DNA of 35,193 nt from a virus. Each line of letters opens with the position of its first letter. Position 1 is the first letter of the stretch. Below the pieces are notes generated by a model. The model made no database searches. It worked only from the letters and a program-made list of their open reading frames with translations, and was not told the DNA's origin. The stretch lies in the IMG/VR virus record IMGVR_UViG_3300048831_000083, positions 1 to 35,193 of that record. One strand, written 5' to 3'. This document shows positions 1 to 35,193 of this stretch, piece by piece. The translations under genes and the position numbers were made by a program.

Positions 1-1
1 C

Positions 2-259
2 TTGACGGAGAGGGCGCGGCGCCCCACCATTGAGGTGCGTCGCGACTACGGTGACGTGGCCATAGGTCTCTGGGTCACGCTAAATACCCCTCAGATAACA
101 CCTGAGACGATCCACGAGTTCATCAGGACGTTCAGGGAGATGGGTGAACCCATCTCCCATGGAATTGCCTGGGCCGGCGACGAGGTGAAGATTGACGCGC
201 GAGAAGTCAGACTCCGATACAACAGCATCTACTCTGCTAAACCCAGAGAAGATAGCTGA
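2..259 (+). CDS. Hypothetical protein, probably cut by the window edge
   Basis: An open frame runs in from the left edge and stops at 257-259. A TTG at position 2 could start it, but nothing upstream is visible, so it is best treated as a 5'-truncated gene. The 85 visible residues are a mixed alpha/beta sequence with no signal peptide, membrane segment or motif I recognise. It overlaps the next gene by about 68 bases if that gene really starts at 192. Confidence 0.5.
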   Translation: MTERARRPTIEVRRDYGDVAIGLWVTLNTPQITPETIHEFIRTFREMGEPISHGIAWAGDEVKIDAREVRLRYNSIYSAKPREDS

Positions 260-974
260 GCGGCGCCGTCACATCGACCTCGCTGACCTGCGGGGCTCCG
301 CGCCCGGAAAGTGGATCTGCCACTACTGCGCGCGGCGGTTCAGCAGCGAGGTCGTGTACGAGCGGCACTCCTGCCAGGAGCGTGACCGCCAGCTGTTCAT
401 CAAGAGCCCGCAGGGCCAGGCGGCGTACGCCTACTACTCGCACTGGATGCGCGCTCGCAAGTTCAGCCTGCAGCCTGTCTCAACGTTTCTGACGTCGCGC
501 AACTTCCAGTCCATCAAGAAGTTCGCCCAGATGGTGGTCGCCGCGAGCATCGGCGACCCCATCCGGTACATCGACCTGATGGTGGAGCACGGCCTGCAGC
601 CCGCGCTGTGGACCTCACAGCAGGCCTACAAGATCTACCTTGACTGGGCAGACGAGCGCTCTGATCCCGTTGAGCAGGTGACGAAATCCATCGAGTTCGT
701 CTTTGACCTCGCCGAGAAGGAGGGCCACGACCCGTTCACCATCTTCCAGCACATTGACTCACAGCGCACGCTGAGCTTCATCAACCAGCGGCGCCTGAGC
801 CCGTGGTTCCTGTTTCACTGCCGGTCATTTCAGCAGCTCATCACCTCGCTGACGGCGACGGAGAAGCAGGTGTTCAGCCGCGCGCTGCGCGCCGACAGCT
901 GGGCTGAGAAGCTGAAGGAGGCAGGCAGCGTCAAGGCGCAGGTGAAGGACATCGTCAAGCAGCTGGGGTTCTGA
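192..974 (+). CDS. Conserved phage protein with N-terminal C2HC zinc finger
   Basis: Encodes 260 aa if the TTG at 192 is used; GAGGTG lies a few bases upstream and no better start is seen, so the start is uncertain. Residues 43-61 (C43, C46, H59, C61 in WICHYCARRF and YERHSC) look like a small zinc-binding finger. The rest is helical, with a middle part that resembles a protein family I loosely associate with T4-superfamily cyanophages. That link is from memory and weak. The stop overlaps the next start (TGATG at 972-976), so the two are translationally coupled. A DNA- or replication-linked role is inferred only from the finger and the DnaE-like neighbour. Confidence 0.75.
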   Translation: MTREKSDSDTTASTLLNPEKIAERRRHIDLADLRGSAPGKWICHYCARRFSSEVVYERHSCQERDRQLFIKSPQGQAAYAYYSHWMRARKFSLQPVSTFLTSRNFQSIKKFAQMVVAASIGDPIRYIDLMVEHGLQPALWTSQQAYKIYLDWADERSDPVEQVTKSIEFVFDLAEKEGHDPFTIFQHIDSQRTLSFINQRRLSPWFLFHCRSFQQLITSLTATEKQVFSRALRADSWAEKLKEAGSVKAQVKDIVKQLGF

Positions 975-1546
975 TGGACATCGACATCGACACGCCACCT
1001 AGTGTGAACATCACCAAGCTGTTCCCAGAGTGGGTGCGCGCCAGCCTCGTGAAGGACGGTGTTCTCCGCCCGCACCCGTGCGGCTACTACCCGCAGGCGA
1101 TGGCGAGGGACCCAATCACTGGGCTCGCCGCCATTCCCTACGAGCAGGCAGAGGAGCTAGGTTACTTTAAGATCGACTTCCTGCACCTCTCTGTCTACGA
1201 GCACTTCAAGTCAAGGGACGAGATCCTGGCGCTGCTCAAGGAGGAGCCAGACTGGGGGCTGCTGCTCATTCCCAGCCAGCAGCCCAAGCTATTCCAGCTG
1301 TCCAAGCACGGTGACATGCTGACGGCGGTGCGGCCGCGCAGCGTGGAGGAGCTCGCCGACGTGCTCGCTCTCATTCGTCCAGGTAAGAAGCAGCTCCTCA
1401 AGCTCTACCTCTCGCACCGTGAGTCAACCCGCCGCATCCTCTACGCCAAGGACGAGAGCGGCTACAGCTTCAAGAAGTCACACGCCATCGCGTACGCGCT
1501 GGTGATCGTCCTTCAACTTCACCTCATCACAGCAGGAATCCTATGA
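974..1546 (+). CDS. DnaE-like fragment (DNA polymerase III alpha fingers region)
   Basis: Only 190 aa, against about 1160 in bacterial DnaE. Three blocks appear in DnaE order: FKIDFLHLSVYEHF at 65-78 (DnaE has VKFDFLGL), LFQLSKHGDMLTAVRP through ALIRPG at 106-137 (DnaE FQLESSGM and LYRPGP), and GYSFKKSHAIAYAL at 163-176 (DnaE GYGFNKSHSAAYAL). The PHP domain, palm aspartates, beta-binding and OB regions are absent, so it cannot polymerise DNA by itself. It might be a decoy, a DNA-binding accessory or a protein that touches the host replisome. It is translationally coupled on both sides (ATG at 974 in the preceding stop, own stop in the next start). Confidence 0.75.
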   Translation: MDIDIDTPPSVNITKLFPEWVRASLVKDGVLRPHPCGYYPQAMARDPITGLAAIPYEQAEELGYFKIDFLHLSVYEHFKSRDEILALLKEEPDWGLLLIPSQQPKLFQLSKHGDMLTAVRPRSVEELADVLALIRPGKKQLLKLYLSHRESTRRILYAKDESGYSFKKSHAIAYALVIVLQLHLITAGIL

Positions 1547-2079
1547 CTTGCATCGTTGGAATGGAATTTCAAGACCGGGTGTACGTCGCCGGCGACGTTC
1601 AAGGTACAGGCTGGAACCACAAGGTGGTACACACGACGCCGAAGGTCTTCAGCAAGTGCGGCGTCATCTTCGGCTACACCACCAGCTACCGCTTCGGGCA
1701 GGTGCTTGAGCACAACCTCCAGAACCCCGTTGTGCCGCACGAGGAGGACGAGATCTACCGCTGGCTGATCACCGTCCTCATCCCTGACGTCCGCGCCGTG
1801 CTCAAGGAAAATGGCTACGAGAAGGGCGGCAACTGCCTCATCGGCGTCAAGAACCAGCTGTGGGAGCTGCAAGATGACTTCAGCGTGCTACGCTCGGTCG
1901 CCGGCTACTCGGCCGTCGGCAGTGGCTATGAGTACGCGCTTGGCAGCCTGTTCAGCTCGCACGCAGGAGTGAAGCCCCGCAACGAGGAAGACGTGCACGT
2001 GCTCCTCAGGCGTGCGATCCAGGCCGCGGGCACGTTCAGTCCGTCAGTAGGAACCGAAAGTACCATCCTCTCGACCTGA
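1543..2079 (+). CDS. Proteasome-type Ntn-hydrolase
   Basis: The 178-aa protein begins MTCIVG. Removing Met1 would expose Thr2, the N-terminal nucleophile of proteasome beta-type peptidases. A GDVQGTG segment and a lysine in the HTTPKVF strand sit about where the Asp17/Lys33 partners lie in that family, followed by glycine-rich strands (IFGYTTS and SAVGSGYEYALG). These features are seen; the peptidase role is from family knowledge. It would be self-compartmentalising or cytoplasmic. The substrate is unknown; turnover of host proteins is one guess. The start overlaps the preceding stop (ATGA), which sets the N-terminus exactly and supports the exposed Thr. Confidence 0.7.
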   Translation: MTCIVGMEFQDRVYVAGDVQGTGWNHKVVHTTPKVFSKCGVIFGYTTSYRFGQVLEHNLQNPVVPHEEDEIYRWLITVLIPDVRAVLKENGYEKGGNCLIGVKNQLWELQDDFSVLRSVAGYSAVGSGYEYALGSLFSSHAGVKPRNEEDVHVLLRRAIQAAGTFSPSVGTESTILST

Positions 2080-2107
2080 TTACTTTTCACAGGTCATGTG
2101 ATATAAT
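2080..2107 (+). promoter_or_regulatory. Sigma70-like promoter for the MazG-like gene
   Basis: A perfect TATAAT at 2102-2107 within GTGATATAAT, with TTACTT at 2080-2085 as a weak -35. The start codon at 2114 follows within 7 bases of the -10 box, so this transcript would be leaderless or nearly so. The GTGATA context recurs at other promoters in the window. Confidence 0.6.
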
Positions 2108-2113
2108 TCTCTC

Positions 2114-2416
2114 ATGAGAGTTGACAAGCTCACCGACCGGCAGCTTGAGTACCTCGACATCCTCCAGGAGGAGTGCGCCGAGGTGATCACTGTCATCTCG
2201 AAGATCAAGCGCTTCGGGCTGCACAACTTCAACCCGTTCCACCCGGAGCGGACGCCGAACTATGAGCGGCTGCAGAGCGAGATCGGTGACGTGCTGGCGA
2301 TGGTGCAGCTGGTCGTGCAAGAGGACATCGGCGTCAGCGTGAAGGGCATCCAGGCAGCGAAGGAGCGCAAGCTCGACAAGCTGCCGCAGTTTCTACGGAC
2401 AAAGGACGTGAAATGA
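2114..2416 (+). CDS. MazG-like nucleotide pyrophosphohydrolase
   Basis: A 100-aa all-helical protein with the paired acidic motifs of the MazG/all-alpha NTP-PPase family: EECAEV (E19, E20, E23) and EIGDVLAM (E56, D59), which bind magnesium in that family. Such enzymes hydrolyse NTPs or dNTPs to the monophosphate and pyrophosphate, and in phages they are thought to clean nucleotide pools or interfere with ppGpp signalling. The stop overlaps the start of the next gene at 2413. A promoter lies directly in front. Function is by family; the substrate cannot be read from the sequence. Confidence 0.75.
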   Translation: MRVDKLTDRQLEYLDILQEECAEVITVISKIKRFGLHNFNPFHPERTPNYERLQSEIGDVLAMVQLVVQEDIGVSVKGIQAAKERKLDKLPQFLRTKDVK

Positions 2417-3447
2417 AGGCAACAAGACTGCAAGATGGCACGCTGGACCTAAAGTTCGAGGACCATGATGAGCTGTTCGCGTTCACGTACGGCTCGCACC
2501 TGTACGGCACCAACCATGAAGCGTCAGACCATGACGTCAAGGTGGTGTTCCTGCCAAAGCTGGAGGACTTGATCCAGTGCCGGCCAGTGACAAACTCCCG
2601 GCCCGCCGTTGTGGACGGTGTTGACGTTGAGTATGTCCCGCTGCAGGTGTTAGTGAGGGACTTCTTCAGCGGGCAAACGTACGCGCTGGAGCTGCTGCAC
2701 GCGCTGCGCCTCGGCCAGGTCACGCGCAACTCGCGGTGCGACGTCACCGTCTACTGCACTGAGGAGCTGAAGGTCGCGCTCGGCAAGTTCACCACGCGAA
2801 GCGTCGACAAGATGGTCGGCTACGCCATCTCACAGTCGCAGAAGTACGGTCTGAAGACGCGGCGCTACACGACGCTCAAGAAGGTGGTTGACACCATCGA
2901 GCAGCTGTCACTCGTTCCCACCCACCAGTGGAGCGATAAGCTGCGGCTCGTCGAGACGCCAAACCTCGTCAGAGAGCTGCTCAAGCTCGACCACGTGCGG
3001 CGAGTGGAGGTGGAGAACTCGGCAGGCGGCAGTGAGCTCGCGCCGGCGCTAGAGGTGTGCGGCAAGAAGTTCCCGCTCACCAACAAGTGGAGCACGGTAC
3101 TGTCGTCACTGCACAAGACGCTCGAGACCTACGGTGAGCGAGTGAAGCAGTTTGACGGTGAGGCGACGGACTGGAAGGCGCTCATGCACGCCATCCGGAT
3201 CACTGAGCAGGTGCTGGAACTGACGTCAACTGGCAGGCTCACGTTCCCACGCCCCAATGCAGGTTACCTGCGTCAGGTGCGACTTGGCAAAGTTGAGCTG
3301 GACCAGGTGATGGCTCACCTCACGGAGAAGTTCAACCGCCTCGATGACGCGGTCGCGCTGTCGGTGCTACCGGAGAAGACGCCAGAGCTTGAGGCGCAGT
3401 TCAACGAGTGGCAGCGGGACTTCTTCCTCGGCCTGTACAACTACTGA
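2413..3447 (+). CDS. Predicted nucleotidyltransferase (COG3541-like)
   Basis: A 344-aa protein with the pol-beta-type signature GSHLYGTNHEASDHD at 27-41: a GS pair followed by the metal-binding D39 and D41. A third acidic residue probably comes from VDVEYVPL near residue 75. This arrangement matches the YcgL/COG3541 predicted nucleotidyltransferases that are common in large phages. The substrate is unknown; transfer of a nucleotide to RNA or protein is possible. It is coupled to the MazG-like gene by an ATGA overlap and its 3' end overlaps the convergent gene at 3441 by 7 bases. Confidence 0.75.
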   Translation: MKATRLQDGTLDLKFEDHDELFAFTYGSHLYGTNHEASDHDVKVVFLPKLEDLIQCRPVTNSRPAVVDGVDVEYVPLQVLVRDFFSGQTYALELLHALRLGQVTRNSRCDVTVYCTEELKVALGKFTTRSVDKMVGYAISQSQKYGLKTRRYTTLKKVVDTIEQLSLVPTHQWSDKLRLVETPNLVRELLKLDHVRRVEVENSAGGSELAPALEVCGKKFPLTNKWSTVLSSLHKTLETYGERVKQFDGEATDWKALMHAIRITEQVLELTSTGRLTFPRPNAGYLRQVRLGKVELDQVMAHLTEKFNRLDDAVALSVLPEKTPELEAQFNEWQRDFFLGLYNY

Positions 3448-3836
3448 GACCTGGCGATCAGGCGACTTGCCTCACGGCTCGTGATCACCCTACCGTACAT
3501 GGGTGACGCGAGCCGCGTTGCTATCTGACTGAGAAACACGGCGCGCTTGTTGCGGTCCTTGACCCGCGCGCAAAATGCCTGGTACTCAATCCGGTGCGCC
3601 TCAAGCTCCTGCTCAAGGCGAAACTGCGCGTCTTCCATGTAGCGTACCCACCATGCCTCGACACCTTCTGCCTGCTGCCTGATGTGAACGGCCTCGTGGG
3701 CGAGGAGCTCAGGCGTGAGAACGCCGCCGCTTGGGTTGTAGATGGTGTCGCCGTACGTGAAGATGGCCGACTTACCGGGATTGAATTTGGCCTTCAAGAC
3801 CTCGTAGTTAGGAGGGAACTCCGTAGAGATCTTCAC
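3441..3836 (-). CDS. Putative zinc metallopeptidase (HExxH)
   Basis: A 131-aa protein with LAHEAVHIRQQ; HEAVH at 47-51 is a zincin-type HExxH motif. A later E-rich stretch (RLEQELEAHRIEYQAF) could supply the third ligand, because an ELEAHRIE helix follows about 25 residues on, as in gluzincins. There is no signal peptide. It is the second gene of a leftward pair, overlapping the upstream gene by 4 bases (ATGA), and would be transcribed from the late promoter near 4291. Its role is unknown; late expression suggests virion maturation or lysis, which is inference. Confidence 0.65.
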   Translation of the reverse strand: MKISTEFPPNYEVLKAKFNPGKSAIFTYGDTIYNPSGGVLTPELLAHEAVHIRQQAEGVEAWWVRYMEDAQFRLEQELEAHRIEYQAFCARVKDRNKRAVFLSQIATRLASPMYGRVITSREASRLIARSQ

Positions 3837-4264
3837 GCGCTCTTCCTCAGGCGCACCTCAACCGTCTCTGGCACTGGCACAAGGCGGCGGCGCTTGACCT
3901 TCACCCTTGCCTCCTCCACAGTGGAGAAAATGTTGCCAACGACTCGTGACACGTACGCGGTATCGAATGTGCGGTAGATAGGCTGCAGTTTCTCAGTGAG
4001 ACCAAGCCTGGAGATCTCGATGGAGAGCGGGACAGAGTCGCTGCTCGCGTAGAACCACTTGGTGATGAGCTGAAAGAGGTGTTGAAGGTTGATGCCTTCC
4101 TGCTCGGCAAAGTCAATCACGAACGCGCCAATCTCAGCAGCTGACACCTTGTCGATGATGCACAGGTACTCCTCGCGCTTGTACTCAATGAGCGAGAGGT
4201 AGAGAAAGTGCCCCTTCGCCGGGGGCTCTTCGATCTTGAGCTGCGGTATCTTCTTCTTGGCCAT
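3833..4264 (-). CDS. Hypothetical late protein
   Basis: A 143-aa protein starting MAKKKIPQLKIEEPP, with a central helical part and a basic C-terminus (VKVKRRRLVP). I do not recognise the family. It heads a leftward two-gene unit with the HExxH protein and has a T4-type late promoter about 27 bases upstream of its start, so it is probably made late and may be a structural or assembly factor. Confidence 0.7.
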   Translation of the reverse strand: MAKKKIPQLKIEEPPAKGHFLYLSLIEYKREEYLCIIDKVSAAEIGAFVIDFAEQEGINLQHLFQLITKWFYASSDSVPLSIEISRLGLTEKLQPIYRTFDTAYVSRVVGNIFSTVEEARVKVKRRRLVPVPETVEVRLRKSA

Positions 4265-4290
4265 CTGCTGCTTGAATCATTGAACCGTCG

Positions 4291-4298
4291 TATTTAAC
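4291..4298 (-). promoter_or_regulatory. Late promoter-like octamer
   Basis: On the minus strand it reads GTTAAATA, one of many sites close to the T4 late consensus TATAAATA in this window. It lies 27 bases upstream of the leftward gene starting at 4264. Confidence 0.5.
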
Positions 4299-4314
4299 CT
4301 GCCCGATTGACCTG

Positions 4315-4343
4315 TTTACACCAGTTGCTTGCGGGTGTAGAAT
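4315..4343 (+). promoter_or_regulatory. Sigma70-like promoter
   Basis: TTTACA at 4315-4320, a 17-base spacer, then TAGAAT at 4338-4343. It drives the gene starting at 4369. The divergent late site at 4291 lies just upstream. Confidence 0.7.
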
Positions 4344-4368
4344 AGGACCATGTCCTGGAGGACAGACA

Positions 4369-4707
4369 ATGTGGACAGAAAAGGATGACGGCATGATCTT
4401 GTGCAGGTATGAACCTGGTGAAAGTGATGTGGTGGTGGAGTACAGCGCGCTGACGGCGACGTTTACCGTGACGCTGCCCTTCAACATCTTCGTGAAGCAC
4501 CGCGGCGCGTTCGTCAATGAGATCAGTGCCAAGTACCCGATGGAGATGATCGGCTACCTCTGGGAGCTGCAGCGAGATGGGTTCTTGGTGCAGGCTGAGA
4601 TCATCGAGACGCTGCGGCAGATCTCTCATCGCGCCAACACCGGGCAGGGCCTTGAGCGGTTCGCACCTCGGACCAAGGACCGGTCCAACCTTCGGCTGGT
4701 CGCCTGA
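4369..4707 (+). CDS. Hypothetical early protein
   Basis: A 112-aa protein with a good ribosome site (GGAGG 9 bases before the ATG at 4369) and its own promoter. It has an N-terminal beta-rich half and a helical C-terminal half, with no motif that I recognise. The promoter type suggests early or middle expression. Confidence 0.7.
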   Translation: MWTEKDDGMILCRYEPGESDVVVEYSALTATFTVTLPFNIFVKHRGAFVNEISAKYPMEMIGYLWELQRDGFLVQAEIIETLRQISHRANTGQGLERFAPRTKDRSNLRLVA

Positions 4708-4710
4708 CCC

Positions 4711-4773
4711 TGTTACAATTGTTACAAGTTCCCGGGATGACCTGTGTACATTCCCGGGAACCTGTGATATAAT
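4711..4773 (+). promoter_or_regulatory. Promoter with paired upstream repeats
   Basis: TGTACA at 4745-4750, a 17-base spacer and TATAAT at 4768-4773. Upstream lies a doubled TGTTACAA (CTGTTACAATTGTTACAAG, 4711-4729), and TTCCCGGGA occurs twice (about 4729 and 4751), once in the spacer. The TGTTACAA pair recurs at the promoter near 14.4 kb, which suggests a shared regulator. Confidence 0.7.
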
Positions 4774-4801
4774 GCTTCTGTTGGTTGATGGAGCAGACAC
4801 G

Positions 4802-5080
4802 ATGCGGTTCAGGTTCATGGAACTCAACGAGCGGGCCGGGATCAAAGGCTACTCGGACGCGACCCGGGCGGACGTGGTCCCCGGCGCGAAGGTGGAGTTC
4901 ACGTGCAACGGGCGCGGTCGAGGTGGTCACTACCGCGTCACCGCTGTCGTCACGAAGGTCCGTGCCAAGTCGTTCGACGCGGTCGAAGCCGAGCGCTCGT
5001 ACAGGCCCGGCACCAACTGGCGCGTCTCCTTCAACCTCAGCGATGAGGACACGCTGTACATCCACAGGAGCGCAAGCTGA
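4802..5080 (+). CDS. Hypothetical early protein
   Basis: A 92-aa protein starting MRFRFMELNERAG. This ATG was chosen because it lies 28 bases after the -10 box at 4768, with a GGAG-like site in front; the frame is open further upstream but that part would precede the transcript. It is basic and probably a small beta-barrel-like fold; no family recognised. First gene of a tightly coupled run ending with the SprT-like gene. Confidence 0.65.
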   Translation: MRFRFMELNERAGIKGYSDATRADVVPGAKVEFTCNGRGRGGHYRVTAVVTKVRAKSFDAVEAERSYRPGTNWRVSFNLSDEDTLYIHRSAS

Positions 5081-5334
5081 TGAGAAGGCCGCTGTACAAG
5101 ACGTACGAGATGCGCGGTACCGTGGACCGCAACGCCCACCTGCCGCTCAGCCAGAACCTCAACGGGACGAAGCGCATCGAGGACGTGAGCTTCTTCTTCA
5201 GCGACTTCAAGAACGCGTGCCTGCTCGCCGCCACGTACACCCCACAGTGCCGCCTCGGTGCGATCAAGGGGGAGGTGATCGACGAGAACGGCAAGGTGCT
5301 CCGCCGCTACACGAGGTGGAGGGAGTTCAAGTGA
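5080..5334 (+). CDS. Hypothetical protein
   Basis: An 84-aa protein whose ATG overlaps the previous stop (TGATG). It contains an FFFSDFKNACLLAATY segment but no signal peptide or known motif. Part of the 4.8-6.1 kb early operon. Confidence 0.65.
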   Translation: MRRPLYKTYEMRGTVDRNAHLPLSQNLNGTKRIEDVSFFFSDFKNACLLAATYTPQCRLGAIKGEVIDENGKVLRRYTRWREFK

Positions 5335-5564
5335 GCTACTGCCGCCTGACTGAGAACTGCGACGTCTACGTGTGGTCGGATGGGGGCTCGATCTCCATCA
5401 CCACGGCCTGGGACAAGAGGGTCACTCGGGGCGGCGAGCTCACGCAGGACTTCGTGGTGCAGGGCCCGATGCAGGCAGTGAACGTGCTCCTCGGCCTCCG
5501 CAAGGAAGGGCTGCGCGTCCCTGAACGGGCGATCAAACAACTGGTGAAGGAAGCTCGCAGATGA
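5331..5564 (+). CDS. Hypothetical protein, GTG start
   Basis: A 77-aa protein. The GTG at 5331 overlaps the previous stop (GTGA), the usual coupling in this operon; the frame is open for several hundred bases upstream but overlaps other genes there. It contains a helical VPERAIKQLVKEARR C-terminus. No family recognised. Confidence 0.6.
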   Translation: MSYCRLTENCDVYVWSDGGSISITTAWDKRVTRGGELTQDFVVQGPMQAVNVLLGLRKEGLRVPERAIKQLVKEARR

Positions 5565-6091
5565 CGAACCCCATCAACCGCTCCGATTCCGTCCTGCTGT
5601 CGCCGCGCATCCGCAAACAGGTTGAAACGCGCGTCAAGCAGTGCCTCGAGATCGCCAAGAGGAACTACAAGCAGGAGTTCCCGTTCCCGACTATCCGGTA
5701 CGACGTCAAAAACACGCACGCCGGCCTCGCCAACTTCAACGCGTGGACGATCAGGCTGAACCTCATCCTGCTCGCCGAGAACGAGAAGCACTTCATCGAG
5801 CACACCGTCGCCCACGAGGTGGCGCACCTGATCAATCGCAAGGTGAACAAGCCGGCGCCCGAGAAGAAGCGCCTGATGCCGCACGGCCCGGAGTGGAAGG
5901 CGGTGATGGCGCTGCTGGACGTTCCCGCCAACCGCACGCACAACTACGACTGCACGTCGATTGACCGCAGCGGCACGAAGCGCCGCCGGCCGACGAAGCG
6001 CAACTTGATGCTGAAGATCAAGCTGCTCTTCAACCGGCTGGAGCTGGCCGAGAGGCACCAGCTGCTCGACGAGCTCAACGAGGCCCTATAA
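5561..6091 (+). CDS. SprT-like zinc metalloprotease
   Basis: A 176-aa protein with HTVAHEVAHLINR; HEVAH is at 85-89 and the downstream HGPEW begins at H108, the HExxH...HGxxW pattern of the SprT/Spartan family. In that family the protease clears DNA-protein crosslinks. The C-terminal zinc ribbon usual in SprT is not evident: only one cysteine remains, followed by a basic tail (GTKRRRPTKRN). The gene is last in a coupled early operon and sits 16 bases before DNA ligase, so a DNA-repair or replication role is reasonable. Confidence 0.85.
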   Translation: MTNPINRSDSVLLSPRIRKQVETRVKQCLEIAKRNYKQEFPFPTIRYDVKNTHAGLANFNAWTIRLNLILLAENEKHFIEHTVAHEVAHLINRKVNKPAPEKKRLMPHGPEWKAVMALLDVPANRTHNYDCTSIDRSGTKRRRPTKRNLMLKIKLLFNRLELAERHQLLDELNEAL

Positions 6092-6107
6092 CCTGGAGTC
6101 AACGAAC

Positions 6108-7385
6108 ATGACCAACTTCGTTCAAGTCATCAAGGCCTGTGAGGCCGCCAACGGCGCCGGCACCAAGAAGGCGATCCTCGACGCACTGAAGACGGCCGAC
6201 AAGGACGCGCAGCGTCTGATCAAGGAGGCGCTGGACCCGTACCGCGTGTTCGGCATCAAGAAGTTTGACCGCCTGCCGTGGCACGAGTACTCCAGCACCG
6301 ACTGCGCCGATGTGAGCGTCATCACCCGGGTGCTCGATGACCTCGCCAGCAAGAAGCTGACGGGCAACGCGGCGCGGACAGCCGTCGTCACGATGCTGGC
6401 CGAGTTCACGCCTGAGACATCGAAGTACATCGAGCGCATCATCGACAAGGACCTCGACGCCGGCTTCTCGGCTGACACCGTTAACAAGGTCTTCCCTGAC
6501 CTCGTGCCAACGTTCAGCGTCATGCTGGCTGACAAGTTTGACACGGACGAGGAGGTCAAGGCCAATGTCCCGTTCCCCTGCCTCGCCGAGGCGAAGTACG
6601 ACGGTGAGCGCACCATCGCCGTCGTCACGGAGAAGGGCGTCACCTACTACAGCCGTTCCGGCAAGGAGGCGAAGCACGTTGACGGCCTGTTCGACGAGGA
6701 CCTCCAGAAGATGCGCACTGTCATCGGCTACGACATTGTGGTCGACGGCGAGCGGTACGCCAGCGACTTCACCGAGACGGTGAACGCCAAGAAGTCGACC
6801 AATGACGCGGCGAAGGCCAACCTTCGCTTCTACGCCTTCGCGTACATGAGCTGGGCGGCGTGGCAAAACCGGGCGGCGGTGGTTGACATGGTGACCATGC
6901 GCGCGAAGCTGGGTGCCCTGATCAACGAGGCCGGCTGCACGAAGGTGTCGCTGTCCAAGGGCATCATCGCCAAGACGGCCGACGAGGCCGAGGCGTTCTA
7001 CAAGCAGATGGTCAAGGAGGGCTTCGAAGGCCTGATCCTGAAGAACGTCAAGGCCGTCTACGAGTGGGACCGCTCCAAGCACTGGGTCAAGTGGAAACCG
7101 TTCTTCGACTTCGACGGCGTCGTGATCGCCGTCTACGAGGGCAAGAAGGGCACGCGCCTCGAGGGCCTGATGGGCGGCGTCACGTTGAAGGGCACCGACG
7201 AGCACGGCCGGGTGGTCGTCACCAACGTCGGCAGCGGCTTCTCTGATGACGACCGCAGGCGCCCCTTCGAGTACTGGATGGGCAAGGTGATGGAGGTCAA
7301 GTACCAGGAGATCACCAAGGCGAAGGACAGCGACACCTGGGCCTTGCGCTTCCCGACCTACAACCGGATCAGGTTTGACAAATGA
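6108..7385 (+). CDS. ATP-dependent DNA ligase
   Basis: A 425-aa protein with the nucleotidyltransferase motif AEAKYDGER; K163 is the expected adenylated lysine. Downstream are the FYAFAYM strand, EGFEGLILKN (motif IV) and HWVKWKPF (motif V), then an OB-fold domain from about residue 335. An N-terminal helical domain (1-150) resembles that of T4 gp30-type ligases; T4 ligase is 487 aa, so this is a somewhat shorter relative. It seals nicks during replication, repair and recombination in the cytoplasm. The ATG follows a GGAG site at 6093 and the stop overlaps the next start (ATGA). Confidence 0.95.
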   Translation: MTNFVQVIKACEAANGAGTKKAILDALKTADKDAQRLIKEALDPYRVFGIKKFDRLPWHEYSSTDCADVSVITRVLDDLASKKLTGNAARTAVVTMLAEFTPETSKYIERIIDKDLDAGFSADTVNKVFPDLVPTFSVMLADKFDTDEEVKANVPFPCLAEAKYDGERTIAVVTEKGVTYYSRSGKEAKHVDGLFDEDLQKMRTVIGYDIVVDGERYASDFTETVNAKKSTNDAAKANLRFYAFAYMSWAAWQNRAAVVDMVTMRAKLGALINEAGCTKVSLSKGIIAKTADEAEAFYKQMVKEGFEGLILKNVKAVYEWDRSKHWVKWKPFFDFDGVVIAVYEGKKGTRLEGLMGGVTLKGTDEHGRVVVTNVGSGFSDDDRRRPFEYWMGKVMEVKYQEITKAKDSDTWALRFPTYNRIRFDK

Positions 7386-7948
7386 GCCTTGGCGGTCTAC
7401 TTCGCGCCCGGCTGCTGCGCGCGGGCATCATTCAACAGATCGAACCGGTCGACGCGCCAGCTCGAGGACAAGGTCGCTGCGTCGTGCAGGACTGGGTCTT
7501 CAGGTGCTCGTTCAAGATGCAGACCGTCATGCTCTCCGCCCTGCGAGGGTGCGACGGCAAGGGGAAAGAGGACCCGAGCAAGCACCTCGTGCGGCTGCTG
7601 CGGTCGGTCATCCTGCACAACGCGTCGCCAGGTGACGGCAAGTTCATGCAGGTCGGCGATTTTCAGAAGTGCCTCGACGCCGTCACCGAGGACCTCGACC
7701 ACTACCCTGTTCACTGGGTGACGCACTTCATGCACGCGTGCGAGATCATTGGCTTCAAGCACCCAGACGGGCGCGTTCGCGTGCAGTGGCACAACGCGTA
7801 CCTACAGTTTGTCGACGCGTTGCACCTCATGCCGGAAACGGAGACGGAGCTGACGTACCGGCTGACCGACGGTCCGGTGAGCCCTGTCAAGAGGTTCACG
7901 CCTGTAGTTTACAGAGAGCCAGCGCGCAGCGACGGCTACGCAGGTTAG
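7382..7948 (+). CDS. Conserved hypothetical phage protein
   Basis: A 188-aa protein coupled to the ligase gene by ATGA. It contains FRCSFKMQTVMLSALRGCDG and KEDPSKHLVRLLRSVILHN, which resemble a conserved phage protein of unknown function that I have seen annotated only as hypothetical. The second half has an HFMHACEIIGFKHPD segment typical of small helical phage proteins. No enzymatic motif is clear. Confidence 0.75.
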   Translation: MSLGGLLRARLLRAGIIQQIEPVDAPARGQGRCVVQDWVFRCSFKMQTVMLSALRGCDGKGKEDPSKHLVRLLRSVILHNASPGDGKFMQVGDFQKCLDAVTEDLDHYPVHWVTHFMHACEIIGFKHPDGRVRVQWHNAYLQFVDALHLMPETETELTYRLTDGPVSPVKRFTPVVYREPARSDGYAG

Positions 7949-7956
7949 GAGGAACA

Positions 7957-8295
7957 ATGAAGCTGTACATCGGAAAGGTGCGCGACTCGGACTGGAACGT
8001 CTTTGTCCTTGACGAGAACGACCCTGAGGCATCAGGCCGCCTTGACCCTGGTTATCGCTATGTCAACCACTCGCCTGACGGCTTCGCCTGGGGCTACGGC
8101 GGCAGCGGGCCCGCGCAGCTGGCGTTCGCGCTGCTGCTCGACGTCACTGGCAACATCGATCGCGCCCTCGCCGCATACCAGGACTACAAGTGGCAGGTGA
8201 TCGCCAAGCTCCCAATTGACCAGAACTTTCAGCTCACTGAGGCTGAGGTGATGGTCGCTCTCCAACGCATCGAGGAAAAATATGCGCATCGTTGA
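7957..8295 (+). CDS. DUF6166-like protein
   Basis: A 112-aa protein; the ATG at 7957 is preceded by a strong TAGGAGGAAC ribosome site. The segment HSPDGFAWGYGGSGPAQLAF, then a helix with YQDYKWQVIAKLP, is characteristic of the small DUF6166-type proteins found in phages and plasmids, whose function is unknown. The family name is from memory. It overlaps the next gene by 14 bases. Confidence 0.7.
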   Translation: MKLYIGKVRDSDWNVFVLDENDPEASGRLDPGYRYVNHSPDGFAWGYGGSGPAQLAFALLLDVTGNIDRALAAYQDYKWQVIAKLPIDQNFQLTEAEVMVALQRIEEKYAHR

Positions 8296-8506
8296 ACCTG
8301 TCAAGCACTACGGCTTCTACTCCCCCACGGCGGCGATGGAGCACGGCTACACGGTGTACCGCACGCCCTACGGTGATGAGGTGCGCGTGACGTGCGTCAC
8401 CACCGACCCTGAGGGCTCGGCATACTGGTGGGACGACAAGGAAAAGGTCGGCGAGGTGCTCGCCTTCGTGAGAAACGTTGAGCACGCGCGGTGGCCATGG
8501 AACTGA
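8282..8506 (+). CDS. Hypothetical small protein
   Basis: A 74-aa protein that overlaps its upstream neighbour by 14 bases; GAGG lies about 10 bases before the ATG. Rich in aromatic residues (YWWDDKEK, RWPWN). Family not recognised. Confidence 0.55.
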   Translation: MRIVEPVKHYGFYSPTAAMEHGYTVYRTPYGDEVRVTCVTTDPEGSAYWWDDKEKVGEVLAFVRNVEHARWPWN

Positions 8507-8679
8507 ACGATCCTGCGCCCCGGGACTACTTCGTCATTCAGGAGAGCGACGAGGGCATCAACTGCTCCATCCCGCTCACCCTGCGCCAGGCGGTGCGCAC
8601 CAGCACCTCGGCGCGCGGCGTAAAGAGCTACGTGGTAAAGGTGCTGGCCTTCGTCGACCTGAGAAACGCGGATAAATAG
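8497..8679 (+). CDS. Hypothetical small protein
   Basis: A 60-aa protein using the ATG at 8497; a GTG two codons earlier is possible. It overlaps the previous gene by 10 bases. Its end overlaps the late promoter octamer at 8671. Family not recognised. Confidence 0.5.
   Translation: MELNDPAPRDYFVIQESDEGINCSIPLTLRQAVRTSTSARGVKSYVVKVLAFVDLRNADK
8671..8678 (+). promoter_or_regulatory. Late promoter-like octamer
   Basis: GATAAATA, 23 bases upstream of the small gene at 8702. Confidence 0.55.
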
Positions 8680-8701
8680 ACGCAGTGTTTTGAGGAACCC
8701 A

Positions 8702-8854
8702 ATGAAGGTCGTCGACCTGCAGCAGTACCGCAACCGCAAGGCCATTGCCCAGCTTGAAGAGCGGGTGACAGAGCTGGTGCGCACCGCGCCTGCAGGAACG
8801 GCACGACAGATCAAGCTCTGCTTCCGCGAGTGGCTGCAGCGCACTGCCAGGTAG
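8702..8854 (+). CDS. Small late protein
   Basis: A 50-aa frame starting MKVVDLQQYRNRK, with GAGGA 8 bases before the ATG and a late promoter octamer upstream. The LQQYRNRK opening is typical of small phage and bacterial helical proteins of unknown role. Its stop runs directly into the promoter for the metallophosphoesterase gene. Confidence 0.6.
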   Translation: MKVVDLQQYRNRKAIAQLEERVTELVRTAPAGTARQIKLCFREWLQRTAR

Positions 8855-8883
8855 TTTACCCACCGCGCTCGCGGTGATACAAT
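8855..8883 (+). promoter_or_regulatory. Sigma70-like promoter
   Basis: TTTACC at 8855-8860, 17 bases, TACAAT at 8878-8883, in front of the metallophosphoesterase gene. Confidence 0.7.
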
Positions 8884-8912
8884 GACCTGAACACTACAAC
8901 TAGGAAGTTGAA

Positions 8913-9782
8913 TTGAAGATCCGCCCCATCTCGGACGTGCACCTAGAGTTCCACTACGACCTCTATGACACGACGACACTGACGCCAATGGCGCGCCAGC
9001 ACTTCGACACTGTCCTGCCCGCCCTCCCAGGCGACGGTGACACGGTACTTGTTGTCGCTGGAGACCTGGCGACGGCAGTCAGACCTAACCGCATCGTCAG
9101 CTTCCTAACGGCCTGCCTCAACCGCTTTGGGCGCGTCATCTACGTGCTTGGCAACCACGAGCACTACGGCTACACCTTTACTGAGACGCTGAAGGACATA
9201 ACCGCGGCGCTCGAGGCCGGCCTGCCGGCAGCCGATTTTCAGCGCCTGTTTGTCGCCGGGAACGCCGTGAGCTCGTGCCAGGTCGATCACGTCAACTTCA
9301 CGTGCGGCACGCTCTGGACTGACTTCAACCGTGGCGACCATGCCACGAAGCTGGCGTGCCTGGACTACATGCGCGACTTCAGCGTCATCAAGGCTTTTGA
9401 CGGCAGGTCGGGTCAAGAGGTGCTTGACCAGATGGCAGACACGCACCGCTGGTCGACAACCGCCATCAAGGACACGCTCGCTGCCGACAAGGCAGCAGGG
9501 CTGACCAGCGTCGTCGTGACGCACCACATGCCCTCATCGGCGCTAATCCACCCGTTCTACAAGGTGCGGCCTCGCGACCTGCTGACAAATGGGGCGTTCG
9601 CCTCGGAGCTCGACTGGCTGATGAAGGACTACGGCCCTGCGCTGTGGCTGTACGGGCACACGCACACCCCAACTGACAAGCAGATCTACGACACCCGCTG
9701 CGTCTGCAACCCGGTCGGCTACCCCGATGAGCGCAACATCGCCGAGCGCAGGTACCAACCGTCGCTGGTGCTCGAGTTGTGA
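8913..9782 (+). CDS. Calcineurin-like metallophosphoesterase
   Basis: A 289-aa protein with the family's metal-ligand blocks in order: SDVHLEFH (D8, H10), VVAGDLAT, LGNHEHYGY, VVTHHMP and YGHTHTPTD. It should bind two divalent metals and hydrolyse a phosphomono- or diester; the substrate is unknown. It uses a TTG start at 8913 preceded by TAGGAAG; the first metal motif begins only 7 residues in, so no later start fits. A dedicated promoter precedes it and the stop overlaps the next GTG start. Confidence 0.85.
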   Translation: MKIRPISDVHLEFHYDLYDTTTLTPMARQHFDTVLPALPGDGDTVLVVAGDLATAVRPNRIVSFLTACLNRFGRVIYVLGNHEHYGYTFTETLKDITAALEAGLPAADFQRLFVAGNAVSSCQVDHVNFTCGTLWTDFNRGDHATKLACLDYMRDFSVIKAFDGRSGQEVLDQMADTHRWSTTAIKDTLAADKAAGLTSVVVTHHMPSSALIHPFYKVRPRDLLTNGAFASELDWLMKDYGPALWLYGHTHTPTDKQIYDTRCVCNPVGYPDERNIAERRYQPSLVLEL

Positions 9783-10225
9783 CTGACAAGATCATCCCAT
9801 TTGAGCCGGTCCGGCGCAAGAAGGAGCCTGAGGTTCCAGCCAAGCGCCGCGCGCTCACAAACGCTGAGATCTTCGCAGACGCGTATGAGGACGTGATCGG
9901 CGAGTGGGAGGCGGCCAGCCGCAAGGGGCTGCTGAACGAGTACATCCAGGACAACGTGCCCCCACCGGCCAGGGCGCACCACCCGATCAGCTACGTGACT
10001 GACATCTCCACGATCGCCGAGGTTGAGCGTCGCCTTGAGATCAAGGTGGCGGTGTTCAGCCCAGGAACGACGTTCAACAACCCGAACGGGTGGCTGGTCG
10101 CGTTCCACCATGACAAGGACATCTTCTCCACACCGCCAGACGTGGTGTCGGAGCCCCTCGCCCGAGCGCTCAACGTGCTCCTGTACCTCAGGTACAGTTC
10201 CCTGCTCCGGAGGCTGAGGACATGA
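9779..10225 (+). CDS. Hypothetical protein, GTG start
   Basis: A 148-aa protein whose GTG overlaps the upstream stop (GTGA), so it is translationally coupled to the phosphoesterase. Basic N-terminus (EPVRRKKEPEVPAKRR), helical middle and a C-terminal VVSEPLARALNVLLYLRYSS helix. Family not recognised. Confidence 0.65.
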   Translation: MTDKIIPFEPVRRKKEPEVPAKRRALTNAEIFADAYEDVIGEWEAASRKGLLNEYIQDNVPPPARAHHPISYVTDISTIAEVERRLEIKVAVFSPGTTFNNPNGWLVAFHHDKDIFSTPPDVVSEPLARALNVLLYLRYSSLLRRLRT

Positions 10226-10255
10226 CTGGTTTTCAAACTAGAGGAGCTGTTGACC

Positions 10256-10516
10256 ATGTCCGAAGAGCTAAACTACGTGGTGTCGCTATATGTCGTGAAG
10301 ACGCCTGACGGCAAGTACTTTGCCGGCTTTGACGTTGACCGCGGCAAGGCGAATTTCGTGGAGGACCCGAAGGCCGCAAAGAAGTTCACCAACAAGTACG
10401 ACATCAAGCTGCGTCCCGATGAGCAGCTCGTCGAGCTGAAGGTTGACCTTCGCCAGGCAGGAGTGGAGGTGTCTGAGCCCTTCCGCCCGGTGCGCCGCCG
10501 GCCCACCAACCACTGA
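10256..10516 (+). CDS. Hypothetical protein
   Basis: An 86-aa protein. The ATG at 10256 is preferred over the TTG at 10250 because GAGGAG at 10241-10246 gives it normal spacing. It reads like a small beta-sheet protein (YVVKTPDGKYFAGFD). Family not recognised. Confidence 0.65.
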   Translation: MSEELNYVVSLYVVKTPDGKYFAGFDVDRGKANFVEDPKAAKKFTNKYDIKLRPDEQLVELKVDLRQAGVEVSEPFRPVRRRPTNH

Positions 10517-10610
10517 GCACACGAGGCCCCAGCCGAGACTAGCGTAGAACGCGGGTAATTGCGACCGCGCGGTCACTAGAGGGGCCCTCCCATTTTCCAG
10601 GAGAAGACAG

Positions 10611-11066
10611 GTGTCATACGCCAGGTGGTCAAATGAGAGCGACGTCTACGTGTACCACCACGTGGATGGGTACGTCACGTGCTGCGGGTGCCGGCTGTTT
10701 GACGCTGACCCGTTCAGCCTTGAACCGCGTGACCCTGCCTTCTACTCACGCACGGCCGCGATTGAGCACCTCGAGCGCCACCGGCTGGCCGGCCACATCG
10801 TCCCAGACTACGCGTTTGACAGGCTCTGGCAGGAGATCGCCGAGCTGTCAGACACCGCGGAGCTTGGGCGGAGGTTGGTCAGGCGAAGGAAAAAGGTGCG
10901 CGTCATGAAGGGGCTCCGCCGAGTGCGCCGCCTCAAGCAGCTGGCCAATCACTCCTGGCACCGCTACATGAAGTGGAGCCGCATCAAATCTTGGAAGCAG
11001 ATCACAGACTATAAGGAGCCTAACCATGAAGGTACGAGAGCTGATCAGCCAGCTGCAGAGCTTTGA
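10611..11066 (+). CDS. Hypothetical basic protein with possible zinc site
   Basis: A 151-aa protein with a GTG start preceded by AGGAGA. An N-terminal TCCGCRLFD...HLERHRLAGH arrangement (two or three cysteines, then H-x3-H) may bind zinc; the C-terminal half is strongly basic (RRLVRRRKKVRVMKGLRRVRR), which suggests nucleic-acid binding. That reading is inference from composition. It overlaps the next small gene by 41 bases. Confidence 0.6.
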   Translation: MSYARWSNESDVYVYHHVDGYVTCCGCRLFDADPFSLEPRDPAFYSRTAAIEHLERHRLAGHIVPDYAFDRLWQEIAELSDTAELGRRLVRRRKKVRVMKGLRRVRRLKQLANHSWHRYMKWSRIKSWKQITDYKEPNHEGTRADQPAAEL

Positions 11067-11196
11067 TCCCGACCTCGAGGTCATGATCACCGACCCTGAG
11101 CTGCCGGTGGTCGTGCACCCGGTGCACCGCAAGGTGCACACCGAGGTCTACATCCCTGCCAAGGGGAAAGAGCGAGAGGTCGTGGCCATCGGTTAG
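11026..11196 (+). CDS. Small hypothetical protein
   Basis: A 56-aa frame starting MKVRELISQLQSFDPDLEV with AAGGAG 8 bases upstream. The opening (VRELIxxLxxFDPDxxV) is a very common small phage protein pattern of unknown function. It ends against the convergent structural gene at 11193, overlapping by 4 bases. Confidence 0.7.
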   Translation: MKVRELISQLQSFDPDLEVMITDPELPVVVHPVHRKVHTEVYIPAKGKEREVVAIG

Positions 11197-11951
11197 GTCA
11201 CCCACTTCGCGGTGAGGTAGTTGTAGACGCTGGTCAGCTCGGTCGTGTTGAGCTCGCGCGGGTAGACCAGCAGCTCACCACACCGGCCCCAGCTCTGGTA
11301 CAGTGTGTCGTAGCTTCCTAGCACCGTTGGGTTGTACGTACCACTCAGCGTGCCGCTAGCACCGGCGTAGCTTACCTCAGAGTTATTGTGGTAAAGCTTG
11401 ACACTGCTTGCCGCGGTGCCCATCGCCGGGACCACATGCGCGTACACGTTCACCGTCGTTGATGTCAAGGTGTTGCTGTACCTGTAGCCTGCTGGCTGGT
11501 ACGTCTGCAGTGCCAGCGGTGACGGCGGCGACTTGTACAGCATTGAGTAGTTGTTTGCCGACGAGACGGAGTTGGTGGCGGTGCTTTGGCCCAGCACAAA
11601 CGCGTTGTAGGAGTTTGTGGTGCTGACCGACGTGTCACCCACCCAGATCATGGTATAGCCGCTGTTGAGGTTGCTGGCAGCGGCTGTCGAGGTGAGCGAC
11701 TTTGACAGGCCGCCAACGTAGTGAAAGTTCAGCACCTTCTGCTTGAAGGCGGCGACGGACTCAAGGACGGGCTGCCGCCCCGCCGTCGTCTGCTCCCACA
11801 GCCGGTTCGTGGCGCGGCACCGCATGGTCGCGACCGCGCCCGACCCGACATCAACTGACATCAGCCGAGGTGCCGCCGCGTCGAGCCAGAGGTAGAGCTC
11901 GGTGGCGTGCGGCGCCGGCGCCGCAAATCCTGCTGGGCTGATCGCGAACAC
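11193..11951 (-). CDS. LamG/concanavalin-like virion-surface protein
   Basis: A 252-aa protein rich in Ser, Thr and Asn with repeated beta strands. It has an LYLWLDAAAPRL opening and ends in GELLVYPRELNTTELTSVYNYLTAKW, the pattern of LamG/concanavalin-fold domains in phage tail or capsid decoration proteins. No signal peptide. It lies 2 bases after the upstream fibre-type gene and would be transcribed with it from the late promoter at 12445. It probably binds surface sugars, which is inference. Confidence 0.75.
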   Translation of the reverse strand: MFAISPAGFAAPAPHATELYLWLDAAAPRLMSVDVGSGAVATMRCRATNRLWEQTTAGRQPVLESVAAFKQKVLNFHYVGGLSKSLTSTAAASNLNSGYTMIWVGDTSVSTTNSYNAFVLGQSTATNSVSSANNYSMLYKSPPSPLALQTYQPAGYRYSNTLTSTTVNVYAHVVPAMGTAASSVKLYHNNSEVSYAGASGTLSGTYNPTVLGSYDTLYQSWGRCGELLVYPRELNTTELTSVYNYLTAKWVT

Positions 11952-11953
11952 GG

Positions 11954-12412
11954 TTACGACCCGATCAGCGTGACGACCAGGCCAACGGCGCTGCCATTGC
12001 CGATCTGGTCAACGTCAATGGTGATCTCAGCGTCATCAGTCAGCGCCGTCTGCGAGATGACGGCAGGGGTGGCGGCGGTGACCGATGTCTTCTCGGTGTT
12101 GTCGATGGTCAGCTTAGTGGAGAGGATTGACGCGCCGTTCTGGTTGATGTCAACCGTGAAGATGTTGCCGCTCGCCTGCGCGACCGCCAGCGACGCCCGC
12201 ACCGAGCTGAGCGTCATCGCCCGCGGCATCCGGAACGCGACCTTCGAGGTGCCGGCGGTGACCGGCGCCACCATGTCTGAGCACGCTACCTGGAAGATCT
12301 GGCTGTTCAGCGGTGAGTTGTCCCCGCCCTGCCAGGCGCTGCCGTTCCACTTCCACGTGCGGTCGCCGACCGTGTACGTCTGGTTCATTACGGGTGACGA
12401 GGGAAAGTCCAT
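11954..12412 (-). CDS. Fibre- or decoration-type virion protein
   Basis: A 152-aa protein. The N-terminal MDFPSSPVMNQTYTVGDRTWKWNGSAW is the short repeat found at the ends of many tail fibre and fibritin-like proteins. The C-terminal 110 residues form a beta-rich domain (ACSD...AGTSKVAFRMPRAMTLSSV...TIDVDQIG) often seen in phage minor structural proteins. Likely part of the virion surface; late promoter upstream. It forms a two-gene leftward unit with the LamG-like gene. Confidence 0.75.
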   Translation of the reverse strand: MDFPSSPVMNQTYTVGDRTWKWNGSAWQGGDNSPLNSQIFQVACSDMVAPVTAGTSKVAFRMPRAMTLSSVRASLAVAQASGNIFTVDINQNGASILSTKLTIDNTEKTSVTAATPAVISQTALTDDAEITIDVDQIGNGSAVGLVVTLIGS

Positions 12413-12444
12413 GGTTCATCCTGCGAATTGGTCAAGTGACCTGA

Positions 12445-12452
12445 TATTTAGC
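12445..12452 (-). promoter_or_regulatory. Late promoter-like octamer
   Basis: Minus strand reads GCTAAATA, 33 bases upstream of the leftward fibre-type gene. It lies back to back with the rightward promoter at 12455. Confidence 0.5.
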
Positions 12453-12454
12453 AG

Positions 12455-12483
12455 TTTTCACCCGGAGCAGGTCATAGTACAAT
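12455..12483 (+). promoter_or_regulatory. Sigma70-like promoter
   Basis: TTTTCA at 12455-12460, 17 bases, TACAAT at 12478-12483, driving the membrane-protein operon. Confidence 0.65.
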
Positions 12484-12508
12484 GACCGCATATCCTGCAT
12501 GGTGACAA

Positions 12509-13666
12509 ATGGTCAACACAACTCTGTGGTGGTTGCTGCTTCTGCCCCTGGTGCTGAGCTGCGCGTCGGTGCTGCTCCTGCCGAAGCTTTCCTGGCAGTT
12601 TCGCGGTGAGACGCAGGCACTTCTCATCTCTGCCTTCGCCGGGCTGCTGTTCAGCGCGGGCGTCATCACGGCGACGTTCTACATCGCCAAGGGCAGCAAG
12701 ACCTCTGACGTCGAGGTGTGGAACGGCAGCGTCACGAGCAAGGACCGCGAGCACGGAGCGTACGTCCGGACCTACGAGTGCCACTGCCGCGAGGTGTGCA
12801 CCGGAAGTGGGCAGCAGCGCTCCTGCACCCGCGTCTGCCAGACCTGCTACGAGCACCACTACACGGTGACCTGGGACGTGAACACCACGATCGGCAGGTA
12901 CGTCATCAAGCACGAGGACTGGACCAGCATGGGGGTGTACAAGCTGCCTGACCCGCCGCGCTGGCTGCAGGTCAAGCCCAAGGACCCCGTCTCCTCGGCG
13001 CGCAGCCACACCAACTACGTGAAGGCGGTGCCTGAGAGCCTGTTCCGACCGGCCGCCGCTGAGCTGAAGGCGAAGTTTGCGCCGCTCATTCCCACGTACC
13101 CCAGCCACGTCTATGACTTCTGGTACGTCGACCGCGTCCTCGCCGCCGGTGTTCCAGTGCCCAACCTGAAGGAATGGAACGCCAAGCTGCAAGACGCGCT
13201 GAAGATCGTGGGACCCAGCAAGCAGGTGAACGCCATCATCGTGCTGGTCAACACGGCTGACCCGAACTACGAGTACGCGCTGCGCGACGCCTGGGTCGGC
13301 GGGAAGAAGAACGACGTGATCATGGTCATCGGCACCACGGCCTTTCCCAAGGTCGACTGGGTGCGCGTCCTGAGCTGGACCGACCGCGAGCAGTTCAAGG
13401 TGAGGCTACGAGATGACCTGTCAGCGTTGAGCGAGCTCAGCGCCGACGCCGTCATCGGCGCCTTTCACCAGAACCTGCCCACCTTCGAGCGCAAGCGCAT
13501 GCGCGACTTCGCCTACCTGGACGCAGAGATTGACCCACCTGCCTGGGTGCTGTGGACAGTGTCGCTGCTGATCTTTGCCGCGTACGCCGGCTTCTGGACT
13601 TACGCGTACTTTCAAGGTGGACGCCGTCTGACGTCCTTCAATTTCACTAGAAGAGGAGTAAGGTAA
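12509..13666 (+). CDS. Membrane protein with large soluble domain
   Basis: A 385-aa protein with two N-terminal membrane segments (about 6-26 and 38-60), a soluble domain of about 290 residues, and a third membrane segment (about 353-372). A cysteine-rich hairpin (CHCREVCTGSGQQRSCTRVC) near residues 90-115 suggests disulfides or metal binding. The domain contains alternating strands and helices (NAIIVLVNTADPNYEYALRDAW). I do not recognise the family. The ATG of the LemA-like gene overlaps its end, and pairing of a LemA-like protein with a multi-pass membrane protein is common in bacteria and some large phages. Confidence 0.75.
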   Translation: MVNTTLWWLLLLPLVLSCASVLLLPKLSWQFRGETQALLISAFAGLLFSAGVITATFYIAKGSKTSDVEVWNGSVTSKDREHGAYVRTYECHCREVCTGSGQQRSCTRVCQTCYEHHYTVTWDVNTTIGRYVIKHEDWTSMGVYKLPDPPRWLQVKPKDPVSSARSHTNYVKAVPESLFRPAAAELKAKFAPLIPTYPSHVYDFWYVDRVLAAGVPVPNLKEWNAKLQDALKIVGPSKQVNAIIVLVNTADPNYEYALRDAWVGGKKNDVIMVIGTTAFPKVDWVRVLSWTDREQFKVRLRDDLSALSELSADAVIGAFHQNLPTFERKRMRDFAYLDAEIDPPAWVLWTVSLLIFAAYAGFWTYAYFQGGRRLTSFNFTRRGVR

Positions 13667-14241
13667 TGCGCAATCAACGTGGGTTCTCAACGCTGCTGGT
13701 GCTGGGCGTCATCACCGCCGTTATGGTGGGCTGCGCCGCGGTCTTGATCGGATCGTTCATCTCCGCCTACAATTACGGCAACACGATGGAGAAGCAGCTG
13801 GTGGCGCTGCGCGACAACAACAAGAACATCTACGCGCAGTACACGCAGAAGGTGATGGAGGCGGCGCAGGTACCGGCAATGTACCGCGACGACGTGACGA
13901 AGGTGGTGACTGCCGCGCTCGAGGGCCGCTACGGGCCTGAGGGCTCGAAGGCGACGTTCCAGTGGCTGCAGGAGCAGAACCCCACGCTTGACGCCAGCGT
14001 GTACGTGAAGATCCAGCAGCTCATCGAGGCGGGCCGCAACGAGTTTCAGAACGGCCAGACGCGGCTGATCGACGTGCGGCGGTCCTACGAGACGTCGCTC
14101 GGCTACTTCTGGCAGGGGATATGGCTGCGCCTCGCTGGGTACCCGAAGGTCAACCTCGCGGAGTTCAAGCCCGTGACGACCGACCGGACCGAGAAGGTCT
14201 TTGAGGCAGGGAAGGAAGACGGGCCGCTGAAGCTCCGCTAG
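13666..14241 (+). CDS. LemA-like membrane-anchored protein
   Basis: A 191-aa protein with one N-terminal membrane segment (FSTLLVLGVITAVMVGCAAV) followed by long helices (NYGNTMEKQLVALRDNNKNIYAQY), the layout of LemA-family proteins; ending YFWQGIWLRLAGYPKVN resembles the LemA YNxxxxxFPxxxxA region only loosely. The bulk would lie outside the cytoplasm. It is coupled to the upstream membrane protein and probably forms a complex with it. The role in infection is unknown; envelope modification is one possibility. Confidence 0.65.
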   Translation: MRNQRGFSTLLVLGVITAVMVGCAAVLIGSFISAYNYGNTMEKQLVALRDNNKNIYAQYTQKVMEAAQVPAMYRDDVTKVVTAALEGRYGPEGSKATFQWLQEQNPTLDASVYVKIQQLIEAGRNEFQNGQTRLIDVRRSYETSLGYFWQGIWLRLAGYPKVNLAEFKPVTTDRTEKVFEAGKEDGPLKLR

Positions 14242-14258
14242 GGCTGACGTTCCGCCGG

Positions 14259-14290
14259 CCGGGCCTCCAGGTGAGGCCCCGGGGACCTTT
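14259..14290 (+). terminator. Possible terminator hairpin
   Basis: CCGGGCCTC pairs with GAGGCCCCGG (one bulged C) across a five-base loop, followed by GGACCTTT. The T-run is weak. It separates the LemA-like gene from the next promoter. Confidence 0.4.
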
Positions 14291-14351
14291 CTACTGGCAA
14301 GGAATAGGGCAAGTCACCCCTCAGGCCCGGAGGTCACCGGGCAGACCCGGA

Positions 14352-14408
14352 CCTGTTACAACTGTTACAATTCAACCTGTGTACATCTGACCTGAACCTG
14401 TGTATAAT
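14352..14408 (+). promoter_or_regulatory. Promoter with paired upstream repeats
   Basis: TGTACA at 14380-14385, 17 bases, TATAAT at 14403-14408. Upstream is CTGTTACAACTGTTACAA (14352-14369), nearly identical to the block at 4711-4729. It heads a run of eight small genes. Confidence 0.7.
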
Positions 14409-14442
14409 GCTTCTATCGGATGGTTGAACAGGAGCAGAAAAG

Positions 14443-14613
14443 ATGACGACGAGACTGACGAGCACGATCTTCCTGACCGGCGAACCTGTCATCAAGTCCA
14501 AGGAGCAGAAGAAGCTCTCGCGCCTGGCGTACCGCCCGGCCTCCCGCATCAAGGCGCTCCGCAAGCCCGCCCCCGTGATCGTGACCGTCTTCTCGGCCAA
14601 GGACCCCGCCTAA
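14443..14613 (+). CDS. Small basic early protein
   Basis: A 56-aa frame starting MTTRLTSTIFLTGEP with AGGAGC upstream; it is basic and lysine/arginine rich in the middle (KSKEQKKLSRLAYRP). It is the first gene of the 14.4-17 kb early operon and its stop overlaps the next ATG (TAATG). Small early basic proteins of this kind often bind host factors, but nothing specific shows here. Confidence 0.6.
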   Translation: MTTRLTSTIFLTGEPVIKSKEQKKLSRLAYRPASRIKALRKPAPVIVTVFSAKDPA

Positions 14614-15071
14614 TGCGCACGAACACCAAGAAGTTCAAGGTCCTCCAGGCCATTGGCCGCGCCCCCAACGGGCTGCGCTTCACCGACATCCAACGCGTCG
14701 CGTGCGAGCTCAACGGCCACGACTTCGACGAGTTCCGCGTCGAGGACGTCTACGTGCGCTACGACCGTGAGGCGCAGCAGGCTGTCTACAAGAGGCGGAG
14801 CGCGCGCCGCTGGCGCGGGTTCTGGTGCACGAACCTCGTCTACGCCGGTGCCCCCGGCGGCGGCATCCTCAACAGGTACTGCGAGAAAGTCAACGGCCGC
14901 TGGATCCTGAAGATCGAGACGCGCATGGAGATGCAGCGCGCGGTCGCGGACAGCCTCGCCAAGCAGCACCTCGCAAACGTCAAGCGACTGAAGGCCGCGG
15001 CGCTTGCCAACGTTACGCCTCTTCTCAATGCCACCGCTTCCAACACCCCGACGTGGGACACCTGGAGCTGA
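14613..15071 (+). CDS. Hypothetical early protein
   Basis: A 152-aa protein using the ATG at 14613 that overlaps the previous stop. The N-terminus (KKFKVLQAIGRAPNGLRFTDIQRVACEL) reads like a winged-helix or helix-turn-helix domain, so DNA binding is possible. The C-terminal part is a long helix. Family not recognised. Confidence 0.6.
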   Translation: MRTNTKKFKVLQAIGRAPNGLRFTDIQRVACELNGHDFDEFRVEDVYVRYDREAQQAVYKRRSARRWRGFWCTNLVYAGAPGGGILNRYCEKVNGRWILKIETRMEMQRAVADSLAKQHLANVKRLKAAALANVTPLLNATASNTPTWDTWS

Positions 15072-15072
15072 G

Positions 15073-15423
15073 ATGAACAAGCCCCTCATCAACTTCCGCA
15101 ACGCCGTCCAGGCGGCCCTCTACAACCTCGAGCTCGCCGGCCAGATCTCTGACGGCTGTTGGGAGAACTCCCGCCCGTGGAACCACTGGCGCTGCATGAT
15201 TGACGCCACTGGCGTGGCGGTGCCCGGCCCGCTCGGCCCGACGTTCCAGCCCCGGCGCAAGTACAACTTCAACAACAACCTCCTCGTCGAGGTCGTGGGC
15301 GACCGCATGCTGAAGATCGCGCGCGACGCCATCGGCAAGGACGGCGAGGCGTACGGCCTGAAGCAGCTGCGCGCCGACCTGAAGGACATGTCGAACATCG
15401 TCAACGGGAAAGTGAACACCTGA
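15073..15423 (+). CDS. Hypothetical protein, paralogue of the 16453 gene
   Basis: A 116-aa protein sharing a pattern with the product of 16453-16947: an AGQISDGCWENSRP-type block, then a YNFNNN block, then LKQLRADLKDMSNIVNGK. In the second copy these read SQIADGFWKNNRK, YNFVNP and LRRQLIQLSRIVGGR. The order and spacing match, so the two are diverged copies of one gene. I have seen similar short proteins in phages only as hypotheticals. Confidence 0.7.
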   Translation: MNKPLINFRNAVQAALYNLELAGQISDGCWENSRPWNHWRCMIDATGVAVPGPLGPTFQPRRKYNFNNNLLVEVVGDRMLKIARDAIGKDGEAYGLKQLRADLKDMSNIVNGKVNT

Positions 15424-15734
15424 TGGCCAACGTCATCCGCGACCACGTGCGACAGCTGTCGCACGGCACCTGCCGGCAGATCGTCGCCGACTACGAGTAC
15501 CTCGAGACGCACGGCTCGATCGGCACGTCAGCGCTGCGCACCCACGCCGAACGGGTGATGGAAGAGCTCAACGATTCTGGTCACGTCGTGCTGTGGATGG
15601 AGCGGCTCGTCTTCGAGTGCCTGCGCCGCTTCACGTACGACTACTTCGCAGTGCTGCACAACGACGCAGAGATGCAGCGCATGGAAGACGACCCCGACTA
15701 CGAGCCTGGTCCGTACGACGGCCCACGCTTCTAA
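15423..15734 (+). CDS. Hypothetical protein
   Basis: A 103-aa protein whose ATG overlaps the previous stop (TGATG at 15421-15425). Helical with an acidic C-terminus (AEMQRMEDDPDYEPG). Family not recognised. Confidence 0.65.
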   Translation: MANVIRDHVRQLSHGTCRQIVADYEYLETHGSIGTSALRTHAERVMEELNDSGHVVLWMERLVFECLRRFTYDYFAVLHNDAEMQRMEDDPDYEPGPYDGPRF

Positions 15735-15747
15735 GGAGAAAAGCACC

Positions 15748-16164
15748 ATGATGCCAGCCGGAACGTACTACGTGGGTGACCTGTGCTACGTCATGCACGA
15801 CGAGTGGGACGAGGTCTGCGACCTGATCATCGACGGTCCCCGCTGCATCGACGGTGAGTTCACCCTGAAGGATGGGCGTCGCTTCGCGATCTATAGCACC
15901 GCCTACGGTGACGGGTGCTACACTGACCAGCGCGGAAACAGGTATGGCGTCGACTCAGGCTCGATCGGCTGCATCCTCGTGTCCGACATTGGGCCGAGCG
16001 ACAGCAACGACGTCGGCGGCGGCAATGTGCACACCTTCGATCGTCCCTTTAGCACCTCTGGTGGCAGGGGTGAAAGTGGCTGGGACGGTCGCATCCACAT
16101 CGGCTCCATCGTCGTCAGCACTGGCGATGAAGAAGATGACGATGAGTACGATCCTGAGGAATAA
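15748..16164 (+). CDS. Conserved small beta-rich phage protein
   Basis: A 138-aa protein with AAGGAG upstream; either of two adjacent ATGs could be used. The opening PAGTYYVGDLCYVMHDEWDEV followed by DGRRFAIYSTAYGDGCYTD is a recurrent phage/bacterial beta-sheet family of unknown function. The C-terminus is very acidic (DEEDDDEYDPEE), unusual in this operon. Confidence 0.7.
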   Translation: MMPAGTYYVGDLCYVMHDEWDEVCDLIIDGPRCIDGEFTLKDGRRFAIYSTAYGDGCYTDQRGNRYGVDSGSIGCILVSDIGPSDSNDVGGGNVHTFDRPFSTSGGRGESGWDGRIHIGSIVVSTGDEEDDDEYDPEE

Positions 16165-16165
16165 G

Positions 16166-16384
16166 ATGCAGGGAAAGCCGAAAATCACCGTCTCCGAGCT
16201 GGCCGACTTCTACATCGAGTGGCTGCGCCAGCCGGGGCAGCTGCGCTTTGGGCAGGCCTTCCTCAACCGCTACTACCCGCGGATCGTCGACCCTGAGGTG
16301 TTCTACCAGACGGACCCGCAGGTGGCGTACGAGCTCATCGTCGACCGCTACTGCCAACCGCAGATTACCCACGCATCCACCTGA
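16166..16384 (+). CDS. Hypothetical small protein
   Basis: A 72-aa protein starting at the ATG at 16166 (MQGKPKITVSELADFYIEW), directly after the preceding stop; the frame is open far upstream but overlaps the previous gene. Helical. Family not recognised. Confidence 0.6.
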   Translation: MQGKPKITVSELADFYIEWLRQPGQLRFGQAFLNRYYPRIVDPEVFYQTDPQVAYELIVDRYCQPQITHAST

Positions 16385-16392
16385 GTTATAAT
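16364..16392 (+). promoter_or_regulatory. Sigma70-like promoter
   Basis: ATTACC at 16364-16369, 17 bases, TATAAT at 16387-16392, inside and just after the end of the preceding gene; it would drive 16453-16947. Confidence 0.55.
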
Positions 16393-16452
16393 CAACCATC
16401 GACTGTTGAGCTCAGTCGTTCTCACCAACCTGACCGAGGAGTTTACAACCAC

Positions 16453-16947
16453 ATGAGCAAGAAGATCCTGATCGTAGCCAGCGTCGTGCAGAAGGCCGTC
16501 CTGGAGCAAGTCATCTTTTCACAGATTGCCGACGGGTTCTGGAAGAACAACCGCAAGGCGGCAGAGCACGCGAAGGCCTGGGCCGGCGTGCGCGTCACCG
16601 TCTCACCAGAGAAAGGCTCGAAGCTTGGCGCCGTCGGCTTCGCCGTCCCGCGCAACTACAACTTCGTGAACCCTGCCTTCCTGAAGGCCTGCGAGCCCCA
16701 GATGCTGGACGCCGCCAAGACCGTGCAGCCGGACATGACGACCAAGTACCTGCGCCGCCAGCTGATCCAGCTGAGCCGCATCGTCGGTGGCCGGATCAAG
16801 GAGGTCGGTGGCCCCATCTCCAAGCTGAACCGCGGTCGCAAGGCCCCTGCCACGCCAAAGGCCACGGCCGCAGTCACGGTCAAGAAGGCACCTGCCAAGA
16901 TCGTCGAGCCGGTGGTCGAGCCGACGGCAGAAACGGCCGAGGCCTGA
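16453..16947 (+). CDS. Hypothetical protein, paralogue of the 15073 gene, with Ala/Lys/Pro tail
   Basis: A 164-aa protein. Residues 1-115 match the 15073 gene block by block. The last 45 residues are a low-complexity tail of Ala, Lys, Pro and Val (KAPATPKATAAVTVKKAPAK), a histone-H1-like composition that suggests DNA or RNA binding or a flexible linker. It has its own promoter, giving it separate control from the first copy. The stop overlaps the next ATG. Confidence 0.7.
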   Translation: MSKKILIVASVVQKAVLEQVIFSQIADGFWKNNRKAAEHAKAWAGVRVTVSPEKGSKLGAVGFAVPRNYNFVNPAFLKACEPQMLDAAKTVQPDMTTKYLRRQLIQLSRIVGGRIKEVGGPISKLNRGRKAPATPKATAAVTVKKAPAKIVEPVVEPTAETAEA

Positions 16948-17060
16948 TGTCACTGCTCAAGCAGGCGCGAACGGTGCAGGTCTGGAAGCTACGGGCTGAG
17001 CTGCTCTGGCTAGACGCTCAGCTCGCCTGGGTCAGGGTCCAGCTCCTGGTCTTCAGCTAA
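16947..17060 (+). CDS. Very small hypothetical protein
   Basis: A 37-aa frame (MSLLKQARTVQVWKLRAELL...) coupled by ATGA to the preceding gene and ending at the two-way terminator. It is amphipathic and leucine/tryptophan rich. The coupling argues for expression; function unknown. Confidence 0.5.
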   Translation: MSLLKQARTVQVWKLRAELLWLDAQLAWVRVQLLVFS

Positions 17061-17062
17061 AG

Positions 17063-17090
17063 AAAAAGGGCGCCAGCGGCGCCCTTTCGG
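17063..17090. terminator. Two-way rho-independent terminator
   Basis: GGGCGCC-AGC-GGCGCCC flanked by AAAAA on the left and TTT on the right. The minus strand has the stronger T-run (CCCTTTTTCTTT). It lies between convergent genes ending at 17060 and 17110. Confidence 0.8.
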
Positions 17091-17109
17091 CTGTCTGTCT
17101 GCCTGCCGG

Positions 17110-17472
17110 TCACGCGTAGGCGGAGCGGTGGCGCTTCTGGAGCGTTCCCCTGGCGAGGATGTCGTTGGCCTCCTTCTCATTGCGCGGGTCGCGCTTGAGC
17201 GCGGCGGCGTTGGCCTCCCGGCGGCGGTCGTAGTTGCCGCCCTCGACGTCCTGCTTGGCGGCTGCCCACTTGTCGTCCTTACGGTCGGACATGGCCTTCT
17301 TCAACTGGTCCTGCTTCTCCTTGCGCTTGGCCAGGAGCTCGGCCTGCTTGGCCTTCAGCTTCTCGACGCGCTCGTTGTTGCGGAACACACCGAAGATCTC
17401 GTTGATCTGGTCGTCAGTGGCCGCCTCTGGCAGGCTGGCAAATTGGTTGAACTGCTTGAATGACAGGCTCAT
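17110..17472 (-). CDS. Hypothetical late coiled-coil protein
   Basis: A 120-aa protein, starting MSLSFKQFNQF; this ATG (17472) has GGAA in front, whereas an ATG four codons earlier has no ribosome site. The middle is a highly charged helix (EKLKAKQAELLAKRKEKQDQ) that should form a coiled coil, and the C-terminus is basic. A late promoter-like site lies upstream at 17504. A scaffold or core protein is possible by composition, not by homology. Confidence 0.65.
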   Translation of the reverse strand: MSLSFKQFNQFASLPEAATDDQINEIFGVFRNNERVEKLKAKQAELLAKRKEKQDQLKKAMSDRKDDKWAAAKQDVEGGNYDRRREANAAALKRDPRNEKEANDILARGTLQKRHRSAYA

Positions 17473-17503
17473 GTTGGGTTCCATGTAGAAACAGGGCTTT
17501 GAT

Positions 17504-17511
17504 TATTTACT
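17504..17511 (-). promoter_or_regulatory. Late promoter-like octamer
   Basis: Minus strand reads AGTAAATA, 32 bases upstream of the leftward coiled-coil gene. Confidence 0.5.
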
Positions 17512-17548
17512 GATCGGACGCTTTGGACGCGCTCGGGCAGGCGCTCAC

Positions 17549-17556
17549 CGTAAATA
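17549..17556 (+). promoter_or_regulatory. Late promoter-like octamer
   Basis: CGTAAATA, 26 bases upstream of the gene at 17582. Confidence 0.5.
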
Positions 17557-17581
17557 CCGCCGCGAAACTAAGGAGCACAAC

Positions 17582-17848
17582 ATGTGGCCATGCCAGGTAA
17601 ACATCACCGACGCTGCGACCGGTGGAAAGCTGCACAGCACCGTCTACTTCTCCCCAGACATTGAGTTTGACCCGGTGGCAGGACGACTGAGCATCTCTGA
17701 GGGGACCAAGACCGAGGAGTTTGCCCGGGTCAAGCTGCACTCCATCGACAACGTCGGTGTCACGCTCTCGGCCCTGGTGCCACCGATGTCAGGTCACGGC
17801 TTTGCCCCTGATGAGGTCTATGTCAGGCTCGACTGGACCATCGAATGA
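17582..17848 (+). CDS. Hypothetical late protein
   Basis: An 88-aa protein with AAGGAG before the ATG and a late octamer upstream. It is predicted to be all beta (MWPCQVNITDAATGG, TVYFSPDIEFDP). Coupled to the amidinotransferase gene by a 4-base overlap. Confidence 0.65.
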   Translation: MWPCQVNITDAATGGKLHSTVYFSPDIEFDPVAGRLSISEGTKTEEFARVKLHSIDNVGVTLSALVPPMSGHGFAPDEVYVRLDWTIE

Positions 17849-18684
17849 AGAAGATCTTCCTCTGCCCACCGTGGAAGTTCGACGTCAGCTACTCCATCAA
17901 CCCATGGATGGAGGGCAACCTTCACAACGTTGACCACTTGCTGGCCGTCTCACAGTGGAGCGAGCTGCACTGCGCGCTCCGTGACAGTGACGCCGAGGTG
18001 ATCTGCGTTGACACACCGCCTGACAACTGCCCTGACGCGGTGTTCATCGCCAACGCGGGCCTGCTCTACAGGGGCAGCTTCGTGCCAAGCCGGTTCAAGT
18101 TCGAGGAGCGAGGCGCGGAGGAGCCCTTCTTCAAGCGAGTGTTCTCAGGCTACACGCTGCGCGACCTCGTGCCCGCGGAGTCACGCGAGCACTTCTCATT
18201 TGAGGGCGCCGGCGACGCGCTGTTCGACCGGCACCGCAACAACATGTGGCTGGGCTTCGGCTTCCGGACGGCGCTTGGCTACAAGCCCATCCTTGAGCAG
18301 GCGCTTGAGGACATCCAGCCAGAGGAGACGCCAACCGTTCGACCGCTCCAGCTGGTTGACCCGCGCTTCTATCACCTCGACACGTGCTTCTGCCCCCTCG
18401 ACACAGGTCAGCTGCTGTGGTTCCCTGAGGCGTTCGCCGAGCACTCGCGCTACGTCATCGACCTCTGGTACGGAAGCAACGGCATCACGGTCAGCGAGGA
18501 GGACGCGCTCAACTTCGCCTGCAACGCGATCTCGATTGGGCGACGCGTCATCATGCCGCTCACGTCCAAGTACCTGCGAGATGACCTCGCCAGGTTTGGG
18601 CTTGACGTGGTGCAGGTTGACATGAGCCAGTTCAAGCGCTCGGGTGGCGCGTGCAAGTGCCTATCGCTTGAAGAGGTTGAATAA
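17845..18684 (+). CDS. Amidinotransferase / DDAH-like protein
   Basis: A 279-aa protein with the pentein-fold guanidino-enzyme layout: NPWMEGN at 19-25, PDAVFIANAG at 63-72, FEGAGDALF at 119-127, FYHLDTCF with H177, and SGGACKCLSL with candidate nucleophile Cys270 or Cys272. Members hydrolyse or transfer amidino groups of arginine derivatives (arginine deiminase, DDAH, amidinotransferase). Which reaction this one performs is not readable. Cytoplasmic. It is read from the late site at 17549 and its stop overlaps the late octamer in front of the tmRNA. Confidence 0.8.
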   Translation: MKKIFLCPPWKFDVSYSINPWMEGNLHNVDHLLAVSQWSELHCALRDSDAEVICVDTPPDNCPDAVFIANAGLLYRGSFVPSRFKFEERGAEEPFFKRVFSGYTLRDLVPAESREHFSFEGAGDALFDRHRNNMWLGFGFRTALGYKPILEQALEDIQPEETPTVRPLQLVDPRFYHLDTCFCPLDTGQLLWFPEAFAEHSRYVIDLWYGSNGITVSEEDALNFACNAISIGRRVIMPLTSKYLRDDLARFGLDVVQVDMSQFKRSGGACKCLSLEEVE

Positions 18685-18687
18685 ATA
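18680..18687 (+). promoter_or_regulatory. Late promoter-like octamer in front of the tmRNA
   Basis: AATAAATA overlapping the preceding stop codon. By T4 spacing, transcription would begin near 18693, at the start of the tmRNA acceptor piece. Confidence 0.6.
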
Positions 18688-18692
18688 ACGTT

Positions 18693-18990
18693 GTAGGATT
18701 GCCGTAACTCGGCTTGATTGGATCTGTTCTGGACGCGGGTTCGATTCCCGCCGTCTCCACCAAAGCGCGCTGGGCGCCTTGGGCGTTAAGAGCCAGATTG
18801 TACTGGACACTCTAGCGCGCTTCGGTGGGGACGACCTGGCTTCGACAGGGCATGTGAAGAGAAGGACGCGGCACGAGAGTCGACCGACGTAATCGGCGAA
18901 AAACCACAAATGCAAACGATGCATTTTTCGGAGAAACGCGCCTAGCGGCGTAGTCTTCGCGCGGTTGATCACCGTGTCAAGGAACGATCA
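18693..18990 (+). ncRNA. ssrA: Circularly permuted tmRNA
   Basis: The acceptor part comes first: T-arm GCGGG-TTCGATT-CCCGC at 18735-18751, then CGTCTCC, A and CCA ending at 18762. A 64-base spacer follows, held by AAGCGCGC (18763-18770) pairing with GCGCGCTT (18815-18822). The 5' part then begins GGGGACG at 18827. GGGGACG pairs with CGTCTCC over 7 bp, including the G3-U70 pair that directs alanine charging, and is followed by CTTCGAC, the tmRNA D-region. The resume codon GCA at 18912 opens a tag reading ANDAFFGETRLAA and ending at TAG 18951-18953. P2 can form between AGGGCA (after TTCGAC) and TGTTCT (before the T-arm). Outer ends are approximate. No smpB gene is seen here. Confidence 0.9.
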
Positions 18991-19545
18991 GAACGGTGAA
19001 GGAATGAAAATTTCCTTCACCGTTCCATTTATATCTCGTAATTTTACCAACCACTCTCCGTTGGACTGCGGATACGCCCACGTTCTTGTTCCTTCATACT
19101 CAATCATTTTCCTACCAGCAGTCGTTGCACTTAGTTTTTTAGCAGACTTTCTGGCATTGTCTGCAGACTTTTCATTTGGAATTCCCTTGTTCCATGCTGG
19201 ACGTCCTCTCAACGCCTTTTTCAACACCTCACTTGGTCCAGTTTTCTTGCCCTTATTCCAAGGCTTATGACCCTTTGGCTTTCCTGCCTTGATGTTGTAG
19301 TAGCGAACACCAAATTCATCAGGCTTAATCATTTTGAGAATTCGGTACTCTTGCTTTCTAAGCTGAGTAACAGGGACCTGTGCAAGGATCCTGCGCCTAA
19401 AATCTTTCGGTCGAAAACGCAATTCACCGTTTAACCACGATGATGAAGAAGTGTAAATATCAGTGGCAGTTCCAACGTGCGAGCCAATGTAGTACATGTT
19501 TCTGAGTCTATCACGCCAAATATAGATGATTCCGAAATGTGTCAT
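18988..19545 (-). CDS. GIY-YIG homing endonuclease with NUMOD-like repeats
   Basis: A 185-aa protein; the N-terminal IIYIWRDRLRNMYYIGSHVG contains the IYI...YIG core of GIY-YIG nucleases. The middle carries two copies of a NUMOD3-type motif (HKPWNKGKKTGPSEVLKKAL and RPAWNKGIPNEKS), which bind DNA. It converges on the tmRNA and its 3' end overlaps the tmRNA end region. Base composition is clearly more AT-rich than the neighbours, a sign of recent transfer. A perfect late octamer lies 28 bases upstream. Its cleavage site is probably nearby, in the gene or tmRNA it sits next to in endonuclease-free relatives. Confidence 0.9.
   Translation of the reverse strand: MTHFGIIYIWRDRLRNMYYIGSHVGTATDIYTSSSSWLNGELRFRPKDFRRRILAQVPVTQLRKQEYRILKMIKPDEFGVRYYNIKAGKPKGHKPWNKGKKTGPSEVLKKALRGRPAWNKGIPNEKSADNARKSAKKLSATTAGRKMIEYEGTRTWAYPQSNGEWLVKLRDINGTVKEIFIPSPF
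18991..19025. terminator. Perfect 14-bp hairpin at the tmRNA/endonuclease junction
   Basis: GAACGGTGAAGGAA pairs perfectly with TTCCTTCACCGTTC across a 7-base loop. There is no T-run on either side, so it may act as a processing or stability element rather than an intrinsic terminator. It lies within the last codons of the endonuclease gene and just after the tmRNA. Confidence 0.5.
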
Positions 19546-19572
19546 TTTGTGCTCCTAATGCCGTTGGCAGCC

Positions 19573-19580
19573 TATTTATA
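19573..19580 (-). promoter_or_regulatory. Late promoter, perfect consensus
   Basis: Minus strand reads TATAAATA exactly, 28 bases upstream of the leftward GIY-YIG gene. Confidence 0.75.
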
Positions 19581-19592
19581 AGGAGCTGAGCG

Positions 19593-19961
19593 GTGGAGAG
19601 AGGGTATCACAGGTATGGAAGCGCAGCGCAGCTGGCAAGGCTGCTGGTGCAAGGAGACGCGCCGCTGGCCATCGTCATCAGCAGCACGTTCGCGCACTGC
19701 CGCGAGCTGTTCACTGAGCTGCGGCGTGAGCTGCATGAGCTGGACGACTGCAACCCAGCGCGCCTGCTCATCTCGCAGCCTGAGCTGAAGCTGCGGTACG
19801 GTTCAAACACGCTCATCCTTCGCAGCGTCGCCAGCAGCCAGGATTCGCTGCGCGGAAAGGTCCTCTCGCACGTGCTTGACGCCACCTTCCCACAGACGCT
19901 GCAGCAGCAGGAAGAGCACCGTGAGGCGCTCAAGGTACTGCTTCCGGCCGTGCGTAAATGA
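19593..19961 (+). CDS. Hypothetical protein
   Basis: A 122-aa protein with a GTG start at 19593 and AAGGAG upstream. The block ELKLRYGSNTLILRSVASSQDSLRG resembles the core of terminase/helicase-type ATPases after the Walker A strand, but no Walker A is present. That likeness is weak. It overlaps the next gene by 4 bases. Because the ribosome site overlaps the leftward late promoter, the gene is probably read from upstream. Confidence 0.6.
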   Translation: MERGYHRYGSAAQLARLLVQGDAPLAIVISSTFAHCRELFTELRRELHELDDCNPARLLISQPELKLRYGSNTLILRSVASSQDSLRGKVLSHVLDATFPQTLQQQEEHREALKVLLPAVRK

Positions 19962-20236
19962 AGCCACAGCACGACGTCAGTGACATCGAGCTTGACCTTC
20001 TCTTCTTGATGTACACCTTCTCGGACCAGTTCGGTAATGTCGACGTCGAGTCGGTCCGCGCCATCGCCTACAACAAGCTTGGAATCATCCTCTCAGAGAC
20101 ACCCATCAAGATCAACCAGCGCGTCGTTGATGCGCTCATGGATAAGCAGCTCATCGCAGACACGCGCGGCCTCTTTCAGAAGTTGCAGGCCCCACCCGCG
20201 CGAGGCAAGGAAGCACGAGGGCAAGATGCTGAGTAA
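19958..20236 (+). CDS. Hypothetical protein, possibly winged-helix
   Basis: A 92-aa protein whose ATG overlaps the previous stop. Helical, with a VRAIAYNKLGIILSETPIKI...ALMDKQLI arrangement that could be a winged-helix domain. Family not recognised. Confidence 0.6.
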   Translation: MKPQHDVSDIELDLLFLMYTFSDQFGNVDVESVRAIAYNKLGIILSETPIKINQRVVDALMDKQLIADTRGLFQKLQAPPARGKEARGQDAE

Positions 20237-20262
20237 TTGCCTCCAACTGTCTGGGACTGAGA

Positions 20263-20814
20263 ATGAAGAAACTGATCCTTGCCCTCCTGCTCACCGCGCT
20301 GGCCGTACTGATCGTCGTCCGGCCGTCGCAGCCTAAGCAAACCAAAGAGGCGTCGCCCAAGACGCCTGTCACCGTCAGCGCTGAGAAGAAGTGGGTAGAG
20401 CTAGAAGACGGCTCTAAAAATGGCACGAAGATCTCTCTGGATGTCACCAGCTTTGAGGTGATCACGCCGGCCGACGTCTTTGAGTTCATCATCATGTTTG
20501 AGTACTCACAGCCAAAGCTGATCGATGAAGAATTGGTGATCGCAACGGTCAGCAGCATCCAGATCTCCTGCAAGCAGAAGGTCGTCGCGATGGTCCGCGA
20601 CCTCTCTATCAATGAGCAGCAGCAGAACGTCAAGCCGAACAGCATGTCCAAGGAGATCGGTGTCAACCCGCTCATCGAGGGCAGCCACTTCGGCGACATC
20701 GCCCAGTTCATCTGCACCCGCGGCGGGACGTATGACCCAAGCACCGGCGAGGAGAGGCAGGAGCCGGCGCCGCAGCGCGGGCGCGACAGGCAGCAGGCCG
20801 AGCGCGGCACGTAA
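20263..20814 (+). CDS. Exported or membrane-anchored protein, adhesin E-like
   Basis: A 183-aa protein with an N-terminal signal or anchor (KKLILALLLTALAVLIVV). The rest is periplasmic-type: KKWVELEDGSKNGTKISLDVTS, later SSIQISCKQKVVAMVRDLSI, which recalls the surface-adhesin E-like family (residue pattern W..L...G..I.LD..S and a mid-domain C). A Gln/Arg-rich tail follows. Its likely location is the inner-membrane outer face or periplasm. Confidence 0.6.
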   Translation: MKKLILALLLTALAVLIVVRPSQPKQTKEASPKTPVTVSAEKKWVELEDGSKNGTKISLDVTSFEVITPADVFEFIIMFEYSQPKLIDEELVIATVSSIQISCKQKVVAMVRDLSINEQQQNVKPNSMSKEIGVNPLIEGSHFGDIAQFICTRGGTYDPSTGEERQEPAPQRGRDRQQAERGT

Positions 20815-20817
20815 ATA
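20810..20817 (+). promoter_or_regulatory. Late promoter-like octamer
   Basis: CGTAAATA, overlapping the preceding stop, 36 bases upstream of the gene at 20853. Confidence 0.5.
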
Positions 20818-20852
20818 GCAGGTCACAACCACAACTCATAGGACATCACATC

Positions 20853-21173
20853 ATGTCAAACATCAGGTCATTCAAGCTGATCTCTGGAGAAGAGATGGTC
20901 GCCAACTTGATCTCAACTGAAGAGCAGAACGACAAGGTCGTCGCCTTCATCATTGAGAGCCCGCACGTCATGCAGTTCCAGCACATGAACGGCGGTCAGC
21001 TCGGGCTGGCGCTGGTCCCTTGGACCCTCTCGAACATGGAGCTCAGGGAGAAGATCCGGATCCCGGCGCAGCACGTGATCGCCGACTTTGAGACGGCGCA
21101 CAAGGTGCAGCAGCAGTTCATTCAACAGACAAGTTCGATCGCCCTGCCAACGACGCCGGGGATCATCAAGTAG
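20853..21173 (+). CDS. Sm-like (LSm) fold protein
   Basis: A 106-aa protein opening SFKLISGEEMVANLISTEEQ, then a run of beta strands ending in LVPWTLSNMELREKIRIPAQHVI. This matches the small phage LSm-like proteins, which begin with a K-ITGEE-I-A block and may bind RNA or ssDNA. Homology is from recollection. A late octamer precedes it and the lipoprotein gene follows 11 bases after. Confidence 0.6.
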   Translation: MSNIRSFKLISGEEMVANLISTEEQNDKVVAFIIESPHVMQFQHMNGGQLGLALVPWTLSNMELREKIRIPAQHVIADFETAHKVQQQFIQQTSSIALPTTPGIIK

Positions 21174-21184
21174 GAGAGGGTAAG

Positions 21185-22087
21185 ATGCGGGCGGTGCTTC
21201 TAAGTGTTTTGACGGCGGTCCTCCTGACCGCCTGCGGGCTGCAGTCAGCGCCGCCGCCAGTGGACAAGGTCACGAAGGAGCCGATTGGTGAGACGACCAC
21301 GCCGCCGCCCTCAACGAGCGGCCCAGGCTACCGCACGCCACCAGAGGTGTCAGGCCGCCCTCCGTACCCTGTCTACCCACCCAATGACGAGCCTCCGGTA
21401 GTGGCCGACCCACCGCCGGTCTTCAACCCACCGCCAGCACCTCCACCACCAGAGGTCGCACGCGACAAGCCCAAGACCAGCAAGAAGGCGCACCGCCCGC
21501 CGCTGACGCCGCCGTCTGCCAGCTTCCAGTTCAAGGACCAGAAGAGCGGGAACGAGGTCATCATTGATGACGTGCTTGGTCAGCTGCGTCAGGGCAACAT
21601 GGCGTTCAAGGTCGAGCCAGAGATGTTCATTGACCAGCAGTCAGAGGCGACGCTCGTCATCGACACCACCGTGACGCAGCAGGAGCTTGAGGCGCTGATC
21701 GGCCCTGGCGCCGTCGGCTCTACCCTCCTGGTGTCCAAGGTCATCGTTACTAAGCTGATCGCACCGTCCTTTGAGGTGACGAACGTTACGCCTGAGCGGC
21801 AGGCCCTGATTGACGGCAGCCCGACGAAGTGGCAGTGGCTGCTCAAGCCGCTTGAGGAAGGCAGGCACAAGGTGAAGCTGAGCGTGACGGCGGTCCTGAA
21901 GGTGGACGGTCAGAGCGTCGAGCGCTTCATCGTGACGTTCGAGCGTGACATCTTCGTGCACGTCACCATGGAGAACCGGGTGTCGAAGTTCTGGCACAGC
22001 AACTGGCAATGGGTCATCTCGACCCTGCTGCTGCCGCTGGCGATCTGGTTCTGGCACCGCCGCCGGAAGGCCAAGACCGCCGAATAG
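21185..22087 (+). CDS. Lipoprotein with C-terminal membrane segment; possible unimolecular spanin
   Basis: A 300-aa protein with a lipoprotein signal (LLTACG; lipobox L-T-A-C with Cys17), a long proline-rich stretch (about 24-105), a beta-rich domain (SASFQFKDQKSGN to ERDIFVHVT), and a C-terminal membrane segment (ISTLLLPLAIWFW) followed by a basic tail (HRRRKAK). An outer-membrane lipid anchor plus an inner-membrane anchor in one chain is the design of unimolecular spanins, which fuse the membranes at lysis. Known ones are much shorter, so this is a hypothesis. A plain periplasmic lipoprotein is the alternative. Confidence 0.65.
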   Translation: MRAVLLSVLTAVLLTACGLQSAPPPVDKVTKEPIGETTTPPPSTSGPGYRTPPEVSGRPPYPVYPPNDEPPVVADPPPVFNPPPAPPPPEVARDKPKTSKKAHRPPLTPPSASFQFKDQKSGNEVIIDDVLGQLRQGNMAFKVEPEMFIDQQSEATLVIDTTVTQQELEALIGPGAVGSTLLVSKVIVTKLIAPSFEVTNVTPERQALIDGSPTKWQWLLKPLEEGRHKVKLSVTAVLKVDGQSVERFIVTFERDIFVHVTMENRVSKFWHSNWQWVISTLLLPLAIWFWHRRRKAKTAE

Positions 22088-22116
22088 TTTACCTCAGCTG
22101 TCCACGGTGATAGAAT
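22088..22116 (+). promoter_or_regulatory. Sigma70-like promoter
   Basis: TTTACC at 22088-22093, 17 bases, TAGAAT at 22111-22116, only 6 bases before the ATG at 22123, so the transcript would be leaderless or nearly so. Confidence 0.65.
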
Positions 22117-22122
22117 GTCACC

Positions 22123-22281
22123 ATGGATAAGCTGCTAGACGTGAAGTTTGACACTGACCGAGCTCTTCTCGGGATCGGCCTGGTCATCTTCAACAGCCGC
22201 TACTACGGCCTGCCGCTGCCGCTTATCGAGGAGTACAGGCGTCTGAGGGAAAGCGCAGGACAAGCGACCCCAGATAAATAA
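22123..22281 (+). CDS. Small hypothetical protein
   Basis: A 52-aa frame (MDKLLDVKFDTDRALLGIGL...) right after a sigma70-like promoter. With no room for a ribosome site it may be translated from a leaderless message. Its stop overlaps the late octamer for the next gene. Function unknown. Confidence 0.55.
   Translation: MDKLLDVKFDTDRALLGIGLVIFNSRYYGLPLPLIEEYRRLRESAGQATPDK
22273..22280 (+). promoter_or_regulatory. Late promoter-like octamer
   Basis: GATAAATA, 51 bases upstream of the NMN adenylyltransferase gene. Confidence 0.5.
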
Positions 22282-22331
22282 CTGCACGGAACGACAGACG
22301 TTCCGCAGCTCACCGCCTAAGAGGAGCTCTT

Positions 22332-23411
22332 ATGGCACGCAAGGACCTGACAGTATTCATTGGCCGTTTCTCCCCGTTCCACAACGGGCACGCCGCCGTT
22401 CTTGAGCGAGCGCTGCAGACCAGCAAGGTCGTCCTCGTTCTCGTCGGCTCCGCGGGCGACGCGCCGACCATCAAGAACCCGTTCTCGTACCAGTTCCGCT
22501 CCGACCTGATCTGGAGCTGGCGGAAGACCCTCGGTCAGGGCAAGTACGGCAAGCTGCGCATCAGCTCGCTGCCTGACACCCCCTACAATGACCAGCTCTG
22601 GACGCGCGACGTGCAGGTCGAGGTTGAGGCCGCCAAGAACGCGTTCGTCGATGAGCTTGGCCTAAACCCGACCATCCACCTCACCGGTGCCAAGCGCGAC
22701 GCGAGCGGCTGGTACCTCGACGTCTTCCCCACCTGGCAGAAGGACTTCTTCCAGGACGCTGAGCACGACTTCTCCCTGTCCGCCTCCAAGGTGCGCGACA
22801 TCCTCTTCACCTCCAGCGACCACGCCGACGTCGCCTCGCGCGTCGGGTCCCTGGTACCTGGCGTGACGCTTGACGCGCTTCGAGAGTTCCGGACCCAGCC
22901 GCTGTTCGAGCAGCTGCGGCGCGAGCACCACTTCATTGAGAGCTACAAGATGCGGTGGCAGGCGGCGCCCTACGCGCCCACGTTCACCACCGTCGACGCC
23001 GTCGTCGTGCAGGCCGGTCACGTCCTGCTGATCGAGCGTCGCGCCGAACCTGGCAAGGGGCTGTGGGCCCTGCCTGGTGGCTTTGTCAACCAGAGCGAGC
23101 GGCTGCAGGCCGCCGTCCTCCGAGAGCTGCGCGAGGAGACGCGCCTGAAGGTGCCGGAGCCGGTGCTGAAGGGCAGCATCAAGAGCAAGGAAACGTTTGA
23201 CCACCCCGACCGCTCGCTGCGCGGCCGCACCATCACCACTGCGTTCCTCATCCAGCTCGCTGAGACGGGTGAGCTGCCGACGGTGAAGGGTGGAGATGAC
23301 GCCGCGAAGGCCTTCTGGGTCCCGATCGCGGAGGCCATGGCGAAGCGTGACCAGTTCTTTGAAGACCACTACTCAATCATTCAGACGATGATTGGTCGGC
23401 TTGACGTTTAA
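22332..23411 (+). CDS. natV: Bifunctional NMN adenylyltransferase / Nudix hydrolase
   Basis: A 359-aa fusion. Residues 1-185 form a nucleotidylyltransferase: FIGRFSPFHNGH at 9-20 with the HxGH motif, GDAPTIKNPFSYQFR, and SLSASKVRDIL at 148-158. Residues 215-359 form a Nudix domain whose box begins GGFVNQSERLQAA and ends LRELREETRL (249-272). In the family the first domain makes NAD from NMN and ATP and the second hydrolyses ADP-ribose-type substrates. KVP40-like phages have the same fusion. With the nicotinamide phosphoribosyltransferase at 27305 it forms a two-step nicotinamide-to-NAD route. Preceded by AGGAGC. The 3' end overlaps the convergent GIY-YIG gene by 35 bases. Confidence 0.92.
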   Translation: MARKDLTVFIGRFSPFHNGHAAVLERALQTSKVVLVLVGSAGDAPTIKNPFSYQFRSDLIWSWRKTLGQGKYGKLRISSLPDTPYNDQLWTRDVQVEVEAAKNAFVDELGLNPTIHLTGAKRDASGWYLDVFPTWQKDFFQDAEHDFSLSASKVRDILFTSSDHADVASRVGSLVPGVTLDALREFRTQPLFEQLRREHHFIESYKMRWQAAPYAPTFTTVDAVVVQAGHVLLIERRAEPGKGLWALPGGFVNQSERLQAAVLRELREETRLKVPEPVLKGSIKSKETFDHPDRSLRGRTITTAFLIQLAETGELPTVKGGDDAAKAFWVPIAEAMAKRDQFFEDHYSIIQTMIGRLDV

Positions 23412-23919
23412 CGTGACACTTTTCAAAATGCCAAAGATGCATCGGTCCCAATTTTCCACTCTTCTTACAGTGGGGACAGGTTACCACTTTATTAGCAAGC
23501 ACTTGCATCACGCGCTTTCCAGTCTTAGAAACGGCAAGTCTAACTTCATCAGTTACACTATGCCCCTTGAGTTTTTCAGCCACCTTCTTGTTACGCTCGA
23601 GAGTATGTTTCTTGCCGGTAAACCCCAAGGATGCTCTTCCTCCAGGAGAGATATTGTAAAAGTCGCGGCTCTTAACAGCATCGAACTCTTCAATCAATTG
23701 TTTCTCTGCCCAAATGAGATCTTGAAACGAAAAGGCCTCGAAAAGAATCTCTCGACAGAAATTGTTAGCTCCATATTTCGCAATGGCACGTTTAATTGCT
23801 TTACCAGATCCAAGGTAGGTTTCGATAATTCTATGACGCCTACCATAGGAACACATGCCGATGTATCTTTTTCCATTGACCAAATTTTTGGTCATGTAGA
23901 CGAATCCGTAAGGTCTCAT
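23377..23919 (-). CDS. GIY-YIG homing endonuclease (Seg-like)
   Basis: A 180-aa protein with FVYMTKNLVNGKRYIGMCSYG (GIY-YIG core) and YLGSGKAIKRAIAKYG in the N-terminal 60 residues, a FYNISPGG block, a NUMOD-like GFTGKKHTLE helix, and a C-terminal zinc finger (CPHCKKSG...HFEKCH). It is AT-rich compared with the neighbours. A late octamer lies 20 bases upstream. Its last codons overlap the end of the NMN adenylyltransferase gene, so insertion reshaped one gene's 3' end. Confidence 0.9.
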   Translation of the reverse strand: MRPYGFVYMTKNLVNGKRYIGMCSYGRRHRIIETYLGSGKAIKRAIAKYGANNFCREILFEAFSFQDLIWAEKQLIEEFDAVKSRDFYNISPGGRASLGFTGKKHTLERNKKVAEKLKGHSVTDEVRLAVSKTGKRVMQVLANKVVTCPHCKKSGKLGPMHLWHFEKCHVKRQADQSSSE

Positions 23920-23938
23920 AAGTTCTCCCGATTCAAAC

Positions 23939-23946
23939 TATTTACA
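23939..23946 (-). promoter_or_regulatory. Late promoter-like octamer
   Basis: Minus strand reads TGTAAATA, 20 bases upstream of the leftward GIY-YIG gene. Confidence 0.6.
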
Positions 23947-24077
23947 AAACGAGACCACTACCACATCATCACCACCATGGTGGGAAGGATCGTGAGCTGA
24001 TGGCGTACTTCAACCCAGGTACAGTAAAATGCCCACCACGGGCAAGTGAGGCCGGCAGTCCCGGCAAGGAGGAAGGT

Positions 24078-24710
24078 ATGTTCAACGCAAACATGAAGTC
24101 ACCAAGCATGGACAAGTTCATCAGCCGCCTGTTCCGTCGTGCCGACGGGGTGGTGTGGGACCTGATGAGCGGCAAGATCGGCGTCGCGACGCCGGACGGG
24201 ATCGCCACCCTCGAGGGTGAGGGGGCCGACGCCCGCGTGTCCATCAACGTCATCGATGAGTTCGGCCTGCCTCTGCCGGCCTTCGCGCAGTCAACGCCAG
24301 TCGACGCCGTCAAGGTGGGCGACATCATCTACAGCGGCAAGGAGCGCATCTCCTGGGTGATCGAGAAGACCGAGAAGGGCTTTAAGGTCATGAAGCCCAG
24401 CGGCGAGACCGTGACGTGGCACCCGCCGAAGGTGTCGATGCTCGGCCTCGACAGCGGCGTGATGGTGCTGCGCTCGCTCGTGAACCTGCTGCCGAACGGC
24501 AACCAGGGCCTCGGGCAGATGCAAAACATGCTGCTGCCTCTCATGATGATGGGCGGCGACGGCATTGGCGAGGGACAGCTCGAGAAGATGCTGCCGCTGA
24601 TCCTGATGTCTCAGGTCTCTGGCGGTGACCAGGGCGGCATGAACAACATGCTGCAGACCATGATGCTCATGGGCATGATGGGCGGCGGCAAGCTCTTCGG
24701 AGGTAAGTGA
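24078..24710 (+). CDS. Hypothetical protein with methionine-rich C-terminus
   Basis: A 210-aa protein. The ATG at 24078 is preferred because AAGGAGGAAGG stands just before it; the frame is open back to 24000. A beta-rich N-terminal half (DGVVWDLMSGKIGVATPDGIATLE) is followed by a C-terminal 70 residues of mostly Met, Gly and Leu (MLLPLMMMGGDG, MMLMGMMGGGK). Such a tail may self-assemble or touch membranes. Similar proteins next to VWA proteins are known from large phages as hypotheticals. Confidence 0.65.
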   Translation: MFNANMKSPSMDKFISRLFRRADGVVWDLMSGKIGVATPDGIATLEGEGADARVSINVIDEFGLPLPAFAQSTPVDAVKVGDIIYSGKERISWVIEKTEKGFKVMKPSGETVTWHPPKVSMLGLDSGVMVLRSLVNLLPNGNQGLGQMQNMLLPLMMMGGDGIGEGQLEKMLPLILMSQVSGGDQGGMNNMLQTMMLMGMMGGGKLFGGK

Positions 24711-24712
24711 TC

Positions 24713-25600
24713 ATGGGAAGCGGCCGCTGGACAGACGACGCGTACACCTCGTACGCCACGACCACCAACTACCGGAGCAAGTCAACTCACGAGGTGTTTG
24801 ACCGCACCCATCTGAGCCCGCTCCTGGACCCGTCGAAGATCAAGCTGCGTGAGAGCTGCGACGGGCCTGACAACCCCAACTCGACGCCAATCATCATGGC
24901 GCTGGACGTGACGGGCTCGATGGGTCGGTACGCGGCAGAGATCGCGAAGGACCACCTGCCGGAGATCATGCGCGGCATCATCGACCAGAAGCCGGTCAGC
25001 GACCCGCACGTGATGTTCATGGGCATCGACGACATCTGGGCCTCGCCAACGGAGGCGCTGCAGGTCTCGCAGTTCGAGGCGGACATCCGCATCCTCGAGC
25101 AGCTGCGCAACATCTACCTCGTCGGCAACGGCGGCGGCAACCGCTCGGAGAGCTACGACCTGGCCTGGTACTTCGCCGCCTTCCGCACCGAGATCGACAG
25201 CATCAAGAAGCGTGAGCAGAAGGGCTACCTCTTCACCTTCGGTGACGAGGAGGCGCCGTACCAGAAGATGACGGCGGAGGCGCTCAAGCGGCTGTTCAAG
25301 ACGGGTGAGTTCAGCGACACGACGCCGGAGGCCGCGCTGCAGCTGGCGCAGCAGAAGTACCACGTGTTCCACGTCATCATCGAGCAGGGTGACTACGCCG
25401 GCCGGTACCTGAAGGAGGTCGAGCGCTCGTGGACCCGCCTGCTTGACCGCAACGTGATCTGCGTGCGCAACACTAGGTACCTTACTGAGGTCATCCTCGC
25501 CACGATGCGCATCGTCGCCGGTGCGGAGCCTGAACTCGTCATCGCCGAGAGCAAGCACCCGGCCGAGCTGAAGTACGCCTTCCGGCTGGCGGAGCGGTGA
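24713..25600 (+). CDS. VWA-domain protein
   Basis: A 295-aa protein with IIMALDVTGSMG at 60-71: D65-x-T67-x-S69 is a MIDAS-like metal site of the von Willebrand A fold, with T in place of the first usual S. Later ...TFGDEEAPYQ and conserved aspartates complete the fold. VWA proteins mediate metal-dependent protein contacts. The ATG at 24713 has GGAGGT at a proper distance; a GTG at 24707 is possible. It follows the Met-rich protein by 2 bases and probably acts with it. Confidence 0.8.
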   Translation: MGSGRWTDDAYTSYATTTNYRSKSTHEVFDRTHLSPLLDPSKIKLRESCDGPDNPNSTPIIMALDVTGSMGRYAAEIAKDHLPEIMRGIIDQKPVSDPHVMFMGIDDIWASPTEALQVSQFEADIRILEQLRNIYLVGNGGGNRSESYDLAWYFAAFRTEIDSIKKREQKGYLFTFGDEEAPYQKMTAEALKRLFKTGEFSDTTPEAALQLAQQKYHVFHVIIEQGDYAGRYLKEVERSWTRLLDRNVICVRNTRYLTEVILATMRIVAGAEPELVIAESKHPAELKYAFRLAER

Positions 25601-25601
25601 G

Positions 25602-26870
25602 ATGAGAAAGGCGTTCGTCGTCATCGGCGCCGGCTTCGGTGATGAGGGAAAGGGCCTCATCACCGACTACCTCGCGCGTCAGGTCGCCAACCCGCTCGTC
25701 GTCCGCTTCAACGGCGGCGGGCAGGCCGGCCACACCGTGGTTGACGGTGAGCGGCACCACATCTTCGGGCACGTCGGCGCGGGCTCCTTTGCCGGGGCCA
25801 GCACCTACCTGTCCAAGAACTTCATCGTGAACCCGCTGCTGGCCGAGCGGGAGCTGCGGGCTCTCTGGGACAAGGGCGTGAGGCGGTCCTACGTGGATGT
25901 CCACCCTGAGGCCCAGGTTACCACCATCTACGACATGGCCATCAACACGCTCGTTGAGCTGGCGCGCGGCAACAACCGCCACGGCTCGTGCGGGCTGGGC
26001 ATCAACGAGACGGTGACCCGCGGTGAGAAGGTCGGGCGCCTGACGGTCGGCGCGCTGCAGGTGATGTCAGACGCGCGCCTCCATGAGGTCCTCAAGGCGA
26101 TCGCCGAGGTCTGGGTGCCGCAGCGCCTGGCGCAGTTCAACCTGTTCAATGGCGACGTGAAGGCCGCGCAGCGGTCGTGCCAGTTCATCGAGGTCCTCAC
26201 CGACCACCGCTACCACCACCACGCCGAGGCGCTGCGGCGGGCCACCGTTGAGTGGTGCTACGTGGGCGTTCCTGCGCTCACCAACGAGTCCATCATCATG
26301 GAAGGTGCGCAGGGGCTGCGCCTCGACGAGTTCCTCGGGAAGTTCCCCCACGTGACGCGCTCTGTGACAGGCCTACCATACGCCTGGCAGGCAGCGGCGG
26401 AGCTTGACGTCACGGAGCTGCAGCCCATCTACGTGACGCGCTGCTACACGACCCGTCACGGCGCTGGACCACTGCCGTACGAGGGTGAGTTCATCACTGA
26501 CCGCGACCTGTGGGACACGACGAACGTCTTCAACCCGTGGCAGGGTCAGCTGCGCTACGCGCCGCTCGACGTTGACGCGCTGAATGAGTTCATCGACAGG
26601 GACCTCGAGCGCTCGCACAACACGCGAAAGCCGCTGCTGGCGGTGACCTGCCTCGATCAACTTGGCGGTGGTGTCAGGGTCATCGTCAACCGCAAGCACC
26701 ACCTGGTGCAGACCGCAGGTGACCTGGTGGCGCTGCTTGAGCGTGAGGTCAACCTGAAGGTCGCCCTCACAAGCTTTGGCCCCTCGGCGCAGGACGTCCG
26801 GCCAACCTCAGATTTCTTTTCCACGCTGAGGTGGTATAATACTTCAGAGACTGAAGGACTAGCCAAATGA
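25602..26870 (+). CDS. purA: Adenylosuccinate synthetase
   Basis: A 422-aa protein. GAGFGDEGKG at 9-18 is the GTP/IMP-site loop with the catalytic Asp14; NGGGQAGHTVV matches the GGxNAGHT block; IIMEGAQGLRLDEF and FPHVTRS match the EGAQGxxLD and FPxVT(S/R)S blocks; YTTRHGAGPLP matches the C-terminal loop. It joins IMP and aspartate with GTP hydrolysis, the first step from IMP to AMP. The phage PurZ enzymes for diaminopurine DNA replace that catalytic Asp, and here it is kept, so I favour PurA. The gene contains the promoter for the next one near its end. Confidence 0.9.
   Translation: MRKAFVVIGAGFGDEGKGLITDYLARQVANPLVVRFNGGGQAGHTVVDGERHHIFGHVGAGSFAGASTYLSKNFIVNPLLAERELRALWDKGVRRSYVDVHPEAQVTTIYDMAINTLVELARGNNRHGSCGLGINETVTRGEKVGRLTVGALQVMSDARLHEVLKAIAEVWVPQRLAQFNLFNGDVKAAQRSCQFIEVLTDHRYHHHAEALRRATVEWCYVGVPALTNESIIMEGAQGLRLDEFLGKFPHVTRSVTGLPYAWQAAAELDVTELQPIYVTRCYTTRHGAGPLPYEGEFITDRDLWDTTNVFNPWQGQLRYAPLDVDALNEFIDRDLERSHNTRKPLLAVTCLDQLGGGVRVIVNRKHHLVQTAGDLVALLEREVNLKVALTSFGPSAQDVRPTSDFFSTLRWYNTSETEGLAK
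26813..26840 (+). promoter_or_regulatory. Sigma70-like promoter inside the end of purA
   Basis: TATAAT at 26835-26840 in GTGGTATAAT, with TTTCTT at 26813-26818 as a weak -35 at 16 bases. It would drive the gene at 26867. Confidence 0.5.
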
Positions 26871-27235
26871 GTGAAGTCAAGCCACTCTCGCCGACCGAGA
26901 TCGCGGCCAACCGCATCAATTCCATCCCGCCTGAGGTCATTGAGACCGTCAATGAGCTGCTGACGGAGAAGTTTGTCCCGCGGTGCACGTCGGTCGTTCT
27001 GCTGCAGGACGAGATCATCGCCAGGGCGACCACAAAGCTGCTGGAAGGTAAGACGGCGAGGTTGGGAGCGATCGACGAGCTACGTGAGAAGTTCTTCAAG
27101 CACGGCTGGTTGAACTTCGAGTCGCTCTTCGAGGACGTGGGCTGGAGAGTGACGTACGACAAGCCAGCGTACAACGAGACCTACGACGCCAACTTCAAGT
27201 TCACACCCGCCGACAAGGTACCGTACGGCGGCTAG
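26867..27235 (+). CDS. Conserved hypothetical phage protein
   Basis: A 122-aa protein overlapping the purA stop by 4 bases. The pattern IPPEVIETVNELLTEKF...FFKHGWLNFESLFEDVGWRV..YDKPAYNETYDANFKF is one I have seen repeatedly in T4-like phages and jumbo phages without a known function. It has its own promoter. A terminator hairpin follows it at 27256. Confidence 0.75.
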   Translation: MSEVKPLSPTEIAANRINSIPPEVIETVNELLTEKFVPRCTSVVLLQDEIIARATTKLLEGKTARLGAIDELREKFFKHGWLNFESLFEDVGWRVTYDKPAYNETYDANFKFTPADKVPYGG

Positions 27236-27255
27236 GCGCGCCTCCGGGCGCAGGC

Positions 27256-27280
27256 GGTGACCGAGAGACGGTCACCTTTT
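27256..27280 (+). terminator. Rho-independent terminator
   Basis: GGTGACCG pairs with CGGTCACC across AGAGA, followed by TTTT. It lies 25 bases before the NadV start, so NadV is either read through or has a promoter I do not see. Confidence 0.7.
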
Positions 27281-27304
27281 CAACAAACTGAAAGGAGCTT
27301 TCAG

Positions 27305-28687
27305 ATGACAACGCTAAAAACCAACCTCATTCTTCAGACGGACTCGTACAAGCTCTCCCACGCGGGAGCGTACCCGAAGGACGTCAAGGGCATGTTCTCC
27401 TACATCGAGGCGCGCAGCAAGGGCGACACCATCGTCCCCTTCGGCCTGCAGATGTGGATCAAGAAGACACTCACCACCCCCATCACGACCGCTGACATCG
27501 ACGAGGCCGAGGCATTCGCCCAGGCCCACGGCGAGCCGTTCAGCCGCGCAGGCTGGGAGAAGGTCATCTCGCAGTACGGCGGCCTGCTTCCCATCAAGAT
27601 CCGCGCCGTCCCTGAAGGCACGCGGGTGCCGAGCGGCAACATCATCGTGTCGATCGAGTGCACCGACCCCGACCTGTTCTGGCTCTCCTCGTACCTCGAG
27701 ACGAGCCTGCAGCGCGGAGTGTGGTACCCGACGACCATCGCCTCCAATGACTACAAGGCGTGGCGCGTGATCCGCCGCTACGCCGCCGAGTCGAGCGACG
27801 ACCTGTCGCTCGTCCCCTTCACGCTGCATGACTTTGGCGGGCGCGGCGTCTCCAGCGCCGAGAGCGCTGAGGTCGGTGGCGCCGCCCACCTGGTCTACTT
27901 CATGGGCAGCGACACCATCGAGGGCGTGCGCGCGGCCAACTTCTACTACAACAGCAAGATGGCGGCGTTCAGCGTGCCGGCGGCCGAGCACAGCATCCAG
28001 TGCTCGTACGGCCCGGTCGGCCAGCGCGACTACCTCGAGAAGATGCTTGACACGTACGCCAAACCTGGCGCGATCGTGTCGATCGTCATCGACGGCTACG
28101 ACGTGTACCGTGAGGCGCAGGAGCTCTGCTCGCTGAAGGACAAGATCGTCGCCAGCGGCGCCCGCATCGTGTTCCGCCCGGACAGCGGCGACGCGCTCGA
28201 GGTTATCCCGCGCCTGCTCAAGCTGCAGGAAATGGCCTTCGGCTCGAAGCTTAACAGCAAGGGCTACAAGGTGATCAACAACGTCGGCATCATCCAGGGC
28301 GACGGCATCGACCTCGAGTCGATGACGGCAATCCTCGACAAGATCACCGGCATGGGCTACAGCGCCAGCAACATCGTGTTCGGCAGCGGCGGTGCCCTCC
28401 TGCAGAAGGTCAACCGCGACACGTTCAAGTTCGCGCAGAAGGCCTCCGCGATCCTGCGCAACGGGAAGTGGCACGACATCTACAAGGACCCGGTGACGGA
28501 CCCTGGCAAGAAGTCCAAGGCCGGCCGCCTGTCACTGTTCAGGTCAGTTCACACTGACGAGCTGATGACGCTGCCGGTCGGCGGTGGCTCAGCTGACTGG
28601 CAGGACGTCATGCTCACCGTGTACGAGAACGGCGAGCTGCTCAACGAGCAGACGCTCGATGAGATCCGCGCGCGAGCGCAGGCATAG
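27305..28687 (+). CDS. nadV: Nicotinamide phosphoribosyltransferase
   Basis: A 460-aa protein (human NAMPT is 491). It opens ILQTDSYKLSHAGAYP like NAMPT, and has GGRGVSSAESAEVGGAAHLV, PAAEHSIQCSYG (the AAEHS block holds the catalytic histidine) and FRPDSGD, which binds the phosphoribosyl group. It makes NMN from nicotinamide and PRPP in the cytoplasm. The ATG at 27305 follows AAAGGAGC. With the NMN adenylyltransferase at 22332 it completes a nicotinamide-to-NAD salvage route (the arrangement called NARP2 in recent phage-defence work). Confidence 0.95.
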   Translation: MTTLKTNLILQTDSYKLSHAGAYPKDVKGMFSYIEARSKGDTIVPFGLQMWIKKTLTTPITTADIDEAEAFAQAHGEPFSRAGWEKVISQYGGLLPIKIRAVPEGTRVPSGNIIVSIECTDPDLFWLSSYLETSLQRGVWYPTTIASNDYKAWRVIRRYAAESSDDLSLVPFTLHDFGGRGVSSAESAEVGGAAHLVYFMGSDTIEGVRAANFYYNSKMAAFSVPAAEHSIQCSYGPVGQRDYLEKMLDTYAKPGAIVSIVIDGYDVYREAQELCSLKDKIVASGARIVFRPDSGDALEVIPRLLKLQEMAFGSKLNSKGYKVINNVGIIQGDGIDLESMTAILDKITGMGYSASNIVFGSGGALLQKVNRDTFKFAQKASAILRNGKWHDIYKDPVTDPGKKSKAGRLSLFRSVHTDELMTLPVGGGSADWQDVMLTVYENGELLNEQTLDEIRARAQA

Positions 28688-28695
28688 GAGGAAGT

Positions 28696-28890
28696 ATGAC
28701 CGTGGTGAAGCACTCGGTGCCACTTGACATCGTGCTGACAGCTAAGGAGCGAGATCTTGTCTGCCAAGGCAAGATCTGCCCTGAGTGCAAGGGCGGGAAC
28801 GTCGAGCACGTTGGTTCCAACCCTGACGGGCGTAGCATGAACCACGCCTATGACTGCAGCGACTGCGGCGCGCAGTGGGAGGGGTACTGA
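28696..28890 (+). CDS. Small zinc-ribbon protein
   Basis: A 64-aa protein with CPECKGGN...CSDCGAQW, two CxxC knuckles 28 residues apart that should bind one zinc. It follows nadV by 8 bases with GGAGG upstream and overlaps the next gene by one base. Likely nucleic-acid or protein binding; no specific role visible. Confidence 0.7.
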   Translation: MTVVKHSVPLDIVLTAKERDLVCQGKICPECKGGNVEHVGSNPDGRSMNHAYDCSDCGAQWEGY

Positions 28891-29342
28891 TGAAGGTCAT
28901 CTACGCGCGCCAACCGCTGCCGCACTCCATCTTCCTCGCCGGCCCATCACCGCGAGACAGGGAGACGCACTCCTGGCGCCCTGAGGCCCTCGCGAACCTG
29001 CAGGAGCTGGGGTACAAGGGCACGGTCCTCGTGCCAGAGGACGAGGACTACGAGAACGTCGACTACGACGCCCAGGTCGGCTGGGAGTTCGACGCGTTGA
29101 ACCAGGCCAGCGTCATCGTGTTCTGGGTCCCGCGTGAGATCTCCAAGATGCCGGCCTTCACCACCAACGTGGAGTTCGGGATGTTCGCCCACTCGCGCAA
29201 GGTGCTGCTTGGCTTTCCTGACTGGGCGGAGAAGATGTCGTACCTGGAGCACCACGCCAAGGTCATCGGCATCCCGATCTACAGGAGCCTGTTCTGCCTG
29301 CTGCAGGCGGCGGTCGTCTTCCCGTACAGGGCCAATAAATAG
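28890..29342 (+). CDS. Nucleoside 2-deoxyribosyltransferase-like protein
   Basis: A 150-aa protein: IFLAGPSPRDRETHSWRPEAL at 14-34 and VGWEFDALNQASVIVFWVPR at 64-83 followed by FTTNVEFGMF are the blocks of the Nuc_deoxyri_tr2 family, with the conserved E (NVEFG) as nucleophile candidate. Members move deoxyribose between bases or act on nucleotides. In this neighbourhood (NadV, PurA, MazG-like) a nucleotide or nicotinamide ribose substrate is possible. The start overlaps the previous stop. Confidence 0.75.
   Translation: MKVIYARQPLPHSIFLAGPSPRDRETHSWRPEALANLQELGYKGTVLVPEDEDYENVDYDAQVGWEFDALNQASVIVFWVPREISKMPAFTTNVEFGMFAHSRKVLLGFPDWAEKMSYLEHHAKVIGIPIYRSLFCLLQAAVVFPYRANK
29334..29341 (+). promoter_or_regulatory. 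Late promoter-like octamer
   Basis: AATAAATA overlapping the preceding stop; 24 bases upstream of the gene at 29365. Confidence 0.55.
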
Positions 29343-29364
29343 GCGATCACTGTCGGAGAACGCA

Positions 29365-30147
29365 ATGGCACTGCTCAAGGAACTGCACCAGCTCAACGAG
29401 GCCACGCAAAACATCACCGTCGTCCTCGACGTCGCCGACGAGGAGGCCACGACCCGCACCAAGGTCGACGCCTCGCTGGCGCAGCTGATCGGCAAGCTGC
29501 CCGTGAAGCACAAGGTCCTGACCTACGGGCGGCAATCCACCCAGGGCTGGCCACAGGTTGAGTTCACCGGCCCTAAGGACGCCATCAAGAGGCTCCTGAA
29601 GAAGGGCGGCTGGGACGACGACATCTCGACGTACCTCAAGGAGGGCGTCCGCTCGAAGGCCTCCATCGAGTCATTTGACAACTCGCACCCCGAGTGGAAG
29701 AAGGGGTACAACGACTACGTGAACGGTCAGAAGTGGACCTTTCCAACCTCGCTGCTGAAGACCCCTGCCGGGAAGAAGTACCGCGCCGGCTGGGACGAGG
29801 CAGAGAAGGCAGCGAAGCGCAAGGCTGAGATCAAGGCGGTGGCTCCCTCGGCGTCCTCGCTGCGCGCTGACATCGTCAAGAAGCTAAAAACACTAGGCTT
29901 CAAGCTGCACAGCCAGGAGCAGTCACCGGGTGCGCTCAAGGCGTGGCTGGAGAGTGACAAGGTCGTTGGAATGACCGCCATTGCCAACCTGCTGCCGTTC
30001 GCTAAGCTGCGTCGAAAGTCCTATGGTGACGAGGTCATTGACGGCAAAGGGTACGAGGTTGAAAAGCAGGGACCCAAAAGCGTCTACGTGGCCGTGTACC
30101 GTAAGGGCAGCGCTGGCCAGGAGTACGAGATGGGGATCGACACGTAA
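29365..30147 (+). CDS. Hypothetical late protein
   Basis: A 260-aa protein; the ATG at 29365 follows GGAGA and a late octamer. Two charged domains are joined by an Ala/Ser-rich hinge (KAVAPSASSLRADIV). The middle contains YVNGQKWTFPTSLLKTPAGKKYRAG, and the end is beta-rich (GYEVEKQGPKSVYVAVYRKG). I do not recognise the family. Late expression and size fit a virion-associated protein. Confidence 0.7.
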   Translation: MALLKELHQLNEATQNITVVLDVADEEATTRTKVDASLAQLIGKLPVKHKVLTYGRQSTQGWPQVEFTGPKDAIKRLLKKGGWDDDISTYLKEGVRSKASIESFDNSHPEWKKGYNDYVNGQKWTFPTSLLKTPAGKKYRAGWDEAEKAAKRKAEIKAVAPSASSLRADIVKKLKTLGFKLHSQEQSPGALKAWLESDKVVGMTAIANLLPFAKLRRKSYGDEVIDGKGYEVEKQGPKSVYVAVYRKGSAGQEYEMGIDT

Positions 30148-30149
30148 GA

Positions 30150-30179
30150 TTGTACATTTCCCCGGGCCAGTGATATAAT
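30150..30179 (+). promoter_or_regulatory. Sigma70-like promoter of the RNA region
   Basis: TTGTACA at 30150-30156 followed by a 17-base spacer containing CCCCGGG and TATAAT at 30174-30179 in GTGATATAAT, very like the promoter at 4745. It opens the leader that precedes the tRNA region. Confidence 0.7.
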
Positions 30180-30210
30180 AGCATCACTGGTTGAAAATTT
30201 GGTGCCCTCC

Positions 30211-30218
30211 TATAAATA
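30211..30218 (+). promoter_or_regulatory. Late promoter, perfect consensus, inside an inverted repeat
   Basis: TATAAATA flanked by GGTGCC (30201-30206) and GGCACC (30221-30226). The leader ORF at 30243 follows. Confidence 0.7.
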
Positions 30219-30242
30219 CCGGCACCTGAAAAAGGAGTAGTT

Positions 30243-30338
30243 GTGTCTTCACTTACCTTAACACTGTCGTCGCTCTCAGTCGTGGCCCCGGCCGCGCTGG
30301 GTAGCTATGCGCTCCCAGGAGGCGCGCCCCTAGGTTAA
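30243..30338 (+). CDS. Possible 31-aa leader peptide
   Basis: A GTG-initiated frame with AAAAAGGAG 7 bases upstream. It encodes a Ser/Leu-rich peptide beginning MSSLTLTLSSLSVV and ending GGAPLG. The stop TAA at 30336-30338 lies in CCCCTAGGTT, which can pair with AACCTAGGGG downstream and so compete with the terminator hairpin at 30360. Placement suggests a leader peptide controlling the downstream RNA region. A small structural or secreted peptide is the alternative. Confidence 0.45.
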   Translation: MSSLTLTLSSLSVVAPAALGSYALPGGAPLG

Positions 30339-30359
30339 GGTTCAAGCCAGCCGAATCTA

Positions 30360-30397
30360 AACCTAGGGGACCCAGAAGGTCCCCTAGGTTGTTTTTG
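30360..30397 (+). terminator. Strong rho-independent terminator / attenuator
   Basis: AACCTAGGGGACC pairs perfectly (13 bp) with GGTCCCCTAGGTT over a CAGAA loop and is followed by GTTTTTGG. A competing antiterminator can form between CCCCTAGGTT at 30327-30336 and AACCTAGGGG at 30360-30369. Confidence 0.85.
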
Positions 30398-30420
30398 GAG
30401 GCTTGAAAGCGTAGTAGAAT
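30392..30420 (+). promoter_or_regulatory. Possible promoter after the terminator
   Basis: TTTTTG at 30392-30397, 17 bases, TAGAAT at 30415-30420. It matches the TTTACC-17-TAGAAT class only partly. It would start the RNA that contains the split tRNA-Val. Confidence 0.4.
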
Positions 30421-30426
30421 TGCAAC

Positions 30427-30570
30427 ACAGCCGCGTTGAGAGTGTTCGCGGGATACAAGACAAGCTGGACCGCTATGAGACTGGCCGGAGAACCTACTTG
30501 AGGCCAGAGGATGTGCGAGCTAGGGTTGATCTAAGGCAGCGACCGCCGGGAGGCAGGGCGCTGTCGGTCT
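30427..30570 (+). ncRNA. Untranslated, probably structured leader of the RNA region
   Basis: No credible gene. Hairpins include CCGCG/CGCGG (about 30431-30451), CTGGCC/GGCCAG (about 30483-30509) and CAGCG/CGCTG (about 30538-30564). They may be folded spacer RNA or degenerate tRNA remains; I cannot assign a family. Confidence 0.3.
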
Positions 30571-30618
30571 GCCTCGGTTGCGGAGAGGTTCACGCGCCCT
30601 CCTTATTGGAGCCTACTC

Positions 30619-30626
30619 GATAAATA
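30619..30626 (+). promoter_or_regulatory. Late promoter-like octamer inside the split tRNA
   Basis: GATAAATA, 17 bases upstream of the ATG at 30644, with GGAGG between. Confidence 0.6.
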
Positions 30627-30643
30627 TGTGCGAGGAGGTTCAC

Positions 30644-31279
30644 ATGCCAAAAGGCGTATTTCGCTTGGTTCCCTGCCAAATGTGCGGTAGGGAAATTAAG
30701 GCAAACGTTTTCAATCGCCATGCCAACGTATGTGGCAGGACAGTTGAACGTAGGCCGCGAGTAGCGTGGAATAAGGGTCTGACTAATGCAACGGATTCAC
30801 GAGTTGCCGCTATCAGTAAAGCGGTTTCACAAACGCTAACTGGTAGAAAGGGTCACCCACGAACTGAAGAACAGAAACGATTTCTATCTGCTCTTCAATC
30901 TGCGCGGCTCAAAGACGGATATGCCAACGGTACAAGGCGTCAGGTTGGTGGATACTGCAAGTGGTTTGAAATTGATGGTGTCTGGGTACAGGGAACGTGG
31001 GAATTTCGAACAGCGAAAATTCTTTCAGCGTGGAAGTGCGCGGGAAGGATTAAAAACTGGGAGAAATGTCCATACCGAATACCTTACAGCGTTGATGGAA
31101 AGCCACATACGTATGTTCCAGATTTTCTAGTAACCAACCTTGATGGAAGTGAATACATTCTCGAAGTCAAAGGTCGTAAGTCCCTCGTGGACGACATAAA
31201 ATGGAATGCAGCACGTGCATCCTTTGACCTGGTTGTCTGGGGTCTCGCTGAGATTCAAGACAACGAAAGAGAACACTAA
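30644..31279 (+). CDS. Homing endonuclease, PD-(D/E)XK type with zinc finger and NUMOD motif
   Basis: A 211-aa protein. Residues 9-29 form a CxxC...H/C finger (CQMCGREIKANVFNRHANVC); VAWNKGLTN is a NUMOD3-like DNA-binding motif. The C-terminal half has WVQGTWEFRTAKIL, then YVPDFLVTNLDG and YILEVKGRKSL...DIKW, the spacing of a PD-(D/E)XK nuclease core; the pattern also fits EDxHD/Vsr-like homing enzymes. The gene is AT-rich. It sits exactly inside the tRNA-Val anticodon loop, with its own late octamer, and its stop codon overlaps the first base of the 3' tRNA half. Confidence 0.85.
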   Translation: MPKGVFRLVPCQMCGREIKANVFNRHANVCGRTVERRPRVAWNKGLTNATDSRVAAISKAVSQTLTGRKGHPRTEEQKRFLSALQSARLKDGYANGTRRQVGGYCKWFEIDGVWVQGTWEFRTAKILSAWKCAGRIKNWEKCPYRIPYSVDGKPHTYVPDFLVTNLDGSEYILEVKGRKSLVDDIKWNAARASFDLVVWGLAEIQDNEREH

Positions 31280-31316
31280 CAAGTGGGAGTATGCTGGTTC
31301 GAGTCCAGCACGAGGC

Positions 31317-31452
31317 ACCAATTCTTAGAGCATGACAGCAGTGAAGGTCAGACCACCTGGCTGGCGAGGCCCCACTGCTGAAAAGTTGACGTTCAACCCA
31401 CCTGTTCGCGAGCAGGGCGTTAAAAGTGGGACCTCATGCTCTAAGAATTGGT
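31317..31452 (+). ncRNA. Large branched structured RNA, domain 1
   Basis: ACCAATTCTTAGAGCATGA (31317-31335) pairs perfectly over 19 bp with 31434-31452. Inside are CAGCAGTG/CACTGCTG (31336-31343 with 31373-31380), TTGA-CGT-TCAA, and CCCAC/GTGGG enclosing CCTGT/GCAGG with a TCGCGA loop. The 5' strand overlaps the ACCA end of the preceding tRNA. No protein frame is convincing. Confidence 0.65.
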
Positions 31453-31453
31453 C

Positions 31454-31547
31454 ACCAGCTTACAGCGCACCCCACATATCCGGCGGGTGTGGCAGCTGGC
31501 TCAGCGCCAGGAGGGACACAGCCCCTCGAGGTGCGCTGCAAGCTGGT
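31454..31547 (+). ncRNA. Cloverleaf-like structured RNA, domain 2
   Basis: ACCAGCTT-A-CAGCGCACC (31454-31471) pairs with GGTGCGCTG-C-AAGCTGGT (31530-31547), 17 of 18 positions. It encloses three hairpins: CCACA/TGTGG (11-base loop), CTGGC/GCCAG (5-base loop) and GAGGG/CCCTC (7-base loop). The layout is a four-way cloverleaf with a very long closing stem, but lacks T-loop and D-loop consensus. Confidence 0.65.
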
Positions 31548-31554
31548 AGATCAT

Positions 31555-31666
31555 GGGCTAGCACCGCCTGGAGGCGGCCTTGGCAGTCACGCTGAGGAAG
31601 ATCGCGCTGAGGATCCTAGGCGCGGTAAAAGCTTAGCGAAGGTTCAATTCCTTCCCTAGTCCACCA
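31555..31666 (+). tRNA. Abnormal tRNA-like RNA with G3-U70 acceptor stem
   Basis: GGGCTAG pairs with CTAGTCC over 7 bp including a G3-U70 pair, followed by ACCA. A T-arm GAAGG-TTCAATT-CCTTC precedes it, with one extra C. The D-arm may be CCGC-CTGGAG-GCGG. The central part (about 31580-31637) does not fold as a normal anticodon arm; a CTTGG/CTAGG stem would leave a 32-base loop containing the direct repeat CGCTGAGGA. The G3-U70 pair predicts alanine charging if it is charged at all. Confidence 0.5.
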
Positions 31667-31674
31667 AACAATTT

Positions 31675-31764
31675 GGGTCCCTTTCCTGCTAGCGCTCTGT
31701 AAAAGCGTTGCCATAAAATAGGCGGGTCGGACGGCGAGAGGTTCAAATCCTCGGGGATTCACCA
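31675..31764 (+). tRNA. D-armless tRNA-Tyr-like gene
   Basis: GGGTCCC pairs with GGGATTC over 7 bp (two G-U), followed by ACCA. The anticodon arm GCGCT-CTGTAAA-AGCGT gives GUA (Tyr). Only about 10 bases separate the acceptor from the anticodon arm, too few for a D-arm, while about 28 bases follow it before the T-arm. The T-stem has two extra bases. It may be a decayed tRNA or a deliberate variant. Confidence 0.45.
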
Positions 31765-31786
31765 GGTTCAAATTCTAGTAGGTTCG

Positions 31787-31794
31787 AATAAATA
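31787..31794 (+). promoter_or_regulatory. Late promoter-like octamer
   Basis: AATAAATA, 19 bases upstream of the HNH gene start, with AGGAGG between. Confidence 0.65.
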
Positions 31795-31813
31795 CCCCTG
31801 AATAGGAGGAATT

Positions 31814-32371
31814 ATGAAAAGTCTACTGGAATGTAGCAAGCGAACAGTTAGTAAGATTGTTCAGCGCATGAAGCTGTCGTGTTTCAATTGCGGCTGGAAT
31901 GAGTGCGCCTGTGATATTCATCACATCACTCCAAAGTCAAAGGGCGGAACTGATGAACATAACAATCTAACGTATCTTTGCCCAAACTGTCACCGCTTGG
32001 CACACACTGGCAAGTTGCACACGTTCAAAACGCTTTTCGAAATGGTTGGTGATGATTGGAAAAAATTCTACAATATCACACCACGAACAAAAAGCGAACG
32101 AAAATTTTCTGGTAAACGGAGCGACGCTCTTGCGGTTACCAGGAAACTCCGAACGGAAAAACGACGGCAGCTGGCAGTAAAGAAAATTCAGCTGCTTGCA
32201 GAAAGTGGCATAGATAAGACACAATATGGTTGGATTCAGCAGGCGTCGGCCATTCTGGAAATTCAGCCACAAAGCGTTGTAAAATATCTCAAGCGTTGGG
32301 CGCCTGAACAGTTAACAGGCGCAAAGGTAAGAATGGGCGTGCGGCAGAGTTGGAGAGCTGCGGCGGACTGA
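31814..32371 (+). CDS. HNH homing endonuclease
   Basis: A 185-aa protein with CFNCGWNECACDIHHI, PKSKGG, NLTYLCPNCHRLAH: two CxxC zinc knuckles and the H-N-H metal site. A C-terminal helical part (YGWIQQASAILEIQPQSVVKYLKRW) resembles a helix-turn-helix DNA reader. AT-rich. Its last 12 codons are the 5' half of the next tRNA, and its stop codon is formed by bases at the tRNA anticodon, so gene and tRNA share sequence. Confidence 0.9.
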   Translation: MKSLLECSKRTVSKIVQRMKLSCFNCGWNECACDIHHITPKSKGGTDEHNNLTYLCPNCHRLAHTGKLHTFKTLFEMVGDDWKKFYNITPRTKSERKFSGKRSDALAVTRKLRTEKRRQLAVKKIQLLAESGIDKTQYGWIQQASAILEIQPQSVVKYLKRWAPEQLTGAKVRMGVRQSWRAAAD

Positions 32372-32451
32372 CACAAGCATCTTCTAACGAGGGTGCTTCA
32401 CTAAATCCGTTCCCACCGGGTGAGTAGGTTCGATTCCTACCACGCCCACCA
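32335..32451 (+). tRNA. tRNA-Tyr(GUA) gene with a 31-base insert after base 34
   Basis: GGGCGTG pairs with CACGCCC, then ACCA. D-arm GCAG-AGTTGGAGAG-CTGC. Anticodon stem GCGGA/TCCGT encloses CTG, a 31-base insert (32371-32401) and TAAA. Removing the insert gives CTGTAAA (GUA, Tyr), and the 13-base variable arm (CCC-ACC-GGG) is the long type expected of tRNA-Tyr. The insert forms a hairpin (AAGCATC/GGTGCTT) flanked by CAC repeats. T-arm GTAGG-TTCGATT-CCTAC. The insert is far too short for a group I intron. Confidence 0.65.
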
Positions 32452-32456
32452 GATAT

Positions 32457-32493
32457 GCGGCTATGGTGTTTAACGGTTAGCACGCGACCTTGC
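32457..32493 (+). tRNA. Orphan 5' tRNA half
   Basis: GCGGCTA, TG, a D-arm GTG...CAC with TTTAACGGTTAG loop, then G, CGACC and TTGC read like the 5' half of a tRNA up to the anticodon. No matching 3' half with TAGCCGC is present. The GIY-YIG late promoter follows. It may be what an endonuclease insertion left when a new 5' half was fused to the 3' half now used by tRNA-Gly(GCC). Confidence 0.4.
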
Positions 32494-32500
32494 GACCCGG

Positions 32501-32508
32501 TATAAATA
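32501..32508 (+). promoter_or_regulatory. Late promoter, perfect consensus
   Basis: TATAAATA only 4 bases before the ATG at 32513. By T4 spacing the transcript would start at about the ATG, so this gene's message may be leaderless. Confidence 0.7.
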
Positions 32509-32512
32509 CGGT

Positions 32513-33142
32513 ATGGAAAAATACTTCATTCTGTATAAGACCACTAACAAGGTGAATGGCCGATTCTATATCGGGATTCATGTTACATCTAAAGTGGAAG
32601 ATGGTTATCTCGGATCTGGTCGGCGGCTGAGGGCGGAGATCAAGAAGTATGGCAAGGAAAACTTTGAAAGAACCATACTTGAATTTTGTAATTCGACGCA
32701 AGAACTTAAAATTCGTGAACAGCAAATTGTAACAGCTAATTTGCGAAAAGACCCGCTCAATCTCAATCTTAAAAATGGCGGTGAAGGTGGCTGGGAATAT
32801 GTAAATTCTTCAGGTGCCAATATCCGAAATGATTTTGCGAGAGATGCTGCGTATCGTGAGAAAATGAGCGTGAGCAAGAGGGGGACGGTTCTATCCGAAC
32901 ATGCCAGGCAGAACATATCAGCGGCACACTGGTCAAAGAAAAACCCTGAGCAGCACAGCCAGCACATGAGAAAAATTGCTGGCCAGACCAAAAGCGAAGA
33001 ACATAAGAAGAAAATCGCTGCAGCTCTTCGTGGTAGAACATTCGCGTTTGAATTAGTCATATGCCCTCACTGCGGAAAGAGTGGTGGTAAGAATGCAATG
33101 CTCAGGTACCATTTTGATAAATGCAAAGCGGTCGTCGTATAG
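32513..33142 (+). CDS. GIY-YIG homing endonuclease overlapping tRNA-Gly
   Basis: A 209-aa protein with YFILYKTTNKVNGRFYIGIHV (GIY-YIG core), YLGSGRRLRAEIKKYG, NLNLKNGGEGG and a C-terminal CPHCGKSG...HFDKCK zinc finger. AT-rich. The stop and last five codons are the first bases of the tRNA-Gly(GCC) at 33128. No ribosome site stands between the late octamer and the ATG, so translation may be leaderless. It is a close relative in layout of the GIY-YIG gene at 33434. Confidence 0.9.
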   Translation: MEKYFILYKTTNKVNGRFYIGIHVTSKVEDGYLGSGRRLRAEIKKYGKENFERTILEFCNSTQELKIREQQIVTANLRKDPLNLNLKNGGEGGWEYVNSSGANIRNDFARDAAYREKMSVSKRGTVLSEHARQNISAAHWSKKNPEQHSQHMRKIAGQTKSEEHKKKIAAALRGRTFAFELVICPHCGKSGGKNAMLRYHFDKCKAVVV

Positions 33143-33204
33143 CCTGGTTATTATCCCTGCTTGCCATGCAGGGGACAGCGGTTCAAATCCGCTCGGCCGC
33201 TCCA
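33128..33204 (+). tRNA. tRNA-Gly(GCC)
   Basis: GCGGTCG/CGGCCGC acceptor (one T-G pair), anticodon arm CCTGC-TTGCCAT-GCAGG, T-arm AGCGG-TTCAAAT-CCGCT, discriminator T and encoded CCA. The D-stem is weak. The first 15 bases overlap the end of the GIY-YIG gene. Confidence 0.85.
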
Positions 33205-33212
33205 GACAATTT

Positions 33213-33298
33213 GCGGGTGTAGCCTAGAGGTCAGGCACTGGTCTTCCAAACCGGCAGACGAAAGTCGCACGCAGGTTCGAATCCTGTCACCCGCTCCA
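33213..33298 (+). tRNA. tRNA-Gly(TCC) with a long variable arm
   Basis: GCGGGTG/CACCCGC acceptor, D-arm GCCT/AGGC, anticodon arm CTGGT-CTTCCAA-ACCGG, T-arm GCAGG-TTCGAAT-CCTGT, TCCA end. The variable region is 16 bases with a GAC-GAAA-GTC hairpin, unlike glycine tRNAs, which have short variable loops. Confidence 0.85.
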
Positions 33299-33306
33299 CA
33301 CAACTT

Positions 33307-33378
33307 GGGCTTGTAGTATAGGGGGAATTATACTGCGCTTGCACCGCGGAGATCAGGGTTCGAGTCCCTGCAGGTCCA
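33307..33378 (+). tRNA. tRNA-Ala(TGC)
   Basis: GGGCTTG pairs with CAGGTCC, including the G3-U70 identity pair for alanine; anticodon arm CTGCG-CTTGCAC-CGCGG; T-arm CAGGG-TTCGAGT-CCCTG; discriminator A. The CCA is not encoded directly after it (CACCA follows). Confidence 0.85.
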
Positions 33379-33404
33379 CACCAGGCATCTTTGTACTACC
33401 TTCT

Positions 33405-33412
33405 AATAAATA
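33405..33412 (+). promoter_or_regulatory. Late promoter-like octamer
   Basis: AATAAATA, 21 bases upstream of the GIY-YIG gene at 33434. Confidence 0.65.
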
Positions 33413-33433
33413 CGTGCAAAGAGGAAAGCAAAG

Positions 33434-34057
33434 ATGCCCCGCAAGCAGACGAAGTACCACTTCATCTACAAGACGACGTGCGTCGTCACTGGTCGATTTT
33501 ACGTTGGGATGCACTCGACGGACGATCTGCAAGATGGCTACCTTGGAAGTGGGAAAGTTCTGGGTTACTCTCGCCGCAAGCACGGCGATGAGAACCACAC
33601 ACTGGAGATTCTCGAGATGTGCGGCTCGAGAGAATTATTAAAAGTTCGTGAGAGAGAAATCGTGAATGAGGAGCTGCTGTCGAACCCGCTGAACATGAAT
33701 CTGAAGTACGGCGGCGATGGTGGTGGTAAATTTTGGTCTGAAGAGCACCAGCGCAAGTGCGCATCTGCTGGTGGAAGAGTTGGTGGAAAGACTGCTGGCA
33801 AGCTGAATGGAGCGCAGAATTACTTGAGTGCGAGAGAACGAGGAACCTCTAAGCTGTCGTGCCTCGCATTTTCTGGTAAAAAGCACAGCACTGAGTCTCG
33901 AAGAAGAATCAGTAGTTCGATGCTTGGCAAGCAGGACGCGAAGAAAAATTCACAGTTTGGTACGTGTTGGGTAACCAATGGTGTTATCACGAAAAAGATA
34001 AAGGCCACAGCGCTTGATGCCCATCTACGAGAGGGTTTTAGACGCGGTCGAAAGTAA
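33434..34057 (+). CDS. GIY-YIG homing endonuclease (Seg-like)
   Basis: A 207-aa protein with HFIYKTTCVVTGRFYVGMH (GIY-YIG core), YLGSGKVLGYSRRKHG, NMNLKYGGDGG, and a NUMOD-like AFSGKKHSTESRRRIS helix followed by a FGTCWVTNG end, as in SegC-type enzymes. AGAGGAA precedes the ATG. Its 5' fifth is richer in GC than the rest. It ends 2 bases before tRNA-Leu(TAG), so it sits between tRNA-Ala and tRNA-Leu. Confidence 0.9.
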   Translation: MPRKQTKYHFIYKTTCVVTGRFYVGMHSTDDLQDGYLGSGKVLGYSRRKHGDENHTLEILEMCGSRELLKVREREIVNEELLSNPLNMNLKYGGDGGGKFWSEEHQRKCASAGGRVGGKTAGKLNGAQNYLSARERGTSKLSCLAFSGKKHSTESRRRISSSMLGKQDAKKNSQFGTCWVTNGVITKKIKATALDAHLREGFRRGRK

Positions 34058-34059
34058 TT

Positions 34060-34136
34060 GCCCCGGTGACGGAACTGGCATACGTGTTGGTCTTAGAAGC
34101 CAAATTTTAGGGGTTCGAATCCCCTCTGGGGCACCA
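34060..34136 (+). tRNA. tRNA-Leu(TAG) with a short variable loop
   Basis: GCCCCGG/CTGGGGC acceptor with one G-T, D-arm ACG...CGT, anticodon arm TTGGT-CTTAGAA-GCCAA, T-arm AGGGG-TTCGAAT-CCCCT, ACCA. The variable region is only ATTTT, whereas bacterial leucine tRNAs have a long arm. Confidence 0.85.
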
Positions 34137-34235
34137 CAGGCGCGTGCAGCACGGATACGGAGCATCAGATCCTTCGTCGCAATGCCGTGAGCCTCGCAGG
34201 GTTCAACACGTAGCGAATACCCTCAACGCACAGAA
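34137..34235 (+). other. Spacer with foldable RNA
   Basis: No gene. CACGG/CCGTG and AGGGT/ACCCT can pair. Probably structured spacer or decayed tRNA. Confidence 0.3.
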
Positions 34236-34375
34236 TTAGCAACCGAAAGGTGATGATTATCATTGGAAACCGGTACATTGGGGGTTCGAGTCCCTCCTCC
34301 AGCAATGGAGTGGCGAAACGGTAAACGCGCTGGTCGATCGCCGAAAGGCAATTCGTCGCCATCATTTGTTGCTAA
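34236..34375 (+). ncRNA. Circularly permuted tRNA-like RNA
   Basis: In order: TTAGCAAC and TGATG; ACCGG (34269-34273); a 6-base variable region; T-arm GGGGG-TTCGAGT-CCCTC (34280-34296); CTCCA; a GCAA loop; TGGAG (34306-34310); TG; D-arm GCG-AAACGGTAAA-CGC (34313-34328); G; CTGGT (34330-34334); a GCC-GAAA-GGC hairpin; CATCA (34360-34364); GTTGCTAA (34368-34375). CTCCA pairs with TGGAG as an acceptor stem closed by a GNRA loop, ACCGG pairs with CTGGT as the anticodon stem, and TGATG/CATCA and TTAGCAAC/GTTGCTAA extend it. The 3' half thus precedes the 5' half. No CCA and no 7-bp acceptor are available. Confidence 0.6.
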
Positions 34376-34469
34376 CTTTTCAGATCTTGTCACCCTACCC
34401 AAGGGGTTCGAGAGAGTGGTTGGAAGCATCTCGACAAGTGGCTTATATGCCCGTGACAGGGTCAGCGAT
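34376..34469 (+). other. Spacer with foldable RNA
   Basis: No gene. CTTGTC/GACAAG can close a small branched fold containing ACCC-AA-GGGGT and CGAGA/TCTCG. A GGTTCGAGA resembles a T-loop but the stem does not pair. Confidence 0.3.
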
Positions 34470-34593
34470 TTAGTAGTGGTGGAACTGGCAGACCAGACGG
34501 GCTTGTGCGGACCCTTAAACCGCTGTGGGCGAAGGCCCTGAACCTGTTGGAATTACACGAAAGTGACTGTGGGTTCGAGTCCCACCTACTAAT
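34470..34593 (+). tRNA. Leu/Gln-like tRNA gene with a 34-base anticodon-loop insert
   Basis: TTAGTAG/CTACTAA acceptor, leucine-like D-arm (TGGTGGAACTGGCAGACCA), stem ACGGG/CCTGT, a 21-base variable region with CAC-GAAA-GTG, T-arm GTGGG-TTCGAGT-CCCAC; discriminator T, no CCA. The loop between the anticodon strands is 41 bases and folds into GCGG/CCGC and GGGC-GAAG-GCCC hairpins. Cutting out 34 bases after base 34 leaves CTTTGAA (UUG, Gln), which conflicts with the leucine-like body; identity is unresolved. Confidence 0.5.
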
Positions 34594-34595
34594 TT

Positions 34596-34673
34596 CAGGG
34601 TGTATTGTCAATCTGGTAGACGGCCTGCTTTGGAGGCAGGAGGCTGCAGGTTCAAATCCTGCCGCCCTGACCA
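34596..34673 (+). tRNA. tRNA-Pro(TGG)
   Basis: CAGGGTG/CGCCCTG acceptor with the C1-G72 pair typical of proline tRNAs, anticodon arm CCTGC-TTTGGAG-GCAGG, T-arm GCAGG-TTCAAAT-CCTGC, ACCA. Confidence 0.9.
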
Positions 34674-34692
34674 CATCACATAGGAGATAACC

Positions 34693-34890
34693 GTGACAAT
34701 TGAGCTTGACAGCGAGGTAGCGGACCGCATCTGCGCGGCGACCGTCTCAGAGCACATCGACATGGTGAAGGCCAACATCAAGGCCCTCAGGAAGATCAGG
34801 AAGCGCCTCCCGCACCAGGAGGAAGATCTCGAGAACAACATCGTGCTGCTTGACGCGCTTGAGCGCGTAAGCAGGTACTTTGGTGGGTAA
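34693..34890 (+). CDS. Small hypothetical protein between tRNA genes
   Basis: A 65-aa protein with a GTG start and TAGGAGA upstream. Predicted to be two helices (VKANIKALRKIRKRLPHQEEDLENNIVLLDALERV). It is GC-rich like the core genome, unlike the endonucleases. Family not recognised. Confidence 0.65.
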   Translation: MTIELDSEVADRICAATVSEHIDMVKANIKALRKIRKRLPHQEEDLENNIVLLDALERVSRYFGG

Positions 34891-34897
34891 AGACTAC

Positions 34898-34981
34898 AGC
34901 GGGTGAGTGGAACGGACAGTTACAAACCATACGTGTCTCATAAGCACGTGATACTAGGTTCGACTCCTAGACCCGCAACCA
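34898..34981 (+). tRNA. tRNA-Met(CAT)-type, unusual first pair and long D-loop
   Basis: Acceptor AGCGGGT/ACCCGCA with an A1-A72 mismatch, D-stem GTGG/CCAT with a 16-base loop, anticodon arm CGTGT-CTCATAA-GCACG, T-arm CTAGG-TTCGACT-CCTAG, ACCA. A 1-72 mismatch is the mark of initiator tRNA, but the anticodon stem lacks the three G-C pairs. It could also be a lysidine-modified Ile tRNA. Confidence 0.8.
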
Positions 34982-34986
34982 GACAT

Positions 34987-35073
34987 GCACTCGTGGCGTA
35001 ATTGGTAGCCGCGCTAGCTTGAGGTGCTAGTGGCCGAAAGGCTGTGGAGGTTCGAGTCCTCTCGAGTGCACCA
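34987..35073 (+). tRNA. tRNA-Leu(GAG)
   Basis: GCACTCG/CGAGTGC acceptor, leucine-type D-arm, anticodon arm CTAGC-TTGAGGT-GCTAG, long variable arm (GCC-GAAA-GGC), T-arm GGAGG-TTCGAGT-CCTCT, ACCA. A fully normal leucine tRNA. Confidence 0.92.
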
Positions 35074-35079
35074 GAATTT

Positions 35080-35156
35080 CAGGGCGTAGCTCAGCTGGGG
35101 AGAGCGCCGCGTTCGGGACGCGGAGGCCGGAGGTTCAATCCCTCTCGCCCTGACCA
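35080..35156 (+). tRNA. tRNA-Pro(CGG)
   Basis: CAGGGCG/CGCCCTG acceptor with C1-G72, D-arm GCTC...GAGC, anticodon arm CCGCG-TTCGGGA-CGCGG, T-arm GGAGG-TTCAATC-CCTCT, ACCA. Confidence 0.92.
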
Positions 35157-35164
35157 CTAAATAC
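35157..35164 (+). promoter_or_regulatory. Late promoter-like octamer
   Basis: ACTAAATA right after tRNA-Pro(CGG), presumably for a gene beyond the window edge. Confidence 0.45.
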
Positions 35165-35193
35165 CGCATGCGTGAACTCCGTCCAACCTGCCT

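Follow-up and report, generated by a model that had tools for sequence, protein, structure and literature searches.

A stretch of viral DNA that we refer to as the window (a virus record of IMG/VR, 35,193 bases long and probably a fragment) contains, on its plus strand, an RNA gene with the features of tmRNA, which frees stalled ribosomes and marks the incomplete proteins on them for degradation. Its presence raises the question of whether the virus carries a working tmRNA of its own and, if so, how the gene and the peptide tag that it encodes came to be there, such tags being commonly regarded as a trait of the host lineage. Here, we describe an analysis of this gene, of its relatives in viruses and bacteria, and of its tag. 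The segment from 18700 to about 19026 is very probably a complete and functional phage ssrA gene, circularly permuted and of the beta type. This reading draws on the ARAGORN and Rfam calls, the higher score of the beta model over the alpha model, covariation in the acceptor stem, the retained LAA end, searches for the tag, the capsid gene Gp23, the related locus L188, and a search for SmpB.

Architecture of the gene and its locus

ARAGORN called a circularly permuted tmRNA on the plus strand of the window, with the tag ANDAFFGETRLAA. Two Rfam models matched over their full length, tmRNA_permuted (RF04321) at 18700-18953 (136.7 bits, E 6.1e-27, model positions 1-213 of 213, cut-off 47) and beta_tmRNA (RF01850) at 18654-19027 (130 bits, E 1.4e-39, model positions 1-331 of 331, cut-off 84). 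The latter was the best-scoring group-specific model; alpha_tmRNA (RF01849) reached 60 bits over part of its length, at positions 40-240 only. Given the E-values of beta_tmRNA and tmRNA_permuted and the independent ARAGORN call, the tmRNA signal is far beyond chance. The same Rfam comparison identified no riboswitch in the window.

The acceptor piece (18700-18762, 5' end approximate), delimited by sequence reading, ARAGORN and Rfam, holds the 3' half of helix H2, the T-arm GCGGG-TTCGATT-CCCGC (18735-18751), the 3' strand of the acceptor stem CGTCTCC (18752-18758), and A73 with an encoded CCA (18759-18762). It is followed by a 64-nt intervening segment (18763-18826) that is predicted to form a strong hairpin, AAGCGCGCT...AGCGCGCTT (-28.6 kcal/mol). 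The coding piece comes next, and its portion before the tag (18827-18911, from the same three sources) comprises the acceptor 5' strand GGGGACG (18827-18833), the D-region TTCGAC (18841-18846) and the other half of H2. The tag module (18912-18953) reads GCA AAC GAT GCA TTT TTC GGA GAA ACG CGC CTA GCG GCG TAG, with codons at 18912-18950 that begin with the Ala resume codon GCA and end in a C-terminal LAA, and the stop codon at 18951-18953. The 3' part of the coding piece and a terminal hairpin (18954-19026, from Rfam and the predicted fold) complete the gene; the stem of this hairpin is predicted to pair 18991-19004 with 19012-19025 (-23.7 kcal/mol). The gene order is permuted in that the 3' acceptor half (18752-18762) precedes the 5' half (18827-18833). 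All seven acceptor pairs form (GGGGACG/CGTCTCC), and the 7-bp stem, its G3-U70 pair and A73 together provide the alanine identity elements. The predicted precursor fold of 18748-18850 (-56.4 kcal/mol) has the spacer hairpin stacked onto the acceptor stem.

An initial annotation of this DNA had proposed a circularly permuted tmRNA whose acceptor end lies upstream of its 5' end, and had named the 7-bp stem with G3-U70, the T-arm, TTCGAC, CCA, the spacer stem-loop and a 13-residue tag; ARAGORN and an Rfam comparison of the kind that it had suggested as a check agree on the gene, and each of these elements can be read in the sequence. Its comparison of the RLAA ending to rhizobial-type tags is not supported. 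Tags ending in RLAA do exist in alphaproteobacteria, such as ANDNYAEARLAA in L246 and ANDNVDMGAVRLAA in Microvirga, but we rejected a rhizobial origin on the beta-type model scores, on the T-arm (GGTTCGATTCC in the window RNA, GGGGGCAGTACCC instead in the alpha examples L246 and L253), and on the virus-only family to which the tag belongs.

Upstream of the tmRNA lies a gene resembling dimethylarginine dimethylaminohydrolase (17845-18684, plus strand), which has three relatives in IMG/VR (L187, L188 and L189) and marks a locus conserved in L188 and L189. In L188, the closest relative, where the upstream gene is 52% identical, a permuted tmRNA lies between the same neighbours as in the window. 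The two tmRNAs group on a scaffold tree (support 0.963) and have the stretch CACGAGAGTCGACCGACGTAATCGGCGAAAAAC in common; despite this similar scaffold, the L188 tag, ANEANFLMAA, is unlike that of the window. L189 has the neighbours and no tmRNA at the locus, and L187 is too short to judge. Since L188 has the tmRNA and L189 lacks it between like neighbours, the window tmRNA reads as an accessory gene at a fixed place, one whose tag has apparently changed within the lineage.

On the 3' side, a free-standing homing endonuclease gene (18988-19545, minus strand, phrog_314), presumably of the GIY-YIG type, abuts the tmRNA, and the terminal hairpin overlaps the end of this convergent gene. The endonuclease gene is a neighbour rather than a part of the tmRNA; it is missing at the same place in L188, and its kilobase has a GC content of 51%, against about 61% around it. 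Four ORFs of the window (18988-19545, 23377-23919, 32513-33142 and 33434-34057) are homing endonucleases that we take, from their sequences, to be of this type. All four have a T4-late-like motif (TATAAATA, at most one mismatch) within about 30 nt upstream, and three abut RNA genes, namely the 3' end of the tmRNA, tRNA-Gly at 33128 and tRNA-Leu at 34060. Seven tRNA genes (two Gly, one Ala, two Leu and two Pro) occupy 33128-35156, a region of about 50% GC in which endonuclease ORFs are interspersed.

The initial annotation also placed the tmRNA under a late promoter. The window does contain more T4-late-like motifs than expected (13 against 1.6), but the tentative promoter for the tmRNA is a single 8-mer, AATAAATA (18680-18687, plus strand), which differs from the consensus TATAAATA at one position and runs into the stop codon of the preceding ORF. 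Among viral relatives, a motif with at most one mismatch occurs upstream of the tmRNA in 35 of 129, where about 12 are expected; with so modest an enrichment, we dropped the late promoter as a general trait of viral tmRNAs.

Several other genes of the window were noted. A cytidylyltransferase-like/Nudix fusion (22332-23411) and a nicotinamide phosphoribosyltransferase (27257-28687) possibly form a two-gene NAD salvage pathway, perhaps directed against NAD-depleting defences. An adenylosuccinate synthetase homologue (25602-26870) has as its sole PHROG match phrog_1211, a family of phage adenylosuccinate synthetases linked to modified adenine, and a modified-base genome is possible. A 190-residue ORF (974-1546) matches just one portion, the Pol III finger domain (phrog_11778), of a DNA polymerase of bacterial type and is a putative split or partial polymerase.

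Permuted tmRNAs in other phages and in bacteria

Permuted tmRNAs were gathered from isolate phages, from bacteria and from IMG/VR, where a structural pattern gave 76 contigs and a tag pattern 90. Comparison of 107 distinct viral sequences shows that pairs 4, 5 and 6 of the acceptor stem switch type on both strands together with pairing kept, as in L020 and L087, where both strands differ and pairing is intact (CAGCTCC/GGGGCTG and CTGGTCC/GGGCCAG). Because the extraction script demanded at least six of the seven acceptor pairs, the near-100% pairing figure is biased; the covariation in pair type is still informative, since a filter on pairing does not explain a change of pair type. The G3-U70 pair is kept in 106 of these 107 sequences. 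LAA ends 118 of the 134 viral tags tallied, indicating that the protease signal is kept. A T4-type capsid gene (Gp23) scored above the cut-off in nine of 20 virus records, seven of them with the virus tag described below, and the capsids of two tag carriers were closest to those of Melnitz, DLP_6, Mosig and cyanophages, at 63-66% identity. The presence of Gp23 in tag-carrying records indicates that the carriers are viruses, T4-like ones included.

The initial annotation assigned permuted tmRNAs to alphaproteobacteria, cyanobacteria and some betaproteobacteria, which is correct, but they have also been published from phages, and the kind is therefore known. Two-piece molecules account for 53 of 133 distinct phage tmRNA structures, and the Methylophilales phage Melnitz carries one with a glutamine riboswitch (PMC9004378). 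Like the window, Melnitz has a complete permuted ssrA on a T4-like phage, with a spacer between the acceptor and coding pieces and a match to RF04321. On our re-reading, the Melnitz tmRNA is of the alpha type (alpha_tmRNA, 106.7 bits), with the tag ANDNYVPVDYALAA and the glutamine riboswitch downstream, whereas the window RNA is of the beta type and has a tag of another class and no riboswitch found. Betaproteobacterial two-piece tmRNAs (RF01850) resemble the window RNA in gene order, H2, T-arm and TTCGAC, but the bacterial beta examples have mostly 10-residue tags (ANDESYALAA, ANDERFALAA), in contrast to the 13 residues of the window's virus-only family. Mycobacteriophage tmRNAs, which are known in the standard one-piece form, are likewise phage-encoded. 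Those described come from the Bxz1 group, Wildcat and DS6A (PMC4131195), and the DS6A molecule, unlike the window RNA, has no tag.

Among isolate phages, we found permuted tmRNAs in Stenotrophomonas phages DLP_6 and Bhz51, with Moby and Mendera added by DNA match; in Pseudomonas phages UF_RH6, PaMx31 and PA_L9; in Xanthomonas phages Rb1 and XacN1; and in Acinetobacter phage BUCT628, Alcaligenes phage QDWS595, Bordetella phage PHB04 and Synechococcus phage BUCT-ZZ01. All of those checked with Rfam are permuted, and the beta model is above its cut-off in all except Rb1 and PHB04, which match RF04321 only. Their tags (for example ANDDSFAPMAIAA, ANDTSFDVRLAA and ANDDNFRPALRLAA) differ from that of the window, and no member of its tag family was seen among them. 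The predicted beta-type permuted tmRNAs of Pseudomonas, Stenotrophomonas, Xanthomonas, Acinetobacter and Synechococcus phages are new here. Pseudomonas, Stenotrophomonas, Xanthomonas and Acinetobacter are bacteria known for one-piece tmRNA. In the deposited records of DLP_6, Rb1, PHB04 and BUCT628 (L080, L081, L083 and L084), the permuted tmRNAs are unannotated.

In bacteria, permuted beta-type tmRNA occurs in Advenella, Chitinasiproducens and others. Advenella (G003) is among the genomes showing the permuted gene only, and three genomes, Herbaspirillum G001, G159 and G180, have both a permuted and a standard tmRNA, the permuted copy of G180 being alpha-like. The permuted tags of Herbaspirillum L175 (from G001) and L180 end in AYGT (ANDSQFLAYGT and ANEPQFVAYGT). 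These odd tags, and the standard tmRNA present alongside in the L175 genome, fit the idea that the Herbaspirillum permuted genes may be degraded mobile copies or prophage remnants. Of 200 genomes from the order to which G001 belongs, 150 match the permuted model at E<=0.001 and nine pass the cut-off; matches below the cut-off were not accepted as permuted tmRNAs, and G099, one of the nine, was rejected on inspection as a standard tmRNA.

The tag family and its exchange

A small group resembling the window tag was first seen among the ARAGORN tags of the 76 contigs. The 13-residue window tag fits the form ANDA[FY][FY]G[DE]xRLAA, and the corresponding search pattern, GCNAAYGAYGCNTWYTWYGGNGANNNNMGNYTNGCNGCNTAR, recovered 90 IMG/VR contigs from more than 40 metagenome identifiers. 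With the window counted, 91 stretches match, and ARAGORN finds a tmRNA in 77 of them; most of the others show TTCGAC or a T-arm where it would be expected, or run off the end of their contig. The exact tag of the window is present in 11 of the 91, the window counted. The pattern had no exact match in 84,980 prokaryote species (one genome each), a collection in which the permuted-tmRNA pattern does match 10 bacteria, and with up to two mismatches it had none in a sample of 369 genomes from the class that includes G001, in 196 of which a canonical-tag pattern matches. The family was defined from viral examples, so its richness in viruses is expected and the bacterial zero is the informative part. 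Thus, the window tag fits a pattern that the cellular genomes searched do not contain. Among isolate phages, 20-residue queries gave no match to the family. A control query with another phage tag recovered its six records, every match exact, so diverged copies of the tag could escape such queries.

The tag also appears to move separately from the rest of the molecule. L010 and L020, with the tags ANDETFALAA and ANDAFYGEDRLAA, are 98-100% identical over about 300 nt upstream of the tag. Identity falls to about 50% in a block of about 50 nt that holds the tag and returns to 98% for roughly 50-90 nt downstream; the genes on either side keep their order and are 89-91% identical. The tag DNA of L010 is one base off that of a bacterial genome (G437, in the 369-genome sample). 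Similar switches separate L044 and L076 from the virus-tag carrier L020, L023 and L037 from the carrier L135, and L038 and L067 from the carrier L047, and in these the sequence after the tag differs too. On the scaffold tree, computed from about 165 columns with the tag excluded and with many nodes weak, at least 17 tag-class changes are resolved, eight at support of at least 0.9, five at 0.95 and one at 0.99; the alpha sequences in this tree needed a different D-region pattern. Related viruses thus appear to replace the tag as a block of about 50 nt, in exchanges between the virus tag and a bacterial-type 10-residue tag, and recombination would be the simplest reading of this switching. The tag family and its exchange appear to be new in the literature searched, which included few subscription journals.

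That the tag differences between near-identical tmRNAs are instead an artefact of chimeric assembly is very improbable. Metagenome assemblies can fuse related strains, and L010 is a single contig, but independent contigs repeat the exchange in the three further comparisons above, and the well-supported tag-class changes on the tree number at least eight at 0.9 and at least five at 0.95.

Proposed function and competing explanations

We propose that the window tmRNA gene is transcribed as a single precursor, in which host RNase P would cut where the coding piece begins and other host RNases would trim the acceptor 3' end. Removal of the 64-nt hairpin spacer would leave two RNAs joined by the acceptor stem and H2. 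The CCA end would be charged by host AlaRS through G3-U70, and host SmpB would load the charged molecule onto stalled ribosomes, where translation would resume at GCA so that the stalled chain gains Ala and ANDAFFGETRLAA. The most likely partners are thus the SmpB, AlaRS and RNase P of the host. SmpB was found in none of 20 virus records, the window record included, and in 10 of 14 control genomes; as the window record is 35 kb and probably a fragment, a phage SmpB may lie elsewhere in its genome. Transcription, processing, charging, the use of host SmpB and the degradation of tagged proteins are all inferred from the sequence. The role that we favour is the recycling of ribosomes and the clearing of stalled chains during infection, while mRNA is being broken up.

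The tag would retain its C-terminal LAA for ClpX, with its middle swapped for virus-only sequence, and its handling by host adaptors would differ from that of the host's own tag. With the exact SspB and ClpA residues taken as they are generally given for E. coli, the segment of the E. coli tag containing them is replaced in the window tag, and the Ala before LAA is Arg. Both sites lie within the E. coli tag AANDENYALAA (PMC9382460). This replacement and the Arg are what would be expected if the tag were a poor degron, such that ribosomes are freed and the tagged protein is spared or redirected, for example by loss of SspB or ClpA recognition. We consider this unlikely, given that the ClpX signal LAA is present in 118 of 134 viral tags and that RLAA also ends some alphaproteobacterial tags, which are presumably degraded. 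It is improbable, too, that the RNA is an inhibitor or decoy that binds SmpB and blocks host trans-translation, as has been proposed for the tag-less tmRNA of DS6A. A phage molecule with little beyond a tRNA-like domain does inhibit host tmRNA when expressed (PMC4131195, PMC11915505), and with no phage SmpB in the 20 records the RNA would take up SmpB of the host; yet the full frame, comprising the resume codon, the stop and the C-terminal LAA, is kept across viruses, and a decoy needs none of these.

A recent capture of host ssrA, in which the phage took up the permuted tmRNA of its host and the gene has undergone no virus-specific evolution, has as little to recommend it as a decoy. Phages do acquire host genes, and beta-type permuted tmRNA occurs in bacteria such as Advenella and Chitinasiproducens. 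However, the tag family is absent from all bacterial species searched, a diverged relative (with the upstream gene 52% identical) has a tmRNA of related scaffold at the same locus, and the viral forms are spread over phages of hosts known for one-piece tmRNA. A complete and functional phage ssrA therefore remains the preferred reading. We raise more tentatively, and with some doubt, a broader one, that phages own a tmRNA lineage whose degron cassette is theirs alone, can be exchanged and reroutes stalled proteins to the advantage of the phage, and that the sporadic beta-type permuted copies of bacteria may partly derive from this viral pool; altered recognition by host adaptors or proteases would then be the reason why the tag is kept and swapped among T4-like viruses. 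The scaffold tree gives no direction of transfer between viruses and bacteria and is too weak to establish descent of the bacterial beta-type genes from viruses.

These comparisons suggest that a permuted tmRNA in a phage need not mirror the tmRNA form of its host, and the form of the gene alone would then be a poor guide to the host of a phage. They also open a direct question, namely whether a phage tag alters what becomes of stalled proteins, and by which protease or adaptor it is read. A tag family that turns up in dozens of virus contigs and in none of the bacterial genomes searched, and that is swapped as a unit between conserved flanks, suggests that phages adjust tagging in their own right, beyond the copying of a host gene.
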